A DNA stretch of 64,000 nucleotides, from NCBI GenBank assembly GCA_022649665.1, contig JALCOL010000002.1:124001-188000 (forward strand). The letters run 5' to 3'. The DNA comes from Enterococcaceae bacterium (GTDB lineage: Bacteria; Bacillota; Bacilli; Lactobacillales; Enterococcaceae). Both the position numbers and the translations under genes were made by a program. The stretch's first letter is position 1; the number at the start of each line of letters is the position of its first letter. The notes under the pieces were generated by a model that did not search any database, was not told where the DNA came from, and saw nothing but the letters and a program-made list of their open reading frames with translations. This document shows, piece by piece, positions 1 through 64,000 of the stretch.

Positions 1-122
1 ATGGTCAACAATTAGATGCAATTTTAAATGCTTTTGCACCGAAAGGCTATGCGCCATGTGCGATCACACCATTCAAGAACGTTAAGGGCGATCGGTCGAT
101 GGTCGTAACGCTTAAAAAATAA
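1..122 (+). CDS. 3' end of an unidentified gene (partial)
   Basis: An open frame enters from the left edge (first complete codon at position 3) and stops at TAA 120-122, giving about 39 C-terminal residues that end in MVVTLKK. It is followed by a clear terminator on the same strand, as expected for a real gene end. The fragment is too short for me to assign a family. Confidence 0.6.
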   Translation, partial: GQQLDAILNAFAPKGYAPCAITPFKNVKGDRSMVVTLKK

Positions 123-138
123 TTGAAGAGCGGTTTTT

Positions 139-173
139 CCGAAGAAGCTGCTTTTGAAACACCGTATCTTCGG
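139..173. repeat. Short copy of the intergenic repeat core
   Basis: The sequence GAAGCTGCTTTTGAAACACC recurs in several gaps of this window. Here it sits in a small hairpin (CCGAAGA at 139-145, TCTTCGG at 167-173), directly before the terminator at 181-215. This is the same order (core hairpin, then terminator) as in the long copy at 6358-6518. Confidence 0.6.
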
Positions 174-180
174 ATATCAA

Positions 181-215
181 GGCCATGACAAGACTTATTG
201 TCATGGCCTTTTTTT
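181..215 (+). terminator. Rho-independent terminator
   Basis: A 10-bp perfect stem (GGCCATGACA / TGTCATGGCC) with an 8-nt loop is followed by a run of T. It ends the partial gene at the left edge. The tip of the stem carries the GACA...TGTC signature seen in many terminators here. Confidence 0.9.
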
Positions 216-257
216 CGGTCGTTAAAAGAATTTTTTCAATTACCATGACGATAGTTA

Positions 258-271
258 TGGCAACGTTTGCA
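258..271. promoter_or_regulatory. Possible LacI-family operator (autoregulatory)
   Basis: TGGCAACGTTTGCA has a central CG and partial dyad symmetry. It resembles the better palindrome TGCAAACGTATGCA at 1457-1470, upstream of the neighbouring flavoprotein gene. It lies upstream of the lacI-type gene, so autoregulation is the natural reading. Inferred from similarity only. Confidence 0.45.
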
Positions 272-305
272 GCAGATCAGACGGGTTTATTTGTGCAAAA
301 GCGGC

Positions 306-334
306 TTGACAGCGCACATAAATGGGACTATTTT
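306..334 (+). promoter_or_regulatory. Candidate promoter of the lacI-type gene
   Basis: TTGACA at 306-311 is followed after 17 bp by TATTTT at 329-334, about 60 bp before the ATG at 393. Confidence 0.5.
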
Positions 335-392
335 GAACTTAAGAAACCGGTTCCCAATTTTTATTGGCAATCGACAGCAAGGAGCGGATCAA

Positions 393-1391
393 ATGGTAAC
401 GATGCGCGATGTGGCTCAAAAAGTCGGGGTTTCAGTCAGTACGGTTTCGCGTGCGCTCAGCCGGCCTGAGGTGGTTGATCAAGCAACAAAAGAAAAAATC
501 TTTAAGGCGATCGATGAGTTGGGCTACAGCCCGAATATCTTGGCACGCGGGCTAAAAACCGGAAAAATGAAAACGATTGCATTTATTATCCCGAATTTAG
601 AAAATCTGATTTATCCAACGCTTGCAACTGTCGTTGAGGAAGAAGCAGAAAAAAGAGGCTATTTCGTAGTTTTTAGTAATACGTATGAAAAGCAGGAAAT
701 CGAACAAGAATATGTTCAAAAACTGAAGGGGCAGACAGTTGATGGATTTATTTTTTCAACGGGCATGGTCGGCGAGCGTTCAAAAACGATCTTGCAATTG
801 AAAAAAGAGAAGTATCCTTTCGTTTGCCTAATGCGCGACTTGGGTACGCAGATCGACAGTTTCGTTTCGAACAATGTCAAAGGCGGATACTTGGCGACAA
901 AATATCTGCTGGACAAAGGCTACCGGAATATCTGCACGGTGACCGGCCGCGATCAGCTTCACTTGTATCAGCAGCGGACAGCCGGCTACCGGCAAGCGCT
1001 TGAAGAATACGGGGTACCGTTCCGCTCCGAAAATGTCTGGTCCAGTGTTGAACAGGGGATCGAACGCGCTGGAAAATTAATGGAGAAGAAGCTTGCGGCC
1101 GGAAAGTTGCCGGACGCGATCTTTGCCCAAAGTGATCCGCTGGCGTTTGATGTGATCATCGCAATGAATCAAAAAGGTCTCAAGATTCCAGAAGACATCG
1201 GCGTGATCGGTTTTGATAATACGTATCTTTCCAGCAATTTTAATTTAACAACTGTCGCGCAGCCGCTGCGCCGGCTTGCAAAAGACGCAACGAATTATTT
1301 GATCGATATGATCGAAGGCCTTGCGAGGCCGCAGAATAAAATTCATGAATATGATGTCGAAATCGTCGAACGGGGGACAACGCGATCCTAG
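393..1391 (+). CDS. LacI/GalR-family transcriptional regulator
   Basis: A protein of 332 residues when started at ATG 393, which has AAGGAG eight bases upstream; the longer open frame from 267 lacks a good ribosome site. Residues 1-24 (MRDVAQKVGVSVSTVSRAL) are the classic LacI helix-turn-helix and hinge start. The rest is a periplasmic-binding-protein-like effector domain, with the family's DAIFAQSD and IGVIGFDNT-type segments near the C-terminus. Full length for the family. It lies directly upstream of and co-directional with the flavoprotein gene, and LacI-like palindromes lie in front of both genes. It is therefore the likely local regulator of the 1524-6315 unit; the effector is unknown. 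Confidence 0.92.
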   Translation: MVTMRDVAQKVGVSVSTVSRALSRPEVVDQATKEKIFKAIDELGYSPNILARGLKTGKMKTIAFIIPNLENLIYPTLATVVEEEAEKRGYFVVFSNTYEKQEIEQEYVQKLKGQTVDGFIFSTGMVGERSKTILQLKKEKYPFVCLMRDLGTQIDSFVSNNVKGGYLATKYLLDKGYRNICTVTGRDQLHLYQQRTAGYRQALEEYGVPFRSENVWSSVEQGIERAGKLMEKKLAAGKLPDAIFAQSDPLAFDVIIAMNQKGLKIPEDIGVIGFDNTYLSSNFNLTTVAQPLRRLAKDATNYLIDMIEGLARPQNKIHEYDVEIVERGTTRS

Positions 1392-1456
1392 CATCATCTG
1401 CTTGGATTTTTTCAAGTCAATATTTGTGAACAGCTGAACTTGGCTGTTCGGATAAA

Positions 1457-1470
1457 TGCAAACGTATGCA
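1457..1470. promoter_or_regulatory. LacI-type operator before the flavoprotein operon
   Basis: TGCAAACGTATGCA is a 14-bp palindrome with one mismatched pair and the central CG typical of LacI-family operators. It lies 54 bp before the flavoprotein start and resembles the site at 258-271. Binding by the adjacent LacI protein is inference. Confidence 0.6.
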
Positions 1471-1523
1471 CCGGTGATTTAAAAGGATTTTTAAAATTAT
1501 CAATTGATCGAGGAGGGCGCATG

Positions 1524-3491
1524 ATGAACAAAGAAATCGCGGAATATGCAACTGAATATTATGAATGCAATACATTGATCGTTGGCAGCGGCTGCGCGGC
1601 TTACAACGCAGCCGATAGTTTGTATGATCTCGGCCAGCACGATCTTTTGATCGCAACAGAAGGCCGCAAGATGGGGACTTCGCGCAATACCGGCTCAGAT
1701 AAACAAACATATTATAAATTGTCGCTAGCCGATGACAAACCGGATTCGATTTATGAAATGGCGAAAACGCTGTTTGGGGGAGGAGCAGTCGATGGCGATA
1801 CTGCGCTGGTCGAAGCCGCCAATTCCGTCCGCAGCTTTTTCAAACTGGTCAATCTCGGGGTGCCGTTCCCGCATGACGAATACGGTCAGTATGTCGGCTA
1901 CCAAACTGATCACGACGCGACGCAGCGAGCGACTTCTTGCGGGCCGCTCACCTCAAAATATATGACCGAAAAATTAGAAGCTTCCATAAAGAAAAAAGAA
2001 ATCAAACTACTCGACGGCGTGCGGATCGTAAAAATCTTGAAAGAAAATGAGCCGCAGAAAGTATATGGAGCGATCGGGATCCGGACGGAAGGAGATGGTT
2101 CGCTGACTTGGATCAAACTGAATTGCACGAACATCATCTATGCGACCGGCGGCCCCAGCGGGATCTATCATCGCAGCGTTTATCCGGTCAGCCAGACGGG
2201 TTCGCACGGTCCGGCATTTGCGGCGGGCGCTAAAGGGAAAAATCTGACCGAGTTTCAATACGGGATCGCTTCAGTGCTTTTCCGCTGGAACCTTTCGGGC
2301 AGCTATCAGCAAGTGATCCCGCGATATTATTCGGTAAATGAAAACGGCGAAGATGAACACGAATTTTTACTGGATTATTTTGAAACACCGGCCGACATGC
2401 TGACAGCGGTTTTTTTGAAGGGGTATCAATGGCCCTTTGATCCGCGCAAAGTTGGAAAAAGCGGCTCCTCGCTGGTCGATATCGCGGTCTATCAAGAAGA
2501 GATCATCAAACATCGCAAAGTTTATTTGGACTTTCGCCGCAATCCGGAAAGTGCCGAGCGCGATGGCGTCTTCGATTTCAGACTTCTGAAAAAGGAAGCA
2601 TACGACTATCTTGAGAATTCCGAGATCCTTTTCGGCGCGCCGATCGAGCGCTTGCTGAAAATGAATCAGCCGGCGTACCAGCTCTATTTGGATCACGGGA
2701 TCGATTTGAGCCGCGATCCGCTGGAGATCTCAGTCAGTGCGCAGCATAACAACGGCGGACTCGCGGCGAATCAGTGGTGGGAATCGAACGTGAAGCATCT
2801 TTTTCCAGTCGGCGAGGTTTGCGGAAACTTTGGGGTTTACCGTCCCGGCGGCAGCGCACTGAATGCAACGCAAGTCGGTTCGCTCCGCGCAGCGCAGTTT
2901 ATCAGCTCACAGTACCGGGACTTGCCGCTGCCAAAAGAAATTTTTGAAGAAAATTCTGCCAAAGAATTTGAAAAAACAGTCTCTTTCAGTGAAGCGCTCC
3001 GCCAAAACGATCGTGGTCAAGATCCGTTGGCGTATCGCCGCCAATTTCAAAAAGAATTCGATCAAAGTGCCGCGTTCTTGCGCGATCCCGCAAAAATGGA
3101 AACACAGCGCCGAGTGATCGATGAACGGCTGCAAACGTTTGAAAAAACGGTTCGTGCGAAAGATGCAGCAGAAATACGTGCAGCCTTTGTTACTTATGAT
3201 CTTTTGCTGACGCAGAAAGTCTATCTGTCGGCGATGCTCTCTTACATCGAAAGCGGCGGCAAAAGCCGCGGCTCATACTTGATCGAAAAAGCTGCGATCG
3301 ACTTGTCCAAGATCAAAACGAATGGGATCCCGCTTGCGCTGGACGGCGGGGCACGCGATCAGCTTGTTCAACTCACTCAGCTTGAAGGAGAGCAAGTGGA
3401 AAACCGGTATCGGGATCGACATCCGCTCCCCAAGACGAAATCTTGGTTCGAGCAGATTTATAAACAATATATCGAAGGAAAAATCATCTGA
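1524..3491 (+). CDS. FAD-dependent oxidoreductase, fumarate/urocanate reductase-like flavoprotein
   Basis: About 655 residues. Start ATG 1524 is preferred over ATG 1521 because GGAGG (1512-1516) is then seven bases away. The N-terminus carries the dinucleotide-binding signature LIVGSGCAAYNAA near residues 16-28. Near residue 410-445 the sequence HNNGGL...PVGEVCG...RPGGSALNATQVG matches the FAD-contacting C-terminal part of the fumarate reductase/succinate dehydrogenase/aspartate oxidase superfamily. No signal peptide, heme motif or FMN-binding domain is visible, so it looks like a soluble cytoplasmic subunit. Fourteen bases separate it from the old-yellow-enzyme gene, implying one transcript. 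The substrate is unknown. Confidence 0.85.
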   Translation: MNKEIAEYATEYYECNTLIVGSGCAAYNAADSLYDLGQHDLLIATEGRKMGTSRNTGSDKQTYYKLSLADDKPDSIYEMAKTLFGGGAVDGDTALVEAANSVRSFFKLVNLGVPFPHDEYGQYVGYQTDHDATQRATSCGPLTSKYMTEKLEASIKKKEIKLLDGVRIVKILKENEPQKVYGAIGIRTEGDGSLTWIKLNCTNIIYATGGPSGIYHRSVYPVSQTGSHGPAFAAGAKGKNLTEFQYGIASVLFRWNLSGSYQQVIPRYYSVNENGEDEHEFLLDYFETPADMLTAVFLKGYQWPFDPRKVGKSGSSLVDIAVYQEEIIKHRKVYLDFRRNPESAERDGVFDFRLLKKEAYDYLENSEILFGAPIERLLKMNQPAYQLYLDHGIDLSRDPLEISVSAQHNNGGLAANQWWESNVKHLFPVGEVCGNFGVYRPGGSALNATQVGSLRAAQFISSQYRDLPLPKEIFEENSAKEFEKTVSFSEALRQNDRGQDPLAYRRQFQKEFDQSAAFLRDPAKMETQRRVIDERLQTFEKTVRAKDAAEIRAAFVTYDLLLTQKVYLSAMLSYIESGGKSRGSYLIEKAAIDLSKIKTNGIPLALDGGARDQLVQLTQLEGEQVENRYRDRHPLPKTKSWFEQIYKQYIEGKII

Positions 3492-3505
3492 AGAGAGGGA
3501 GAAAC

Positions 3506-4834
3506 ATGAAATATACACCATTTCACTACAAAACGATCCAAGAAGTCGAAAACAAAGAAAAAGAATTGAGTGTTCATTTCCCATTGACAGAGAATACGGC
3601 CGATTTGTTTACACCGATCAAATTATTCGGCCGATCGGTTCCCAGCCGCTTAGGGGTCGCCCCGATGGAAGGAAATGATTCCGAAGAAAGCGGTGCGCCG
3701 AGCGAGCACACGGTCCAGCGCTATCTCGCTTATGCCAGGGGCGGTGCCGGCGTGATCTGGTACGAAGCGACGACCGTTGTTCCAGAAGGACGCAGCGGCA
3801 AGCATCAGCTGCTTTTGAATAAAGAAACAATGCCGGCATTCAAAGAAATGAACGAACGAATCAAGGCTGCTGGCAAAGAAGCAAACGGATTTGCCCCGCT
3901 GCTTGTGCTGCAGGCGAACCACAGCGGACGCTATTCAAAACCGCACGGCTTCCCGGAACCGTTGATCGCTTATCACAATCCTTACTATGAAAAAAATAAT
4001 CCGATCGCCGATGACCGAATCGTCAGCGATGAATATTTAGATCGTTTGCCGGAAAAATTTGGTGCTGCGACGAAGCTTGCAAAAGAAGCCGGGTTTGATG
4101 CAATCGATATCAAATCCTGCCATGGCTATCTTTTTGCAGAAGTCGCCTCTGCCTATACGCGCAAAGGTCCGCACGGCGGCAGTTTTGAAAATCGTTTCCG
4201 GCTTTTGATCGATTCGATCAAAGCCGCTAAGAAATATGAGGATGATCAGTTTTATATTACTTGCCGGCTCGGGATCTATGACGGTTTTCCTTATCCTTAC
4301 GGTTGGGGCAGTGATCAAGAAAATAGATTGGAGCTGACTGAACCGCTGAAATTGGCCAAGATCTTGAAAGAAGATCTGGGGATCGAACTGCTCAATATCA
4401 CGATGGGGAATCCATATGTCGACTCCCATGTAACGCGACCGTTCGATCAAGGAAAATATGAAGCGCCGGAACATCCGTTTGTCGGAGTTGCCCGTATGTA
4501 CGAAGGAACGAAAGCGATCAAAGATGCGTTGCCGGATCTTTTGCTGATGGCCTCTGCCCCTTCGTATGTTCGGCAGTTTTCGCCAAATCTCGCAGCAGGC
4601 GCTGTGGCCGGAAAGTACGCTGATTTCGTGAATTTTGGTCGCGAGTCCTTTGCGGATCCGAATTTTCCCAATGAGATCCGCAAGACCGGGACGCTCAGCC
4701 GCCGGAAAGTTTGTATCACTTGCGGAAAATGCGGGGATCTGATCCGCGCCGGTTTCAAGGTCGGCTGTGTCGTTCACAATCCCGAATTCAAACCATATTA
4801 TGCAGAATATTTGAAACAGCTCAAAAATAAATAA
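3506..4834 (+). CDS. NADH:flavin oxidoreductase / old yellow enzyme family
   Basis: 442 residues with an AGAGGGAG ribosome site. Family features in order: FGRSVPSRLGVAPMEG near residue 33, NHSGRYSKP near 136, SCHGYLFAEV near 203, and a C-terminal phosphate-binding segment (ADFVNFGRESFADP). Near the C-terminus CITCGKC, followed eleven residues later by another Cys, resembles the iron-sulfur site of larger family members (2,4-dienoyl-CoA reductase, BaiCD/BaiH type), but the second domain of those enzymes is absent. Such enzymes reduce activated C=C bonds using FMN. It sits between a fumarate-reductase-like protein and an SDR, which supports a shared reductive pathway. Substrate unknown. Confidence 0.88.
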   Translation: MKYTPFHYKTIQEVENKEKELSVHFPLTENTADLFTPIKLFGRSVPSRLGVAPMEGNDSEESGAPSEHTVQRYLAYARGGAGVIWYEATTVVPEGRSGKHQLLLNKETMPAFKEMNERIKAAGKEANGFAPLLVLQANHSGRYSKPHGFPEPLIAYHNPYYEKNNPIADDRIVSDEYLDRLPEKFGAATKLAKEAGFDAIDIKSCHGYLFAEVASAYTRKGPHGGSFENRFRLLIDSIKAAKKYEDDQFYITCRLGIYDGFPYPYGWGSDQENRLELTEPLKLAKILKEDLGIELLNITMGNPYVDSHVTRPFDQGKYEAPEHPFVGVARMYEGTKAIKDALPDLLLMASAPSYVRQFSPNLAAGAVAGKYADFVNFGRESFADPNFPNEIRKTGTLSRRKVCITCGKCGDLIRAGFKVGCVVHNPEFKPYYAEYLKQLKNK

Positions 4835-4850
4835 AAGGAGAAAATCACTC

Positions 4851-5621
4851 ATGAAAAAAATTGCCATCGTTACTGGCGGACGCCGCGGGATCGGTCTGGG
4901 CATCTCAAAAGCATTATTGAAGGAAGGCTATTTCGTGGTGATGAGCGCCCACTCGCTAGCGGCCGCGGAAGCTGAAGAAGAATTGTCCAAGATCGGCAAA
5001 GATTTTACCTATATCCAGTGTGACGTTTCGAACACCGCCGACCGCCTGCATTTGATCGATGAAGTTGAAGAAAAGTACGGGCGAATCGATCTGTTAGTCA
5101 ATGATGCCGGGGTGGCGCCGAAACAGCGTCTTGATATTTTGGAAACGACCGAAGACAGCTATGACTATGTCGTTAATACCAACGCGCGTTCGACATTCTT
5201 CATGTGTCAATTGGTTGCAAATCGAATGATCAAAGCCAAGGAAGCGGCGCAAGCGGAAGATTATGAACCGCGGATCGTAAATATTTCTTCAATGTCGGCA
5301 TACACTTCTTCGACCAGCCGCGGTGAATATTGCATTTCGAAAGCTGCAATCTCGATGACAACTAAATTATTCGCCGACCGCTTAGCAGCGTTTGACATTC
5401 CGGTCTTCGAAGTGCGCCCAGGGATCATCGCAACGGATATGACTTCAGTCGTGCATGAAAAATATGAAAAAATGATCGCGGAAGGTTTAACGCCGATCAA
5501 ACGCTTCGGTCAGCCGGAAGATGTTGCCAATTGTGTATTAGCGGCTGTCAGTGGTTTGCTGGATTTTGCGACCGGGCAAGTCTTGAATGCGGACGGCGGA
5601 TTTCATATTCGCCGCTTGTGA
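4851..5621 (+). CDS. Short-chain dehydrogenase/reductase (SDR)
   Basis: 256 residues; AAAGGAG lies before ATG 4851. The classical SDR pattern is complete: a glycine-rich NAD(P) site (TGGRRGIGLGI) at residues 8-18, NDAG near 84, the catalytic Ser (SSMSAY) followed by YCISK, and PGIIATDM. It starts 16 bases after the old-yellow-enzyme gene and is followed by the membrane protein of the same unit. It probably interconverts a hydroxyl and a keto group on the pathway substrate, by analogy with other SDR partners of enoate reductases. The specific substrate cannot be read from the sequence. Confidence 0.9.
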   Translation: MKKIAIVTGGRRGIGLGISKALLKEGYFVVMSAHSLAAAEAEEELSKIGKDFTYIQCDVSNTADRLHLIDEVEEKYGRIDLLVNDAGVAPKQRLDILETTEDSYDYVVNTNARSTFFMCQLVANRMIKAKEAAQAEDYEPRIVNISSMSAYTSSTSRGEYCISKAAISMTTKLFADRLAAFDIPVFEVRPGIIATDMTSVVHEKYEKMIAEGLTPIKRFGQPEDVANCVLAAVSGLLDFATGQVLNADGGFHIRRL

Positions 5622-5646
5622 TCAGAAAAAAAGGAGGATTTTCAAA

Positions 5647-6315
5647 ATGGCTGATAAAGTTCGAAAAGACAAAATGTCGACACGCGTCATTATTTGGATC
5701 ATCGGGATGTTCGTTCTGGCACTGGGGACGACACTTTTCGCCAAATGCCATATGGGAGTGAGTGCGCTGGTATCAGTTCCGCAATCTTGCTCGCTGATCA
5801 CCGGCTGGACGCTCGGCTACTGGGTCAACATTATTTATGCAGTATTCGTGGTGATGGAGCTTATCGTTTACCGTAAATTCAGCTGGAAAGTCATTATCCA
5901 GTTTCCTTTTACGTATGTTTTTGGACGGGTCGTCGACTTCTGGGGGATTTTGATCCTCGGCAACCTCGATCCAAAAAGCTGGGCATTGCGGATCGTGCTT
6001 TTAGCACTCGCGCTCTTTTGTACGGCTGTCGGTGTAACGATGATGGTCTGGGCCAACATCATCGTCAACCCGCCGGACGGGATCTTGATCGCATTGACCA
6101 CTGTCCTTCACCGCGATTACGGTACTTTGAAATATTGGGGCGATGCATTGATGGTCGTGACCGCACTAGTGATCGGGCTTTTGACGGGGAACCTTGGAAA
6201 GCTGATCGGACCGAGTATTGGCTGGGGAACGATCATCGCGGTATTTACGATCGGGAACATGGTCCGTTTCTTCAACAAGACGATCGTCAGCAAAATTTCG
6301 GCTGTTCAAGTGTGA
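5647..6315 (+). CDS. YczE/YitT-like integral membrane protein
   Basis: 222 residues from ATG 5647, with AAGGAGG upstream; the open frame extends to 5587 but would then overlap the SDR gene. About five to six hydrophobic segments are visible, with motifs of the YczE/YyaS/DUF6198-type family: GTTLFAKCHMGVSALVSVP near the N-terminus and NIIVNPPDGI in the middle. It is the last gene of the lacI-linked unit and may move the pathway substrate or product. Transport by this family is not well established, so the role is a guess from position. Confidence 0.75.
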   Translation: MADKVRKDKMSTRVIIWIIGMFVLALGTTLFAKCHMGVSALVSVPQSCSLITGWTLGYWVNIIYAVFVVMELIVYRKFSWKVIIQFPFTYVFGRVVDFWGILILGNLDPKSWALRIVLLALALFCTAVGVTMMVWANIIVNPPDGILIALTTVLHRDYGTLKYWGDALMVVTALVIGLLTGNLGKLIGPSIGWGTIIAVFTIGNMVRFFNKTIVSKISAVQV

Positions 6316-6357
6316 CGTAAGAAAAGAAGATTTGTCTGAAATTTTTTTTGAAACTCG

Positions 6358-6518
6358 GAGGTTGAGACAAAAGTGTCCAGCTTCGAGAAATAAGAAGAAA
6401 AAGCCGAAAATAGTTTCTTATATTTTTGAGATTTTTCGGCTCCTAATCCGAAGAAGCTGCTTTTGAAACACCGTTTATTCGGAAAAAGAGGCTGGGGCAT
6501 GACTTTTGTCCCAGCCTC
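6358..6518. repeat. Long intergenic repeat element (about 161 bp) with terminal inverted repeats
   Basis: Bounded by GAGGTTGAGACAAAAG (6358-6373) and CTTTTGTCCCAGCCTC (6503-6518), which are inverted repeats with two mismatches. Inside are a CCGAAAATAG...-type hairpin, the core GAAGCTGCTTTTGAAACACC and a terminator hairpin. The reverse-oriented copy at 14334-14492 is nearly identical over more than 80 bp. No reading frame is present. Together with flanking AT-rich sequence it fills the 300-base gap 6316-6617. Confidence 0.85.
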
Positions 6519-6524
6519 TTTTTC
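6483..6524 (+). terminator. Terminator hairpin within the repeat element
   Basis: AAGAGGCTGGG pairs with CCCAGCCTCTT and is followed by T residues. It is placed to end the 1524-6315 unit. Confidence 0.75.
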
Positions 6525-6617
6525 TTGCAAATTTCAGAAAATTCTTGTCAAATTTTTTAAATAAGTTTACACTGAAAAAGAAACAAAATTTAAGAAATCG
6601 TTAAGGGAGTGCCGTAC

Positions 6618-7712
6618 ATGAAAAAAAGGAAATGGAAGAAGATCGGGCTGGTTTTAGGAACGGCTTTGCTGGCGCTATCTATCACGGGATGTTCGAGTTC
6701 GACGAGCAAGAGCAGTTCAGCGGCAACGGGCAGCAGTACCAGCAGCAAGCAAGCAGCGACACGCAAAGTCAAAGATATGGCCGGGACTGAAGTGACACTG
6801 CCCAAAAAAGTCGATAAGGTCATCAATTTGTGGTCTGCCAATAACCAAGTTCAAATGCTCTTGAGCGGAACGGATCAACTGGCAGGAACAACGGAAATCA
6901 ACAAGCAATTGCCATGGGCAACGCTGGTCTTTCCAAAACTGAAAGATATTCCAAGCTATTCGCCGAAAAGCGGCGGGGCGATCAATGCGGAAGAAATTTT
7001 GAAAGCCGATCCGAGTGTCGTGATCGCTTCAGATGAAAATCAAATCAAAACTGTGCGGGATGCTGGTGCGACAGCTGCTTTTGTCAATTTCCGCGATTTC
7101 AAAGGACTGAAAGAAACGGTCACAAAGACCGGCGAGATCTTGGGCGGCGCAGCACCGAAAAAAGCCGACAAATTCGTCACCTATTTTGATAAAAATCTCT
7201 CATATGTCCAAGATAAATTAAAAGGGGTCACTGACAAGCCGAAAGTGTACGAGATCCAAGGAACGTCTCCCCTTGGTACTGACGGCAAGACCTCGATCGC
7301 CACAGAATGGATCGAAGCTGCCGGCGGTGAAAATGCGATGAGCGGTGTGACGGATCAAAACATGACAAACGTCACGATGGAACAAGTACTGCAAGCAAAA
7401 CCAGATGTCATTATCTTGGGAACGCAAAATGCGGCGAAGATCAAAGATCAAATCGAAAATGATCCGGACTGGCAAAGTGTTCCAGCAGTTGCCAACAAAA
7501 AGATCTACACGAACCCGATCGGAACTTTTCTTTGGAGCCGATATTCTTGTGAAGAAGCGCTGCAAGTTTTATGGGTCGCACAACTGCTTCATCCAGATCA
7601 GTTCAAAGATTTGGATATGAAAAAAGAAGTGCAAAAATTTTATAAAGACTTCTACGATTTTGATTTGACCGAAGAACAAGCGCAAAAGATGCTTGACGGT
7701 CAAAATCCATAA
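6618..7712 (+). CDS. ABC transporter substrate-binding lipoprotein (FecB/BtuF-type)
   Basis: 364 residues from ATG 6618, which has AAGGGA about ten bases upstream; a GTG at 6609 lies too close. A charged N-terminus, a hydrophobic stretch and the lipobox LSITGC are followed by a Ser-rich linker, so it is lipid-anchored outside the cell. The body is a type III periplasmic-binding-protein fold: VKDMAGTEVTLPKKVDKVI, an Ala/Asp-rich ADPSVVIA segment and a long C-terminal helix. A permease and ATPase of the matching type follow. The ligand could be iron-siderophore, heme, cobalamin or an oxyanion such as molybdate. The converging molbindin gene makes the oxyanion option worth testing. Confidence 0.88.
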   Translation: MKKRKWKKIGLVLGTALLALSITGCSSSTSKSSSAATGSSTSSKQAATRKVKDMAGTEVTLPKKVDKVINLWSANNQVQMLLSGTDQLAGTTEINKQLPWATLVFPKLKDIPSYSPKSGGAINAEEILKADPSVVIASDENQIKTVRDAGATAAFVNFRDFKGLKETVTKTGEILGGAAPKKADKFVTYFDKNLSYVQDKLKGVTDKPKVYEIQGTSPLGTDGKTSIATEWIEAAGGENAMSGVTDQNMTNVTMEQVLQAKPDVIILGTQNAAKIKDQIENDPDWQSVPAVANKKIYTNPIGTFLWSRYSCEEALQVLWVAQLLHPDQFKDLDMKKEVQKFYKDFYDFDLTEEQAQKMLDGQNP

Positions 7713-7726
7713 GTTGGAAAGTTTTG

Positions 7727-7765
7727 GGGGCGGTGACAGAACGTTTGTCACCGCCCCTATTCCTT
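7727..7765 (+). terminator. Hairpin between the lipoprotein and permease genes
   Basis: GGGGCGGTGACA (7727-7738) pairs perfectly with TGTCACCGCCCC (7746-7757), with the shared GACA...TGTC tip. The following bases are T-rich but not a clean T tract. It may attenuate rather than stop transcription, raising the binding protein over the permease. Confidence 0.65.
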
Positions 7766-7866
7766 TACAATGCCTTGTTTCGGCGAATTGTGCTAAAATT
7801 AAAGAATAGCAGTTCTCGCGAAAAGAGGATGCTTTCAAAAAACATTCAATGTAAAGGACGTTTTTT

Positions 7867-8883
7867 ATGAAATCGCGCAAACGATACGTGACTTTGATCA
7901 TCGGCTTAGCGATTCTTTTGATCGCTGCTGTCATTTTTTCATTTTGCATGGGACGCTACGTCGTAAGTGTGCCGACGACATTAGAGACGCTGTGGAAAGG
8001 AATCTTTTTCGGCAAGGACAGTGTGAAGCTGGCTGATTATAATGTGATCTTTCATTTACGGATGGCGCGGATCGTCGGGGCTGTCTTCATTGGAGCGGCC
8101 TTAGCCGCCTCAGGGAGCACTTACCAGAGTGTTTTCCGCAATCCTTTGGCGGCGCCGGAACTTTTAGGGGTCTTCCACGGCGCTTGCGTCGGGGCAGCTC
8201 TTGCGATCTTGATGAGCGGCAGTGTCGCGCTGATCCAAGTGCTGGCATTGATCGGCGGGCTGGCCGCGGTCGGTTTGACTTTGATGCTGACACGCTTCTT
8301 CCATAATAATTCTACGGCGACACTTGTTTTGGCCGGGGTCATTACAACCGGCTTGATGCGCTCGATCTTGGGGCTTTTGAAATATGTCGCGGATCCCGAA
8401 ACGCAGCTGCCCTCGATCACGTATTGGGAATTGGGAAGTTTAGCGAATTTGACGCTTGCAACATTCTTTAAGATCGCACCGACGATGTTTTTGACCTTCC
8501 TTGCGCTTTATCTTTTGCGTTGGCGCTTCAACGTGCTCTCGCTTGGAGATGAAGAGGCGCAAGTGCTGGGGGAAAATGTCAAAAAAATCCGCTTCCTTGT
8601 CGTTTTTTTATCGACGCTTTTAACAAGCTGTGCGGTCTCGCTCGGCGGGAACATCATGTGGGTCGGGCTGGTCATTCCGCAATTGGGCCGAATGATCGTC
8701 GGACCGGACAATACTCGGCTTTTGCCGGTGACAGCATTTATGGGAGCGATCTTTCTGCTGATCATCGATACCTTGGCGCGCTCGATCGCCGGCGTTGAGA
8801 TCCCGCTCAGTATCCTGACAGGGATCATCGGGGCACCGATCTTTATTATCCTGGTCTTTGGCAAAAGCCGGAAAGAGGTGTAG
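7867..8883 (+). CDS. FecCD-type ABC transporter permease
   Basis: 338 residues with roughly nine to ten hydrophobic segments. Family signatures include RMARIVGAVFIGAALAASGSTYQSVFRNPLA near residues 60-95, the region usually containing the GxxLaxaGxxxQ..rNPLA motif, and GLVIPQLGRMIVG near 275. It forms the membrane channel of the importer whose binding protein lies upstream and whose ATPase starts three bases after its stop codon. Full length for the family. Confidence 0.93.
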   Translation: MKSRKRYVTLIIGLAILLIAAVIFSFCMGRYVVSVPTTLETLWKGIFFGKDSVKLADYNVIFHLRMARIVGAVFIGAALAASGSTYQSVFRNPLAAPELLGVFHGACVGAALAILMSGSVALIQVLALIGGLAAVGLTLMLTRFFHNNSTATLVLAGVITTGLMRSILGLLKYVADPETQLPSITYWELGSLANLTLATFFKIAPTMFLTFLALYLLRWRFNVLSLGDEEAQVLGENVKKIRFLVVFLSTLLTSCAVSLGGNIMWVGLVIPQLGRMIVGPDNTRLLPVTAFMGAIFLLIIDTLARSIAGVEIPLSILTGIIGAPIFIILVFGKSRKEV

Positions 8884-8886
8884 CGG

Positions 8887-9669
8887 ATGAAATTGCTGCA
8901 AGTAAAAGGCGCCAGCTATGCTTACCCGCCGGAAACGATTTTTCAGCATGTGGATTTTGCAGTCGAGGCGGGAGAGATCTTGACGATCTTGGGGCCGAAC
9001 GGGATCGGAAAGTCAACGCTGCTGCGCTGCATCGTCAATCTTTTAAAATTGCGATCCGGGGAAGTTCTGATCGCCGGCAAGCCGCTCCATATGTTTTCCA
9101 ACCGTGAATTAGCACAGCTGGTCGGCTTTATTCCGCAGCTGACGCAGCAGGTCTATAATTATGTGGTTCGCGATTATGTCGTGATGGGCCGCGCTTCGCA
9201 AGTCGGCTATTTGAGCCGGCCGAGCAAAAAAGATTTTGCGCTGGCTGAAGAAGCACTTGCTGAATTGAAACTTTCGCACTTTGCCGACCGGCCGTATAAT
9301 CAGCTGAGCGGCGGCGAACAGCAGCGCGTGAACTTTGCCCGCATCCTCGTCCAGCAGCCGAAACTGATCATTTTGGATGAACCGACTTCCGCCTTGGATT
9401 TGGGAAATCAGATGCTGGTCTTGAAGATGATCCGCCAGTTGGCCGAAAAAGGCTTTGGAGTCATCATGACGACGCACGATCCGAATCAAGCGCTGCGGCT
9501 CGATACCCAAGTTGGTTTAGCGGATAAAGAAAACCGGACTTTCCGTTTCGGAACTTCCGAAGAGCTTTTAACGAGCGAAAAATTGTCCACTGCTTATGAT
9601 ACTCCGATCATCGTGACCCGGACTGTCGAAGCTGATCAAAAAGTCTGTGTCCCGCTGGAAGTCAAATAA
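8887..9669 (+). CDS. ABC transporter ATP-binding protein (FecE/BtuD-type)
   Basis: 260 residues. Walker A GPNGIGKSTLL near residue 36, Q-loop FIPQLTQQ, ABC signature LSGGEQQRVNFARIL near 140, Walker B LIILDEPTSALD and the switch His (TTHDPNQAL) are all intact. Translation is probably coupled to the permease (three-base gap, ribosome site AGAGGTG inside the permease gene). It energises the metal-chelate-type importer. Confidence 0.95.
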   Translation: MKLLQVKGASYAYPPETIFQHVDFAVEAGEILTILGPNGIGKSTLLRCIVNLLKLRSGEVLIAGKPLHMFSNRELAQLVGFIPQLTQQVYNYVVRDYVVMGRASQVGYLSRPSKKDFALAEEALAELKLSHFADRPYNQLSGGEQQRVNFARILVQQPKLIILDEPTSALDLGNQMLVLKMIRQLAEKGFGVIMTTHDPNQALRLDTQVGLADKENRTFRFGTSEELLTSEKLSTAYDTPIIVTRTVEADQKVCVPLEVK

Positions 9670-9706
9670 AAAATGCGTACTGCCTTTTTGACAGTACGCA
9701 TTTTTT
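9668..9706. terminator. Bidirectional terminator
   Basis: AAAAAATGCGTACTG pairs with CAGTACGCATTTTTT. A runs on one side and T runs on the other make it functional on both strands, between the ABC operon (+) and the molbindin gene (-). Confidence 0.92.
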
Positions 9707-9727
9707 AAATGGATGAGGACTTGAGTA

Positions 9728-9940
9728 TCAGTCGTCGACGCCAACCATTACGCTGGTTGCTTTGACAACTGCGATCGCTTCTTTGCCGACTTCTAAGCCG
9801 AGCGATTTGATCGAATCCATCGAAATCGTTGCAACAAGCGCGTCGCCGCCGGGAGTCTCGATCGTTACGATCCCGTTGACTGCCCCGTCTTCGATATTGA
9901 TGATTTTTCCTTTGAACTGATTGCGTGCGCTAAGTTTCAT
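9728..9940 (-). CDS. Molbindin-like TOBE-domain protein (Mop)
   Basis: 70 residues, a single TOBE/Mop domain: it opens with MKLSARNQFKGKI and continues with GAVNGIVTIE and a VVKATSVMVG end, the typical molybdate/tungstate-binding Mop layout. A ribosome site AGGAGAG precedes the ATG at 9940. Free Mop proteins bind and buffer oxyanions in the cytoplasm. No molybdoenzyme is visible in the window. Its convergence with the FecCD-type importer suggests a possible common ligand. Confidence 0.85.
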   Translation of the reverse strand: MKLSARNQFKGKIINIEDGAVNGIVTIETPGGDALVATISMDSIKSLGLEVGKEAIAVVKATSVMVGVDD

Positions 9941-10054
9941 ATAACCACTCTCCTATTCATTTTTAACTAAATTCAGTATAATTGAGGTAACAAAAAAAGT
10001 AAATGAATCCGCTTTCCAGGTGAAAAAGCTGCTTTTGCTGATAGGGGTGTGAGA

Positions 10055-11173
10055 ATGGAGAAAATCAATTCGACCGAGTTTATCGAGTCGCTGACGAAAA
10101 AGATCAAAGCGGAACAGGGAAAAATGAAGGCAGTCAACATCATTATTGCTGGAAAAAGCGGGGTCGGCAAGTCGACCTTGATCAACGCCGCTTTTCGCGA
10201 ACACTTGGCGGATACCGGGACTGGGCTGCCGGTCACCAAAGAGATCAAATTGATCGAAAAGACGGGTGTCCCTCTTAAAATTTATGACACAGTCGGTTTG
10301 GAACTGGAGAAGAAAAGCCAAAAATCAACGATCAAAACGATCAAGCAGCTGATCAGCGAAAAGCGCAAGAATACGGATCCGGCAGATGACATCCATTGTA
10401 TGTGGTACTGTGTTTCAGCGCCGAGCGACCGCTTTGAAGCGATGGAGAAAGAATTTATCGCGAGTATCGCGGCACTTCAAGTTCCGGTCATTCTAGTGCT
10501 CACAAAAGTTTTTTCTAAACAAAGTGCGGCACAGTTTGAAGAAAGCATCAGGCGGCAAGCGCCGATGGTCAAAAAATATATCCAAGTGCTCGCGCTGGGA
10601 AGCGAATCTCAAGCCGCTTTCGGCGTAGAGGAGCTGGTCGAAGAAACGTACGCGCTGATCCCCGAGACGATGCAGCATTCTTTTGCGAATGCCCAGAAAG
10701 TATCTTTGGGGCTGAAACGCAAAAAATCTTTAAAAATCGTTTCCGCGAGCGTCGCCGCCACTTTTGGTGAGGGATTCGTACCGATCCCGATCGCGGATGC
10801 GCCATTGATGATCTCGACGCAAACGGCAATGCTTGCCAAGATCACAACGATTTATGGTGTTGACATCGAAGAGCGGAAAATGGAAACTGCGATCATGAGC
10901 ACTGCCGGGATCGCCGGCGCAACGATCGCAGGAAAAACCGCGGCAAGTTCGCTTTTGAAACTGGTTCCGGGAGCGGGGACGCTTTTAGGCGGAATGATTT
11001 CGGGCGGAGTCGCAGCTGCGATCACGACTGCACTTGGCTGGGCGTATATCCAGCTGATGGAAATGGTGAGTACTGGCCGCTTAGATCTGCGCGAAGTCGA
11101 TGAAAGCGAACTGACAGCGATCTTTAAAAAACTGCTGCTGAAATATATTCAAGACAGATTTCCGGGCAAATAA
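10055..11173 (+). CDS. GTPase with C-terminal DUF697-like hydrophobic domain
   Basis: 372 residues from ATG 10055 (AGGGGTG upstream; GTG 10049 is an alternative). G1 GKSGVGKSTLI near residue 33, G3 DTVGLE near 78 and a G4-like TKVF near 151 show a TRAFAC-class GTPase. After about residue 210 come Gly/Ala-rich hydrophobic stretches (PIPIADAPLMISTQTAM, GAGTLLGGMISGGVAAAITTALG) like those of DUF697-type membrane-associated GTPases. It is flanked by unrelated transcription units, so it appears to be a single-gene unit. Its cellular role is unknown. Confidence 0.82.
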   Translation: MEKINSTEFIESLTKKIKAEQGKMKAVNIIIAGKSGVGKSTLINAAFREHLADTGTGLPVTKEIKLIEKTGVPLKIYDTVGLELEKKSQKSTIKTIKQLISEKRKNTDPADDIHCMWYCVSAPSDRFEAMEKEFIASIAALQVPVILVLTKVFSKQSAAQFEESIRRQAPMVKKYIQVLALGSESQAAFGVEELVEETYALIPETMQHSFANAQKVSLGLKRKKSLKIVSASVAATFGEGFVPIPIADAPLMISTQTAMLAKITTIYGVDIEERKMETAIMSTAGIAGATIAGKTAASSLLKLVPGAGTLLGGMISGGVAAAITTALGWAYIQLMEMVSTGRLDLREVDESELTAIFKKLLLKYIQDRFPGK

Positions 11174-11219
11174 AAAGGATCGCTTCCCCAAGTTTTCCTT
11201 GTTCAGCGATCCTTTTTTC
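11174..11219. terminator. Terminator after the GTPase gene
   Basis: AAAGGATCGCT pairs with AGCGATCCTTT around a 21-nt loop, followed by T residues; the A run on the other side could also serve the small minus-strand gene. Confidence 0.75.
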
Positions 11220-11258
11220 GATTAGATGTGTTTAAAGAATATTCCGGGAAGCTACGGA

Positions 11259-11450
11259 TCACGCAGCAGCACGGCCTTCTTTAATGTAATATTCGACAGC
11301 GATCTTCTTTTGATAAGCTGCCTCTTGTTCTTGGATCTTTTCAGCTTGCTGCAATTTCTTTTCTTCGGCTCTTTTTTGGACACCAAGAGTTGCAAAAAGC
11401 GGTGCGATCAATAGAATTGCAAGAAAAATTGTTAAGGTCATTCTGACCAC
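11259..11450 (-). CDS. Small single-pass membrane protein, unknown function
   Basis: 63 residues: an N-terminal hydrophobic helix (about residues 5-22) followed by a charged Lys/Glu/Gln-rich helical tail. Strong ribosome site CAGGAGGTGG just before the ATG at 11450. It is divergent from the Crp/Fnr gene. I do not recognise the family. Confidence 0.7.
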   Translation of the reverse strand: MVRMTLTIFLAILLIAPLFATLGVQKRAEEKKLQQAEKIQEQEAAYQKKIAVEYYIKEGRAAA

Positions 11451-11491
11451 CTCCTGATATTAGCTTACTGCTTATCCATCAGGAGAGGTAG

Positions 11492-11501
11492 GACATATGT
11501 C
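11492..11501. promoter_or_regulatory. Palindromic operator GACATATGTC before the Crp/Fnr gene
   Basis: A perfect 10-bp palindrome, 24 bp before the regulator's ATG. The same 10-mer occurs twice in the promoter of the DUF134/NifX pair (22154-22163 and 22188-22197). In the core TGA-N6-TCA the spacing matches Crp/Fnr-type sites, so autoregulation is plausible. Inference. Confidence 0.6.
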
Positions 11502-11525
11502 ACACTAAATGAAAAAGGATGTGAA

Positions 11526-12215
11526 ATGTTCATGAAAATCAGTCAGCCGCAAGCGCGTGACTTGGAGATCGCGCGAAACTATGGGCTGGATCCGGAGCGC
11601 CTTTTGCATTTGCGGCGGATGGAATTTTCACCGCGCGAACAGATTTTGACACAAGGCGACCGGTTAAGTGCTTTGCTGCTGGTCTTGAGCGGCAAATCGA
11701 AAGTCTGCTCACTAGCGAACAATGGCAAGAATTTGATCTTGAATTATTTTATTTCTCGCGGGATCATCGGCGACATTGAACTGATGACTACCGATAAGAT
11801 CATCTCGACCACTCAGATCGCTTTGTCAGAGTTTCATTGTCTCTTGATCCCGCTCGCTAAAAACGAGGTTTATTTGAAAGGCAATATTATTTTTATGAAT
11901 CATCTGGCCGAAGAGCTCGCACAAAAACTGCTCAGCAGCTCGCGCAATTATTTATCCGCCGCCTTCTGCTCTGGCGAACAACGTCTCAGCGCCTATATTT
12001 TGGAAACCGCTTATAAAGATTATTTTGCGGATAATCTGGTGGATGTTGCGGCAACGATCGGCTTAAGCTATCGGCAGATGTTCCGTTTGCTGAATCGTCT
12101 GCTGGATGCAAAGATCATTGAGCGGTATTTGGACGGCTTTCGCATTTTGGATGCAAAACGGCTGCGGCAGGAAGCCGGTGCCGAACCGGAAGAGGATTAC
12201 GGGAAAAGAGGATAA
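11526..12215 (+). CDS. Crp/Fnr-family transcriptional regulator (YeiL-like)
   Basis: 229 residues. The N-terminal half is a cyclic-nucleotide-binding-type beta roll (ILTQGDRLSALLLVLSGKSKV, IIGDIELMT). The C-terminal helix-turn-helix (VDVAATIGLSYRQMFRLLNRLL) recognises DNA. There is no Fnr-style N-terminal cysteine cluster; single Cys residues are scattered. The next gene is a ribokinase whose ATG follows five bases after the stop, so they are co-transcribed. In Escherichia coli yeiL also sits with nucleoside/sugar genes, which supports a nucleoside- or ribose-related role. Confidence 0.85.
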   Translation: MFMKISQPQARDLEIARNYGLDPERLLHLRRMEFSPREQILTQGDRLSALLLVLSGKSKVCSLANNGKNLILNYFISRGIIGDIELMTTDKIISTTQIALSEFHCLLIPLAKNEVYLKGNIIFMNHLAEELAQKLLSSSRNYLSAAFCSGEQRLSAYILETAYKDYFADNLVDVAATIGLSYRQMFRLLNRLLDAKIIERYLDGFRILDAKRLRQEAGAEPEEDYGKRG

Positions 12216-12219
12216 AACA

Positions 12220-13104
12220 ATGCAAAAAATCGTAGTGATCGGCAGCTTGGCGACTGATTATGTGGTGACGAGCGTGCGCCGTCCAAAAGTCGGCGAAACG
12301 ATTTTTGGCCAAAATTTTACGGAACATTTCGGCGGAAAAGGCGCTAATCAAGCTGTCGCGGCTGCCCGGCTGGAAAAGGCGGTTGAAATGATCGGGGCAG
12401 TCGGCCAAGATGCCGCCGGGCAAAAAATCATTGAACACTTGCAGGAGAATAAGGTCGGAACAAAGCTGATCCAGCAGCTGCCGACTGAAACCGGCAGTGC
12501 GCATATCACGATCGCCGATCATGACAATTCAATCATCGTAGTTCCAGGAGCAAATGCCCAATTTCAGCTGGATCTTGCTGATCCGTTGATCACAAGCACG
12601 ATGGAAAAGGCAGCGATCGTTCTATTGCAAAATGAGATCCCGCAGAAAGAAAATGAAAAAATCATCGAATTTTGTGCCGCGCGGCAAGTGCCGATACTAT
12701 ACAATCCGGCGCCTTTTCGCCCGCTTGCGGCCCAAGTGATCGATCAGGTTTCTTTTCTGACGCCGAATGAACAGGAATGTGCGGATTTATTTAACGCAAA
12801 CTATGAAGATGCACTACGAAAGTATCCTGATAAACTGATCGTTACATTAGGTGCTGCCGGCGCAGCCTTTTCTTCCAGTCAAAAAATCTGCAAAGTACCA
12901 GCTTTTTTGGTCGATCCGCTTGATACGACGGGCGCCGGCGATACATTCAATGCTGCATTTGCTGTGGGGATCATCAGCAAGATGCCGATCGCTCAAGCAC
13001 TTCGCTTCGCTTGTTTGGCGAGTGCGCTGTCGATTCAAAAAGCTGGTGCACAAGAAGGGATGCCGACATTAGCAGAAATGAAAGCAAGCCCCTTTTGGCA
13101 ATAA
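12220..13104 (+). CDS. rbsK: Ribokinase / PfkB-family carbohydrate kinase
   Basis: 294 residues from ATG 12220, preceded by AAAAGAGGA inside the end of the regulator gene. PfkB signature 1 (HFGGKGANQAVAAARLE) near residue 38 and signature 2 (LDTTGAGDTFNAAFA) with the catalytic Asp near residue 240 are intact. Residues MQKIVVIGSLATDYVV form the usual N-terminal strand. It phosphorylates ribose or a similar sugar in the cytoplasm. No ribose transporter is adjacent, but a nucleoside hydrolase at 42.3 kb could supply ribose. Exact substrate uncertain. Confidence 0.85.
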   Translation: MQKIVVIGSLATDYVVTSVRRPKVGETIFGQNFTEHFGGKGANQAVAAARLEKAVEMIGAVGQDAAGQKIIEHLQENKVGTKLIQQLPTETGSAHITIADHDNSIIVVPGANAQFQLDLADPLITSTMEKAAIVLLQNEIPQKENEKIIEFCAARQVPILYNPAPFRPLAAQVIDQVSFLTPNEQECADLFNANYEDALRKYPDKLIVTLGAAGAAFSSSQKICKVPAFLVDPLDTTGAGDTFNAAFAVGIISKMPIAQALRFACLASALSIQKAGAQEGMPTLAEMKASPFWQ

Positions 13105-13267
13105 TAAACCCCTTTCATTACAATAAACACGTATGTTATACTTAAAATTCTGAGACTTTTGCTATTTTTAAACAGATCAGACGGCAAAGCGATTGGTGGG
13201 AGGAGGCCGTCAGTTCATGATCACAAAATCGCAAAAAGCTTAGATAATTGTTTTGGAGGGGTAAGAA

Positions 13268-14314
13268 ATGGAAAAAATCAAGAAGTTCATTTCAAAAAGC
13301 TATGGGAAGCTAAAATCATTTTTCAGCAAAAATAATGCAGAAATTTTCTCCAGATGGAAGCGTTGGACAGCCACGATCGATGGTCAACTAGTCTTATCGA
13401 TTCTCTTTTTTCCTTACGGGGGTTATCTGCTCTGGAAAAAAGCAAAGCTAAGAAATTCAACGAAAATCGTCATTACATTAGGTATTTTATTTGCACTGTT
13501 CGGATTTCTGACTTCAAATGCGAATGCTAATGATTATACTTCTGCAAAAGCAGCTAATGATGAGCTGCAAGAAGAAAACAGTCAGCAAAAAGAAAATATT
13601 CGTTTATTAAATAGTGATTTGCAAAATTTAAAAACCAACAAAAAAGAATATGCGGCATATAAGAAAAAAATGTCTTCTTACGAAAATTTAGCGGAAGAAG
13701 AAGCGAAGAAAAAAACCGCAGATCTTGAAGCAATCAACAGTGTCAAAGAAAAAATCAATAAGCTGCCAAGTGTTTCATTTATGAGTCTAAGTGCTAAAAG
13801 CAGTATTGAAGAAGCAAGAAAATCATACGATGGGTTAACCGATGAACAAAAGCAATCATTTGATCTTTCGAAATTAGAAGCGGCAGAAGCAAAAATCGCA
13901 GAACTTACCAAAGCTGAGGAAGAACAGGCCGCAGCTGCAAAAAAGGCTGAAGAAGAAAAAGCTGCAGCAGAACAGAAGAAAAAAGAAGAAGAGGCAAAAG
14001 GTTACGATACCGGTATTACGTATGATCAACTCGCCCGCACACCGGATGATTATCTGTTCAAAAAAGCGAAATTTTATGGAAAAGTCGTTCAAATCATGGA
14101 AGATGATGAGGAAACAACGATCCGATTAGCGGTCGACGGCAATATTGATACAGTGATCTACGGGCAATATAAGAGCGACCTCGTTAGCCAGCGTGTTTTA
14201 GAAGATGACTTTATTACCATTTCGGGCATATCTTCAGGATTGGTTTCATATAAAGCAACGATCGGCGGAAAAATTACGATTCCATCGATGTCGATCCAAA
14301 AGATCGATCAATAG
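13268..14314 (+). CDS. Membrane-anchored coiled-coil protein, unknown function
   Basis: 348 residues with GGAGGGG before the ATG. Two hydrophobic stretches near residues 42-58 and 66-82 (LVLSILFFPYGGYLLW; IVITLGILFALFGFL) are followed by a long Glu/Lys/Ala-rich coiled coil (about residues 95-240). The C-terminal domain of about 100 residues begins GYDTGITYDQLARTPDDY and resembles the OB-like domains seen after coiled coils in Firmicutes membrane proteins. Probably an envelope protein with its C-terminus outside. Family not firmly recognised. Confidence 0.75.
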   Translation: MEKIKKFISKSYGKLKSFFSKNNAEIFSRWKRWTATIDGQLVLSILFFPYGGYLLWKKAKLRNSTKIVITLGILFALFGFLTSNANANDYTSAKAANDELQEENSQQKENIRLLNSDLQNLKTNKKEYAAYKKKMSSYENLAEEEAKKKTADLEAINSVKEKINKLPSVSFMSLSAKSSIEEARKSYDGLTDEQKQSFDLSKLEAAEAKIAELTKAEEEQAAAAKKAEEEKAAAEQKKKEEEAKGYDTGITYDQLARTPDDYLFKKAKFYGKVVQIMEDDEETTIRLAVDGNIDTVIYGQYKSDLVSQRVLEDDFITISGISSGLVSYKATIGGKITIPSMSIQKIDQ

Positions 14315-14333
14315 CAAGTAAACAAAAATTTAT

Positions 14334-14368
14334 GAGGCTGGGACAAAAGCCATGTCCCAGCCTCTTTT
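14334..14368 (+). terminator. Terminator after the coiled-coil protein gene
   Basis: GAGGCTGGGACA pairs with TGTCCCAGCCTC, then TTTT. It forms the first hairpin of the repeat element. Confidence 0.85.
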
Positions 14369-14492
14369 CCGAATAAACGGTGTTTCAAAAGCAGCTTCTT
14401 CGGAAATAAGCCGAAAAATCTCAAAAATATAAGAAACTATTTTCGGATTTTTCTTCTTATTTCTCGAAGCTGGACACTTTTGTCCCAGCCTC
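14334..14492. repeat. Long intergenic repeat element (159 bp) with 16-bp perfect terminal inverted repeats
   Basis: GAGGCTGGGACAAAAG at 14334-14349 and its exact reverse complement CTTTTGTCCCAGCCTC at 14477-14492 bound the element. Inside lie a terminator hairpin (14334-14368), the core in reverse orientation (CGGTGTTTCAAAAGCAGCTTC) and a third hairpin between CCGAAAAATCTC and ATTTTCGG. It is inverted relative to the 6.4 kb copy and in the same orientation as the 31.2 kb copy. No coding potential. Confidence 0.88.
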
Positions 14493-14575
14493 TTTTATTT
14501 GCTGAAAAGGTTGGAATTCATGCAATCTCCCAGTTACAATAGAAGAGATGAAAAGAAGAAATTGGGGGAGAAAAA

Positions 14576-14770
14576 ATGAATGAGAAAAAATATCCTGCTA
14601 GTCAAATTTGGCTGATTTTAAGTACCGGGCTGGTGATCGTGGCGCTTGTTTGCTGGCTGATATTCCACCAAGCCGTGCTGGCTGCCGGGATCTTTGTCAT
14701 TGCGGTTCTTTTTTCGATCGTTGGAAATTTCGAGAGCAGAAGAGAACAAAGAAATAAACATCAAGAATAA
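14576..14770 (+). CDS. Small two-helix membrane protein, paralogue of 31048-31239
   Basis: 64 residues, ribosome site GGGGGAG before ATG 14576. Two hydrophobic segments (about residues 11-28 and 31-48) and a charged tail. The layout and residues (SQIWLIL...LLAAGIF) match the protein at 31048-31239 (SQVWLIL...LAAAGVL), so the two are paralogues. Each has a copy of the long repeat element next to it. Function unknown. Confidence 0.75.
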   Translation: MNEKKYPASQIWLILSTGLVIVALVCWLIFHQAVLAAGIFVIAVLFSIVGNFESRREQRNKHQE

Positions 14771-14794
14771 AAGTAAAGTACCCTATAATTGCAA

Positions 14795-14841
14795 ACAACC
14801 GCGAAACGTTCATCAGAAAGCGAACGTTTCGCGGCTGTTTT
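14795..14841. terminator. Terminator for the MFS gene (possibly bidirectional)
   Basis: CCGCGAAACGTTC (14799-14811) pairs perfectly with GAACGTTTCGCGG (14822-14834). Flanking T-rich sequence on both strands ends the small plus-strand gene and the minus-strand MarR/MFS operon. Confidence 0.85.
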
Positions 14842-14846
14842 GTCAT

Positions 14847-16244
14847 TCAGCTTTGTTTTGGATCGGGTTTCAATGCTTTAAATACCAGCAGCAGCTGGAT
14901 AACGCACAGAGCGGCCAGCAAAATAAATGCGTGCTGCGACCCGATGGCGGTACTTTGGGTCAGGCTGAGAGCTTCGTTCGCTTGGCTGAGCGAAACGAGC
15001 GTTGAGGCGAGGGATACGCCAACCGCGCCGGCGAATTGCTGGACAGTCGTGAAGATCGCGTTTCCGTCAGCCCGTTTGGTGATTCCTAAATGACTGAGGC
15101 CGCTCGTCATCAAATTGCCCATCGACATGCTGATGCCGATCATAAAGAACAAATAGATCCAGCCGATCAAAATATTATTCATTCCCAGACTGAATAGTGA
15201 ATAGCAGGCAAAGCTCACGATACAAAGGATCGACCCAGCCACCAGCGGAATTTTTGGACCGAATGTGTCCAAAAAACGTCCGCTGGCCGGAGCAAAGAGC
15301 GCGCCAATCAAAGCACCAGGTAAAATCACCAGTCCGGCGATGACGGCTTCACTGTGATTAACGAGCTGGATATAGTTCGGCAGAAGGAACGAAACGCTCA
15401 GAATCGCAAGCTGGAAGAGAAAGAAAGCTAAAACAAATGAAGTGAAATGCATATTGGAAAGTGTTTTGAGATCGATCACCGGATGGTCATTGCGCAGCGA
15501 GTGAACGGAGAACAATGCCGCCATAATGATCCCAAAAAGAAGCACGCCGCCGCCGGCAAGACTGAGCAGGCCGACATTACCGATATTGCTGACACCGAAG
15601 ATCAGACTCGAAAAAGTCAAAATGATCAAAATGGCCCCTAAATGATCGACTTTGACCGATTCGATCGCTGATTTTTGTTCGATCGCCCAGATCCCTATAA
15701 AAAAAGATGCGATCAAAATCGGGATCAAGAAGATAAAAATATAACGCCAATCTAAAAATGAAAGGACGAATCCGCCGAAAGTTGGGCCCAGTGCTGGTGC
15801 GATCGCCGTGATCAAATTGGCGACACCCATCATCGTCCCGATTTTTTTGCGCGGCACTTGTTCAAGGATGATATTATACATCAGCGGTAGGGCGATCCCG
15901 GTCCCTAAGCCTTGGATCCCGCGGCCTAAAAGCAGGAGCGCGAACGTCGGTGCAAATGTATCGAGGATGATCCCGCTCAAAAATAAAAGATTGGATACGA
16001 TAAAGAGCGATTTAGTGCGAAAACGTCTTTTTAAGATCGCGGAGAGCGGAACGATCATCGCAACGACCAACAGGTACAAAGTCGTCAGCCACTGGACAGT
16101 GCTTGTTCCGATCCCAAACTCAGCCATCAATGTCGGGAACGTAATGTTCATTGCGGTTTCAACAACGATTCCGCAAAAAGAAAGCAATCCGGTCGCGAGG
16201 ATCCCACAGATCACTTTTTTGGAGATTTTTTTATTTTCAAACAT
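14847..16244 (-). CDS. MFS multidrug efflux transporter (DHA2/EmrB-like, 14-helix type)
   Basis: 465 residues, highly hydrophobic. Motifs include NITFPTLMAEFGIGTSTVQWLTTLYLL near residue 33, RRFRTKSLFIV (motif A-like), RGIQGLGTGIALPLMYNIIL and GPTFGGFVLSFLDWRYIFIF near 150, characteristic of the DHA2 drug:H+ antiporters. Its start lies three bases after the marR stop, so the two form one operon under MarR control. Probable role: export of drugs or toxic organics. Confidence 0.92.
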   Translation of the reverse strand: MFENKKISKKVICGILATGLLSFCGIVVETAMNITFPTLMAEFGIGTSTVQWLTTLYLLVVAMIVPLSAILKRRFRTKSLFIVSNLLFLSGIILDTFAPTFALLLLGRGIQGLGTGIALPLMYNIILEQVPRKKIGTMMGVANLITAIAPALGPTFGGFVLSFLDWRYIFIFLIPILIASFFIGIWAIEQKSAIESVKVDHLGAILIILTFSSLIFGVSNIGNVGLLSLAGGGVLLFGIIMAALFSVHSLRNDHPVIDLKTLSNMHFTSFVLAFFLFQLAILSVSFLLPNYIQLVNHSEAVIAGLVILPGALIGALFAPASGRFLDTFGPKIPLVAGSILCIVSFACYSLFSLGMNNILIGWIYLFFMIGISMSMGNLMTSGLSHLGITKRADGNAIFTTVQQFAGAVGVSLASTLVSLSQANEALSLTQSTAIGSQHAFILLAALCVIQLLLVFKALKPDPKQS

Positions 16245-16247
16245 GTA

Positions 16248-16667
16248 TTAACCTTCTTTTCTTTCAATATAAAACGATAAGACTTTGCGAAAAACTGCTA
16301 ATTCCGCGGCAGAAAATTTTTCCTCCAGCAGCTTTTGCTCCTGCTGGATATAATCGACAACTTGCTGCTTCACGCGGTCCGCTTTAGCGGTCAACAGAAT
16401 CATTTTTTGGCGCGAATCATCAGGAAGCGCTTCGCGGCGAATCAACCCTTCTTTTTCCATACGCTGCAAAATCCCGGTTGTTGTAGAGCGGCGGATATTG
16501 AACTCTGCTTCGATCTCTTTTTGCAGCGTAATGCCGGGTTCTTTGGACGCGATGAAATCAACGATCTCCATTTGGACGCCGGTCATTCCGAACGGTTTAG
16601 CTAAGTTGTCCATATTTTTATTGACATTGCGGCTGGCTTTTTTTACCAGCAGACCATAATTGATCAT
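16248..16667 (-). CDS. MarR-family transcriptional regulator
   Basis: 139 residues with a winged helix core (LQKEIEAEFNIRRSTTTGILQRMEKEGLIRRE) near residues 55-85 and the following wing (DDSRQKMILLT). It is the first gene of the marR-MFS operon. A near-perfect inverted repeat GTTAG-N4-CTAAC lies about 26 bp upstream of its start, so autorepression relieved by a drug-like ligand is the expected mode. Confidence 0.92.
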   Translation of the reverse strand: MINYGLLVKKASRNVNKNMDNLAKPFGMTGVQMEIVDFIASKEPGITLQKEIEAEFNIRRSTTTGILQRMEKEGLIRREALPDDSRQKMILLTAKADRVKQQVVDYIQQEQKLLEEKFSAAELAVFRKVLSFYIERKEG

Positions 16668-16692
16668 TTAATTATTTCGTTCCTCTCAATAA

Positions 16693-16706
16693 GTTAGTAT
16701 GCTAAC
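16693..16706. promoter_or_regulatory. Probable MarR operator
   Basis: Inverted repeat GTTAGTATGCTAAC immediately upstream of the marR-like gene; dyad arms of 5 bp with a 4-bp spacer. Typical position for an autoregulatory site. Confidence 0.6.
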
Positions 16707-16742
16707 AAACACAATAGCATGCTTTTTTTATTTTTTCAAGAG

Positions 16743-16779
16743 AAAAACGCTCCGAGAGAAAAAATCTCTCGGAGCGTTT
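16743..16779 (-). terminator. Terminator of the oleate hydratase gene
   Basis: A 14-bp perfect stem (AAACGCTCCGAGAG / CTCTCGGAGCGTTT) with T residues on the minus-strand side, just downstream of the minus-strand stop at 16802. Confidence 0.9.
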
Positions 16780-16801
16780 GGCAAGATCATTCATTCAATT
16801 T

Positions 16802-18496
16802 TTAATCAAACATTTTTTTTGCTGCGCGCATCAGTGTTGGCAGATCTTTGTCATAGCGCGGCGTTGGTACCAAGTGCGACATTGGGATGCCGGCAAAGTG
16901 GTAAGCGGCGATCTCGCCGGAGCGAACAGCGCTCTGTTCGGTAAAGACCATTTGGTAAGGCTGTTCGGCAAATTCACCGGTGAAGGCCAAGTTGGTCGAG
17001 TGTTTCGGAATGACTTTCGGCCGATCGACTTTCGCGCGGTTGTTGAACAGTGCCGAAGCATAAGGCATATATGCCGGGACATTATTGATCACACTCTCCA
17101 TGATTTCTTTTTCTTTTTCACGGATATTGACCGGACCGGGATCGACTTTCGAAAGCTGGCCGATCAGTTCCTCGAGCATTTCTTTTCCGGTCATTTTGAG
17201 ATATTGTTTGTCAACAAACTCGCCGCGGCGGCGCGGATACAAGAAGTACCCCCACAGAACAGTCTCATTTGGCTTTTGTGTCGTAAAGTGCGGCTGATGA
17301 TGGACAACGATCGACATATTCACATCTTTATGGCCTAATGGAGAGATCGGTTTGGTCGAAAGGAACGAATTTAGCGCATTCCCTGGTTCTTGAGTCGTGA
17401 TGCGTGCGATCTCATCCAAGAGGAGATGATTTTTCGTTGTCAGTGTAAAGCTGATCCATTCGCTGGCATCGCGATCAGCGAAGAATTTGTCAGGATTCCC
17501 CAAATTATAGAAATGTGCCGTCGCCTTTTTCCACAGACTGGCTGCGACACCGTAATCCATATTTTCAGCTGCCGGGGTATCGTAATCGCCGAGTGTTGCC
17601 GAATCAGTGATCGAACCATTCGTGAAGATCACAGCTGTATCTTCATCGACTGGAACTAATTCTTCTTGATTCGTCTTGGTATTCGTCATTTTCAGACCCG
17701 TCACAGTGATCTCGTCTTGCATGGGCGTTGTTTTGAATTCCCAGTCAGTAACGATGCGGTCGAGAACGATTTTACAGCCTTGTTCTTTCAAATAGTTGAT
17801 CAAAGGAAGCATGATGCTTTCATATTGGTTGTAGCGGGTCCGGTTGACGCCGACCAAGTGTTCGATCTGCGTGAATTCGTAGATCATTTGATGCATATAG
17901 CGCCGCAATTCTTGTGCGGAACTTTGCGTCCGAAAAGCAAAAGTCGTCTCCCACATGTACCAGAAGTTGGTTTGGAAAATATGGGGATCGTCTTTGAAGT
18001 ATTCGCTGATCGTAATGTTGTCGAGTTTTTCTTCTTCGGAGTCGGGCATCATGATCAGTTTGGTCAAAAGGAGGCGGTCTTTGCCGTTGAGTCCCAAGTG
18101 GCCGCCGTTGATGATCCCTTTGCCGCCTTCCAAAAGGCGCGCTTTGTCAAACGTGCGGTGTTTGGCATCGAAGTCATGTGTGTCTTCAGCTGCTGTCATG
18201 CCAGGCTCCGTTGCGGAAGGAATGCGGCCTAAAAGATCCATCAGATCGACATAAGTCCGGTAATTCAACATCCTTCCGCCGCGAGCCACATATCCTTTCT
18301 GGTTTTCCAGCGGATGATTTTTATTCCAATACTCATCTTTGACCGCTTCGACGGGAGCCCCGTCATTCGCACCGTGATCATCAACGGAGTAAAAGGTGAT
18401 CGCATCGCCTTGCCAGTGACCTTCTTGGATCAAATAGACGGCTGCCGCCATATTGGCCAAACCGGCGCCGATCATGATTGCTTTCTTTTTTCTCAT
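16802..18496 (-). CDS. ohyA: Oleate hydratase (myosin-cross-reactive antigen family)
   Basis: 564 residues, typical for the family. FAD-binding N-terminus KAIMIGAGLANMAAAVYLI, then YSVDDHGANDGAPV near 36-50, RGGRMLNYRTY near 73 and the conserved TNGSITDSATLGDY and NLAFTGEFAEQP segments. The enzyme adds water to the cis-9 double bond of oleic or linoleic acid to give 10-hydroxy fatty acids; in lactic acid bacteria it acts on toxic host and dietary fatty acids. AAGGAGG lies before the ATG. A 41-codon ORF lies 32 bases upstream on the same strand and is probably co-transcribed. A strong terminator follows. Confidence 0.95.
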   Translation of the reverse strand: MRKKKAIMIGAGLANMAAAVYLIQEGHWQGDAITFYSVDDHGANDGAPVEAVKDEYWNKNHPLENQKGYVARGGRMLNYRTYVDLMDLLGRIPSATEPGMTAAEDTHDFDAKHRTFDKARLLEGGKGIINGGHLGLNGKDRLLLTKLIMMPDSEEEKLDNITISEYFKDDPHIFQTNFWYMWETTFAFRTQSSAQELRRYMHQMIYEFTQIEHLVGVNRTRYNQYESIMLPLINYLKEQGCKIVLDRIVTDWEFKTTPMQDEITVTGLKMTNTKTNQEELVPVDEDTAVIFTNGSITDSATLGDYDTPAAENMDYGVAASLWKKATAHFYNLGNPDKFFADRDASEWISFTLTTKNHLLLDEIARITTQEPGNALNSFLSTKPISPLGHKDVNMSIVVHHQPHFTTQKPNETVLWGYFLYPRRRGEFVDKQYLKMTGKEMLEELIGQLSKVDPGPVNIREKEKEIMESVINNVPAYMPYASALFNNRAKVDRPKVIPKHSTNLAFTGEFAEQPYQMVFTEQSAVRSGEIAAYHFAGIPMSHLVPTPRYDKDLPTLMRAAKKMFD

Positions 18497-18528
18497 ACTT
18501 TATTTCCTCCTTAAACCTTCCCTGGTGC

Positions 18529-18654
18529 TCATGATTCGAACTCGTCATAGAGGTGGCTGTCATCTTCGAAAAATCCGGTTTTTTTGCCGAGGCAAACCAA
18601 GCCGAACGCAATGACGGTCAATGCGACTGCCGCTTTTATACAACCTTTTTTCAT
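18529..18654 (-). CDS. Small membrane-associated protein (41 residues) upstream of ohyA
   Basis: ATG at 18652-18654 (minus strand) with AAGGAGG upstream, stop at 18529-18531. Lys-rich start (MKKGCIKAA), one hydrophobic segment of about 16 residues, then an acidic tail ending HLYDEFES. It lies 32 bases before oleate hydratase, in the same direction, with no terminator between. The ribosome site and signal-anchor layout support a real gene. I do not know a family for it. Confidence 0.6.
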   Translation of the reverse strand: MKKGCIKAAVALTVIAFGLVCLGKKTGFFEDDSHLYDEFES

Positions 18655-18795
18655 AAATTATTCCTCCTTCGCTAGTCAATTGAGAAACGCCATGAAAACT
18701 TCTTTATGATTCGATTATATGGGGCGTGTTTTTTAAATACAAACGATAGCCCTTGTGAATCCGAATGATTTTGACAAATTTGCTTGGATGTATAA

Positions 18796-18906
18796 ATCAA
18801 AAAAAGACCGTGAAATAAATCTTGTCACGGTCCCGATATTCGAATAAATGGTGTTCCAAAAGCAGCTTATTCCTATTTTTCGAAGCTGAGCACTTTTGTT
18901 CCAACT
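18796..18906. repeat. Shortened, diverged copy of the intergenic repeat
   Basis: Contains the terminator module, a reversed core (GGTGTTCCAAAAGCAGCTTA) and the end TTTCGAAGCTGAGCACTTTTG, in the same order as the 14.3 kb copy but without the middle hairpin. It abuts the stop codon of the GntR-type gene. Confidence 0.65.
18799..18831 (-). terminator. Terminator of the GntR-family gene
   Basis: Stem GACCGTGA / TCACGGTC with a long T run on the minus strand; it lies within the repeat copy downstream of the regulator's stop. Confidence 0.75.
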
Positions 18907-19596
18907 TTAGTCATTGGCAAGCGGTGACACTTCTTCTTTGGCAAAGTAGTCCGGATATTTGGCGACAACTGCTTGCTGTTCATCCAGCATCATGTGCAGA
19001 TGGACGGCTGTCAAAAAATCGACTTCTTCGGGATTGCGGTCGATCAAAGCTTCTAAAAGCTGCTGGTGCTGTTTGGAGATCACGTCCCAGCGCAGGCCGC
19101 TCGTCATGATCCGCAGCCAACGAAAGCGTTCCAAGTGGATGTTGTGATCGCTCAGCCAATTCCAGACTTCTTCGCGGCCGGCGATCTCGAAGCAGACTTC
19201 GTGAAAAAGATTGTCGTTTTGGAAAAAAGCATAGTGATCTTGCTCTTCGATCGCAGTCAATTGCTCATCCAAGAGGGTCTTCAATATTTTATAAGTCCGG
19301 TCATTCAGCTTTGCACAACATTCGACCATGATCTGGCGCTCGATGTGCTCGCGAACGAAACGGGCATTTTTCGCAGATGTCAAATCGATCAGCGAAATAT
19401 ATGTGCCGCTTTGCGGGATCGAATAGACCAGCTCTTGCCGGCGCAGCTGCATCAAGGCTTCGCGGATCGGTGTGCGGCCGATGTGCAGCAGGTTTTCTAA
19501 ATTTTTTTCCGAGATTTTTTTCCCGGGCTCCAGTTCGGAATAGATGATTTTTTTTCGGATCGCGCGATAGGCTTGTGATTGCAGACTGCTTGTCAT
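18907..19596 (-). CDS. GntR-family (FadR/FCD) regulator of hexuronate/gluconate genes
   Basis: 229 residues. N-terminal winged helix (AYRAIRKKIIYSELEPGKKISEKNLENLL..GRTPIREALMQL) and a C-terminal FCD ligand domain (REHIERQIMV, FHEVCFEIAG, HQQLLEALIDRN) with metal-binding-type His residues. It is divergent from a GntP permease. Palindromes related to CTAATATATTAG lie at the permease promoter and again at the uxuB promoter. By position and family (UxuR/ExuR-like) it likely represses both in the absence of a sugar acid. That assignment is inference. Confidence 0.88.
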   Translation of the reverse strand: MTSSLQSQAYRAIRKKIIYSELEPGKKISEKNLENLLHIGRTPIREALMQLRRQELVYSIPQSGTYISLIDLTSAKNARFVREHIERQIMVECCAKLNDRTYKILKTLLDEQLTAIEEQDHYAFFQNDNLFHEVCFEIAGREEVWNWLSDHNIHLERFRWLRIMTSGLRWDVISKQHQQLLEALIDRNPEEVDFLTAVHLHMMLDEQQAVVAKYPDYFAKEEVSPLAND

Positions 19597-19654
19597 GATG
19601 AGGACTCCTTTATGTATTGGAAGCGACGGTATTTGGAATGCTGTCTTTATTATA

Positions 19655-19668
19655 ACTGATATGCTAGT
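19655..19668. promoter_or_regulatory. Upstream operator, gntR/gntP intergenic region
   Basis: ACTGATATGCTAGT, an imperfect palindrome resembling the CTRRTATATYAG sites. It lies upstream of the gntP -35 and close to the divergent regulator gene. Confidence 0.5.
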
Positions 19669-19692
19669 TTTAAGCGAATTACAATTGTTTTA

Positions 19693-19721
19693 TTGACACA
19701 AGCGTTTGAAAACGCTATAAT
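19693..19721 (+). promoter_or_regulatory. gntP promoter with overlapping cre
   Basis: TTGACA (19693-19698), 17-bp spacer, TATAAT (19716-19721). TGAAAACGCTATAA at 19707-19720 fits the CcpA cre consensus at 13 of 14 positions and overlaps the -10. The uxuB promoter has the identical 14-mer in the same place. Confidence 0.85.
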
Positions 19722-19740
19722 CCAATCAAAATCATCTAAA

Positions 19741-19752
19741 CTGGTATATCAG
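19741..19752. promoter_or_regulatory. Downstream operator at gntP
   Basis: CTGGTATATCAG, a palindrome with one G-T pair, between the -10 and the ribosome site. Centre-to-centre distance to the upstream site is about 85 bp, nearly the same as the pair at uxuB. Confidence 0.7.
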
Positions 19753-19770
19753 CCAGGAGAGGAGAAAAGT

Positions 19771-21102
19771 ATGGGACCAATGTTTGCTTTGCTGTGGGTG
19801 CTTGTCGGGATCTTGCTGCTCATGGTGTTCAATCTGCGTTTCAAAATGCACAATGTCATTTCGCTATTAGTTGTCGGATTATTTGTTGCTGTGATGGAGG
19901 GGATGCCGCTCGACAAGGTCATCACGACGGTTCAAAATGGACTGGGCAGTATTTACGGCCATTTAGCGCTGATCATCGTTTTTGGAGCAGTCATCGGCAA
20001 GATCATGACCGACAGCGGCGCCAGCCAGCAGATCGCTGACACCGTCATTCGAAAATGCGGAACACGCTACTTGCCGATCGGACTTTTATTTATCGGCACG
20101 ATCTTCGGAATCGCGATGTTTTATGAAGTCGCTTTCTTGATCTCGGTGCCGCTGGTTTTGAATATCGCGAAAAAGGCCAAGATCCCTTACATGAAGCTGA
20201 TCATTCCGACCGTTGTCGGAGCAACGATGGGGCACAGCCTCTTCCCGCCGCAACCCGGTCCGGTCGCTTTAGTAGCGGCTTTCAATGCCGATATTTCACA
20301 AGTTTATATTTTCGGTGTCTTAGTCATTATTCCCGCCTTGGTCTGCGCCGGCATCATCTTGCCGCGCTTTATTCCGGGGATCGCTGAAATGCCGCTGAAT
20401 TCGATGCTCAAGCCGGTTGAAGAGATCGCGACCGAAAAGCTCCCGCGCTTTGGGACTTCGATCGCGATCCCGCTGATCCCGGCGATCTTTATGATCCTCT
20501 CTTCGATCATCAAGCCGATCGTCGGTGCGAAATCAATGATCGGTGAAATCTGTACGTTTATCGGTTCCGCGGAGATCTCGATGATGATCGCACTTTTTGC
20601 GGCGATGTATCTTTTAGGGATCAAACGCGGCAAATCGATGCAGGACATGACAAAAACAATGAGCCAAGGAATCTCGCAGATCGCTGACGTACTGCTGGTT
20701 ATCACAGCCGGCGGGATTTTGAAACAAGTCATCATCGATACTGGTGTTTCCGACCATATCGTCAATTTGGTCAGCGGCATCCCGGTTTCACCGTTTATCA
20801 TCGCTTGGATCATCACCGCGATCATTCGGATTTTGACCGGCCAAGGAGCGGTTGCGGCGATCACGTCGGCCGGAATGGTTGCTCCGCTGGTCGCGCAATT
20901 CAATTTGAATCCAGCGTTGATGGTCTTAGCGGTGGCTTGCGGATCCAATACGATCACTTTGATGTACGATGGCGGTTTCCTTTTGTTCAAAGAAACGTTT
21001 GGGATCTCGATGAAAGATACTTTTAAAACCTGGGGGCTGCTCGAATTGACGAACTCGGTCGTTGGGCTCATCGCGGTTTTGATTTTAAGCTTATTCTTCT
21101 AA
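19771..21102 (+). CDS. gntP: GntP-family gluconate/sugar-acid permease
   Basis: 443 residues from ATG 19771 (AGGAGAGGAG upstream); the open frame from 19693 begins inside the promoter. About twelve hydrophobic helices with GntP-family features: FGAVIGKIMTDSGASQQIADT near residue 75, PTVVGATMGHSLFPPQPGPVA near 150 and TGQGAVAAITSAGMV near 360. It is divergent from the FadR-type regulator and shares operators and promoter with the uxuB operon. In Escherichia coli a GntP member is controlled by UxuR and takes up fructuronate as well as gluconate, so the substrate may be a hexuronate-derived acid. Confidence 0.92.
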   Translation: MGPMFALLWVLVGILLLMVFNLRFKMHNVISLLVVGLFVAVMEGMPLDKVITTVQNGLGSIYGHLALIIVFGAVIGKIMTDSGASQQIADTVIRKCGTRYLPIGLLFIGTIFGIAMFYEVAFLISVPLVLNIAKKAKIPYMKLIIPTVVGATMGHSLFPPQPGPVALVAAFNADISQVYIFGVLVIIPALVCAGIILPRFIPGIAEMPLNSMLKPVEEIATEKLPRFGTSIAIPLIPAIFMILSSIIKPIVGAKSMIGEICTFIGSAEISMMIALFAAMYLLGIKRGKSMQDMTKTMSQGISQIADVLLVITAGGILKQVIIDTGVSDHIVNLVSGIPVSPFIIAWIITAIIRILTGQGAVAAITSAGMVAPLVAQFNLNPALMVLAVACGSNTITLMYDGGFLLFKETFGISMKDTFKTWGLLELTNSVVGLIAVLILSLFF

Positions 21103-21175
21103 TCGTTCAGAAGGACGGCTGCGTCAAAAATGCTTATTTCTAAAAAAGCTCATTTGGAGTACTGTTTCTTCTGAT

Positions 21176-21219
21176 AGCGGGGCAGCGACAAGATTCTTGT
21201 CACTGTCCCGCTTTTTTTG
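21176..21219 (+). terminator. Terminator after gntP
   Basis: AGCGGGGCAGCGACA pairs, with a few G-T or mismatched positions, with TGTCACTGTCCCGCT, followed by seven T. GACA...TGTC tip again. A diverged repeat-like stretch precedes it. Confidence 0.8.
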
Positions 21220-21889
21220 CCTCAAAACGTGTGATCGGGCGATCATTTTTTTCTTGGAGCGGCCGATTGTTTTTTGCGAGCTTTAGTGCGCCCAAAGCGT
21301 CGAAAAGCGGTTGTTTCAGCGAGATGATGTCTTCAAAAACGAACCAAAGGACCGGTCCGGCGGTCGGCGGTGTCGTGAGCGAGCCGCGATAATGAAAGCC
21401 GGTCCGCCCGTTTGGCAAGAGTTCAGCAGGGTCGAATTCGCGCGGCAGGGCTTCCTGCGATTGCTTTTCCGCAAAGCGGGGCTTTTCTGGCAGATGGCAT
21501 AGAACGCCGACGACCAGCAGTTTGTCCGCAGCGCTCCGGTGGACGAGATGGATCTCAAGCGGACTGTACCGATGATCGAGCGTGTGTTCGCTCGGCATAT
21601 GATAGTGGATATCGGTCAAATTGTAGCGTGTTTGCCGGAAAATCAAATGGTTTTCGGGAGTTAACGGCGTCAGATGAACGGCAAAATGCGCAAAGTGCCG
21701 CGTGAATTCTGCTGATTTGTAATGAAATGAAAGCTGCTCTGAAGGGCTGCCGAGTTCCTGTTTGCCAAGTGAAATCGGCGACTGGTCAGGAAAAGCGGCC
21801 GCATTTTGATATATTTCGCAGATCTCTGCCCAATGTTCAGGACCATTTTTCCCCTCGTAGCTCCAATTTTCTTCTTGATGATCGTACAA
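21200..21889 (-). CDS. Alpha-class carbonic anhydrase, apparently cytoplasmic
   Basis: About 229 residues. TTG 21889 is favoured because the upstream GTG at 21896-21898 lies inside the ribosome site AGAGGTGG. Family motifs: WSYEGKNGPEHW, QSPISL, zinc-ligand region DIHYHMPSEH plus LEIHLVH, then YRGSLTTPPTAGPVLW and NNRPLQ. The three zinc His positions are present. It converts CO2 to bicarbonate. Most bacterial alpha-class enzymes are exported, yet no signal peptide is visible here. It stands alone, convergent with gntP. Confidence 0.88.
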   Translation of the reverse strand: MYDHQEENWSYEGKNGPEHWAEICEIYQNAAAFPDQSPISLGKQELGSPSEQLSFHYKSAEFTRHFAHFAVHLTPLTPENHLIFRQTRYNLTDIHYHMPSEHTLDHRYSPLEIHLVHRSAADKLLVVGVLCHLPEKPRFAEKQSQEALPREFDPAELLPNGRTGFHYRGSLTTPPTAGPVLWFVFEDIISLKQPLFDALGALKLAKNNRPLQEKNDRPITRFEAKKAGQ

Positions 21890-22057
21890 GCGCGCCACCT
21901 CTTTTTTTGATTATTTTATCATAGACAGCTCGGCGGAGAAACTGCAAGTAAGGGGGTCTGTTTGAAAAGCTTTGATTTCTTTTTATAAAAAATACATTTG
22001 CTTAAAATGGCCAGTTTTTCACTAATTAGGGAATCTCCTTACAAACGGTTTCATTGA

Positions 22058-22113
22058 GGCTGGTGCTTTTGAAACGCTGTTTATTCGGAAAAAGAGAGGT
22101 TGGGACAAAACTC
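22058..22113. repeat. Partial copy of the intergenic repeat
   Basis: GGTGCTTTTGAAACGCTGTTTATTCGGAAA-type core followed by AGAGAGGTTGGGACAAAA; only one end of the long element remains. It lies in the gap before the DUF134 gene. Confidence 0.55.
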
Positions 22114-22151
22114 TTTTTATTACGCGAGACCGGGCAAATCAAAATATGTTA

Positions 22152-22198
22152 TTGACATATGTCCGAAAATTTTTTATGCTGTTTTATGACATATGTCA
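22152..22198 (+). promoter_or_regulatory. Promoter with two TGACATATGTCA operators (DUF134/NifX operon)
   Basis: -35 TTGACA (22152-22157), 17-bp spacer, -10 TATGCT (22175-22180). The palindrome GACATATGTC overlaps the -35 (22154-22163) and the 12-bp form TGACATATGTCA follows the -10 (22187-22198); the two are 34 bp apart. The arrangement suggests repression by a dimeric regulator. The same palindrome precedes the Crp/Fnr gene at 11526. Confidence 0.75.
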
Positions 22199-22222
22199 TC
22201 AATAAAGAGAAGAGGTGTTGAA

Positions 22223-22618
22223 ATGCCGCGTCCGATCAAATCCCGCCGAATTTGCGGGTTGCCGAAATGCCGCACGTTTTCACCGCACGGGGCTGGTGAA
22301 GCGCAGCAATTGATCAAAATGGAGCTCGATGAATACGAAACGATCCGTTTGATCGATCTGGAAGGCAAGACGCAAGCCGAATGTGCCGCGCAGATGGGGG
22401 TCGCACGAACGACGGTCCAAGCGATCTATCAGCATGCCCGCCGCAAACTTGCCGAGTGCATCGTCCACGGGGCCCGTTTGGAAATTGCGGGCGGCGATGT
22501 AAAATGCTGCGAAGAAGCAGGCGGCTGCCCGAAACGTGGAGGACGCGGTTGTCGGAAAAGCGAGCACACATGCATCAAAGTAAAAACAAAAAAATCAATA
22601 ATGGAGGAACAAAAATGA
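22223..22618 (+). CDS. DUF134-family putative DNA-binding protein
   Basis: 131 residues from ATG 22223 with AGAGGTG upstream. It opens MPRPIKSRRIC, the family start, followed by ELDEYETIRLIDLEGKTQAECAAQMGVARTTVQAIYQHARRKLA, a sigma-like helix-turn-helix. The C-terminal part is rich in Cys and Gly (VKCCEEAGGCPKRGGRGC), a likely metal or iron-sulfur site. It overlaps the NifX-like gene by four bases, as in many anaerobes where DUF134 accompanies NifX/NifB-like proteins. It may regulate its own operon. Confidence 0.9.
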   Translation: MPRPIKSRRICGLPKCRTFSPHGAGEAQQLIKMELDEYETIRLIDLEGKTQAECAAQMGVARTTVQAIYQHARRKLAECIVHGARLEIAGGDVKCCEEAGGCPKRGGRGCRKSEHTCIKVKTKKSIMEEQK

Positions 22619-22992
22619 GAATAGCAGTTGCATATAATGAAGACGGAACGATCAGCCAGCACTTTGGAAAGACCGCGCATTTCAAATTTTTTGACATCGA
22701 AGACGGAAAAATCACTCATTCTGCGGTAGTGCATATCGGTGCGGACAAACACTGCAGCATTGTCAGCGACTTGCAAGCCGGCAATGCTGACGCAGTGATC
22801 TGCGGCGGGATCGGGAATGGTGCTGTAAACAAGCTCAATGCTGCCGGGATCGAATTGTATGCCGGTGTCAAAGGCGCTGCAGATCAAGCGATCGCCGACT
22901 TGCTGAATCAGACTCTGGTCTATTCCTCAGTCGCACTCTGCGAAGATCATGACCATCACCATGCCGAAGGGGAAGCTTGTTCCCATCATTGA
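22615..22992 (+). CDS. Dinitrogenase iron-molybdenum cofactor (NifX/NafY-like) family protein
   Basis: 125 residues: MRIAVAYNEDGTISQHFGKTAHFKFFDIEDG is the family start, with QAGNADAVICGGIGNGAVNKLNAAGI in the middle. The C-terminus is His-rich (CEDHDHHHAEGEACSHH), a probable metal-binding tail. No nitrogenase genes are present; outside diazotrophs these proteins are of uncertain function, possibly iron-sulfur or metal handling. ATGA overlap with the DUF134 gene shows coupled translation. Confidence 0.9.
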   Translation: MRIAVAYNEDGTISQHFGKTAHFKFFDIEDGKITHSAVVHIGADKHCSIVSDLQAGNADAVICGGIGNGAVNKLNAAGIELYAGVKGAADQAIADLLNQTLVYSSVALCEDHDHHHAEGEACSHH

Positions 22993-23163
22993 TCAAAATT
23001 TACAACTATGTCTAAAAGCTGCACTTCGAGAAATCAAAAGCTGCTTTTCGGACACCATCTCTCAAGAAGCAGCGACAAAATTTTTTGTTGCTGCTTCTTT
23101 TTATCGAATGCGATCTGCGGTGAGCGCGAGAAAGAAGAGATTGTCGCAAAGATTCTTCTCCTC

Positions 23164-23169
23164 TATAAT
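23164..23169 (+). promoter_or_regulatory. Promoter -10 of the choline-binding-type protein gene
   Basis: TATAAT with TTGTCG 17 bp upstream, 40 bp before ATG 23209. Confidence 0.6.
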
Positions 23170-23208
23170 AGAAGCAGGGTATCACATTCGCAAAGAGGGG
23201 GAGGAAAA

Positions 23209-24804
23209 ATGATAAAGAAAGGCATAAGATTTTGTTTGGCAGCAGCTTCTTTTATTGGGATGGCAATGGTTGGTGCAAAAGAAGCAGATGCAGCAGAAAA
23301 GATCCATTTTATCAATGTCAATGGGGATGCGACGCTGATCGAGAGTGATGGGCATTATGCGCTGATCGACGGTGGGGAAGACAGCGATAATCCAACAAAT
23401 AAAGGAAATTTGAATTTAATTGGTACTGAGCAGCATGTTTTGGATTATTTGCATCGCAATATTCCTAAACAAAATGGCAAGATCAAGCTTGACTTTATTG
23501 TCGGAACGCATGCGCATAGCGATCATATCGGCGGTCTGCGCTATGTCGTTAACGACAGCCAGATCGAGGTGGGGAAAGTTTACTTCAAGCGGTATAATGC
23601 AAATTATATGAACCAAGGAAATTTGGCTTGGGATAATCAAGAGGAATATGACCTGTTCGTCAATGCTGTAAATAAAAAAGGGATCCCTATTATCAGTGAT
23701 TTCAGAGAATATGGATCTGCCGATTTTACATTTGGCAACTACAGAATCCAATTTTACAACACAGGATATCTGAACTATCAGATTCAATCGGAAGCGGACA
23801 GAGTAGACGAAAACGTCAATTCAATTTCTACAGTTGTTACTTCCAAAGACGGAAAAAGAGTTTATTTGGGGGGAGACAGCAATAAAACACCAAACCCGCA
23901 ATTTTCTTATGGACTCGAACATGAACTTGCAAAAGAAATCGAGCAGGTCGATTTGATGAAACTCAATCATCACGGAGCAAGCGATGCCAACTCGCAAGAG
24001 CTGCTGGACAAACTCCGGCCGAGCTATGCGGTATTGATCGGGAATAATCCGAGCTTCAGTTTTGATAAAGGGACTGAAAAATACCTTGCTGCAGTTGGGA
24101 CAAATGTCTTTTTATGCCATACAGCTGGAGATATCGTTGCTGATCTGGAAAGTCAAACGCTGGGACTTGAAAAGTACCAAGGAAGCCTTCCGATTCGGCC
24201 AATCGAGCGCAAACCAAGCACGCCAGCAATGGATGAAAACTTTTCAGGCTGGAAGCAGCATGAAAAAAATTGGTATTTTAAAGAGAACGGCACGCTGAAA
24301 AAAGGGCAGTGGCATGCCATCGGATCTACTTGGTACAATTTCCAAAACAGCGGGGTAATGCGCACCGGCTGGTTTGATCAAGCCGGAGCGTGGTACCTTT
24401 TAGATCCGCTCAACGGCGATATGAAAAAGGGCTGGTATCAAGACGGTGTGGGCAAATGGTTTTATTTCGCTCCGCAAGGACAGCAAGATGGGATAATGCA
24501 GACTGGTTGGCAGTATCTCAACGGAATCTGGTACTATTTGGATTCGAGCGGCGCGATGGTGACCGGCTGGAAGCTGTTGGGCAACACCTGGTACTATTTG
24601 GACGGCAGCGGGGCAATGGCAACCGGCTGGCGATATGTCGGCGGGCATTGGTACTATTTTGAAACGAGCGGCGCGATGGCGACTGGTTGGAAGCTGCTGG
24701 GCAGCACGTGGTACTATTTGGATTCGGGCGGTGCGATGACGACTGGCTGGAAGATGATCGGCGGGCATTGGTATTTCTTTTATGCTAATGGGGCGATGCG
24801 ATGA
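23209..24804 (+). CDS. Secreted metallo-beta-lactamase-fold hydrolase with choline-binding-type repeats (Pce-like)
   Basis: 531 residues from ATG 23209 (AGGGGGAGGA upstream); the longer frame from 23008 has no ribosome site. A signal peptide (about residues 1-29, ending ADAAE) is followed by a metallo-beta-lactamase domain: HAHSDH at 101-106, GGDSN near 222 and LNHHGASD near 247. From about residue 345 come tandem 20-residue aromatic/Gly repeats (WYYLDSSGAMVTGWK type), about nine in all. The layout matches phosphorylcholine esterase Pce/CbpE of pneumococcus, which trims choline from teichoic acid. Substrate here unproven. Confidence 0.85.
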   Translation: MIKKGIRFCLAAASFIGMAMVGAKEADAAEKIHFINVNGDATLIESDGHYALIDGGEDSDNPTNKGNLNLIGTEQHVLDYLHRNIPKQNGKIKLDFIVGTHAHSDHIGGLRYVVNDSQIEVGKVYFKRYNANYMNQGNLAWDNQEEYDLFVNAVNKKGIPIISDFREYGSADFTFGNYRIQFYNTGYLNYQIQSEADRVDENVNSISTVVTSKDGKRVYLGGDSNKTPNPQFSYGLEHELAKEIEQVDLMKLNHHGASDANSQELLDKLRPSYAVLIGNNPSFSFDKGTEKYLAAVGTNVFLCHTAGDIVADLESQTLGLEKYQGSLPIRPIERKPSTPAMDENFSGWKQHEKNWYFKENGTLKKGQWHAIGSTWYNFQNSGVMRTGWFDQAGAWYLLDPLNGDMKKGWYQDGVGKWFYFAPQGQQDGIMQTGWQYLNGIWYYLDSSGAMVTGWKLLGNTWYYLDGSGAMATGWRYVGGHWYYFETSGAMATGWKLLGSTWYYLDSGGAMTTGWKMIGGHWYFFYANGAMR

Positions 24805-25202
24805 GAGTGTATAATCGCAAGATGTTTTTGCTCGGTATTTTAACGATCTTAGTCGGGCTTGCCAGCTTAGCGACGCTTTTTGTAGAGATGCAGGTAACGA
24901 GACTGCTGATCGCCGTTTTTGTCATTTTTATCGGGCTGGAGATGATCTTGCGCAGCCTTTCTGAAAAACAAACGCGCAGCGATCAAAAAGCCGAAAAAAG
25001 AAACCGGGCAGTCACGCTGCGCTCGCGTGCGCTTGCTTCAGACGTGACGCGCTGGACAAGTTTTGTGCTGACACCGCTATCACTTGGGATCGGTGTTTAC
25101 TGGCAAATACCGCTTTTGATCGGCGTAGGACTTGGTGCTGCGCTTTTCTTCAATTTAAGCATGCTTACTGAGATGATCGCAGTGATCCGTTATTCTAAAT
25201 AA
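24801..25202 (+). CDS. Four-helix membrane protein, unknown function
   Basis: 133 residues, overlapping the stop of the preceding gene by four bases, so translation is coupled. Four hydrophobic segments in two pairs (residues about 7-25, 32-48 and 88-104, 106-124), separated by a basic stretch (SEKQTRSDQKAEKRNR). Family not recognised. Co-transcription suggests it works with the secreted hydrolase, perhaps in wall handling. Confidence 0.75.
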   Translation: MRVYNRKMFLLGILTILVGLASLATLFVEMQVTRLLIAVFVIFIGLEMILRSLSEKQTRSDQKAEKRNRAVTLRSRALASDVTRWTSFVLTPLSLGIGVYWQIPLLIGVGLGAALFFNLSMLTEMIAVIRYSK

Positions 25203-25227
25203 AAAAATTATTTTGAAAAGATCCGGA

Positions 25228-25346
25228 AAACAAGAGGGTGTGAAGGTGCCCTGCTTCGAAAAAGAGATCAAAAAAGCGGCTTTTGGAACATCGTTTATGC
25301 AGATCTCGGGACCATGACAAGATGGATGTCATGGTCCCTTGTTTTT
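25228..25346. repeat. Diverged copy of the intergenic repeat with terminator
   Basis: Contains TGCTTCGAAAAAGAGATC and a variant core (GCGGCTTTTGGAACATCGTTTA), then the hairpin GGGACCATGACA / TGTCATGGTCCC (25308-25338) with T tract to 25346. It separates the secreted hydrolase unit from the uxuB promoter. Confidence 0.65.
25308..25346 (+). terminator. Terminator
   Basis: 12-bp perfect stem with GACA...TGTC tip followed by CTTGTTTTTT. Confidence 0.88.
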
Positions 25347-25361
25347 TGTCCAAAACACAAT

Positions 25362-25373
25362 CTAATATATTAG
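25362..25373. promoter_or_regulatory. Upstream operator of the uxu operon
   Basis: CTAATATATTAG, a perfect 12-bp palindrome upstream of the -35. Same family as the sites at 19655, 19741 and 25448. Confidence 0.75.
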
Positions 25374-25398
25374 TATTACTGAATATCACCGGAAACAG

Positions 25399-25427
25399 TT
25401 GACTAATTTCCGTGAAAACGCTATAAT
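25399..25427 (+). promoter_or_regulatory. uxuB promoter with overlapping cre
   Basis: TTGACT (25399-25404), 17-bp spacer, TATAAT (25422-25427). TGAAAACGCTATAA overlaps the -10, identical to the cre-like 14-mer at gntP, so CcpA-type catabolite repression of both is likely. Confidence 0.85.
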
Positions 25428-25447
25428 TCACTTGAAATCGGCGATAT

Positions 25448-25459
25448 CTAATATATCAG
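25448..25459. promoter_or_regulatory. Downstream operator of the uxu operon
   Basis: CTAATATATCAG just before the ribosome site. It lies 86 bp centre to centre from the upstream site, within one base of the gntP pair. Confidence 0.75.
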
Positions 25460-25473
25460 TTAGGAGGATTTTT

Positions 25474-27096
25474 ATGCTTTCACTCAAAGATTGGCAAAAC
25501 AATGCTGCAGAATTCAAAAATGCGGGGGTCGAACTGCCAGAGTTCGATGTCGAGAAAGTCAAAGAAAATGGAAAAAATGCGCCAGTTTGGATTCATTTTG
25601 GGGGCGGGAACTTGTACCGCGGCTTTCATTCCGAGATCGGTCAGCGGTTGGCGAATGCCGGCAAAATGAACGCGGGGATCGTGGTTTGTGAGACACTCGG
25701 CGATGAGATCGTTAGAGATGTGTATCAGCCGTTCCATAATGATTTTCTTGAAGTGGTGATGCATGGCGATGGGACGCTTGACAAGCGGGTGATCGCGGTG
25801 ACCGCCGACAGTTTGTTTGCTAATCCGGCAAACAAAGCCGGCTTTGCGAAAGCAGTTGGATATTTTCAAAATCCAGCGCTGCAGTTCACGACTTTTTCGA
25901 TCACTGAAAAGGGCTATGCAGTAAAAGATTCAAAAGGAAATCTCTCGGCTGCTGCTGAACAAGATATCAAAAATCCGCCAGAACAAGCGCGGCTTACGAT
26001 GGGGATCGTTGCAAATCTCTTGTATCAGCGCTATCAAGCAGGGGCGTATCCGATCGCAATGGTCTCGACAGACAACTTTTCGCAAAACGGCCTGCGTTTT
26101 CAAGAGAGCATCCTGACGATCGCTGAAGGCTGGGTCAAAGGCGGCAGAGCAGAGCAAGGGTTTGTCGATTACTTGCAAGATCCGCAAAAAGTCAGCTTCC
26201 CGTGGAGCATGATCGACCGGATCACCCCGAATCCGTCTGAATCTGTGGAAAAAGTATTGGAAAAAGACGGTTTTACCGATGTGAAGATCTATCATTCCGC
26301 GCGCGGCTCGAACTTCGCTTCGTTTTCGAATACTGAAGAAGTGCATTACTTAGTGATCGAAGACCGCTTTCCAAACGGCCGCCCGCCGCTGGATGAAGCG
26401 GGAGTGATCTTGACGGACCGCGAAACGGTCGATAAAGCCGATACGATGAAAGTCACGACCTGCTTGAATCCGCTCCACACGGCACTTGCAGTGACCGGTT
26501 GTTTACTGGATTATCATGCGATCTCCGCGGAAATGAAAGATGCGGACTTGGTCGGCTTGATCAAAGGGATCGGCTATCAAGAGGGATTGCCGGTCGTCAG
26601 CGATCCCGGGATCATTGATCCGAAACAATTCATTGATGAACTTTTGACAAAACGCTTGCCAAACCCGTATATCCCGGATACACCGCAGCGAATTGCTTCT
26701 GATACTTCGCAGAAAGTCGGGATCCGTTACGGGGAAACGATCAAGAAATACGTGGCAGCACCCGATAAAAAAGCAGCGGATTTGACGTTCATCCCGCTGG
26801 CGATCGCAGCTTGGCTGCGCTATCTGTTGGCAGTCGATGATCAAGGAAAGCCTTTTACGCCTAGTCCTGATCCGCTTTTGAGCGAATTGCAAGCGCAGCT
26901 GGGCGCGATCAAACTTGGTACACAAGATCCGGCAAAGATCCACGAAGCGGTCCAAGGGATTTTAGCCAATCAAATGATCTTCGGCTCCGATCTGTATCAA
27001 GATGGGCTCGGTGAAAAAATCGAAGGACTGCTGCAGGAAATGCTTGCAGGAGTCGGTGCGGTCCGCCGAACGATCCACAAATATGTTGCAAAATAA
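25474..27096 (+). CDS. uxuB: D-fructuronate reductase / D-mannonate oxidoreductase (mannitol dehydrogenase family)
   Basis: 540 residues from ATG 25474 (TTAGGAGGA upstream). Residues near 30-45 (VWIHFGGGNLYRGF) form the NAD-binding start of polyol/mannonate dehydrogenases; DRITPNPS near 247 and later Lys/His-containing segments (KVTTCLNPLHTALAVTGCLL) match the family's catalytic domain. It interconverts D-fructuronate and D-mannonate. The next genes (mannonate dehydratase, KDPG aldolase, KDG kinase) complete the route to pyruvate and glyceraldehyde 3-phosphate, which fixes the assignment better than the sequence alone. Confidence 0.9.
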   Translation: MLSLKDWQNNAAEFKNAGVELPEFDVEKVKENGKNAPVWIHFGGGNLYRGFHSEIGQRLANAGKMNAGIVVCETLGDEIVRDVYQPFHNDFLEVVMHGDGTLDKRVIAVTADSLFANPANKAGFAKAVGYFQNPALQFTTFSITEKGYAVKDSKGNLSAAAEQDIKNPPEQARLTMGIVANLLYQRYQAGAYPIAMVSTDNFSQNGLRFQESILTIAEGWVKGGRAEQGFVDYLQDPQKVSFPWSMIDRITPNPSESVEKVLEKDGFTDVKIYHSARGSNFASFSNTEEVHYLVIEDRFPNGRPPLDEAGVILTDRETVDKADTMKVTTCLNPLHTALAVTGCLLDYHAISAEMKDADLVGLIKGIGYQEGLPVVSDPGIIDPKQFIDELLTKRLPNPYIPDTPQRIASDTSQKVGIRYGETIKKYVAAPDKKAADLTFIPLAIAAWLRYLLAVDDQGKPFTPSPDPLLSELQAQLGAIKLGTQDPAKIHEAVQGILANQMIFGSDLYQDGLGEKIEGLLQEMLAGVGAVRRTIHKYVAK

Positions 27097-27136
27097 AACA
27101 GCAAAATAAAATAGAAAGAAGCAGGAGGATGCTCGC

Positions 27137-28216
27137 ATGGAAATGACATTCAGATGGTATGGTGCGAAAGAAGAAAAAATCACATTGGAAGAGATCCGGC
27201 AGATCCCGCAAGTCAAAGGGATCGTCGGCACTTTGATGGATATCCCAGCTGGCGAAGTTTGGCCGAAAGCGCGGATCAAAGCACTCAAAGAAGAGATCGA
27301 AAAAGCCGGGATGACCCTGAAAGTCATCGAGAGCGTCAATATCCACGACGATATCAAGATCGGCAAGCCTTCAAGAGATAAATATATCGAAAATTATATC
27401 GAAACGATCAAAAACTTGGCGGAATTCGGTATCGAAGTGATCTGCTACAACTTCATGCCAGTCTTCGATTGGGTCAAGTCTGATCTTGATTATCATCTCC
27501 CGGACGGCTCGCGCACGCTTGCTTATATCGCTAAAGATATTCCGGCTGACCCAAATGAGATCATCCAAAAAGTCGAAAACAGCAGCAACGACTTTGCGCT
27601 TCCCGGCTGGGAGCCGGAACGTTTGGCAAAGGTCAAAGAGCTTTTTGAAGAATACAAAGGGGTCGACGAACAAAAGCTGCGCGAAAACTATGAATATTTC
27701 TTAAAAGCGATCATCCCGACGTGCGAAGCGGTCGGTGTGAAAATGGCGGTCCATCCGGATGATCCGCCATACTCGATCTTCGGCTTGCCGCGGATCGTAA
27801 AAAACCGTGATGACCTAGATTGGTTGTGCAATATCGTTGATAGTCCGTATAACGGGATCACGTTATGTACCGGCAGTATTGCTGAAGATCCGGCAAATAA
27901 TGTGTATGATATTTTAGCGGAGTTTTGCAAACGCGGCCGGATCCATTTCGTTCATGCGCGCAATATCAAATTTATCGGTGAAAAAGATTTCTATGAGGCT
28001 GGTCATGAATCGAGCGACGGGTCGCTTGATATGTATAGGATCATGAAGGCGATGTATGACAATGGTTTTGATGGTTTTATCCGCCCTGACCACGGTCGGA
28101 TGATCTGGGACGAAACCGGCCGGCCAGGATATGGTCTTTACGACCGGGCGCTCGGCATTGCATATTTGAATGGTTTGTGGGAAGCTATCGATAAAGACGC
28201 CAAAACACAAAAATAA
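27137..28216 (+). CDS. uxuA: Mannonate dehydratase
   Basis: 359 residues with AGGAGG before ATG 27137. It begins MEMTFRWYG and contains CYNFMPVFDWVKSDL, AVHPDDPPYSIFGLPRIV, HFVHARNIK and DGFIRPDHGRMIWDE, the conserved metal- and substrate-binding His/Asp segments of the UxuA family. It dehydrates D-mannonate to 2-keto-3-deoxygluconate. Second gene of the operon, 40 bases after uxuB. Confidence 0.96.
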   Translation: MEMTFRWYGAKEEKITLEEIRQIPQVKGIVGTLMDIPAGEVWPKARIKALKEEIEKAGMTLKVIESVNIHDDIKIGKPSRDKYIENYIETIKNLAEFGIEVICYNFMPVFDWVKSDLDYHLPDGSRTLAYIAKDIPADPNEIIQKVENSSNDFALPGWEPERLAKVKELFEEYKGVDEQKLRENYEYFLKAIIPTCEAVGVKMAVHPDDPPYSIFGLPRIVKNRDDLDWLCNIVDSPYNGITLCTGSIAEDPANNVYDILAEFCKRGRIHFVHARNIKFIGEKDFYEAGHESSDGSLDMYRIMKAMYDNGFDGFIRPDHGRMIWDETGRPGYGLYDRALGIAYLNGLWEAIDKDAKTQK

Positions 28217-28251
28217 GCATCAGACGCAGACCGAAAGGAAAGGGCTCAAAT

Positions 28252-28905
28252 ATGAAAAAAATCGAAAATTTGTTGAAATTGACGGATGCTGGAGTAGTAG
28301 CGGTCGTCCGCGGCGAAAGCAAAGAGGAAGCATTGAAAGCCTCACACGCGATCATTAAAGGCGGGATGAAAGGGATCGAATTGACTTTTACTGTGCCGCA
28401 CGCAGATGAAGTCTTAGGAGAGCTGACGGAAGCGTATCAAAGCGATCCGAGCATCATCATCGGCGCGGGGACCGTGCTTGATGCTGCAACAGCGCGGCTT
28501 GCGATGATCGCCGGCGCGCAATTTATCGTCAGTCCGAGTTTTGACAAAGAGACCGCGATGACCTGCAATCGCTATCAGATCCCTTATCTGCCAGGCTGCA
28601 TGACGATCACAGAAATGCAGACAGCACTCAGCTACGGTGCCGATATCGTGAAGCTTTTCCCAGGCAGCGCATTCGGTCCAAGCATCGTCAAAGCATTCAA
28701 AGCTCCGATGCCGTTCTTGTCGATCATGCCGACCGGCGGGGTCAGTCTGGACAATTTAGAAGATTGGTTCAAAGCGGGGGTTGTTTGCGTCGGTGTCGGC
28801 GGCAATCTTTTGAAACCAGCCGCAACTGGTGATTTTGATCAAGTGACTGAAGTGGCCGCACAATATATGGCAAAATTTCAAACGATCAAAAAGGAATTGG
28901 CATAA
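28252..28905 (+). CDS. eda: 2-keto-3-deoxy-6-phosphogluconate aldolase (KDPG/KHG aldolase)
   Basis: 217 residues. GVVAVVRGESKEEA with the catalytic-site Arg region, GIELTFTVPHA containing the active-site Glu, GAGTVLD, and the Schiff-base Lys in VKLFPGSAFG near residue 142, then PTGGVSLDN. It splits KDPG to pyruvate and glyceraldehyde 3-phosphate. It is placed between uxuA and kdgK, and its substrate comes from the kinase encoded two genes downstream. Confidence 0.95.
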   Translation: MKKIENLLKLTDAGVVAVVRGESKEEALKASHAIIKGGMKGIELTFTVPHADEVLGELTEAYQSDPSIIIGAGTVLDAATARLAMIAGAQFIVSPSFDKETAMTCNRYQIPYLPGCMTITEMQTALSYGADIVKLFPGSAFGPSIVKAFKAPMPFLSIMPTGGVSLDNLEDWFKAGVVCVGVGGNLLKPAATGDFDQVTEVAAQYMAKFQTIKKELA

Positions 28906-28932
28906 CATTCAAGCGATGAAGGAGCGATGGAC

Positions 28933-29808
28933 GTGTTAACGATCGAAAACGATGTGCTGAAGGTCGTAATCGACCAAAAAGGTGCACAGCTGACCCATGT
29001 ATTGAATAAAAAAGATGGATTCGATTATATTTGGAACGGCAAAGAATGGGCGAAACATGCGCCGATCTTGTTTCCGGCGATCGGGCGTTCGACGGATGAC
29101 CACTACCTGTTCGGGGGCAAAGAGTATCCGATGCCGCAGCACGGCTTTGCATCGGCATATGAGTTTGAAGTATGCGATCATCAAAAAGAAGAGCTGAAGC
29201 TGCAATTCAAGCAAAACGATGAAACGCGTGAAAGCTATCCGTTTGATTTTACGCTGACGATCACTTTCACACTGAAACAAAATCAGCTGGAGGTCCGTTT
29301 TGAAGTCGACAATCCCAATGAGCAGGAACTTTCGTTCGCTTTAGGATTCCACCCGGCGTTCAATGTGCCGATCAATGGCGAGGGAACGTTCGAAGACTAT
29401 GAAGTGGACTTTGACACAAAGGCTGAACAGCTGCATCAGTTTGAAATCATTAAAACGCCTGCACCTTATCGGGACGGAAAAGTGATTCCTTCGGCGGCGA
29501 AAGGGCGGAAATTGCCGCTGACACATCAAGTATTCGAGAAGGGTTTGATCATTTTTACGGAAAAGATCGATGCGGTGACGCTGCAATCGCCCAAAGCAGC
29601 ACACTCGGTCCATCTCGATACGGAAGACTTTCCGTATGTATGCTTGTGGACAAAAGAGGGCGCTGATCTGCCATATTTGTGCATTGAGCCGTTTTACGGC
29701 TTGCCGGATATTGCCGGTCAAAAACAAGAACTCAGCAAAAAAGAAGGCAATTGCCACCTAGCACCAGAGAAAATAAAAGTGCTGACTTGTGCAATAAATT
29801 TCGCTTAA
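28933..29808 (+). CDS. Aldose 1-epimerase-like protein (LacX/mutarotase family)
   Basis: About 291 residues if started at GTG 28933, which is eight bases after AAGGAG; ATG 28927 is in frame but only two bases from it. Typical galactose-mutarotase-like features: LTIENDVLKVVIDQKGAQLTHVLNKKD, FPAIGRS, MPQHGFASAYEFEV with the catalytic-type His, and FALGFHPAFNVP near 140. In this operon it may interconvert anomers or ring forms of a sugar acid entering the pathway. The substrate is unproven. Confidence 0.82.
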   Translation: MLTIENDVLKVVIDQKGAQLTHVLNKKDGFDYIWNGKEWAKHAPILFPAIGRSTDDHYLFGGKEYPMPQHGFASAYEFEVCDHQKEELKLQFKQNDETRESYPFDFTLTITFTLKQNQLEVRFEVDNPNEQELSFALGFHPAFNVPINGEGTFEDYEVDFDTKAEQLHQFEIIKTPAPYRDGKVIPSAAKGRKLPLTHQVFEKGLIIFTEKIDAVTLQSPKAAHSVHLDTEDFPYVCLWTKEGADLPYLCIEPFYGLPDIAGQKQELSKKEGNCHLAPEKIKVLTCAINFA

Positions 29809-29836
29809 GAAAATATGAATCGAAGGAGCAATCGTC

Positions 29837-30859
29837 ATGACAGTTTTGACATTTGGTGAAATGATGCTGCGGCTCAAAACGCCGGACAACCAGCGGATCA
29901 TGCAAGCTCAAAATTTTGAAGCGAGCTATGGCGGCGCAGAAGCGAACGTTGCGGTGTCTTTGTCGCTTTTGGGAGATGAGGCTCGCTATGTTTCAAAATT
30001 TCCTGAGAATCTATTAGGAAAAACCGCGGTACAGACACTGCGAAAGTATGGTGTCGATACGTCGAAAGTTTTGTTCGGCGAAGGGCGCCAAGGAATCTAT
30101 TTTTTTGAAAAAGGGGCGAGCGTCCGCGCTTCGAATGTTGTATATGACCGGGAATACAGCGCATTTTCACAAGCACTGCAGACAGAATTCGATTGGGAAG
30201 AGCTTTTGAAAGATGTCGATTACTTTTACTTTTCCGGGATCACACCCGCGATTTCGGCTGAACTGCAGGAAGCCGTTTTGGCAGCTTGCCGCTATTGTGA
30301 AGCGCATGGGATCCCGGTCGTTTGTGATCTGAATTATCGCGGGAAAATGTGGTCGCCTGCAGAAGCACAACAGTTTATGGCAGAAGCGATGAAATATGTG
30401 ACGATCTGCATCGCCCACGATGAAGACTTTGAGGCGACGCTTGGGATCAAAGCATTCGACGGCGATCAGTCCCGCGGGATCGAACAGAAAAAATCGTTCC
30501 AAAAAGCGATGCGCGCAGTCAAAAAGAAATATCCCAATTGTAAAATGGTCACCAGCATCTTGCGCAACATCTATTCAGTAGAAGAAAGCCAGTGGACCGC
30601 GCTGCTGCTGGAAAAAGATAAATTTTACGAAACGAAGATCTACGACATGCATGTGATGGAAGGTGTAGCCGCCGGCGATGCGTTCGGGGCCGGCTTTATC
30701 CACGGACTGCTGCATGATTATGCACCAGACGAACTGATCCAATTTGCGCTTGCCGCAAGTGTATTGAAATTGACAATCACCGGGGATTTGAATTTGAACA
30801 GCGAAGAAGAAATCAAACGGGTCGCGAAAAGCAGTGCCGCGGCACGCTTGAATCGCTGA
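29837..30859 (+). CDS. kdgK: 2-keto-3-deoxygluconate kinase (PfkB family)
   Basis: 340 residues. TFGEMMLRLKTPDNQRI at the N-terminus, YGGAEANVAVSLSLLG near residue 35 (PfkB signature 1-like) and GVAAGDAFGAGFIHG near 276 with the catalytic Asp. The MLRL start is typical of KDG kinases. It phosphorylates 2-keto-3-deoxygluconate to KDPG, the Eda substrate. Last gene of the operon; no clear terminator follows before the next promoter region. Confidence 0.93.
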   Translation: MTVLTFGEMMLRLKTPDNQRIMQAQNFEASYGGAEANVAVSLSLLGDEARYVSKFPENLLGKTAVQTLRKYGVDTSKVLFGEGRQGIYFFEKGASVRASNVVYDREYSAFSQALQTEFDWEELLKDVDYFYFSGITPAISAELQEAVLAACRYCEAHGIPVVCDLNYRGKMWSPAEAQQFMAEAMKYVTICIAHDEDFEATLGIKAFDGDQSRGIEQKKSFQKAMRAVKKKYPNCKMVTSILRNIYSVEESQWTALLLEKDKFYETKIYDMHVMEGVAAGDAFGAGFIHGLLHDYAPDELIQFALAASVLKLTITGDLNLNSEEEIKRVAKSSAAARLNR

Positions 30860-31047
30860 TAAAAACCGAAAGATCGCGCGCTTTAAAGCTTGACTCCTCA
30901 CTATTTTTCGCGAAATTGTCAAAAACAAGAATGTTTTTGAGAGCAAATCAAGAACGACTGTGTTATTATTAAAAATTAGATGGGGTACCCTAAATGTGCC
31001 TCAACTAATGGCAGACGAAGCTTGGTTTGCCGAGTTGGAGGAGACCA

Positions 31048-31239
31048 ATGGATCAAGAGAAGTACGAGAATAGTCAAGTTTGGCTGATACTCACGATGAT
31101 TTTAGCGCTCGCGGCATTGATCGTTCTTTTGGTGCTTCACGCCCCGCTTGCCGCCGCCGGTGTTCTTTCGATGGCACTGTTGTTCGGCATCATCACCAAA
31201 GTCTTGACAGTCAAAGAGAAAACTCAGCAGCATCAATAG
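31048..31239 (+). CDS. Small two-helix membrane protein, paralogue of 14576-14770
   Basis: 63 residues from ATG 31048 with TTGGAGGAG upstream. Two hydrophobic segments (about residues 9-28 and 31-47) and a charged tail ending in a Gln/His cluster. Clearly related to the 14576 protein in length, SQ(I/V)WLIL motif and tail. A terminator and long repeat element follow directly after its stop. Confidence 0.75.
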   Translation: MDQEKYENSQVWLILTMILALAALIVLLVLHAPLAAAGVLSMALLFGIITKVLTVKEKTQQHQ

Positions 31240-31240
31240 A

Positions 31241-31281
31241 AGAAGGGCCTGTGACATAAGTGATGTCACAGGCCCTTCTTC
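31241..31281. terminator. Terminator after the small membrane protein gene
   Basis: AGAAGGGCCTGTGACA and TGTCACAGGCCCTTCT form a 16-bp perfect stem with GACA...TGTC tip. It replaces the GAGGCTGGGACA hairpin at the same position of the 14.3 kb repeat. Confidence 0.8.
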
Positions 31282-31408
31282 CGAATAAACGGTGTTTCAA
31301 AAGCAGCTTCTTCGGAAATAAACCGAAAAATCTCAAAAATATAAGAAACTATTTTCGGATTTTTCTTCTTATTTCTCGAAGCTGGGCGCTTTTGTTCCAG
31401 CCTCGTTT
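31241..31408. repeat. Long intergenic repeat element with a substituted terminator module
   Basis: From CCGAATAAACGG (31281) to the end CTTTTGTTCCAGCCTC (31389-31404) it is almost identical to 14361-14492. The first hairpin, however, is a different 16-bp stem, so the terminal inverted repeat is lost. It lies between the small membrane protein gene and the minus-strand hydrolase gene. Confidence 0.85.
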
Positions 31409-31412
31409 TGGA

Positions 31413-32276
31413 TCATGAGGAAGGATTGTTGCGGGGATTCCGATTATTGTTGGGATCTTTCAAAATATATTGTTCGATCAGTTGCACGATCTGCTGATTT
31501 TGCGGCAGATCCGAGTGCGAGGAGTCGACTCCGGTAACTGTGATCTCGGTATAATGCTTGACTTGATTTTGATAAATATATTTGCCGGCTTCGACACTTT
31601 GAAAAGGAACGGTCCCGTCGTCGCTGTAGTCTTCAGTACCAGCGATCGAATACATCGTCAGATTTTTCGGCAGTGCCGCTTTATCATCAATCAAGTCAGC
31701 GAGCATTTGCGTCCGTTTGTTGATATTTTTTTCACTGAAATTGAAGGGCGTTGCGATCGTCATCAAAGAGTTGATTGTCAGCGAGTCGCTGTCGAAATAT
31801 TTTTCCAGATATAGCGTATAGATCAAACCGCCGTTGGAATGGCCGATCCCTGAGAAATGGTTGAAATGGTATTTGTTGACCAGATAATCCATGGCTTTAT
31901 TGAACCAGACAGCTTGCTTTTTGATATTGTCGTAGCCGTCTTTATTATTTTCGAAGCCGACCACAATGAACGGCTGGCTGTCGCTTTGCTGGATCTTGCC
32001 CGTTGTTTTCATCGTCCCGTCTTCTTGGACAGTGATCTTCAGCTGCGAATGATTTTTTTGTGCAGAGTTCAGCTCAGAGATCAAATCATCAAAGCGATCC
32101 TGCGTCGCACTGCTCCCCGGGATGAAAATAATCGGCGACATCCGCGAGTTGTGGCGGATCCGAGCCGTCCGGACGTTTTCGCGCATCCAGGCATAACTTG
32201 GAAAAGCAACAGCACTGAAAAGAAGAGCGATCAGCAGAAGAGATACTAATAGTTTGATTTTTCGTCGCATTTCCAT
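31413..32276 (-). CDS. DUF915-type alpha/beta hydrolase, membrane-anchored or secreted
   Basis: 287 residues. N-terminal hydrophobic segment (about 8-28) is a signal anchor. The oxyanion region is PIIFIPGSSAT near residue 48. The nucleophile elbow GHSNGG is near 145, followed by TPFNFSE, GTEDYSDDGTVPFQS (acid) and a His in SSHSDLPQN. This is the cell-surface hydrolase family common in lactobacilli; substrate unknown. Its start codon shares one base with the stop of the PTS permease gene. Confidence 0.85.
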   Translation of the reverse strand: MEMRRKIKLLVSLLLIALLFSAVAFPSYAWMRENVRTARIRHNSRMSPIIFIPGSSATQDRFDDLISELNSAQKNHSQLKITVQEDGTMKTTGKIQQSDSQPFIVVGFENNKDGYDNIKKQAVWFNKAMDYLVNKYHFNHFSGIGHSNGGLIYTLYLEKYFDSDSLTINSLMTIATPFNFSEKNINKRTQMLADLIDDKAALPKNLTMYSIAGTEDYSDDGTVPFQSVEAGKYIYQNQVKHYTEITVTGVDSSHSDLPQNQQIVQLIEQYILKDPNNNRNPRNNPSS

Positions 32277-33589
32277 TAAGCTGCCTCCTTCGATTCATCC
32301 GTGAAATGTCTCAAACGGTAAATTTCCAACCGCTTTACAAACGGATAATAGATCATGATCGAAACGAAAAGACACAAGGAACTGACAAATAAAGCGACAA
32401 AATTTCCGTTTGTACCTAAAAATCCAAGCAGAAAAGGCGGCGTGGTCGCCGGAAGTTCATAGACCGCCGGCGGCATCCACGAAAAAGCGATAAAAAGCGC
32501 TGCGATCCCCATGCTTGCCAAAGAAGACAACACATAGGGGATCAGCAAGATCGGATTCAAAATCACCGGGATCCCGATCAGGATCGGCGGATTTAAATTG
32601 ACCAGACTAGGGAACAGGCTGATCTGCGCCGTTTGCCGCAGTTTTTTATGATTGGTGAACAGCAGGATACACAAAATCAGCGCGAGCGTCATCCCGCTGC
32701 CGCCGAAAGCGCCATACGTTTCGTAAAGCGTATGGACGGTAAAAGGATGAGGAAGATCAGCCAGACTTTTTGCACTGAGCGCTTTATCAAGATTAGCGAC
32801 GTCAAAGACATTGGTAATATTTTGATGCATCAAGTTGAGCGGGCCCAAAATCCCAAAAAAGTTCAGCAAGGTGCTTAAGACCGTGATGCCGAAGATAAAC
32901 AGCAATGTCTGTTCAGAAAAACTGATCGTCAAATTGACGATGCTGTTGAAGATCGTCGTCAAGTTTTTTTGCGGGATCAAACTCAACAAATAGCTGCAGA
33001 CTGCCGAAAGCGTCAGCAAAAGGGCAGCGGGAATGATCGATTTGACATGTTCTTCGGTATTGAAAAGACTGCGGACGATCGGGCGCTTCAGCTTTTTGCC
33101 GAGGAGGTCCAGCCCGTGATAGAGAATCGCGATCAAAAAACCGAAAAGCATTCCTAAGAACAGGTTATTGAAATTGAAATTATTCAACAGCAGCGTCGGG
33201 CGGGCGTCGGGCGCGGCAGCATAGTCAAAATTGAAGAGCAGAAACGCTAGCAGCGAACAAACACCGACCGCACGGCTGTCCTCGCTGAAGGTGGAAGCCG
33301 CTTCACGCGCCATGAAAAAAGCAGCAAGCAGCGCCGTCAAACCGATCGTCGTCATTTGGAGCACTTCCAAAACTTGACCGGTCTGCCGGTAAAATGGCAG
33401 CCAATGTCCGATGTCGTAAATACTGGCAAAAAAGCCGTCCGGCATAAAAACTGACTGTCTCAGCGCCTGAACGATCGCTCCGATCGCGATAAAAGGAAAT
33501 AGATTCATGAAAGTATTGATGATCGCATTATAAAAGCGCAAGTTCCGCAGCTTTACATTCAAATTTGGAAGCCGGTCGAGCCAATGCAT
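32276..33589 (-). CDS. Orphan PTS EIIC component (lactose/cellobiose-like family)
   Basis: 437 residues with about ten hydrophobic segments. Family features: NAIINTFMNLFPFIAIGAIVQAL at the N-terminus, HTLYETYGAFGGSGMTLALIL near 290 and NLNPPILIGIPVILNPILLIPYVL near 335, the conserved EIIC substrate-site region. No EIIA or EIIB gene is nearby, so it needs components encoded elsewhere or has a different role. One-base overlap with the downstream hydrolase gene suggests a shared transcript. Confidence 0.85.
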   Translation of the reverse strand: MHWLDRLPNLNVKLRNLRFYNAIINTFMNLFPFIAIGAIVQALRQSVFMPDGFFASIYDIGHWLPFYRQTGQVLEVLQMTTIGLTALLAAFFMAREAASTFSEDSRAVGVCSLLAFLLFNFDYAAAPDARPTLLLNNFNFNNLFLGMLFGFLIAILYHGLDLLGKKLKRPIVRSLFNTEEHVKSIIPAALLLTLSAVCSYLLSLIPQKNLTTIFNSIVNLTISFSEQTLLFIFGITVLSTLLNFFGILGPLNLMHQNITNVFDVANLDKALSAKSLADLPHPFTVHTLYETYGAFGGSGMTLALILCILLFTNHKKLRQTAQISLFPSLVNLNPPILIGIPVILNPILLIPYVLSSLASMGIAALFIAFSWMPPAVYELPATTPPFLLGFLGTNGNFVALFVSSLCLFVSIMIYYPFVKRLEIYRLRHFTDESKEAA

Positions 33590-33682
33590 GAGGAAGCGCT
33601 CCTTTCATTATTCGAATCATTCAAAACGATCCATTTGTCACAAATGTACTATTCTTTGGCGGGATTATCAAATAATAACTGC

Positions 33683-33721
33683 GCAAAAAAGCAGCATGAT
33701 GGTTGTGGGCATCATGCTGCG
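33683..33721 (-). terminator. Terminator of the SDR gene
   Basis: GCAGCATGATG pairs with CATCATGCTGC; on the minus strand the stem is followed by TTTTTT. Confidence 0.9.
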
Positions 33722-33764
33722 AAATGATTTGTGGGAGGTTTTACTGCAGTGAATATTCGGTGCG

Positions 33765-34511
33765 TTACGCGCGTGCCAAACCGTCAACGCTCAAGACGAC
33801 GCCGGTAATGTAAGCGGCTTCATCCGAAGCTAAAAAAGCATAAGTATTGGCAATGTCTTCCGGCTGTCCCAGACGGCCCAGCGGAATTTGTTCGATCAAA
33901 GGATCGATCATCTCTTTCGGCAATGCTTTGACCATGTCGGTATTTGTGATCCCTGGTGCTACAGCATTCACACGAATTCCTTTCGGTGCTAATTCGCGCG
34001 CTAAAGAAAGCGTGAAACCATTGATCGCAAATTTCGAGGTCGGATAGGCAACGCCGCTTGGCTGACCGTAGCGGCTGACCATCGAAGACGCATTCAAGAT
34101 CACCCCATTGCCTTGTGCGGCCATATGGTCGGCCACCGCTCGGCAGCAGTTGAAGACTCCTTTGACGTTCAAGTCCATCACGCGATCAAAAGTGCTTTCC
34201 TCATAATCAGTAAAAGACTTGCTGTCAGAAACTCCGGCATTGTTCACCAAGACATCGATCCGGCCAAATTCATCAAAAACTTCCTGAAACACCTTCCTGA
34301 CATCATCCAATTCGCTCAAGTTCGGCCAGATCCCGCAAACGGTTCTTTCCGGGTATTTCTCTTTCAGGTCTGCGACTGCCTGGTTAGCGGTCTCCTCGCG
34401 GCTGGCAGCAATGATCACTGTCGCGCCCTCCGCCAAAAACTTCTCAGCAGTTGCAAAACCGATCCCGCGGCTGCCCCCAGTCACGATCACTGTTTTACCA
34501 TCCAACTTCAT
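33765..34511 (-). CDS. SDR family oxidoreductase (FabG/glucose dehydrogenase-like)
   Basis: 248 residues from ATG at 34511, with AAGGAGGGG upstream; the frame extends to 34550. VTGGSRGIGFATAEKFL near residue 9, NNAGVSD near 88, SSMVSRYGQPSGVAYPTSK with catalytic Ser, Tyr and Lys, PGITNTDM, and the C-terminal AYITGVVLSVDGG-like end (here VDGLA). Single gene with its own terminator. Two cre-like sites lie upstream, so catabolite control is likely. Substrate not determinable. Confidence 0.9.
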   Translation of the reverse strand: MKLDGKTVIVTGGSRGIGFATAEKFLAEGATVIIAASREETANQAVADLKEKYPERTVCGIWPNLSELDDVRKVFQEVFDEFGRIDVLVNNAGVSDSKSFTDYEESTFDRVMDLNVKGVFNCCRAVADHMAAQGNGVILNASSMVSRYGQPSGVAYPTSKFAINGFTLSLARELAPKGIRVNAVAPGITNTDMVKALPKEMIDPLIEQIPLGRLGQPEDIANTYAFLASDEAAYITGVVLSVDGLARA

Positions 34512-34566
34512 AACAAAATCCCCTCCTTTTTCATAACTGCAGTATAACACAGATTTGGAGAAAAAG

Positions 34567-34580
34567 TGTAAGCGTTTTAT
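34567..34580. promoter_or_regulatory. cre-like site upstream of the SDR gene
   Basis: Minus-strand ATAAAACGCTTACA matches the cre consensus TGWAANCGNTNWCA at 12 of 14 positions, just upstream of a weak -10 (TATACT at 34546-34541). Confidence 0.45.
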
Positions 34581-34718
34581 AAATTATTTTGATTAAGGAG
34601 ATAAAAAATCGCTATTAAACAAGCATATCTTTTCACAAGCGGAAAAATTCGGAAAGAATATTTAAAAATAAAAAAACAAGAAGATAATATCATTATTTGA
34701 TAAAAATAATGATTAGAT

Positions 34719-34732
34719 TGAAAACGTTATCA
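34719..34732. promoter_or_regulatory. cre site (perfect consensus)
   Basis: TGAAAACGTTATCA matches TGWAANCGNTNWCA at all positions. It lies about 200 bp upstream of the SDR start and 40 bp past the aldehyde dehydrogenase stop. Confidence 0.6.
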
Positions 34733-34771
34733 AGAAGAGGTGAGCGGAGCAAGTTGCCGCCGCTTACTCGC

Positions 34772-36163
34772 TTATTTCAAAAAATATTTGATGAGCTTGG
34801 TTTTTGCTTTCGTATACGGCGGGAATTGCAGCGGGAGATCCAGCCAAGTCGCTTTTTGATAAACAGCGCGCTGATGGGAAAAAGTTTCAAAGCTGTAGCG
34901 CCCGTGATAAGCGCCGATCCCGGAGTTGCCGACACCGCCAAAAGGCAGATAAGGGTTGGCTAAATGATCGACTGTGTCATTGATGGATACGCCGCCAGAG
35001 GGAATTCGCTCAAGCAGCTGCCGGCAAAGCGCCTGATCACTTGAAAAGAGATAAAGGGCAAGCGGATTTGGGAAATGGCGGACCGTTTCAATGAGATCCG
35101 CAGGGGCTTGGTAAGTCAGGACCGGCAGAAGCGGACCGAAGATTTCTTCCTTCATGCTTGCGGCGTCCAAATCAGGCAGATCAAGGAGTGTCGGCTCAAT
35201 GAAGCGTGTGGCGGGATCCGTTCGGCCGCCGAAAAAGATTTGGGCCTGATCGGCGTCGAGGATCTTTGAAAGACGGGTAAAGTGATGATCATTCACGATC
35301 CGGCCATAGTCTGGATTGTTTTCAATATCGCCGCCATAAAAATGAAAGATCGCCTTTTCAAGTTCAAGGAGCAGATCTTTTTTGATCATCTGATCCGCGA
35401 TCACATAGTCGGGAGCCACACAAGTTTGGCCGGTATTGATGAGTTTTCCCCAAATGATCCGGCGGGCGGCGATCTTCAGATTTGCCGAACGCGTCACGAT
35501 CGCCGGACTTTTTCCGCCGAGCTCCAAACAAACTGGCGTCAAATGTTTGGCAGCGGCGGCCATCACGATTTTACCGACCCGCACACTGCCGGTGAAAAAG
35601 ATGAAATCAAACGGCTGCGCAAGCAAGGCTTGGTTGACAGCGGCGTCACCTTGAACGCAGGCCAGATATTCTTCCGGAAAAGTGTGATTGATCATTTTCT
35701 GGAGGACGGCTGAAACAGTCGGTGTCAACTCGGAAGGCTTTACCACTGCGGTATTGCCGGCCGCGATCGCGCCAATCAATGGTTCGATCACCAGTTGGAC
35801 CGGGTAATTGAAAGGGCCGATGACCAGCACTGTGCCGTAAGGATCGCTCCGCACCCAGCTTCTGCCCGCTTGAAGATAAAGCGGTTTCCGCTGACGGGAT
35901 GGTTTGGCCCACTTTTCCAGATGATTCAAAGCAAGTGTGAGACTATGATAAACGTAGCCGATCTCCGTCAAGTATGATTCCGTTTCGTGTTTTCCTAAAT
36001 CGGTTTTCAGCGCCTCGAACAGTTCAAGCTGATAAGTGTGGAGCGCCTTTTTCAGATTTTTTAGCTGCTGGCGCCGAAAGCTGAGCGGACGCGTTTTTCC
36101 GGTTAAAAAGAATTTTTTTTGTTTTCGCTGCAAGGCGCGGCAATTCGTTTCTAAAGTTTGCAT
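34772..36163 (-). CDS. Aldehyde dehydrogenase (class 3 / YwdH-like)
   Basis: About 463 residues from ATG 36163, which has AAGGAGG upstream; the open frame reaches 36232. GPFNYPVQLVIEPLIGAIAAGNTAVVKPSE near residue 105, FTGSVRVGKIV near 185, LELGGKSPAIV with the catalytic Glu near 207 and the catalytic Cys in NTGQTCVAPDY near 240. Length and the short N-terminus fit the class-3-like group that oxidises medium- and long-chain or aromatic aldehydes. Monocistronic, no clear terminator seen. Confidence 0.92.
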   Translation of the reverse strand: MQTLETNCRALQRKQKKFFLTGKTRPLSFRRQQLKNLKKALHTYQLELFEALKTDLGKHETESYLTEIGYVYHSLTLALNHLEKWAKPSRQRKPLYLQAGRSWVRSDPYGTVLVIGPFNYPVQLVIEPLIGAIAAGNTAVVKPSELTPTVSAVLQKMINHTFPEEYLACVQGDAAVNQALLAQPFDFIFFTGSVRVGKIVMAAAAKHLTPVCLELGGKSPAIVTRSANLKIAARRIIWGKLINTGQTCVAPDYVIADQMIKKDLLLELEKAIFHFYGGDIENNPDYGRIVNDHHFTRLSKILDADQAQIFFGGRTDPATRFIEPTLLDLPDLDAASMKEEIFGPLLPVLTYQAPADLIETVRHFPNPLALYLFSSDQALCRQLLERIPSGGVSINDTVDHLANPYLPFGGVGNSGIGAYHGRYSFETFSHQRAVYQKATWLDLPLQFPPYTKAKTKLIKYFLK

Positions 36164-36343
36164 TGGGCATCCTCCTTCATTCCAAAACGAGCGGATCTTG
36201 CTATTTGCCTTCATTATGACGAAGCCGTTCAAGAAAGTAAAATCAAAAGAATTTCCGCAATTTTTGAAAAAATAGCTGACATTACTTAAAAAATCTTGAA
36301 AGTTGTGCTACAATAATTTGCGTGGGATTTTTGAAATCCTTAT

Positions 36344-36414
36344 TGAGGCATAGTCAAGTGGTAAGACGGCGGATTCTGATTCCGTAAGCGCAGGTTCGAG
36401 TCCTGCTGCCTCAG
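36344..36414 (+). tRNA. tRNA-Gln (CTG)
   Basis: 71-nt cloverleaf: acceptor TGAGGCA/TGCCTCA, discriminator G, anticodon loop TTCTGAT between GCGGA and TCCGT, T-arm GCAGG-TTCGAGT-CCTGC. The anticodon CTG reads CAG. It is followed five bases later by tRNA-Pro, probably one transcript. Confidence 0.93.
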
Positions 36415-36419
36415 TTTTC

Positions 36420-36493
36420 CGGGAAGTAGCTCAGCTTGGTAGAGCGCACGGTCCGGGACCGTGATGTCGCAGGTTCGATTCCTGTCTTCCCGA
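36420..36493 (+). tRNA. tRNA-Pro (CGG) with C at position 33
   Basis: 74-nt cloverleaf: acceptor CGGGAAG/CTTCCCG, D-arm GCTC/GAGC, anticodon stem CACGG/CCGTG with loop TCCGGGA, T-arm GCAGG/CCTGT. The anticodon CGG reads CCG. The base before the anticodon is C instead of the near-universal T (U33). The rest of the molecule is standard. Confidence 0.9.
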
Positions 36494-36510
36494 TAATCAA
36501 GTGATCAAGC

Positions 36511-36541
36511 TCTGAGAATGCTGCGGCATTCTCAGTTTTTT
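36511..36541 (+). terminator. Terminator of the tRNA pair
   Basis: CTGAGAATGC pairs with GCATTCTCAG around TGCG, followed by seven T. Confidence 0.93.
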
Positions 36542-36666
36542 TGTTTTCTTTGTTATTCTCTGAAAAAGTATTTGCGGTTGAGCGGGCAAATCGCTATACT
36601 TCAAGACGATAACGTCCACAGGTCCAAGGACGCATCGAATACATCAAAGTCAGAGGAGAAGAACAA

Positions 36667-37695
36667 ATGAAGAAAATATTGATCGCAGCCAGTGTGCTGC
36701 TGGCGATTTTTACGTTTGGGGTCCATACGCAAAAGGCTGAAGCCAAAAAAGCGGCTGCCAAAGAAACCCACTTGGTGAAAAAGAATGAAAGCAAAGCGGC
36801 TGACTTTTTTGTCAGCGCTAAATGGGCACAGAAACAATTGAAAAATGAAAAGAAAACGGTGGTGATCGAGGCTTCTTATGGGGAAGGCAAAGACTACAAA
36901 AAAGGTCATATCCCCGGCGCTGTCCATATGGATACGATGGAGATCGAAAGCGAAGAAAGCCACTGGAATTTGCTGGATGCGGAAACTTGTGCCAAAGCCT
37001 TTTTGAAAAAAGGAGTCACAAAAGAAACGCCGCTGATCATTTATTCCACTGATATCAATGCTGCTTCACGGGTCGCATTTGCGGCTTACTGGCTCGGGGT
37101 CGATCAAGTAAAGATCATCGACGGCGGCTATCAAGCTTGGAAACGCGCCGACTATAAAGTCAAAAAAGGAACAGAGAAAGCAAAAGCAGCGGAGTCATTT
37201 GGTGCCGCAGTTCCGGCACATGCCGATGCTTTGATCTCGACTTCGCAAGATCTGCTGCAAGAAAAAGCGAAGAATCCCAAACTTGTGCTTGCCAGCACGC
37301 GCAGCTGGAAAGAATTTACCGGCAAAATCAGCGGCTATGATTATATCAAAGACGCCGGCGAGCCGGAAGGGGCGGTATACGCCAAATCAAGCAAAACAAG
37401 TGCGGATGTCGCTTATCTGGTGAATAAAGACGGGACCGTCAAGGATCCGACGGCGATCTTCAAAGATTGGAAAGAATGGGGGATCACGCCGGACAAAGAA
37501 GTCGCTTTCTACTGCGGGACCGGTTGGCGGGCAGCGACGGCCTTCTTCATCGCCAAACAATCCGGCTGGGAAAATGTGAAATTGTTCGATGGCGGCTGGT
37601 ACGACTGGGATCTGGCACATCAAAAAGATCCAGCCCAATATCCGGTGCAAGTCGGCGATCCGCGCAATAAAGAAACACTCAAAATTTTGAAATAA
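36667..37695 (+). CDS. Exported tandem-rhodanese sulfurtransferase
   Basis: 342 residues with AGGAGAAG upstream. Signal peptide (about residues 1-26, ILIAASVLLAIFTFGVHTQKAEA). Two rhodanese domains: the first (about 45-160, VVIEASYGEGKDYKKGHIPGAVHMD ... IIYSTDINAASR) has Ser where the catalytic Cys would be. The second (about 185-330) keeps it in FYCGTGWRAA near residue 279. This is the usual arrangement of 3-mercaptopyruvate/thiosulfate sulfurtransferases, but here it is placed outside the membrane. The next gene starts on the last base of its stop codon. Confidence 0.88.
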   Translation: MKKILIAASVLLAIFTFGVHTQKAEAKKAAAKETHLVKKNESKAADFFVSAKWAQKQLKNEKKTVVIEASYGEGKDYKKGHIPGAVHMDTMEIESEESHWNLLDAETCAKAFLKKGVTKETPLIIYSTDINAASRVAFAAYWLGVDQVKIIDGGYQAWKRADYKVKKGTEKAKAAESFGAAVPAHADALISTSQDLLQEKAKNPKLVLASTRSWKEFTGKISGYDYIKDAGEPEGAVYAKSSKTSADVAYLVNKDGTVKDPTAIFKDWKEWGITPDKEVAFYCGTGWRAATAFFIAKQSGWENVKLFDGGWYDWDLAHQKDPAQYPVQVGDPRNKETLKILK

Positions 37696-38060
37696 TGAAG
37701 ATGAAAAGAATTATTTTTCATTTGCTCCAGCTGCTGCTAGCCGGCAGTGTATTCGTTATCGATGATCTGTACAAAAATCATCTGGGGGTCATGCGCTCGA
37801 TCTCCTATCATTCACAGCAACTAGCGAACAGCAGTCTGATTTATATCCGCTTTCTTCCGCTGCTCTTGTTTCTTGGCAGTTTGCTTTTTCTGATCAAAAA
37901 GCGGACGTTGGAAAGCGGGCTGCTCGCTGTTTTGGCCGGCATTTTACTATTTTGGCAAGTTGGCATGTCACTAACGGTGTTCCCATTGTATTATGTGGTG
38001 ATGGGGATCATCGGCTTGTTGATCCTGCTGCAAATTTTGCTCCTTTGGACAGACAGCTGA
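37695..38060 (+). CDS. Small four-helix membrane protein, unknown function
   Basis: 121 residues; ATG overlaps the preceding stop as TAATG, so it is translationally coupled to the rhodanese. Hydrophobic segments near residues 6-22, 50-66, 74-88 and 98-117. No family recognised. It may anchor or assist the exported sulfurtransferase. Confidence 0.7.
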   Translation: MKMKRIIFHLLQLLLAGSVFVIDDLYKNHLGVMRSISYHSQQLANSSLIYIRFLPLLLFLGSLLFLIKKRTLESGLLAVLAGILLFWQVGMSLTVFPLYYVVMGIIGLLILLQILLLWTDS

Positions 38061-38081
38061 TTTGGATACCGTTTGTCCGAA

Positions 38082-38117
38082 AACAGGGCCGCGACATTTT
38101 TGTCGCGGCCCTGTTTC
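38082..38117 (+). terminator. Terminator after the rhodanese operon
   Basis: AAACAGGGCCGCGACA pairs perfectly with TGTCGCGGCCCTGTTT around five T; GACA...TGTC tip. Confidence 0.88.
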
Positions 38118-38214
38118 GTGTTCCAGCGCTTCGGTTAGCCGTTCTTATGAAAATACGTTAAAATGGGGGAGAGTAATATAGAGGAAGCAGCAGATTGAGC
38201 TGGAGGTGGATAGG

Positions 38215-39120
38215 ATGGAAGCCATTCGCAAATTTAATCAAGGACAATTTTCCTGGATCAAAGTCGATACTGGGAATCGCGATGAGGTTCAATTATTAAA
38301 AGATAAATATCACATCACTGAGGAAATGCTCGCATACGCGATGGACGAAAATGAAAATGCGCGTGTCGAGTACGATGCGGATGAAAAGACCTTTCTATTG
38401 ATCTACAACGTGCCGCAGCGCAAAAAGATCGAAAACCATTATGAAACGCGGCCGATCACCTTTATCATCAAAGATCACTATTTTATTTCGTTTGCCTCGC
38501 AAGAGACGGCCTATGTATTGCCGCTGATGGAAACGATCCTCAGAAAAGCGCCCGAGCAAAGTTTGTACAGTTTTTTATTCAATACTTTGTTCATCATTTC
38601 CAAGTCATTTTTCCCATTGATCGACTCAGTGGACCGCGACCGGGTCGCTTTGAATAATAAACTGCGCAACAAAACGACGAACCGCAACTTGCTGGCGCTT
38701 TCCGATATCGAAGTCGGGCTCGTCTATTTAGTCAGCGGAACGAAGCAGAATACCGTTCTTTTGGAACAGATCAAGGCACTCGCTGTTTATCGTCAGCTTG
38801 ATGACGTTGAGCGCGAACAGCTGGATGATGTCGTGATCGAAGCGAAACAAGCCGTCGAGATGACACAGCTCTCTTCGCAGATCTTGATGCAACTTTCGGG
38901 GACATACAACAATCTTTTGAACAATAATCTGAACGATACGATGAAAGTTTTAACAGTCTGGTCGCTCTTGCTGACCGTTCCGACGATCGTGACCGGCTTT
39001 TTCGGGATGAACGTGCCGCTGCCGCTTTCCAACTCGATCTTCTCTTGGGGGATCGTGATCTTGATCAGTCTGGCGCTGTCATTTTGGCTGCTCATCATGA
39101 TGTGGAGAATTATCAAATGA
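38215..39120 (+). CDS. corA: CorA-family divalent metal ion transporter
   Basis: 301 residues from ATG 38215 with TGGAGGTG upstream. A long cytoplasmic N-terminal part is followed by two C-terminal transmembrane helices. The selectivity motif GMN is intact in TGFFGMNVPLP near residue 265. The family imports Mg2+ and sometimes Co2+ or Ni2+, or exports Zn2+. Its last eight bases overlap the 3' end of the convergent phospholipase D-like gene. Confidence 0.92.
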   Translation: MEAIRKFNQGQFSWIKVDTGNRDEVQLLKDKYHITEEMLAYAMDENENARVEYDADEKTFLLIYNVPQRKKIENHYETRPITFIIKDHYFISFASQETAYVLPLMETILRKAPEQSLYSFLFNTLFIISKSFFPLIDSVDRDRVALNNKLRNKTTNRNLLALSDIEVGLVYLVSGTKQNTVLLEQIKALAVYRQLDDVEREQLDDVVIEAKQAVEMTQLSSQILMQLSGTYNNLLNNNLNDTMKVLTVWSLLLTVPTIVTGFFGMNVPLPLSNSIFSWGIVILISLALSFWLLIMMWRIIK

Positions 39121-40504
39121 AGCGCCGGATCAGCGGGCTTATGATCCGCAGAAAAGTATAGAGGATCTTTCGGCCAGTCGAGAGTTCTTTTTCTTGGAAA
39201 TCAGCGTGGACTTTGTAGGTGCCGTCTTTTTGGACGGTCCGGCTGGCAGTATACATTTGGTCGTATTCTTTTTCCAACTTTTGAAACAGCGCTGGCGAGT
39301 CGACGGCCGCCATCAGCTCAGTATCGATATAGACGCTCCGCATGTCCATATTGGAAGAGCCGACGATCGACAAACGATCATCGATTAAATAAGCTTTCAT
39401 GTGAAGCGACTTTTGATTGCTGTATTCGTTGACTTGGGCGCCGAGCGACCAGATACGTTCTTTTTGATTCAAGTAGTCCGAGCAGCCGAGCAAATTCGCG
39501 CCGCTTTCGGGGGCATTGGTCAAGATCGCCGCTTTTTCGGTTTTGCTGAATAGCTGCTCGAGATCACGGTACATCGGCTGACCGCACATCAAATATGGCG
39601 TGATGATCTTGACTTGTTTGCCGCTGGCTGCGAGCGTATTCAGCTGATCCCAAAGAAGCGGCGGTTTGTTTTCGGGAGTTGCGGCGGTTTTTAAGAGCGT
39701 GATTTTGTTCGTCGGGACTGTTTGTTTAAGCAGATCGTATTGTTTCTCGTAGGCGGCCGGATATTTTTTGCGAAGAGCGGCTTGTTCGCTGTGGAGCGCT
39801 TTTTCTTCTTTTCGGATCGCGGCGCTTTCTTTTGTTTGGCGGAAGGGCCGCGTCCGCACATCGGTCTTCAGCTCCTTAAAAAAAGATTCCAGCTCGCGAA
39901 GGGATGACCCTTTTGCCTCACCGGTCTCCACTACAAAAATCTCGGCATCTTGATTGTGGCGCGGACCGGCTGTCCCCAAAAACAAGTCATTCAAATTGCG
40001 GCCGCCTAACAAATAATATTGGTCATCGATGATCAAAAACTTGGCATGCTGCGCGGCCATCAGGGTCGTAGGATGAAGAAAATCGACTGGATTATAAATC
40101 GAGATCGTAACATTTTTTTGACGGGAAAAAGCTTGCATCAGTGGATTTTTCCGCAGACTGAGCCACTCGTTTCTCCCATCGGTCAAAAAATCGATCTGGA
40201 CACCGCGCGCCGCCGCCGCACTCAAGGCGACCAGATAGGCTCGCCCGGCTGTGGTATCAGGGGAGATCTGGTAAGTTGCGACCGTGATTTTCTTTTCAGC
40301 GCGGTCGATCAAACGCAAATGCATTTCGAGCGCTTCTTGGTTATCGAATAACAGGTCAGCGCGCTCGCGGCCGACCGTTTCACTGTAGCAATCAGTGGGA
40401 TCAAACGCGGCCCGCGCTTTTTTTGAAACAGCTTTATAAGGGACGTATGGCAGGCAGATCGCCAAGAGATAGAGGATGAGCAGGAAAATTACGACAAACA
40501 GCAT
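39113..40504 (-). CDS. Phospholipase D / cardiolipin synthase-like protein
   Basis: About 463 residues from ATG 40504, with AAAGGAG eight bases upstream; ATG 40528 is also possible (471 residues). An N-terminal membrane segment (LFVVIFLLILYLLAICLPYV) precedes two PLD (HKD) motifs: HAKFLIIDD...GGRNLND near residue 170 and HMKAYLIDD...GSSNMDMRS near 395. Both catalytic His/Lys sets are present. The usual two-helix N-terminus of cardiolipin synthase is reduced to one helix, so it belongs to a divergent branch. Confidence 0.85.
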   Translation of the reverse strand: MLFVVIFLLILYLLAICLPYVPYKAVSKKARAAFDPTDCYSETVGRERADLLFDNQEALEMHLRLIDRAEKKITVATYQISPDTTAGRAYLVALSAAAARGVQIDFLTDGRNEWLSLRKNPLMQAFSRQKNVTISIYNPVDFLHPTTLMAAQHAKFLIIDDQYYLLGGRNLNDLFLGTAGPRHNQDAEIFVVETGEAKGSSLRELESFFKELKTDVRTRPFRQTKESAAIRKEEKALHSEQAALRKKYPAAYEKQYDLLKQTVPTNKITLLKTAATPENKPPLLWDQLNTLAASGKQVKIITPYLMCGQPMYRDLEQLFSKTEKAAILTNAPESGANLLGCSDYLNQKERIWSLGAQVNEYSNQKSLHMKAYLIDDRLSIVGSSNMDMRSVYIDTELMAAVDSPALFQKLEKEYDQMYTASRTVQKDGTYKVHADFQEKELSTGRKILYTFLRIISPLIRRFI

Positions 40505-40604
40505 GATTCGAACTCCTTTTTTCGGCATATGAGAACCTCTTTTTGAATATTCAATGGTTTACTTAATTATAATATAGGCAAAACGAAATTTGTTGGAGGA
40601 AGCC

Positions 40605-41465
40605 ATGGAGCATAAGAAAAATCAAAAAATCGATATTTTGGTCACCGTAGATGAAAATTACTTGGAGCCGCTCAAAACGATGCTCTACTCACTGCATCAA
40701 AATGATCCGCAGCAGGCGTTCACGATCTGGCTGATCCATGAAAAGATCCCCACAGCGGCAGTCAAGGAACTGCGCGAGATGCTGATTGGATTGGGCTCGA
40801 CCTTGGAAGAGCGGCGGGTCGCACCGGAGCTTTTAAAGGGTGCGCCGACCGCGGAGCGCTATCCGAAAGAAATGTATTTTCGTCTTTTGAGCGGAGCGAT
40901 CCTGCCGAAAACGCTCAAAAAAGTCTTGTATCTGGATCCGGATATTTTAGTGATCAATCCGCTGCAAAAGTTGTGGCAGACGGACCTGGAAGGAAATATG
41001 TTCGCAGCGGCGATCCATGCCGGGATGACGAATCTTTCCTACCGCATCAACACACTGCGTCTCGGGGCGGATCGCGGATATTTTAATTCGGGCGTGATGC
41101 TGATCGATTTGGAGAAAGCGCGGACACAGGTCAAACTGCAAGACATTTATGATGCGCTCGCCAAATATAAAAATCTGCTGGTTTTGCCCGATCAAGACAT
41201 TTTGAATTATTTATACGGCCGCTCGATCAAAGAGGTGCCTGAAGAAATTTGGAATTATGACACGCGCCAGTTTTTATCGTATCTCACGCGCAGTTTTGGC
41301 AAGTATGATACTCGCTGGACGATGCAGCACACCGCGATCCTGCACTTTTGCGGCAAGCCGAAGCCGTGGGAAGAGAAAAACGGCAATAAATTCACGATCT
41401 TATATTTTCATTATGAACAAATGCGCCGCCGCTTTGAAGCGCTGAATAAAGGACGAATGCAATGA
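40605..41465 (+). CDS. Glycosyltransferase family 8 protein
   Basis: 286 residues from ATG 40605 (TTGGAGGA upstream). IDILVTVDENYLEPLKTMLYSLHQND at the start, the metal-binding DxD in LYLDPDILVINPL near 110, YFNSGVMLIDL near 160, LPDQDILNYLY near 200 and HFCGKPKPWEE near 257 are the GT8 hallmarks. It transfers glucose or galactose to a surface glycan. The yihY-like gene overlaps its stop by ATGA. Confidence 0.9.
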   Translation: MEHKKNQKIDILVTVDENYLEPLKTMLYSLHQNDPQQAFTIWLIHEKIPTAAVKELREMLIGLGSTLEERRVAPELLKGAPTAERYPKEMYFRLLSGAILPKTLKKVLYLDPDILVINPLQKLWQTDLEGNMFAAAIHAGMTNLSYRINTLRLGADRGYFNSGVMLIDLEKARTQVKLQDIYDALAKYKNLLVLPDQDILNYLYGRSIKEVPEEIWNYDTRQFLSYLTRSFGKYDTRWTMQHTAILHFCGKPKPWEEKNGNKFTILYFHYEQMRRRFEALNKGRMQ

Positions 41466-42325
41466 AGACGCCTGTTAGAGAAAAAATCATGCTTTTTATC
41501 AAAATTCTGATCCAGCGTTTCATTGCCGCTGACGTCAGCAATTATTCACTGATCGTTGCCTATTATTTGCTGCTTTCGCTGTTCCCGCTGTTGATCTTGA
41601 TCGGGAACGTCCTGCCGTATATCCATATCTCACCGGACGCGATCTATCCTTATGTAGAGAGCCTTTTGCCGGAAAATGTCTACAGTTTTTTGAAGCCGGC
41701 GATCACCAGCCTTTTGACGAATAATTCCGGGCGATTGCTTTCGATCTCGCTTTTAGGAACTCTTTGGTCCGCGAGCCAAGGAGTCAATGCGATCCAAAAG
41801 TCGCTGAATAAAGTTTACGAAGTGAAAAATCGCAAAAATTACGTTATTATGCGGCTGATCTCGGTCTGGACGGTCAGCGCGCTGGTTTTGCTTTTCATTT
41901 TACTGGCTGCTTTTTTCAGTGTGGGGCAAGTCGTCGTCAAACATCTGCGCCGTGCAGCATTGATCCATTTTTCGGCGGATCTTTTTGAAAGCCTGTTCTC
42001 GTGGCGCTGGCCGGTGATTTTTCTGGTCTTGATGCTGATCTTTATTTTGCTTTACAAGTTTGTCCCAAACAAAAAAATCCCGCTGAAGCATGCGCTTCCC
42101 GGCACACTTTTTGCCGTCAGCGGCTGGCTGATCTTGGCAAAGGGTTTCGAGTGGTATGCTGCGATCTTTGAACGCTCGGTAAGCGGTTACCAGATCATCG
42201 GCAGCTTCATCGTTTTGATGATCTGGCTGAGTTTTGCCGCGACGATCGTGATCTTGGGCGGGGTTTTGAATGCGGCGCTAGAGCAATATGCATCGGAAAG
42301 CGGCAGAAGGGAAGGGCGCGCCTGA
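41462..42325 (+). CDS. YihY/BrkB-family inner membrane protein
   Basis: 287 residues with six hydrophobic segments. ADVSNYSLIVAYYLLLSLFPLLILIGNVLPY near residue 30, SLLGTLWSASQGVNAIQKSLNKVYEV near 100 and GSFIVLMIWLSFAATIVILGGVLNA near 250 are typical. Function of the family is unsettled. It is the middle gene of a tightly overlapping trio (GT8, YihY, nucleoside hydrolase). Confidence 0.92.
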   Translation: MKTPVREKIMLFIKILIQRFIAADVSNYSLIVAYYLLLSLFPLLILIGNVLPYIHISPDAIYPYVESLLPENVYSFLKPAITSLLTNNSGRLLSISLLGTLWSASQGVNAIQKSLNKVYEVKNRKNYVIMRLISVWTVSALVLLFILLAAFFSVGQVVVKHLRRAALIHFSADLFESLFSWRWPVIFLVLMLIFILLYKFVPNKKIPLKHALPGTLFAVSGWLILAKGFEWYAAIFERSVSGYQIIGSFIVLMIWLSFAATIVILGGVLNAALEQYASESGRREGRA

Positions 42326-43194
42326 TGGAAAAAGTGATCTTGGATTGCGACAATACCTTTGGATTGCCGAATCGCGATATTGATGACGGCTTGACGCTGC
42401 TCTATCTGCTGGGAGAAGCGGCGGGCGACTTATTAGGCGTCAGTTTGACGCACGGCAACGGCACACCGGCAGAAGTGCTCCAAGCAACGCAGACATTCAA
42501 AACGTGTTTGCAGCTTCAAGTGGAGACATACCCTGATCCATCTGCCGCGCTTTCAGCGCCGGCTTTTCTCGCGCAGCAAGTTGCCGCCGCGCCGCATGAA
42601 GTCACGATTTTAGCGACCGGCGCTTTGACGAATCTATACTCCGCCAGTCAAATCGATCCGGATTTTTTTAAAAAGACCAAACAGATCATCGTGATGGGCG
42701 GCGTGACGCATCCCTTGCAAGTGAACGGCCGGCCCGTTCATGAGCTGAATTTCTCGGCAGACGCCGCTGCGGCGCAAGCAGTTCTTTTGTCGGGTGCGAA
42801 CATCACGATCATGAACGGTCAGCTGACGGCGCATGCCTTTTTTTCCGTGAAAGAGCTGAAAGCGCTGCAAACACGTTTAGCCGAAAAAATACCTGCGCGT
42901 GCTTTTGCCTGGTTTCAAGAGGTGATCACGGCTTGGCTGGAGTGGAACCAAATACATTTTGGGTTTAACGGTTTTTGCAATTGGGATATGACGACTGCGC
43001 TATTTTTGACGCATCCCGCCCTTTTCTCCGCAGAAGAAGTCCTGCTTGCCCCGCAGCAGACACAGCTGGCAGAAGGGATCCTCACCTTTACGAATGATCC
43101 GGAAAAAGGAAAAAAAGTCCGAATGCCCGCGCATCTTTTAGATCTTGAAGCGTTCAATCAATTTATGGTGGCAGCGATCAGCAAGGCCTTCTGA
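42325..43194 (+). CDS. Nucleoside hydrolase (inosine-uridine preferring type)
   Basis: 289 residues. The calcium-binding N-terminal motif appears as ILDCDNTFGLPNRDIDDGLTLLYLL, slightly changed from the common DxDPGxDD. The mid segment TILATGALTNLYSA and the metal-site segment NFSADAAAAQAVLLSG match the family, as does NWDMTTALFLT near 220. It splits ribonucleosides to base and ribose; the ribokinase at 12220 could use the ribose. Start overlaps the yihY stop (TGATG). Confidence 0.87.
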   Translation: MEKVILDCDNTFGLPNRDIDDGLTLLYLLGEAAGDLLGVSLTHGNGTPAEVLQATQTFKTCLQLQVETYPDPSAALSAPAFLAQQVAAAPHEVTILATGALTNLYSASQIDPDFFKKTKQIIVMGGVTHPLQVNGRPVHELNFSADAAAAQAVLLSGANITIMNGQLTAHAFFSVKELKALQTRLAEKIPARAFAWFQEVITAWLEWNQIHFGFNGFCNWDMTTALFLTHPALFSAEEVLLAPQQTQLAEGILTFTNDPEKGKKVRMPAHLLDLEAFNQFMVAAISKAF

Positions 43195-43276
43195 ACAAAA
43201 AATAAGCGGATGGTTAGGCGCTTAGTCTCTTTCAATAGTAGAATAAAACAAAGAATCGGAAATGGGGGAAAGAGGA

Positions 43277-43825
43277 ATGAATCAAAAAATCATGTGGATC
43301 ACGACCGGAGCGCTCTTGCTTTTTCTGGCAGGATGTTCCTCCAACCAAAAAGCAAAAGACGATGACTTCGGCGCTTCCCGCTCTTCAGTAGTCAGCAAGT
43401 CTTCTTCGCAAGCACGTGCGGACTCTTCAGCGAGTTCTGCGACAGCGGCGAGTTTATCGAGCTCCGCGGCTGAAACGGCGATCACAAGTTATGACGCCGC
43501 GTACCAATACCTCTTGGCACACAAAGACGATTGGCAGTATAATAGCGACGAAGAGCGCGAGTATTTCAAGAAAAATGAAGTCGATCGCGATGATGAACAT
43601 GAAAATGTGCGTACTGATGATATCGGCGAGTATTATGAGATCGAAATCGAAGCGGATGACGATATGATGGGAAATCATCACCATATGATGGATGACGATG
43701 ACGAAGATGACAACGACGATTACGATGGCGCGATGATGGATGAAAAGATTTTCCGTGTCTATACGAACGGCACGATCCGCCAGCGCGAGATGATGAGCGG
43801 ATTTTATCAGATCTACCCTAAATAG
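43277..43825 (+). CDS. Acidic, His/Met-rich lipoprotein
   Basis: 182 residues from ATG 43277. Lipobox LLFLAGC, a Ser/Ala-rich linker, then a globular part beginning SYDAAYQYLLAHKDDW. Between about residues 122 and 155 there is an extreme run of Asp, Met and His (DDDMM, NHHHMMDDDDEDD, then more Asp), which could bind metal ions at the cell surface. The C-terminal part returns to an ordinary sequence. The family around this insert is not recognised; the insert may be a lineage-specific addition. Confidence 0.75.
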   Translation: MNQKIMWITTGALLLFLAGCSSNQKAKDDDFGASRSSVVSKSSSQARADSSASSATAASLSSSAAETAITSYDAAYQYLLAHKDDWQYNSDEEREYFKKNEVDRDDEHENVRTDDIGEYYEIEIEADDDMMGNHHHMMDDDDEDDNDDYDGAMMDEKIFRVYTNGTIRQREMMSGFYQIYPK

Positions 43826-43850
43826 CAGCAAGTACAGGAGGAAAATCACG

Positions 43851-44171
43851 ATGGATATCGGTATTATTTTAGAAACGAAAGAACACGAAAAAGCGTGGAA
43901 CGCGTTCCGCTTTGCGATCACCGCTTTGAAGCGCAATCATGAAGTGATCTTATTTTTGATGGGCGAAGCGGTCGAGATCGAAAGCATCGAAGATAAAACA
44001 TACGATGTTCCGACTTTGCTCGAACAGTTCACTCACCGCGGCGGACAAGTGATGGCATGCGGGACTTGTTTGAAATCCCGCCAGCTTGATGAAAAAACTG
44101 CTTGTCCGATCTCGACGATGGTCGACTGCGTGGAGCTTGTCGAATGGGCAGACAAAATCGTGACTTTTTAA
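43851..44171 (+). CDS. DsrE-family protein
   Basis: 106 residues with AGGAGGA upstream. A Rossmann-like core: MDIGIILETKEHEKAWNAFRFAITALKRNHEVILFLMGEAVE, then a Cys motif MACGTCLKSR near residue 70 and CPISTMVDCVELVEWADKIVTF at the end. DsrE/F/YchN-like proteins bind or relay sulfur through such Cys residues. It follows the acidic lipoprotein by 26 bases and is followed by a terminator. Confidence 0.85.
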   Translation: MDIGIILETKEHEKAWNAFRFAITALKRNHEVILFLMGEAVEIESIEDKTYDVPTLLEQFTHRGGQVMACGTCLKSRQLDEKTACPISTMVDCVELVEWADKIVTF

Positions 44172-44188
44172 ACGGAAAGTGTGCATTT

Positions 44189-44221
44189 CCTCTGCAAGAG
44201 AAGATCTTGCAGAGGTTTTTT
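44189..44221 (+). terminator. Terminator after the dsrE-like gene
   Basis: CCTCTGCAAG pairs with CTTGCAGAGG, then TTTTTT. Confidence 0.93.
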
Positions 44222-44375
44222 ATTTGCATTATTAACTGATTTCATCATGATAAATGTGTTAAAAGTATAAAAAATATGCGATAATAGCTGAAATTTAATA
44301 AAAATAGTATGCAATGGCGAGGATCGCTGATCAAAGTATATAAAGAGAATCCCCAATTCAGTTGAGGAGAGGAGT

Positions 44376-44885
44376 TTGATTGCTTTGAAGAGCTGCAAAA
44401 CAGTTGTGTTGAAATTATTGATGTTTCTTCCGCTTTTGTTTTCGCTAGGGGCCTTGCGGTTGCTGCCGGCCAAAATTCCTGGGCATTACGGTTTGTCCGG
44501 CAGTGTCGACCGCTGGGGAAGCAAGTTCGAAGTTTTGATCTTGCCAATCTGTGTGCTTCTGATGGGTGCGTTTCTGCTTTTTCTGACAAAAAAAGCGGTC
44601 AGTGAGCCGCAAGCCAACCAAGTGTTGACGACGGGGATCGTTTCGCTAGCTACTTTGAACGTTTTGAACGGCTACATGCTCTTCACGAGTGTTTGAGCGG
44701 TTCGTGAGTTAGCGGAAATGCCGATCGATATTTTCAATTTAGCGTTTCTCTTGGTCGGCGCAGGATTGATATTTTTAGGCAGTATGCCAGTAAAAAAGGG
44801 CTCTGTGACCAAAATCATCGCGATCGCTTGCGGAGCCCCTTGTATTTTGCTGGGTTTGTTGATACATTTCGGGACTGGAAGATAA
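44376..44885 (+). pseudogene. SdpI/DUF1648-like membrane protein gene interrupted by an in-frame TGA
   Basis: One reading frame runs from about TTG 44376 or 44385 (GGAGAGGAG upstream) to TAA 44883-44885, broken only by TGA at 44694-44696. Before it lie DUF1648-type features (LPAKIPGHYGLSGSVDRWGSK) and helices; after it the frame continues with two more hydrophobic segments (FNLAFLLVGAGLIFLGSMP; IAIACGAPCILLGLLIHF) as in the C-terminal half of SdpI-like immunity proteins. The likely cause is a TGG to TGA change. Either a recent pseudogene, a truncated functional protein, readthrough, or a sequence error. Confidence 0.75.
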
Positions 44886-44952
44886 GTTTTGTCACAGTCT
44901 CTGATTTTCGTAGGTTCAATGGTTGTTTTATTCCTTTTTCAAAATCGAAATC

Positions 44953-44993
44953 AAAAAGATAGCGTGCACGATTTAAATGCACGCTATCTTTTT
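44953..44993. terminator. Bidirectional terminator
   Basis: AAAAAGATAGCGTGCA pairs with TGCACGCTATCTTTTT, with A and T runs on either side, between the SdpI-like pseudogene and the minus-strand DUF6483-like gene. Confidence 0.93.
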
Positions 44994-44995
44994 GC

Positions 44996-45319
44996 TCAAT
45001 TTTCGTTCAAAAATTTCTCGAGCGTTGTCCGTTCCGTACTGTTTGGGAATCGCTGGTAGCTGTTCAGCGCTTTCCAGTCAGCGGAGCTCAGCGATAGTGT
45101 TTTTGCGAGGTCTTCTTCTGACAATTTCATGCGGGCTGCTTTTTGCTCGACGTCGGCAACGAGAAGCAAGTTATCGATCTCTTCGTCATTTAGCAGGTCG
45201 CTTTCTTTTTGTTCTTGGCGGATGATCTCGGTGACTGACTTGCGGTCCAAAAATTGCCCGATCCCTTCTGCTAGTTGGCGGATTTGGCGCATGATAAAAT
45301 CCCGATCTTCAACTCCCAT
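44996..45319 (-). CDS. Small helical protein (DUF6483-like), unknown function
   Basis: 107 residues from ATG 45319 (GAGGGG upstream); the frame extends to 45349. Predicted mostly helical, starting GVEDRDFIMRQIRQLAEGIGQFL, a pattern seen in DUF6483 proteins of Firmicutes. No signal peptide or membrane segment. Divergent from the padR gene. Confidence 0.7.
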   Translation of the reverse strand: MGVEDRDFIMRQIRQLAEGIGQFLDRKSVTEIIRQEQKESDLLNDEEIDNLLLVADVEQKAARMKLSEEDLAKTLSLSSADWKALNSYQRFPNSTERTTLEKFLNEN

Positions 45320-45422
45320 GGCGATCCCCTCATTTCTTTTGATCATCATACCATGTTTTTCTTATAAACCGCTTAAATATTTTCCCGGCTTTTTACTTCA
45401 CCTGCCGGAGTACTTGTGGTAA

Positions 45423-45447
45423 GATTACTTTATGAGATGGAGTAATC
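45423..45447. promoter_or_regulatory. Probable PadR operator
   Basis: Inverted repeat GATTACT-N11-AGTAATC with perfect 7-bp arms, ending 16 bp before the padR ATG. Position and symmetry fit autoregulation. Confidence 0.6.
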
Positions 45448-45463
45448 ATCGGGAGGTGGCGTG

Positions 45464-45787
45464 ATGATTTCAGGAGAGGGGATCCGCGGCTATAATGATG
45501 CGATCATTTTGACGATCGTGGCCGAAGAGGATTCCTATGGATATGCGATTTCCAGAGCGATCAAAGAGCGGACGCAGGCGCAGTACATCATCAAGGAAAC
45601 GACACTGTATTCGGCGTTTACTCGTTTGGAGAAAAAGGGATACTTGGCCGCTTACCCGGGAGAAGTGACCCATGGCAAGAAGCGGACTTATTACCGGATC
45701 ACTTCCGCCGGCCGAAAATTTCTGGAAGAAAAAAAAGAAGAGTGGCAATTGACGAAGCAAGTGGTCGACCGCTTTTTAGAGGAGTGA
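45464..45787 (+). CDS. PadR-family transcriptional regulator
   Basis: 107 residues from ATG 45464 (GGGAGGTGG upstream). ILTIVAEEDSYGYAISRAIKERTQ is the PadR winged-helix start, then TLYSAFTRLEKKGYL and the wing KKRTYYRITSAGRKFL. Followed five bases later by the DUF1700-like membrane protein gene, the usual partner. Confidence 0.95.
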   Translation: MISGEGIRGYNDAIILTIVAEEDSYGYAISRAIKERTQAQYIIKETTLYSAFTRLEKKGYLAAYPGEVTHGKKRTYYRITSAGRKFLEEKKEEWQLTKQVVDRFLEE

Positions 45788-45792
45788 AAAAA

Positions 45793-46731
45793 ATGGATAC
45801 GATTCGTGATTATTTAGAAAATTTGTTCAAAAATGTACCGCAAACACCGGCTGCGGAAAAGGCCAAAGCGAATTTGCTGGCAACGATGGAAGATCACTAT
45901 CAGGCATTGATCGATGAAGGGAAAAGCGAGAATGAAGCGATCGGCGCAGTGATCAGCGAGTTCGGCTCGATCGATGAACTGCTGGAGGAGCTCGGGATCG
46001 CGAAAGAAGAAAAAGCCGATGCAATCGATGCGATCACGATCGACGAAGGTGAAAATTATTTTTCGATGATCCATAAATTTGCACTCTATATTTCGCTCGG
46101 GGTCGTGCTTTCTTGCGCCGCATGCGCTTCGATCGTCCTTTTTGCTGATTCGCATCGAGAAGTGCTTGGTTTGGTCGGTTTCTTCTTGATCGCCGCGCTC
46201 GCGGTCGGGCTGTTCGTTGCCGGTGGAATGGAATATTCGAAACAAAATCGAAAATTGAACGACCGGCCGCTGACCCGCGAAGTCCGCGAGTTCGCGGCCG
46301 AGCAAGTCGAAGGCTATACGAAAAGCTTTACGTTCTCTTTGATCGCCGGGATCTTCATGTGTATCATTTCGGTCACGCCGATCTTTCTCTTTGGCGATCA
46401 AGTCGGCGTCAGTTTATTTTTACTGTTGGCGGGGTTGGGGAGTTTTTTGATCATTTACGGCAGTATCACGTATAATGGTTTTCGCAAATTGGCGGATGGC
46501 GCGATCTTCATTGCCGATGAAGATGAGCCGGGTCCGCGGGCGAGTGAAGAAATCTACGGCGAACATGCGCCGAAAATCATGGTCTTCAATAAAATCTATT
46601 GGCCGCTGATCGTTGTGATCTATCTGGGCTTCTCCTTCTTCACGAACAGCTGGGCCTTCAGCTGGATGGTTTTTCCGCTTGCGGGTGTTCTTCACGAAGC
46701 GATCGCCGCGGCGCTTAAGATCAAACACTAA
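45793..46731 (+). CDS. Membrane protein with DUF1700-like N-terminal domain
   Basis: 312 residues from ATG 45793. Residues 1-75 form the helical DUF1700/permease-prefix-like domain (LENLFKNVP, LLATMEDHYQALIDEGKSENEAIGAVISEFGS). Then come pairs of hydrophobic segments near residues 100-140, 190-235 and 265-305. Co-transcribed with padR. Such proteins are thought to respond to envelope or membrane stress; the exact role is unknown. Confidence 0.88.
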   Translation: MDTIRDYLENLFKNVPQTPAAEKAKANLLATMEDHYQALIDEGKSENEAIGAVISEFGSIDELLEELGIAKEEKADAIDAITIDEGENYFSMIHKFALYISLGVVLSCAACASIVLFADSHREVLGLVGFFLIAALAVGLFVAGGMEYSKQNRKLNDRPLTREVREFAAEQVEGYTKSFTFSLIAGIFMCIISVTPIFLFGDQVGVSLFLLLAGLGSFLIIYGSITYNGFRKLADGAIFIADEDEPGPRASEEIYGEHAPKIMVFNKIYWPLIVVIYLGFSFFTNSWAFSWMVFPLAGVLHEAIAAALKIKH

Positions 46732-46806
46732 AAGGGCTCCTATTGGACAATTTCCCGGAAGCCTTTCATAATGAAAAGTGAGAATAAAAAAGGGGAGTTG
46801 TAAAAT

Positions 46807-47355
46807 ATGAACACACTTATTTTAGTTTTTCATCCGAAAGATCCAGTTTCCAAAGTCAATAAACGGCTGGCAGAAGCGGCTGAAGAAAATAGCGACTTTA
46901 TCGTACGCGACATGTACGAGCTGTATCCGGATCACAAGATCGATGTCAAAAAAGAGCAGGAGCTGCTCGAAGATGCGGACCGGATCGTGCTGCAGTTTCC
47001 GATGTATTGGTACAGCAGCCCTTCGCTTTTGAAGCAGTGGGAAGATGACGTTTTAGCTTACGGCTGGGCATATGGCTCGACCGGCGACAAGCTGCACGGC
47101 AAAGAACTTTTGATCGCGATCTCGACCGGCGGCGCCTCAACGAATTATGCGCATGACGGCAGCGCCCACTACACGGTGACCGATCTTTTGCGGCCGCTCC
47201 AAGCGACGAGTGATCTGATCGGAACGAAATATTTGGAACCGTTCATCACCGGCGGAGCGCTGACGATCACCGAGGACATCCTCGAAGAACGTGCGCGCGA
47301 ATACGTGGCTTATCTGAATAAGGAACATATCAATACCGTGGGAACATATGAATAA
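46807..47355 (+). CDS. NAD(P)H quinone reductase / KefF-like flavodoxin-fold protein
   Basis: 182 residues. Flavodoxin-fold features of the NQO1/MdaB/KefF group: ILVFHPKDPVSKVNKRLAEAA, LEDADRIVLQFPMYWYSSPSLLKQWEDDVLAYGWAYG near residue 55-95 and LLIAISTGG near 101. It would reduce quinones with FMN or FAD and NAD(P)H in the cytoplasm. Single gene with its own terminator. Confidence 0.93.
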   Translation: MNTLILVFHPKDPVSKVNKRLAEAAEENSDFIVRDMYELYPDHKIDVKKEQELLEDADRIVLQFPMYWYSSPSLLKQWEDDVLAYGWAYGSTGDKLHGKELLIAISTGGASTNYAHDGSAHYTVTDLLRPLQATSDLIGTKYLEPFITGGALTITEDILEERAREYVAYLNKEHINTVGTYE

Positions 47356-47388
47356 CCAGCGGCCGTTGAAATGCCGGTTCGCTAAAAA

Positions 47389-47418
47389 AGTTGTGACGAA
47401 ATTTGTCGCAGCTTTTTT
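47389..47418 (+). terminator. Terminator
   Basis: AGTTGTGAC pairs with GTCGCAGCT (two G-T pairs), followed by seven T. Confidence 0.8.
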
Positions 47419-47502
47419 TGCGGCTTTTTTTAATACTTGACAGCTATCAATTTTTAAGCGCCAGACTTTTCCTATACTAAGGATGCAGAGGGGGAGATAG
47501 AG

Positions 47503-49401
47503 ATGAAAATCCAACAATGGATCAATCAGCATAAAAAAATGATCGTCTGGCTCAGCGGGGTCTTGATCGTTCTGGCATTCGCGGTGCAAAAAGGACTCGG
47601 GCTGGCGTGGGGATACCCGGCGTTTATGATCCCAGCTTCGATCATCGGCGCCGTACCGATCGCGATCAATGCGTATCAAGCGCTGAAAGTCAAAGTCGTC
47701 AGTATCGACTTGTTAGTCACGATCGCAGTCGTCGGCGCCTTTTTGATCAAAGAATACAATGAATCAGCCATCGTCACTTTCTTATTTTTATTTGGGAGTT
47801 TACTGGAACAGCGGACGCTCGAGAAAACGCGCTCAGCGATCCAAGATTTGACGAAGATGGCGCCAGCCAGTGCGCTGGTCATCCGCGGCGGAGAAACCGA
47901 AAAAGTCGATATCGATGAGGTAGAGGCAGGCGACTTGCTGCTGGTCAAGACCGGTGCGCAAGTCCCCGTCGACGGCATCATTGAAGCGGGCAGCGGCTAT
48001 TTGAATGAAGCGAGCGTTACCGGTGAAGCGGTGCCGGCGAAAAAGGCAAATGGCGCAAAAGTATTTGCCGGGACGATGCTGGAAAACGGCACGCTGAAAG
48101 TCCGCGCCGAAAAAGTCGGCGAAGATACGACGTTCGGCAAGATCATTGAACTCGTCGAAGAAGCACAAGACAGCCAGTCCAGCGCAGAACGCTTTATCGA
48201 TAAATTCGCGAAATACTATACGCCGCTCGTCCTGCTGTTAGCTGCGACGATCGGGATCGCCACACAAGATGTGCGGCTTGCGATCACGATCTTGGTACTC
48301 GGCTGCCCAGGCGCGCTCGTGATCGGGGTCCCGGTTTCCAATGTCGCCGGGATCGGCAACGGGGCGAAACACGGCGTGCTCTTAAAAGGCGGCGAAGTCC
48401 TCGACACCTTCAGCAAGGTCGATACGATGGTTTTCGATAAGACCGGCACGCTGACAAACGGCACCCCGACCGTCGCGGTGGTGGAAAAAATCAAAGCAGC
48501 TGAAGAAGGGTTGGCGCTTGCCGCGAGCATCGAACGCGAAAGCGATCATCCGCTCGGAAAAGCGATCATCGACTACGCTGCACTTGACCACTATGCAGCC
48601 GTGACGGAGACGGAAGTCGTCAAAGGTCAAGGGATCAAAGCGGTCGCAGACGGCAAACATGTATTGATCGGCAATCCGCTTCTTTTGAAAGAAAACGAGA
48701 TCGCGCTCACAAGCCAGCAGCATAAACGCGCAGCCGCACTTGAAAAACAAGGGAATTCGTTAGTCTATGTAGCGCTCGACGGCAAGCTTTCGGTGATCAT
48801 CGGCATCAAAGACCAAGTGCGGGTCGGTGTGAAAGAGACGCTGCAGCAGCTCAAAAAGCTCGGCGTGAAAAACTTGATCATGCTCTCAGGCGACCAGCAG
48901 TCAACCGCTGAATATGTCGCAAATCAGATCGGGATCACGGAAGTCCACGGAAATCTTTTGCCGGAACAAAAAGTCGAAAAAGTGAAAAAGCTGAAAGCCG
49001 CTGGACATACGGTCGCTTTTGTCGGCGACGGGATCAACGACAGCCCCTCGATCGCTACCGCCGATATCGGGATCGCGATGGGCGGCGGTACCGATGTTGC
49101 GATCGACACTTCCGACGTCGTTTTGATGAGATCCGATTTCCGGCAATTGTCTTACGCGCTTGATCTGACGAAGCGCACTGTCAAAAATATGAAAGAAAAT
49201 ATCCTCATCGCGATCGGCACAGTCTTGTTCCTGCTCTTAGGACTGGTCTACGGATATATCTACATGGCAAGCGGGATGCTCGTTCACGAGCTGAGTATTC
49301 TAGTCGTTGTCTTCAACGGGATGCGCCTTTTGGCTTTTCACCAAAAGAAAACAAAACTTGATACAAATCAAGTTCAATTCGCGGCAAAAGACCTACACTG
49401 A
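47503..49401 (+). CDS. P1B-type heavy-metal-transporting ATPase with a CPG transmembrane motif
   Basis: 632 residues. There is no N-terminal HMA domain; the first helices start at once (MIVWLSGVLIVLAFAV). Actuator loop SVTGEAVPAKK (Ala where TGES is usual), membrane metal site LGCPGALVIGVPVSN near residue 270 (CPG in place of CPC/SPC), phosphorylation motif VFDKTGTLTNG near 313, SDHPLGKAI near 349, and hinge GDGINDSPS near 509. All ATPase core residues are present. The next genes encode an HMA chaperone, a Dps-like protein and a Crp/Fnr regulator. Probable metal efflux; the ion cannot be named from this motif. Confidence 0.93.
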   Translation: MKIQQWINQHKKMIVWLSGVLIVLAFAVQKGLGLAWGYPAFMIPASIIGAVPIAINAYQALKVKVVSIDLLVTIAVVGAFLIKEYNESAIVTFLFLFGSLLEQRTLEKTRSAIQDLTKMAPASALVIRGGETEKVDIDEVEAGDLLLVKTGAQVPVDGIIEAGSGYLNEASVTGEAVPAKKANGAKVFAGTMLENGTLKVRAEKVGEDTTFGKIIELVEEAQDSQSSAERFIDKFAKYYTPLVLLLAATIGIATQDVRLAITILVLGCPGALVIGVPVSNVAGIGNGAKHGVLLKGGEVLDTFSKVDTMVFDKTGTLTNGTPTVAVVEKIKAAEEGLALAASIERESDHPLGKAIIDYAALDHYAAVTETEVVKGQGIKAVADGKHVLIGNPLLLKENEIALTSQQHKRAAALEKQGNSLVYVALDGKLSVIIGIKDQVRVGVKETLQQLKKLGVKNLIMLSGDQQSTAEYVANQIGITEVHGNLLPEQKVEKVKKLKAAGHTVAFVGDGINDSPSIATADIGIAMGGGTDVAIDTSDVVLMRSDFRQLSYALDLTKRTVKNMKENILIAIGTVLFLLLGLVYGYIYMASGMLVHELSILVVVFNGMRLLAFHQKKTKLDTNQVQFAAKDLH

Positions 49402-49425
49402 TCATGAAGAAAGGGGAAATCAAAA

Positions 49426-49653
49426 ATGGAAAACATTATTTTAGTATTAGAACCATTGACCTGCCCGTCTTGTATGCAAAAGATCGAGGGCGGCGTCTCA
49501 AAAATCAGCGGCGTCAAGAAAGTAAAAGTCCTCTTTAACGCCAGCAAAGTCAAAGCAATGATCGACAGCACGAAAACGAATGCCGATGCGCTGAAAGAAC
49601 AAGTTGAGAAACTAGGATTTACCGTCAAGAAAGTCAAGGTGAAAGAATCATGA
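49426..49653 (+). CDS. HMA-domain metal chaperone (CopZ-like)
   Basis: 75 residues with GAAAGGGGA upstream. LEPLTCPSCMQKIEGGVSKISGVKKVKVLFNASKVKAMID is a single ferredoxin-fold HMA domain with the metal site CPSC (C-x-x-C). It probably supplies in trans the domain missing from the ATPase encoded 24 bases upstream. Four-base overlap with the Dps-like gene. Confidence 0.9.
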   Translation: MENIILVLEPLTCPSCMQKIEGGVSKISGVKKVKVLFNASKVKAMIDSTKTNADALKEQVEKLGFTVKKVKVKES

Positions 49654-50198
49654 GTGAAACCGCCGCAGAAAAATACCAAGCAGAACTGACCCAAAGCGAT
49701 CAGGATCATCATACACCGACTGCCGGCGCGATGACCGGACACATTATCGCGAATCTTGCGATCCATCAAACGAAATTGCGTCAAGCAGCCGGCTATCTGA
49801 AAGGCTGTAAAGCGATCCTCTTGCATGAGACGCTGCAGACGATGATCGCTGAAGAAGTGCAAAAACTTGACGTAATCAATAAATTAATGTTAGATGAAGG
49901 GGAAGTCATCCCTACGACTACGGCTGAATACCAAAAATATACGATGCTCGAAGAAAGCGGCCAGCTGAAATACGAACCGACCGAAACGATCTTGCAAACG
50001 ATCGTACAGGACTTCGCGACCCAGCGCCTGTTCGTGACGCGCGGGATCGCCTTAGCTGAAAAAGAACAAAAATTCGGTCTGGAGCTCTTCTTGAAAGAAT
50101 TCGATACTTGGTGCAAACACCAGATCTTCTTGATCCAAACAGCTTTAGGACGGGAGGTTGGCGCAGGTCTCGAAGAAGACGAGGATGACGAAGACTAG
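49650..50198 (+). CDS. Divergent Dps/ferritin-like protein
   Basis: 182 residues. The four-helix layout and segments NLAIHQTKLRQAAGYLKGCKAILLHETLQTMIAEEVQKLDVINKLML fit the Dps family (normally W-H-x-KG-x-x-F...LHE...D..aE). Parts of the canonical ferroxidase site are altered (the first His region reads AGYLKG). The C-terminus is strongly acidic (EEDEDDED). It may store or buffer metal or bind DNA. Position inside a metal-export cassette supports metal handling. Overlaps the HMA gene by ATGA. Confidence 0.75.
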   Translation: MSETAAEKYQAELTQSDQDHHTPTAGAMTGHIIANLAIHQTKLRQAAGYLKGCKAILLHETLQTMIAEEVQKLDVINKLMLDEGEVIPTTTAEYQKYTMLEESGQLKYEPTETILQTIVQDFATQRLFVTRGIALAEKEQKFGLELFLKEFDTWCKHQIFLIQTALGREVGAGLEEDEDDED

Positions 50199-50208
50199 GA
50201 GGGATCAG

Positions 50209-50871
50209 GTGGAAGAAGCACATCTTTGTGTCACGCTGGTGCCGCTGTTCAATCATTTAGGTATCGCGGAGCAGCGGGAGATCAATTCGCTCGTGACCCA
50301 TCAAAAATTTAAAAAAGGGGAGGTGATCCTTTCGCCGGAGCTTTCCGCGCAGCTGACGATCGTTGCGCGCGGCGCGATGAAAGTCTATCAGCTTTCGGCA
50401 AACGGCCGCGAACAGCTTTTGCGAGTCGTCGAGCCGGGCGGCTACGAAGGCGAAAATCTCTTGTTCGGTGCGAAAAACGAAAATCTTTTTGGCGAAGCGC
50501 TGGAAGACACGGAGATCTGCCGCTTGAAGCAAAGCGATTTTCAAGATCTCCTCTTGAAACAGCCGAAACTGACCTTAAAACTGTTGGCGATCAATGCGGA
50601 AAAGTCAAATCAAGTCGAGCAGCAGACGCGCTTTTTGATGATGGAAAAAGTCGAAGAGCGGCTTGCCACGTATCTACTGGATCTTTATAAAGTCACTAAA
50701 GATCCGGAAGTCTTGATCCCGATGAAAATGAAAGAACTGGCGGCATTTCTGGGGACGACGCCTGAAACGTTGTCGCGCAAATTCCGGCTGCTTGAAGAAG
50801 AAGGCTTGATCAATCGCAAAGGAAAACACGTGCACCTCGCAGATCTTGAAGCATTAGAGGAAATCGATTAA
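50209..50871 (+). CDS. Crp/Fnr-family regulator (Flp-like)
   Basis: 220 residues from GTG 50209, placed seven bases after AGGAGGG; the frame from 50158 overlaps the Dps gene. The N-terminal beta roll (GEVILSPELSAQLTIVARGAMKVYQLSANGREQLLRVVEPGGYEGENLLFG) and the C-terminal helix-turn-helix (MKELAAFLGTTPETLSRKFRLLEEEGLINRKGKHVHLADLEAL) are complete. Two Cys (near residues 6 and 104) could form a redox switch, as proposed for Flp of lactobacilli. Flp proteins of Lactococcus affect zinc uptake, which fits its place at the end of a metal cassette. Confidence 0.9.
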   Translation: MEEAHLCVTLVPLFNHLGIAEQREINSLVTHQKFKKGEVILSPELSAQLTIVARGAMKVYQLSANGREQLLRVVEPGGYEGENLLFGAKNENLFGEALEDTEICRLKQSDFQDLLLKQPKLTLKLLAINAEKSNQVEQQTRFLMMEKVEERLATYLLDLYKVTKDPEVLIPMKMKELAAFLGTTPETLSRKFRLLEEEGLINRKGKHVHLADLEALEEID

Positions 50872-50882
50872 AAAGCGGTGCT

Positions 50883-50914
50883 GGGCGCAGGGAAACTTCT
50901 CTGCGTTCTTTTTT
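50883..50914 (+). terminator. Terminator of the metal cassette
   Basis: GGGCGCAG pairs with CTGCGTTC (two G-T pairs), loop of ten, followed by six T. Confidence 0.75.
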
Positions 50915-51281
50915 ATAACAATAACAATAATTCTAAATGCTTCAAATGTCTTGATATCATCAAGAATCAGGTGATTTACACAAACTTATTATGTTATTTA
51001 TTCATTTGGAAGAACGATAATAGCAAGAAACGGCTTTGTTTTGTTTAAAAAAATCATTATTTATCAAAAAAGGCGCCTATAAATTGCTATTTTGATAAAA
51101 TAGCGCAATTTTTCCTCATATAATAAACACTGTAAGATAGAGTTTTATAGTTAGGGTGATTTGGCAGCTATATTACTTATTTTGTTTTGGATCAAATTTT
51201 TGAAAAGGTTCTCAAATCAATTTTTATGGAAAAGGTGGAGGAAAAGCAATGAAGAAGAAAATAAAATTGGAGGGAAAACCA
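50915..51281 (+). promoter_or_regulatory. AT-rich leader and promoter region of the pilus locus
   Basis: No convincing gene in about 370 bases. A hairpin AAATTGC-TATTTT / AAAATAGCGCAATTT (51081-51111, a 2-nt bulge) lies just before TATAAT at 51119-51124. The best -35 candidate (TTGATA, 51092) is 21 bp away, so the promoter probably needs an activator. Two ribosome sites follow (GTGGAGGA before ATG 51249, TTGGAGGG before ATG 51282). Confidence 0.55.
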
Positions 51282-52880
51282 ATGAACAAGAAAGTGCAAA
51301 AAATAATTTTTGCAGCAATGGCGCTCAGTGCAATGGTTCCCGCGGGGATCGGTTTGTCAGCAGTCGTTCCGTTTGGAGGAAATACGCAGGTCGTTGAAGC
51401 AGCAGCAGATCAGAATAACCGAGAAATCGTCATTCATAAGTATGACGGATTGACAACGAATCCGCCAAAAGATGCAGGGACAGGTGAAAAAATAACAGAT
51501 CCGCATTATTTTGATGGTCGCAACCCAGTTGCAAATGTTCAATTTACGATCAAGAAGATCAAACCGGCTGTTGGACTAAAATGGGCTGACGTCGATCCCA
51601 AAGTTGACAGTACTTATCAGGAGGATACGACTTTCACGGCAACATCTCAAAATACAAATTCGGCAGGGACAGCGACATTTACTTTAGGGACTGACACGAC
51701 ATTTGATGGATATTATTTAGTGACAGAAAATGATTCTAAATCAGTCCAAACCCCGGCTGATCCATTCATCGTTCAGATCCCAACGACGGTCGAAAATAAG
51801 ACAACGCCTAACAATCCGACAGTTTTGTATTCAGTCAATGTCTATCCAAAAAATGAGTTGATCGATACGAATACTGATTTAAATTTGAATAAATTAGTTG
51901 ACGGCAAAAAATTCAAGGGCGCTTCAGCTGGTCAAACGATCCCATGGCAATTGTCCGTCAATGTTCCAAAAGATATCGTCTCAAACAGTGTGAACGCATC
52001 TGTTTTTGAGATCCATGATACCGTCAATGCAAATTTGGAAAATATTACAGAGCCTGTCGTAAAAGCCGGAACAGACACATTGACTGCGACGACAGACTAT
52101 ACTGCAACAATTACTGGCAATCAGCTCGACATCGTGTTTACGGACGCTGGGAAAACGAAATTAGGAACGCACACTGCCGATCAAGTCACGGTCGATTACA
52201 ATGCGGATGTCAAAAAAACATTTGAAACTGGCCGGATCGATAACGTCTTCAGTGTGAATTATACCGCTCCTTCGGGTGTGAAATACGACCAAGCACTCAA
52301 ACCGGAAAAAGCGGGCGACCCGAATACGCCGAACACGAACAACGGCAAAGGCAACAAAACAACGCCAGCGACATACACCGGCGGCTTTGATATTTTGAAG
52401 ACGGATGAAAATGCACATCCGCTCGCTGGAGCTGAATTCGTTATCTTGGTGGATGGAAAAACCGTCAAGAAAGATGGCAATAAAGTGATCCTTCCTAACG
52501 ACGCTGGGTATGCAGATAAGCTGGATGATTACACAGTTACCACGGGGGCTGACGGAAAAGCGCAATTCGTCGGTTTAGGATTGAGTGACATTGACGCAGA
52601 CACAGGCAACGATGTTTCGCGTACGTATACGCTGAAAGAAATCAAAGCACCAGACAATTACAGCATGATCGCGAAAACGATTGATGTCAAAGTCGATCTG
52701 TCAACACTGAAGAATGACACTCCGGAAGCAACGATCGTCAATGAGAAGAAATTCATTCTTCCACTGACCGGGGGTAATGGCTACATGGTATTGATCGTGA
52801 TCGCAGCGGCAGCCGGCATCATGCTCTTTGTTGCCAAACGCAAGAAAGATGAAGAAGAAGAAAAAACGGAAACGAAATAA
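51282..52880 (+). CDS. Major pilin, LPXTG-anchored (SpaA-like)
   Basis: 532 residues from ATG 51282; an in-frame ATG at 51249 with its own ribosome site would add 11 residues. Signal peptide (about residues 1-41), pilin motif VNVYPKN near residue 187 with the Lys used by pilin sortases, and an E-box-like YTLKEIKAPDNY near 455. Cna-B-type domains (FDILKTDENAHPLAGAEFVILVDG) are suited to isopeptide bonds, and a C-terminal LPLTGG, hydrophobic helix and Lys-rich tail follow. It polymerises into the pilus shaft. Followed by a hairpin and 230 bases before the sortase genes. Confidence 0.93.
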   Translation: MNKKVQKIIFAAMALSAMVPAGIGLSAVVPFGGNTQVVEAAADQNNREIVIHKYDGLTTNPPKDAGTGEKITDPHYFDGRNPVANVQFTIKKIKPAVGLKWADVDPKVDSTYQEDTTFTATSQNTNSAGTATFTLGTDTTFDGYYLVTENDSKSVQTPADPFIVQIPTTVENKTTPNNPTVLYSVNVYPKNELIDTNTDLNLNKLVDGKKFKGASAGQTIPWQLSVNVPKDIVSNSVNASVFEIHDTVNANLENITEPVVKAGTDTLTATTDYTATITGNQLDIVFTDAGKTKLGTHTADQVTVDYNADVKKTFETGRIDNVFSVNYTAPSGVKYDQALKPEKAGDPNTPNTNNGKGNKTTPATYTGGFDILKTDENAHPLAGAEFVILVDGKTVKKDGNKVILPNDAGYADKLDDYTVTTGADGKAQFVGLGLSDIDADTGNDVSRTYTLKEIKAPDNYSMIAKTIDVKVDLSTLKNDTPEATIVNEKKFILPLTGGNGYMVLIVIAAAAGIMLFVAKRKKDEEEEKTETK

Positions 52881-52885
52881 CCGAT

Positions 52886-52910
52886 AAGCAGGCAGTTCCC
52901 CTGCCTGCTT
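52886..52910. terminator. Hairpin after the pilin gene (partial terminator)
   Basis: AAGCAGGCAG pairs with CTGCCTGCTT; only a weak T stretch follows. It may lower sortase expression relative to pilin. A second hairpin GAGCTG-GACA...TGTC-(A)-CAGCTC lies at 53036-53060. Confidence 0.55.
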
Positions 52911-53109
52911 CTTACATAATATTTTTACACACACATAAAATCGATCTGGATCATTGTTTACAAGGAGGATAACCCTCTCGGCATAACCGAACCTGAATGT
53001 GCCGGAACGGATCAGGAGAACCAGTTGAGTCAAAGAGCTGGACACGATTGTCACAGCTCCTTACATAATTGTTCATTTACTTATCGCACATAGCAAAGGA
53101 AGCGGTTGA

Positions 53110-54036
53110 ATGAAAAAAGAGGAAAAAAAGAAGAAAAAAAAATCCGCTTCTTACTACTTTTGGGACATTTTGACAAAAGCGGCATTTATCGTGATGATCT
53201 TGGCGCTTCTTTATCCTTTCGTCAGTGAATCGATCGAAAACCAGCGGCGCGGGACCATTACATCGAAATATGAAAACGCGATGAACAAAAAGACGCAGGC
53301 CGAACTGGACCGTGCGTTCGAGTTGTCGCAAAAGTATAACGAGGCGCTGTTCGATCAGCAGGAAGGGCGGCCGTTCACTCCGGTCGATTATCGTCAGATC
53401 TTTTTATACAATCCAGTGATGGCGTACTTAGAGATCCCGGCGCTCAAGATGGACAAAATGCCGATCTACTTAGGGACTTCGATGAACGATCTGGATAAAG
53501 GGCTGGGACATTTGGAGCATACATCGATCCCGGTCGGCGGCGATAATACGCGCGCGGTGATCACCGGTCATTCCGGTTTGAAAAACCAGATCTTGTTCAG
53601 CGATCTGAACAAGCTTGAAAAAGGCGACGTGTTCTACGTCCATATTTTCAGCCGCACGATTGCTTACCAAGTCGATCAGATCGAAACGATCCGGCCGGAA
53701 GAAGTCGATAAAGTTAAAATCATTCCCGGGAGAGACTTGGCGACACTGCTCACATGTACGCCGATCGGGATTAACTCGCACCGCCTGCTCGTGACCGGGA
53801 AACATATTCCGTATTCGAAGAAAGTGAAGAAGAAAGCACCAGTCGTCCAGCGCAATTTCTGGAATATCCAAAATATCGGACTTTTGATCGCGTTCCTTTT
53901 GATCCTGCTGTTCATCTTATTCAAACTGTTCAAGATGTATCAAAAACGGCGCGACCGCAAAAAACAGGAAGAGCTGGAAAAGCAGGAGATCAAGAGTCAA
54001 GAAAAAGCTGAAAAAGACGATCAGGAAGATCAATAA
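53110..54036 (+). CDS. Class C (pilin) sortase
   Basis: 308 residues. N-terminal basic stretch, first membrane helix (ILTKAAFIVMILALLYPFV) and a second helix near the C-terminus (IGLLIAFLLILLFILFKLF), the two-anchor layout of class C. The catalytic His is in ITGHSGLKNQILFSDLNKL near residue 160, the Cys in LATLLTCTPIGINSHRLLVTG near 217, with the Arg 9 residues on. It links pilin monomers through the Lys of the YPKN motif. Downstream of the major pilin. Confidence 0.93.
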   Translation: MKKEEKKKKKKSASYYFWDILTKAAFIVMILALLYPFVSESIENQRRGTITSKYENAMNKKTQAELDRAFELSQKYNEALFDQQEGRPFTPVDYRQIFLYNPVMAYLEIPALKMDKMPIYLGTSMNDLDKGLGHLEHTSIPVGGDNTRAVITGHSGLKNQILFSDLNKLEKGDVFYVHIFSRTIAYQVDQIETIRPEEVDKVKIIPGRDLATLLTCTPIGINSHRLLVTGKHIPYSKKVKKKAPVVQRNFWNIQNIGLLIAFLLILLFILFKLFKMYQKRRDRKKQEELEKQEIKSQEKAEKDDQEDQ

Positions 54037-54053
54037 GAAGAGAGGCGGAAAAG

Positions 54054-54740
54054 GTGAAAAAAGACAAAAAAGCGAAAAGAAGCTTTCTGGCGCTTTTAAG
54101 TATTTTGCTGATGCTGTTCGTCGCGACGATCTGGGTCTTCAACTATCAGACAACGCTGCCGGCAAAAACCGTTTCCGCTGATACGATGATCAAAAATGAT
54201 GCGAAGCGCGGCGATTTCGATCCGAACGACTTGAAGCCGATCACCCAGACCGAGCTCTTGGCAAAAGGATTGACAAATTTCGGCGAATACGGCGGGATCG
54301 GCAGCATCGTGATCCCGAGCATCTCGCTTGCGCTGCCGATCTATAAAGGCTTTTCGGGAAATAATCAATATCTCGGCGCTTGTACCGGCTGGGAAGACCA
54401 AGTGATGGGAAGCGGAAACTATGTATTATATGGACATAACGGGATCGAAGGCTATCTGTTCAGCCATTTGAAAGACGTTGCACCAGGCGACGCGATCTAT
54501 ACGACCGATGGAAAAAATGTGTATTACTGGAAAGCGGCAAAAACCTTGATCGTTGATCAGTCAGAAGTCGGCTATGTCACAAGTACCCCGCGTGAAGCGG
54601 AATTGACGCTGGTGACGTGCCACGGCGGTGACGGAACGACCCAGCGCTTTGTCGCGATCGGCAAATTGTACCGCACGCAGGCTGTTCAAGAGGCGCCGGC
54701 GAAGATCACAGCGATGCTCGGCATCGACACGCAAAAATAG
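54054..54740 (+). CDS. Sortase, single N-terminal anchor (class A-like)
   Basis: 228 residues, GTG start with AGAGGCGG upstream. One N-terminal helix (SFLALLSILLMLFVATIWVF); no C-terminal anchor. His in NYVLYGHNGIEGYLFSHLKDV, Cys in AELTLVTCHGGDGTTQRFVAIGKL with Arg eight residues after. Differs from the neighbour in lacking the C-terminal helix. It may attach the finished pilus or the BspA-like proteins to the wall, or polymerise the minor pilin. Its specific target is not visible. Confidence 0.88.
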   Translation: MKKDKKAKRSFLALLSILLMLFVATIWVFNYQTTLPAKTVSADTMIKNDAKRGDFDPNDLKPITQTELLAKGLTNFGEYGGIGSIVIPSISLALPIYKGFSGNNQYLGACTGWEDQVMGSGNYVLYGHNGIEGYLFSHLKDVAPGDAIYTTDGKNVYYWKAAKTLIVDQSEVGYVTSTPREAELTLVTCHGGDGTTQRFVAIGKLYRTQAVQEAPAKITAMLGIDTQK

Positions 54741-54755
54741 AAGGGAGGGCATACC

Positions 54756-55445
54756 ATGAAGAAAAGCAAATTTCAGCGGATCATCGGTTTTCTGATTTTT
54801 TCTGCGGCAGCGCTCTTCGCTTTTTTGCCGAATGCATTCGCCGATAGTACCCAAGCAAGCGACATCCAGATTTTGATCACTAAAACCAGTACTGGTGAAG
54901 CACAAGGAAACAGCCAGCCGATCAGCGGCGTGCCATATACGGTGAAAAAAATCAAAAGCAAAACGCAAAGTCTGCCGACAGTTAGCGACCCTGCATCCTA
55001 CGAGATCGTGACGGGAAGCGCGGCCCTGACGCTTTCAGGCACAACGAATGCCGCGGGCAATCTTCAATTCGGCGCTCGCGATGGCTTGGTACCCGCGATG
55101 TATTTGATCGAAGAAGGAAAAAGCGATTATCCGTCGCCCGCCCCTTTGATGCTCATCCAGCTGCCATATCGCGATCCGGAAACGCAGCAAATGGTTTATC
55201 AGATCCATTTGTATCCAAAAACGGAGCATCAGACGGTCATCCCGCCGAATGATCATAAAACGACGAATGGACAAACTGGCAATGTGCCCGCACCATCTGC
55301 GAGAACCTTGAAAATGCTGCCGAAGACCAGTATCGCAAAAGAGACGGCTCTTAAAGGACAGCTGCTTACCCTGCTAGCAGTCGCAAGTGTGGGCACCGCG
55401 GCAACCGGGATCTGGTATGTTAGAATGAAAAAATCCGCAAGATGA
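54756..55445 (+). CDS. Minor/basal pilin-like LPXTG protein
   Basis: 229 residues with AAGGGAGGG upstream. Signal peptide ending AFADS, one Cna-B-like domain (ISGVPYTVKKIKS; LTLSGTTNAAGNLQFG; GMYLIEE-like AMYLIEEGKSD), YQIHLYPKTE resembling a pilin motif, then LPKTS, a hydrophobic helix and RMKKSAR. LPKTS deviates from LPXTG at the last position, which could direct it to one of the two adjacent sortases. Last clear pilus gene before the BspA-like set. Confidence 0.85.
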   Translation: MKKSKFQRIIGFLIFSAAALFAFLPNAFADSTQASDIQILITKTSTGEAQGNSQPISGVPYTVKKIKSKTQSLPTVSDPASYEIVTGSAALTLSGTTNAAGNLQFGARDGLVPAMYLIEEGKSDYPSPAPLMLIQLPYRDPETQQMVYQIHLYPKTEHQTVIPPNDHKTTNGQTGNVPAPSARTLKMLPKTSIAKETALKGQLLTLLAVASVGTAATGIWYVRMKKSAR

Positions 55446-55480
55446 AACGGTACTGATTATTTAGAAAGGAAGCGGAAACG

Positions 55481-58123
55481 ATGAAAGAACTGATCGAGAG
55501 AAAGGGCTGTTTTTTGATAGGAATATTGATCATCGTTCTTTCAAATTTTCTGCCCTTTCTGGCTTTTGCGCAAGATGAGGCACCGCTTTTTCCCTATGAT
55601 ACCGTGCAAGTCGATGGCGAAGAAAAAGAAAAAAATACTCTGGTATTGGAACGCAAAAAAGGCATACCGGCTGCACACATCATTTCGCTGAAAGGCAACA
55701 GAGATGGCAAGCTTTCGATCGCGAAAACTTCGGAGTTTGCGATCGAACCGTTAACAGCGGAGACGAATATTACCACTCGCCAAGAAGATGGCAAAGAAGT
55801 CGTCGAGATCCCGTTGAGCCAAGGGAAAGTGACGAGCTTCAAGCTCACGCTTGCCGGTGAAGGGACAGCACAAGCGCTCAACGCGACCTTTGCCCCGTTT
55901 GAAAAAGAAACGCGTTCACAAGGTCCAGCTGAACCGCAGCTGGCACTTGCCCCTTTTGTGTTTCAACTTGCAGAAATCAAAACATTGGCTGAAACGTCTG
56001 TGGTCACCAGCAGCTCTTCCGCTGCGAGGACAACGGAGCGCCGCAACGAAAAAGCCGCAGCTCCTGAAATCGCAGCTCCTGAGATCCCAACGATCCAGCG
56101 GGCCCCGGTCGGAGCAACGATCACGCAAACCGGTCTGATCGGAACGTGCAAATATGAACTTGACGATGCGAAAACGCTGACGATCTATCCCGGCGAAATG
56201 GATCCAGCCGTGAAGCCAGCCGGATAGGTCGATATGGCTACATTCCGCAATGATTTTCAGGAGTCGGTGATGCGAGTCAAATTCAGCTCGGATGCCTCCG
56301 GCGGAAAGATCATCCCGCCAAAAGACAGTTCTAAGTTATTATCGGACATAGCATCAAATGAACGTCAGAGTTTTTTTGCTGGAGTTCAAGAAATCGATTT
56401 TGCGGGAAACTTCGATACGTCAAATGTTGTGAATATGTCCTCAATGTTTTCAGGTGATCGCGATTTACAGACGATCAAAGGGCTTGATGATTGGGATACT
56501 TCAAAGGTAACGAATATGTCTTCAATGTTCGAAAAAAATGGAAAAATAAAGACATTTGATGATATCGGTAAGTGGGATACTAGCAAAGTTACGACGATGG
56601 CATCGATGTTCAGCAGCATGAGTGAGCTTAAAGAAATCAATACATTGGAACATTGGGACCTTTCGAATGTTACCGAATTGTCCGGGATGTTTTGGCGGTG
56701 CGGTAAATTAGTGACGCCTGGCGATTTGAGCGAATGGAATATTTCGAAGGTGACAAATCTCACTGTAATGTTTAATGATTGCGTTAGCTTGGAAAAAATC
56801 GGAAATATCACTAAATGGGACACTTCAAGTGTTCGCAGCATGTACTATACGTTTAGCGGTGCCAGGAAGATCACTACTGAAGATATTGGTGACTTAGGAA
56901 CTTGGAATGTAGCAAACATGACAGATTTTGTTGGTATTTTTGAGAATACGGCTTCTCTATCGGTATTGAATTTTAAAGATTGGCAAATGGGCGATAAAAC
57001 GAATCATGCTTCAACGATGTATATGCTCTCTGGTTCAGGAATCACTAAAATTATTTTAGGAGACAAAATAAACGTCAATATTGACTTGCCAACACAAAAA
57101 TTAGGACATGGGTCGTCAAATAGAGACACATGGAAATTTTGGTGCGGCGTTGGCGAAAATTATGGCGGCACCGAAAATCCGCAAAAATTGGAAGGTGAGA
57201 TCTTGAGCAGCAATCCATATATTCGATCACCCTACATGTTAAAAAATGATGCGGATACATATCTGATTGCTAAACCGAAATTAAAGGCAATCGATATTGC
57301 AGTTAAAGATGCCTGGGATAAATCTACGGGAATCGGGAATGTTGACTTTTATCTCTACAATGATCGAACGTATTCTTTGCCAAAAGGAGATGTTCAAGTT
57401 ACTGCTAACGTGTTTGGAGATAGGATCAGTTTGCGAACAAATGAGCTTGGAAATTTCAGAGTCGAGAGTATGCCGGCTACAAATTTTTATCAATATTTTT
57501 TCTATCAAATAAATGACTCATCAGCTTTATGGTATCAAAAATATTGGCCTCTGGTAGATGTCCTGGATGATGCATTTCTTCGAGCGAAAAAGATCAATCT
57601 GCAAAACACCGAGGCGACTGGTACGATCACACCGAAACCAGACAACCCGATCTACATGGTCCCGCGGGTCTCGATTCGGATCAATGCAACGGACGACAAG
57701 GGAAAGCCGGTCGCAGGGGTCAAGCTAGTACTGCATGATAAAAACGGCAATGTCGTCACCAAACTCGGCAGCAAAAACTTTGTCCAGCCGGTCACGGGAA
57801 AAGACGGCACTGCGACGATCAAAGATTACTATATCGAAAATCCTGAAGACTATAGTTTGCAATTGGACAAATCGCTGCCGGCAGGATTCGATCCGGCGAA
57901 CGGCGAGATCTTTACCGCCGACACGACGACCCCGAGCAAAACACTCGTTCATTTCGGCGGGGCGTACAATATCGATGTCAAACTGAAACAAGCTGAAGTC
58001 GTGCTGCCGATGACGGGCAGTGACGATCTGGGCGATTGGGGAACCGTTCTTTTCGGTGCCGGCGATCTAACACTGGCCGGCTTGATCTTCAAAACGATCA
58101 AACGGAAATACGGCTTGAGATAG
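55481..58123 (+). pseudogene. BspA-like (DUF285 repeat) LPXTG surface protein gene 1, interrupted by in-frame TAG
   Basis: One frame from ATG 55481 to TAG 58121, with a single internal TAG at 56225-56227. In the paralogue at 58150 the matching codon is TCG (GCC-GGA-TCG), so a C to A change explains it. Upstream part: signal peptide and N-terminal domain ending YPGEMDPAVKPAG. Downstream part: about seven DUF285 repeats (WDTSKVTNMSSMF type), a linker domain, a Cna/prealbumin-like domain and LPMTG with membrane anchor. Either a 248-residue secreted fragment is made, or translation reads through or restarts at ATG 56234, which would lack a signal peptide. Confidence 0.85.
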
Positions 58124-58149
58124 AAGTTCATAGAAAGGAGTGGAAATAA

Positions 58150-60894
58150 ATGAAAAGACTTGTTCAAAAAAGAATCGCCGGGATCGCAGGAATCTTGTTC
58201 ATCGTTTTTTCAAATTTTCTGCCCTTTCTGGCTTCTGCACAAGACGAGGTGCCGCTTTTCCCATATGATACCGTGCAAGTCGATGGCGAAGAAAAAGAGA
58301 AAAGCAAATTGGTGCTGGAGCGCAAAAAAGGCACACCGGCTGCACACATCATTTCGCTGAAAGGCAATAGAGACGGCAAGCTGTCGATCGCGAAAACTTC
58401 GGAGTTTCTGATCGAACCGTTAAAGGCGGAGACGAATATTACCACTCGCCAGGAAGACGGCAAAGAAGTCGTCGAGATCCCGTTGAGCCAAGGGAAGGTG
58501 ACGAGTTTCAAGCTCACGCTTGCCGGTGAAGGGACAGCGCAAGCGCTCAACGCGACCTTTGCCCCGACTGAAAAAGAAACGCCGCCGCAAGGCCCAACTG
58601 AACCGCAGCTGGCACTTGCCCCTTTTGTGTTTCAACTTGCAGAAATCAAAACATTGGCTGAAGCGCCTGTGGAAACCAGCAGTTCTTCCACTACGAGGAC
58701 AACTGAGCGCCGCAACGAAAAAGCCGCAGCTCCTGAAACCGCAGCTCCTGAAACCGCAGCTCCTGAGATCCCAACGATCCAGCGGGCCCCCGTCGGAGCA
58801 ACGATCGTGAAAACCGGTTTGATTGGGACGTGCAAATATGAACTTGACGATGCGAAAACGCTGACGATCTATCCCGGCGAGATGGATCCGGCCGTGAAAC
58901 CGGCCGGATCGCTCGACATGGCGACGATTCGCAAAGTTTACAGTCATCAAGTTTCGCATATTAAATTTGTTTCTGACAGTTCCGGCGGGAAAATTATCGC
59001 ACCAAAAGATAGTTCGAAGCTTTTTGAGGGGAAAACATCACTCAGCGGACCAAATGCATTTGATTCTTTGGGGACAATTGATTTCGGTGGAAATTTTGAC
59101 ACTTCAAATGTTGTGAATATGTCGGGAATGTTTGCAAACGATCAAGAGTTGAGTGAATTGAGTGATCTCTCTTCATGGGATACTTCTAATGTTGCTGATA
59201 TGTCGGCAATGTTTAAAATGAATAAAAATTTAACCAAACTTGAAGGGCTCTCCTCTTGGGATGTTGCCAATGTTACCAATATGTCCGAAATGTTTTCCGG
59301 AATGGAAAAGATCACTTCATTTGATGACATCGCAAATTGGAATACTAATAAAGTCGAGAATATGCGGGCCCTTTTTTCTAACAATAGGAGTATCACTTCC
59401 TTATCGTTTATGCAAAATTGGGATGTTTCCCATGTCAAAGATCTTGGGAGTATGTTTACTAGTTGTAATAATTTAGTAACGGTTGGAGATTTGAGCGGTT
59501 GGGATATTTCAAGTACAAAAAGTATTGGTGGAATGTTTAGCGACTGTACAAGTTTAAGAACGGTAGGCAATCTTACTAACTGGGATACATCAAATGTAAC
59601 AGAAATGTCTTATATGTTTGCGAACGCAAATAAAATAACTACTGAAGAAATTGGTGATTTAGGCAGTTGGGACACATCCAAAGTCGAAAGTTTTGCGGGC
59701 CAATTTTACAACACTTCTTCACTATCTACGTTGAATTTTAAAAATTGGCAGATGGGTAGTGAAAAGTATTATCCTTCTGTAGACCGAACGTTGGAAGGAT
59801 CAGGAATCACAAAAATATCGTTAGGGGATAAAATAAATGTCAATCTTAAGCTGCCAGTTCACAAGCTCGGACGCGATTCCGCGGATAAAAGCAATTGGAA
59901 GCTTTGGTGCGGCGTTGGCAAAAAATACGGGGGTATAGAAACTCCACAAGATCTAGAAGGGGAGATTCTGACTTGGGATCAATACAGCAGATATAAGCTG
60001 ACAAAAGTAAAGAGCGATCCTGACACTTACGTGATCGCCAAACCAAAAACAAAAACTGTTGATATCACCGTAAAAGACGCTTGGGAACAATCAAACGTCA
60101 TCGGCGGGGTACAGTTTTATCTATTTAACCAAAGAATCGGATATGATAGTGCGAGCGATGGTTCTTACGACGTCTTTACTGATTATATAAAGCCAAAACT
60201 TATTACAAATTCGTTTGGGAAAATTGTTGTTGATAATATTCCGGCAACAAATTTTTATTCCTATGCGGTGTACTACTCAGAATCAGAATCACCATTAGCG
60301 AATCAAAAATATTGGCCATTGGAGCCCACACCCGATTTGAATAACTATCAAAATCCGACATCAATTGAGCTTGTGCAAAATGAGGCGACTGGTACGATCA
60401 CACCAAAACCAGACAACCCGATCTACATGGTCCCGCGGGTCTCGGTCCGGATCAATGCAACGGACGACAAAGGAAAGCCGGTCGCAGGGGTCAAGCTAGC
60501 ACTGCATGATAAAAACGGCAAGGTCGTTACCAAGCTCGGCAGTAAAAACTTTGTCCAGCCGGTCACGGGAAAAGACGGCACTGCGACGATCAAAGATTAC
60601 TATATCGAAAATGCGGAAGATTACAGTTTGAAATTGCTTCAACCGCTGCCGGCGGGATTCGATCCGGCGAACGGCGAGATCTTTACTGCTGACACGACGA
60701 CCCCGAGCAAAACACTCGTTCATTTCGGCGGGGCGTACAATATCGATGTCAAATTAAAACAAGCTGAAGTCGTGCTGCCGATGACGGGCAGTGACGATCT
60801 GGGCGATTGGGGAACCGTTCTTTTCGGTGCCGGCGATCTAGCGCTGGCCGGGTTGATCTTTAAAACGATCAAACGAAAATACGGCTTGGGATAA
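58150..60894 (+). CDS. BspA-like (DUF285 repeat) LPXTG surface protein 2
   Basis: 914 residues, AAAGGAG upstream. Signal peptide (about 1-35, ending ASAQ), an N-terminal domain (residues 36-250) with a PETAA repeat, then about eight 24-26-residue DUF285 repeats (FDTSNVVNMSGMF, WDTSNVADMSAMF, WDVANVTNMSEMF and so on) between about 310 and 540. After these come a linker, a Cna-B-like domain (VSVRINATDDKGKPVAGVKLALHDKNGKVVTKLGSK) and LPMTGSDD with a hydrophobic helix and RKYGLG. The ends are nearly identical in DNA to gene 1 while the repeats differ. Probable adhesin. Confidence 0.9.
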   Translation: MKRLVQKRIAGIAGILFIVFSNFLPFLASAQDEVPLFPYDTVQVDGEEKEKSKLVLERKKGTPAAHIISLKGNRDGKLSIAKTSEFLIEPLKAETNITTRQEDGKEVVEIPLSQGKVTSFKLTLAGEGTAQALNATFAPTEKETPPQGPTEPQLALAPFVFQLAEIKTLAEAPVETSSSSTTRTTERRNEKAAAPETAAPETAAPEIPTIQRAPVGATIVKTGLIGTCKYELDDAKTLTIYPGEMDPAVKPAGSLDMATIRKVYSHQVSHIKFVSDSSGGKIIAPKDSSKLFEGKTSLSGPNAFDSLGTIDFGGNFDTSNVVNMSGMFANDQELSELSDLSSWDTSNVADMSAMFKMNKNLTKLEGLSSWDVANVTNMSEMFSGMEKITSFDDIANWNTNKVENMRALFSNNRSITSLSFMQNWDVSHVKDLGSMFTSCNNLVTVGDLSGWDISSTKSIGGMFSDCTSLRTVGNLTNWDTSNVTEMSYMFANANKITTEEIGDLGSWDTSKVESFAGQFYNTSSLSTLNFKNWQMGSEKYYPSVDRTLEGSGITKISLGDKINVNLKLPVHKLGRDSADKSNWKLWCGVGKKYGGIETPQDLEGEILTWDQYSRYKLTKVKSDPDTYVIAKPKTKTVDITVKDAWEQSNVIGGVQFYLFNQRIGYDSASDGSYDVFTDYIKPKLITNSFGKIVVDNIPATNFYSYAVYYSESESPLANQKYWPLEPTPDLNNYQNPTSIELVQNEATGTITPKPDNPIYMVPRVSVRINATDDKGKPVAGVKLALHDKNGKVVTKLGSKNFVQPVTGKDGTATIKDYYIENAEDYSLKLLQPLPAGFDPANGEIFTADTTTPSKTLVHFGGAYNIDVKLKQAEVVLPMTGSDDLGDWGTVLFGAGDLALAGLIFKTIKRKYGLG

Positions 60895-60990
60895 AAATTC
60901 TAAGTCAGGCGAAAAAATGCAAATTATAGTAAAATATAGTAGTAGAGATAAATTGTTTTATGGGTGCTTTTTGAAAGGAGGGTGAGGTTG

Positions 60991-63612
60991 ATGAAAGGGT
61001 TGTTTAAAAATAAAGGCTGGTTGATGCTTGGTGTTTTGATCATCGTTTTCTCAAGCTTTCTGCCTCTCCTGACTTTTGCGCAAACAGAAAGTTCGCTTTA
61101 TCCATATGATGCGATCTCAGTCGACGGGCAGGAAAAAGAGAAAACGACGCTCGCGCTGGAACACAAAACGGATGCTTCCAGTAGTTACGTCATTACGCTG
61201 AAAGCCAGCATGGACGGCAAACTGTCAGTTGAAAAAGCGCCAGATGCGGCGATCGAACAATTGGCCGCGGAAGAACAAAAAAGTGCGGCCAATCCGGTCG
61301 TTGTGACGACGCACCAAGAAGAGGGCAAAGAATATACCGATCTTCAATTGAAAAAAGGCGAATCGGCGAGCTTTAAAGTGACCCTGCAAGAGAAGGGGAC
61401 GCTGAAAGAGTTGGACGCTTTATTCACGCCGGATCCGAAGACGGATCTCGCGGCGCCGGCTGAAACGGAGCCCGCTGTCCAGCCGTTTACTTTTAAATTG
61501 TTTGATATCAAAACGGCGGAGACTACGCCGACGACAACGTCTGCTTCCAGCAACTCAACTACTTCATCGACAACGTCTAGTACTGAGACAAGTACGACGA
61601 CTTCAGCTACGCCGGCAAACGATCCGCCGAAACGCGTGAAACGAGATCTTGTTCAGTCTTCGCAAGGATATATCGGAACGAGTCCATATTCTTTGAACGA
61701 TTATGGAAATTTAACTATCTTTGCAGGCAACATGGGTTCAACTTGGTCTGGCGGGATCGATATGAAAACTTTCCGCACGAATTACGGTTCACAAGTGAAA
61801 ACGATCAAGTTTGTCACAAGAGAATTAGGGCAAAAGACGATTGCGCCTGTTGACTCAGAAAATCTTTTTCGCGGGGCAGGCGGCACCGATATTTTCCCGA
61901 ATCTTGAGACGATCGATTTTGGGAATAGTTTCGATACAAGCAAAGTCACTAATATGAATGGGATGTTTTCTTCCCTCCCTAAGCTAACGCAGATCAAGGG
62001 GCTTGAAAATTGGGATACCTCGAGTGTCACGAGCACTGCTTGGATGTTTCTCGATGACAAAGTGCTGACTTCGATCGGCAATATCGGCGGCTGGCAGATG
62101 GGCAAAGTCACGAATACTGCCGGCATGTTTTGGGGGGCCAATAGCCTCACCGAGATGGGCGTTCTTGATAATTGGGACGTTTCCAAAGTGACGACGATGC
62201 AGCAAATGTTCGGCTATTGTTACTCAATGAGTACATTCGGCAATTTGAGCCGCTGGAATGTTTCCAATGTGACGAATATGTCTTATATGTTTACTGGTGA
62301 ATTTGGCGGGTTAAAGACGCTCGGCGACATCAGCAACTGGGACGTCTCCAAAGTGACGACGATGACACAAATGTTCAACGGGGTGCAAGTGCTGAATACC
62401 GCTGAACTTGGCGACTTGGGGAACTGGAATGTGGCGAATGTGAAGAACTTCAATGAAATGTTTCGCATTACTGAAAATCTATCCACCCTTAATTTTAAAA
62501 CTTGGCAGATCGCTAGCGATGCAGATGTCGGCAACATGTTGGACGGTTCCGGGATCACTAAGATCATTTTGGGCGAGGGCATTCAAAAAACGATCACGCT
62601 CCCCGGACAAAAACTGCGCATCGGCTCCAAAGAAAACGGCGACTGGACTGCTTGGGTCGGGGTCGGCACACAGTTTGGCGGTTCTGAAGCTGCTCCGGAA
62701 GGCGAAGTCTTAACGGCGAAAACATATCTCAGTCAAACGAATAGCGCCGATACCTATATCATCGCCAAACCGAAAGTCCAAGCGATCGATCTTCAAGTCA
62801 ATGATGCGTGGAAGCCCGCGGCCGGGGTTCCGAACATCAAATTCACGATCACCAACAATAATGCAAAAGTTCCAGATGCGGCGATCAATGAAGATGCGTT
62901 CGGCGATGCGGCGACGTTCGTGACAGATGCGAACGGCAAGATCTTGACGCGCTATATGCCGGCCACTGCCTTTTATGATTACCAGGCACAAGAAGATCTG
63001 GCGAATTCGAATCAAAATTACTGGCCGCTTGCCGAAGTGCCGGATGCCGCTTCGCCGGTCGCGACGGTTTATGAGATGCAGGAAAATGATACTTCAGGAA
63101 CGATCGCGCCGGTTACGCCGATTGAAAATCCGCTTTATGTCGTGCCAAAAGTCGTGATCCATATCAATGTACAAGACACGGACGGCAAGGCTGCCCCGCG
63201 CGTTTACTTTGAACTGCTGGATGAAAGCGGCACGCCAGTCACTCAGCTCGGCAGCAAGACTTTTGTTCAGCCGGTGACCGGCGCTGACGGCAGCTATACG
63301 ATCGAAAATTACTATATCGAAAAGCCTGGGAACTATACGCTGAAGATCGTGAAAGACCTTTCCGCCGGCTATGATCCGGCAAACGGCGATACGTTCACTG
63401 CCGATACAGAAGATTCGACAAAAACGCTGATCAATTTTGGCGGCACATACAATATCAATGTGAAAGTCGTCAAAAGCAAGATCATCTTGCCGCTGACCGG
63501 CGGCACAGGATTTATTCCGTGGATCACAATGATCGTGATCACGAGCGGGATCTTAGCAGTTGGTTTAGGCGCAAAACGAAAGAAAAAAATGAAAACAGTC
63601 AAGAAGTCGTGA
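60991..63612 (+). CDS. BspA-like (DUF285 repeat) LPXTG surface protein 3
   Basis: 873 residues from ATG 60991, with GAAAGGAGGG upstream. Signal peptide ending TFAQ, N-terminal domain similar in layout to proteins 1 and 2, and a Thr/Ser-rich linker (TTTSASSNSTTSST type). There are about eight DUF285 repeats (FDTSKVTNMNGMF, WDVSKVTTMQQMF, WNVSNVTNMSYMF) near residues 310-500, then a Cna-B-like domain (VVIHINVQDTDGKAAPRVYFELLDESG) and LPLTGGTG with anchor. It is more diverged and more GC-rich than the other two, so it looks like the older copy. It has its own upstream gap of 96 bases. Confidence 0.9.
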   Translation: MKGLFKNKGWLMLGVLIIVFSSFLPLLTFAQTESSLYPYDAISVDGQEKEKTTLALEHKTDASSSYVITLKASMDGKLSVEKAPDAAIEQLAAEEQKSAANPVVVTTHQEEGKEYTDLQLKKGESASFKVTLQEKGTLKELDALFTPDPKTDLAAPAETEPAVQPFTFKLFDIKTAETTPTTTSASSNSTTSSTTSSTETSTTTSATPANDPPKRVKRDLVQSSQGYIGTSPYSLNDYGNLTIFAGNMGSTWSGGIDMKTFRTNYGSQVKTIKFVTRELGQKTIAPVDSENLFRGAGGTDIFPNLETIDFGNSFDTSKVTNMNGMFSSLPKLTQIKGLENWDTSSVTSTAWMFLDDKVLTSIGNIGGWQMGKVTNTAGMFWGANSLTEMGVLDNWDVSKVTTMQQMFGYCYSMSTFGNLSRWNVSNVTNMSYMFTGEFGGLKTLGDISNWDVSKVTTMTQMFNGVQVLNTAELGDLGNWNVANVKNFNEMFRITENLSTLNFKTWQIASDADVGNMLDGSGITKIILGEGIQKTITLPGQKLRIGSKENGDWTAWVGVGTQFGGSEAAPEGEVLTAKTYLSQTNSADTYIIAKPKVQAIDLQVNDAWKPAAGVPNIKFTITNNNAKVPDAAINEDAFGDAATFVTDANGKILTRYMPATAFYDYQAQEDLANSNQNYWPLAEVPDAASPVATVYEMQENDTSGTIAPVTPIENPLYVVPKVVIHINVQDTDGKAAPRVYFELLDESGTPVTQLGSKTFVQPVTGADGSYTIENYYIEKPGNYTLKIVKDLSAGYDPANGDTFTADTEDSTKTLINFGGTYNINVKVVKSKIILPLTGGTGFIPWITMIVITSGILAVGLGAKRKKKMKTVKKS

Positions 63613-63708
63613 CAAAAGTGCGCAGCTTCGAGATAAGAAGCTGCTTTTGGAACACTGTTTATTCAGAGATCGGGAAGCGTGACGATTCATGTCACGCTTC
63701 CCTTTTTT
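63608..63708. repeat. Short copy of the intergenic repeat with terminator
   Basis: ACAAAAGTGCGCAGCTTCGAGATAAG, then a core variant (GAAGCTGCTTTTGGAACACTG) and TTTATTCAGAGA, then a terminator. Lacks the middle hairpin of the long form. It closes the surface-protein island. Confidence 0.7.
63672..63708 (+). terminator. Terminator of the surface-protein island
   Basis: GGGAAGCGTGAC pairs with GTCACGCTTCCC, followed by six T. Confidence 0.93.
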
Positions 63709-63857
63709 CAATCAATTTGGTTGATCATTGGATTCATTTTTTTAATGAAAGCCGATTCTGCAAGCGTTCTGCACGGGGAAAGCAGCCGGTGGTGTTATAC
63801 TTTTAGATGGAAGCAATCGTAATCAAAGAAAACTCACATTCAAATGGAGGAATGACG

Positions 63858-64000
63858 ATGAAAACCATTGCTATTTTCGGAGACAGTGTTGCCGCTGGCC
63901 GCTTTCATGACGAGATCCAACACAAACTGGATGAATTTTTAAAAATCGAATTGGACGCGCGCGGCTATCGCGATTATCTGATCAAAAATTTTGGTGAGCT
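63858..64000 (+). CDS. GDSL/SGNH-family hydrolase (5' part)
   Basis: The open frame from ATG 63858 (TGGAGG seven bases before; ATG 63852 also possible) runs off the right edge. The first residues KTIAIFGDSVAAGRFHDE contain the block-I GDS motif with the nucleophile Ser of SGNH hydrolases. Only about 47 residues are visible, so the substrate class (lipid, acyl-glycan) is open. Confidence 0.75.
   Translation, partial: MKTIAIFGDSVAAGRFHDEIQHKLDEFLKIELDARGYRDYLIKNFGE

Follow-up and report, generated by a model that had tools for sequence, protein, structure and literature searches.

Downstream of a pilin-sortase operon in an Enterococcaceae bacterium, three genes on one strand encode BspA-type surface proteins, and the first two share closely similar ends around strongly differing, AT-rich centers. 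How did this layout arise, and does it serve antigenic variation by cassette exchange, as an earlier note on this DNA had proposed? We addressed these questions in a window of 64,000 nucleotides (assembly GCA_022649665.1, contig JALCOL010000002.1, positions 124,001 to 188,000; GC content 0.47), which lies inside a 302-kb contig of a draft genome of 2.37 Mb in 26 contigs that is ~95% complete. The explanation we favor, with a probability of roughly 0.6, is that ordinary homologous recombination made chimeras of the tandem adhesin genes 1 and 2, the centers having been imported from low-GC relatives. The features of the locus are listed in Table 1.

Table 1. Features of the surface-protein locus, with positions in the window.
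Feature	Position	Strand	Basis or remark
LPXTG major pilin of the SpaH/EbpB family, with which the surface locus begins	51249..52880	+	NF033902, E 1.9e-64; SpaA and Gram_pos_anchor domains
Class C (pilus) sortase	53110..54036	+	NF033745 above curated cut-off
Second sortase	54054..54740	+	TIGR01076 above cut-off
Minor pilin	54756..55445	+	PF16555 GramPos_pilinD1
Gene 1, whole span (interrupted)	55481-58123	+	Two ORFs
Gene 1, 5' piece up to amber codon, with signal peptide and N-terminal domain	55481..56227	+	248-aa ORF
In-frame amber codon TAG of gene 1 (TCG in gene 2), first codon of diverged segment	56225-56227	+	Sequence
Gene 1, 3' piece: DUF285 repeats, linker, SpaA-like domain and LPMTG anchor, without signal peptide	56234..58123	+	629-aa ORF; DUF285, E 5e-40
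5' homologous block	Gene 1 55520-56224 / gene 2 58189-58908	+	0.91 identity
Diverged AT-rich center	Gene 1 56225-57610 / gene 2 58909-60381	+	0.59 identity
3' homologous block	Gene 1 57611-58120 / gene 2 60382-60891	+	0.94 identity
Gene 2, uninterrupted, 914-aa BspA/DUF285 LPXTG protein	58150..60894	+	ORF; DUF285, E 7.7e-48; TIGR02167 PARCEL repeat, E 2.8e-27
Gene 3, BspA/DUF285 LPXTG paralogue of native composition	60964..63612	+	DUF285, E 2.3e-50; pairs with gene 4
Linker and SpaA-like domain of gene 3, tract homogenized with the distant gene 4	62590..63465	+	0.88 identity vs. 0.63 upstream
Terminator-like hairpin at locus end, 3' of gene 3	63672..63702	+	13-bp stem, then T6

Judging from their sequences, the products of genes 1-3 are BspA/DUF285 (PARCEL-repeat) LPXTG proteins. 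PF03382 matched the 3' piece of gene 1 and genes 2 and 3, and TIGR02167 matched genes 2 and 3. Inspection of the gene 2 and gene 3 translations revealed a signal peptide, an LPXTG motif (LPMTG in gene 2, LPLTG in gene 3), a membrane helix and a basic tail; the Pfam anchor model gave no score. A likely alternative start codon of gene 3 is the ATG at 60991. The structure model of the gene 2 product, which with a mean pLDDT of 55.6 is poor overall and reliable mainly for the solenoid, shows a confident solenoid at approximately residues 220-530. A search of the PDB with this model gave no match at E < 0.001, and no solved structure was found by sequence either.

The earlier note had missed the interruption of gene 1. 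The amber codon cuts it in two, and the annotation is hereby corrected: one of the two tandem genes is interrupted at the join. Its pieces are predicted to be a secreted stub without an anchor and an unsecreted remainder with one. With signal peptide and anchor on separate halves, gene 1 does not encode a sortase-anchored protein, and only gene 2 of this pair should therefore reach the cell wall. The amber codon could be the result of one point mutation, and its coincidence with the start of the diverged segment is at most suggestive. An ATG follows 6 nt after the amber codon (56225-56234); reinitiation is possible there and would yield a product without a signal peptide.

When the codon alignment of genes 1 and 2 was segmented by maximum likelihood, four segments were preferred over one (BIC 2611 vs. 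2999.6), with sharp breakpoints in gene 1 at 56224/56225 and 57610/57611. The drop in identity between ends and center amounts to 0.31, against a maximum of 0.10 in 1000 codon permutations. Thus, divergence is not uniform along the genes, and the strong difference between the centers that had been seen by eye holds. The coordinates of the homologous blocks also agree within ~12 bases with those given before. However, to call the ends identical was too strong, since their identity is 91-94% and the first 39 bp of the genes (55481-55519 in gene 1) are diverged again (0.44 identity). At the other side, homology stops near the stop codons, and diverged sequence lies beyond. A 15-bp tandem repeat coding for AAPET/AAPEI is present three times in gene 2 (58721-58773) and twice in gene 1 (56056-56085).

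In the gene 2 product, the diverged center corresponds to residues 254-744, i.e., the leucine-rich-repeat solenoid and the linker. The 5' breakpoint (residue 254) lies ~35 residues into the modelled solenoid, and the 3' breakpoint (residue 745) just ahead of the SpaA-like domain (match to PF17802 at 765-817, just short of the cut-off). Thus, the exchanged piece would consist of the solenoid plus the linker and not of a clean domain.

The segments differ in age. At synonymous sites, genes 1 and 2 have diverged by ~0.2 in their end blocks, whereas their centers are saturated (~2.1). The proportions of synonymous and non-synonymous differences (pS/pN) are 0.20/0.05 in the N-terminal block, 0.71/0.33 in the DUF285 region, 0.70/0.31 in the linker and 0.16/0.03 in the C-terminal block, and the bootstrap intervals of pS at the ends (0.16-0.20) and in the center (0.70-0.71) do not overlap. 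Hence, the ends stem from a recent common ancestor and the centers from an old one. Since dN/dS in the center is ~0.2, fast protein evolution is not the cause of its divergence. When gene 1 or 2 is compared with gene 3 or with gene 4, the fourth BspA paralogue, pS is 0.69-0.85 in all four segments.

The centers also deviate in composition. The GC content at fourfold-degenerate sites (GC4) of gene 1 is 0.39 in the center (71/182) vs. 0.68 at the ends (Fisher p = 2e-8), and that of gene 2 is 0.39 (79/204) vs. 0.69 (Fisher p = 1e-9). In 44 other genes of the window, GC4 is 0.656 +/- 0.073 (range 0.42-0.81). Gene 3 has no such contrast (0.70 vs. 0.65; 0.68 in its DUF285 tract), so that the AT-richness noticed earlier, relative both to the ends and to gene 3, is borne out at synonymous sites. 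The DUF285 tract of gene 4 is mildly AT-rich (GC4 0.45, p = 0.02). GC3 in gene 1 is 0.33 in the center vs. 0.56 outside, with change-points at 56318 and 57584, and those of gene 2 lie at 58933 and 60412. The 5' composition junction is located at 56303-56357 in gene 1 vs. 58915-58957 in gene 2 (likelihood-ratio statistic 6.3), and forcing one common junction costs 3.1 log-likelihood units. This modest difference faintly hints at separate imports into the two genes. Elsewhere in the window, a 348-aa ORF at 13268-14314 has an unusually low GC content (GC4 0.42) and no Pfam match.

Gene 4 is located elsewhere in the genome (L048:7304-9925, contig C1), between a cysteine-desulfurase-like gene and an oxidoreductase-like gene as judged by eye from the translations. 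Genes 3 and 4 make up another mosaic pair, with an identity of 0.63 as far as 62589, then 0.88 in the homogenized tract and 0.64 beyond. What has been homogenized here is the linker and the SpaA-like domain, and not both ends as in genes 1 and 2; in either pair, the DUF285 region belongs to the diverged part. As controls, sixteen DUF285 loci from relatives were sampled, and within-genome pairs were kept if at least 300 codons aligned with more than 50% identity. The two control pairs showed identities of 0.60-0.75 and 0.46-0.66 along their length without a contrast between ends and center; thus, the mosaic pattern is not built into DUF285 genes. Among the four copies of this one strain, the pairing ((g1,g2),(g3,g4)) was found in every module with resolution, the short 5' start alone lacking it, and hence no swap among resident copies was seen.

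A donor was sought in collections of genome contigs and viral contigs, in genomes of the family and order (with N- and C-terminal profiles) and in plasmids, but none was found. Apart from distant DUF285 matches, the searches gave a few weak matches near the threshold, one of 53 residues to the N-terminal region and two short ones. The linker-plus-C-terminal region was found in none of the other genomes searched. Because no donor of the linker or the C-terminal module was found, composition is the single line of evidence pointing to import. Low-GC donors are plausible, since GC4 is 0.11-0.39 in the DUF285 tracts of those Lactobacillales genomes that were sampled, most of which belong to the same family. 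DUF285 surface proteins are frequent on enterococcal and lactococcal plasmids, and a ComEC homologue is present in the genome. No flanking repeats suggestive of site-specific recombination at the modules were found.

According to the import scenario, the N-terminal block and the C-terminal anchor block would derive from a recently shared copy, either by recent duplication or by gene conversion, and the solenoid and linker would be old and AT-rich, as if taken from low-GC relatives carrying homologues. The conserved ends may have served as arms for recombination, presumably of the RecA type, with an incoming center. The same secretion-and-anchoring frame would then display a different binding module, possibly with an effect on binding, and gene 1 may now be a decaying copy or a passive reservoir.

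Homogenization of the ends between old paralogues would explain much of the pattern equally well. Here, the ends would be homogenized repeatedly by gene conversion while the repeat-rich centers, no longer similar enough to pair, drift apart without any import. The constant pairing of the four copies is expected under such homogenization alone, and it counts against import. So does the start of the homologous block, which lies at 55520, already within the gene; the sequence ahead of it is diverged, as is that past the stop codon. Moreover, a converted tract exists in genes 3 and 4 despite their location on different contigs. What favors import is solely the foreign-looking composition: native paralogues that escaped conversion should match the synonymous composition of the host, but GC4 of the centers is 0.39 vs. 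0.66. Nor can GC-biased conversion of the ends account for gene 3, whose DUF285 tract is also unconverted and has kept a native GC4. We consider concerted evolution without import a possible but less likely explanation.

Active antigenic variation, in which the center of a silent gene 1 would be copied into gene 2 as the site of expression, appears improbable. It would agree with the conserved arms around both centers, with the interruption of gene 1 at the join and the loss of its in-frame export signal, and with the description of mycoplasma DUF285 genes as sequence reservoirs (PMC2824730, PMC2996958). However, gene 1 is the single possible donor. In the ~95%-complete genome, no DUF285 copies or silent cassettes were found beyond the four DUF285 genes, three of them intact, which is unlike the pilE/pilS or vlsE type of system with one expression site and several silent cassettes. 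No PF00078 match was obtained in the genome either, so that neither a reverse transcriptase nor a diversity-generating retroelement was detected. Furthermore, the centers are not common to the resident copies, and the evidence comes from one assembly and from relatives outside its genus. Of the original proposal, the recombinational mosaic thus stands, on the sharp breakpoints, the synonymous saturation confined to the centers, the native-like ends and the non-native centers, but antigenic variation is not supported. Equally speculative is a minimal two-gene variation unit in the pilus operon, in which the copy disabled for export by the amber codon at the cassette boundary would feed solenoid-plus-linker modules through the conserved arms into its expressed neighbor and be refreshed by low-GC imports.

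An assembly artefact, i.e., a misjoin of reads from several strains or copies or an amber codon produced by a wrong base call, might be suspected in a draft of 26 contigs, but is very unlikely, since genes 1 and 2 share no exact match longer than 84 bp, a length that ordinary reads can resolve, and the locus is embedded within its large contig. It is hardly credible that a whole gene was duplicated recently and that its binding domain then diversified under positive selection or at a mutational hotspot. In favor of this reading, DUF285 plausibly makes the binding contacts, and it is here that both pairs have diverged. However, the synonymous saturation of the center (pS 0.71) with its low dN/dS rejects selection, and an abrupt change in synonymous GC that nearly coincides with the breakpoints is not what a hotspot would produce.

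The type of mosaic is already known, and this locus adds another case. The tipC genes of Streptococcus mitis and the staphylococcal esaG genes, which encode immunity proteins, are tandem paralogues with high-identity blocks around a variable region, and their recombination was proved by many copies, several strains and tree conflicts between variable regions (PMC9484751). Genes 1 and 2 likewise have high-identity blocks at both ends of a diverged center, but the four copies come from one strain and show no tree conflict, and the composition shifts in the center. The repeat family and the tandem paralogy are shared with the DUF285/PARCEL genes of mollicutes, such as the drp genes of Mycoplasma agalactiae, which are horizontally mobile and of which untargeted or silent copies have been proposed as reservoirs (PMC2996958; PMC2824730). 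In contrast to these, the proteins described here are cell-wall-anchored LPXTG proteins encoded behind a pilin-sortase operon, the mosaicism is intragenic with conserved ends, and no mobile element was identified beside the locus. With the BspA-family leucine-rich-repeat adhesins of Lactobacillales, they have the DUF285 repeats in surface proteins in common, but not the linker-plus-C-terminal region. The locus thus provides a measured case of domain-level recombination in Gram-positive BspA-type adhesins, in which the secretion and anchoring frame is shared but the solenoid, the putative binding part, has had a history of its own that is probably foreign. If other strains confirm the mosaic, it would explain how such adhesins gain new binding specificities.

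A second pilin-type cluster, comprising a 1198-aa SpaA-domain LPXTG protein and a pilin, is found ~6 kb beyond the end of the window (L060:6703-11662), and two tandem paralogues of the GDSL-lipase family lie immediately 3' of the locus (L060:808-2132).
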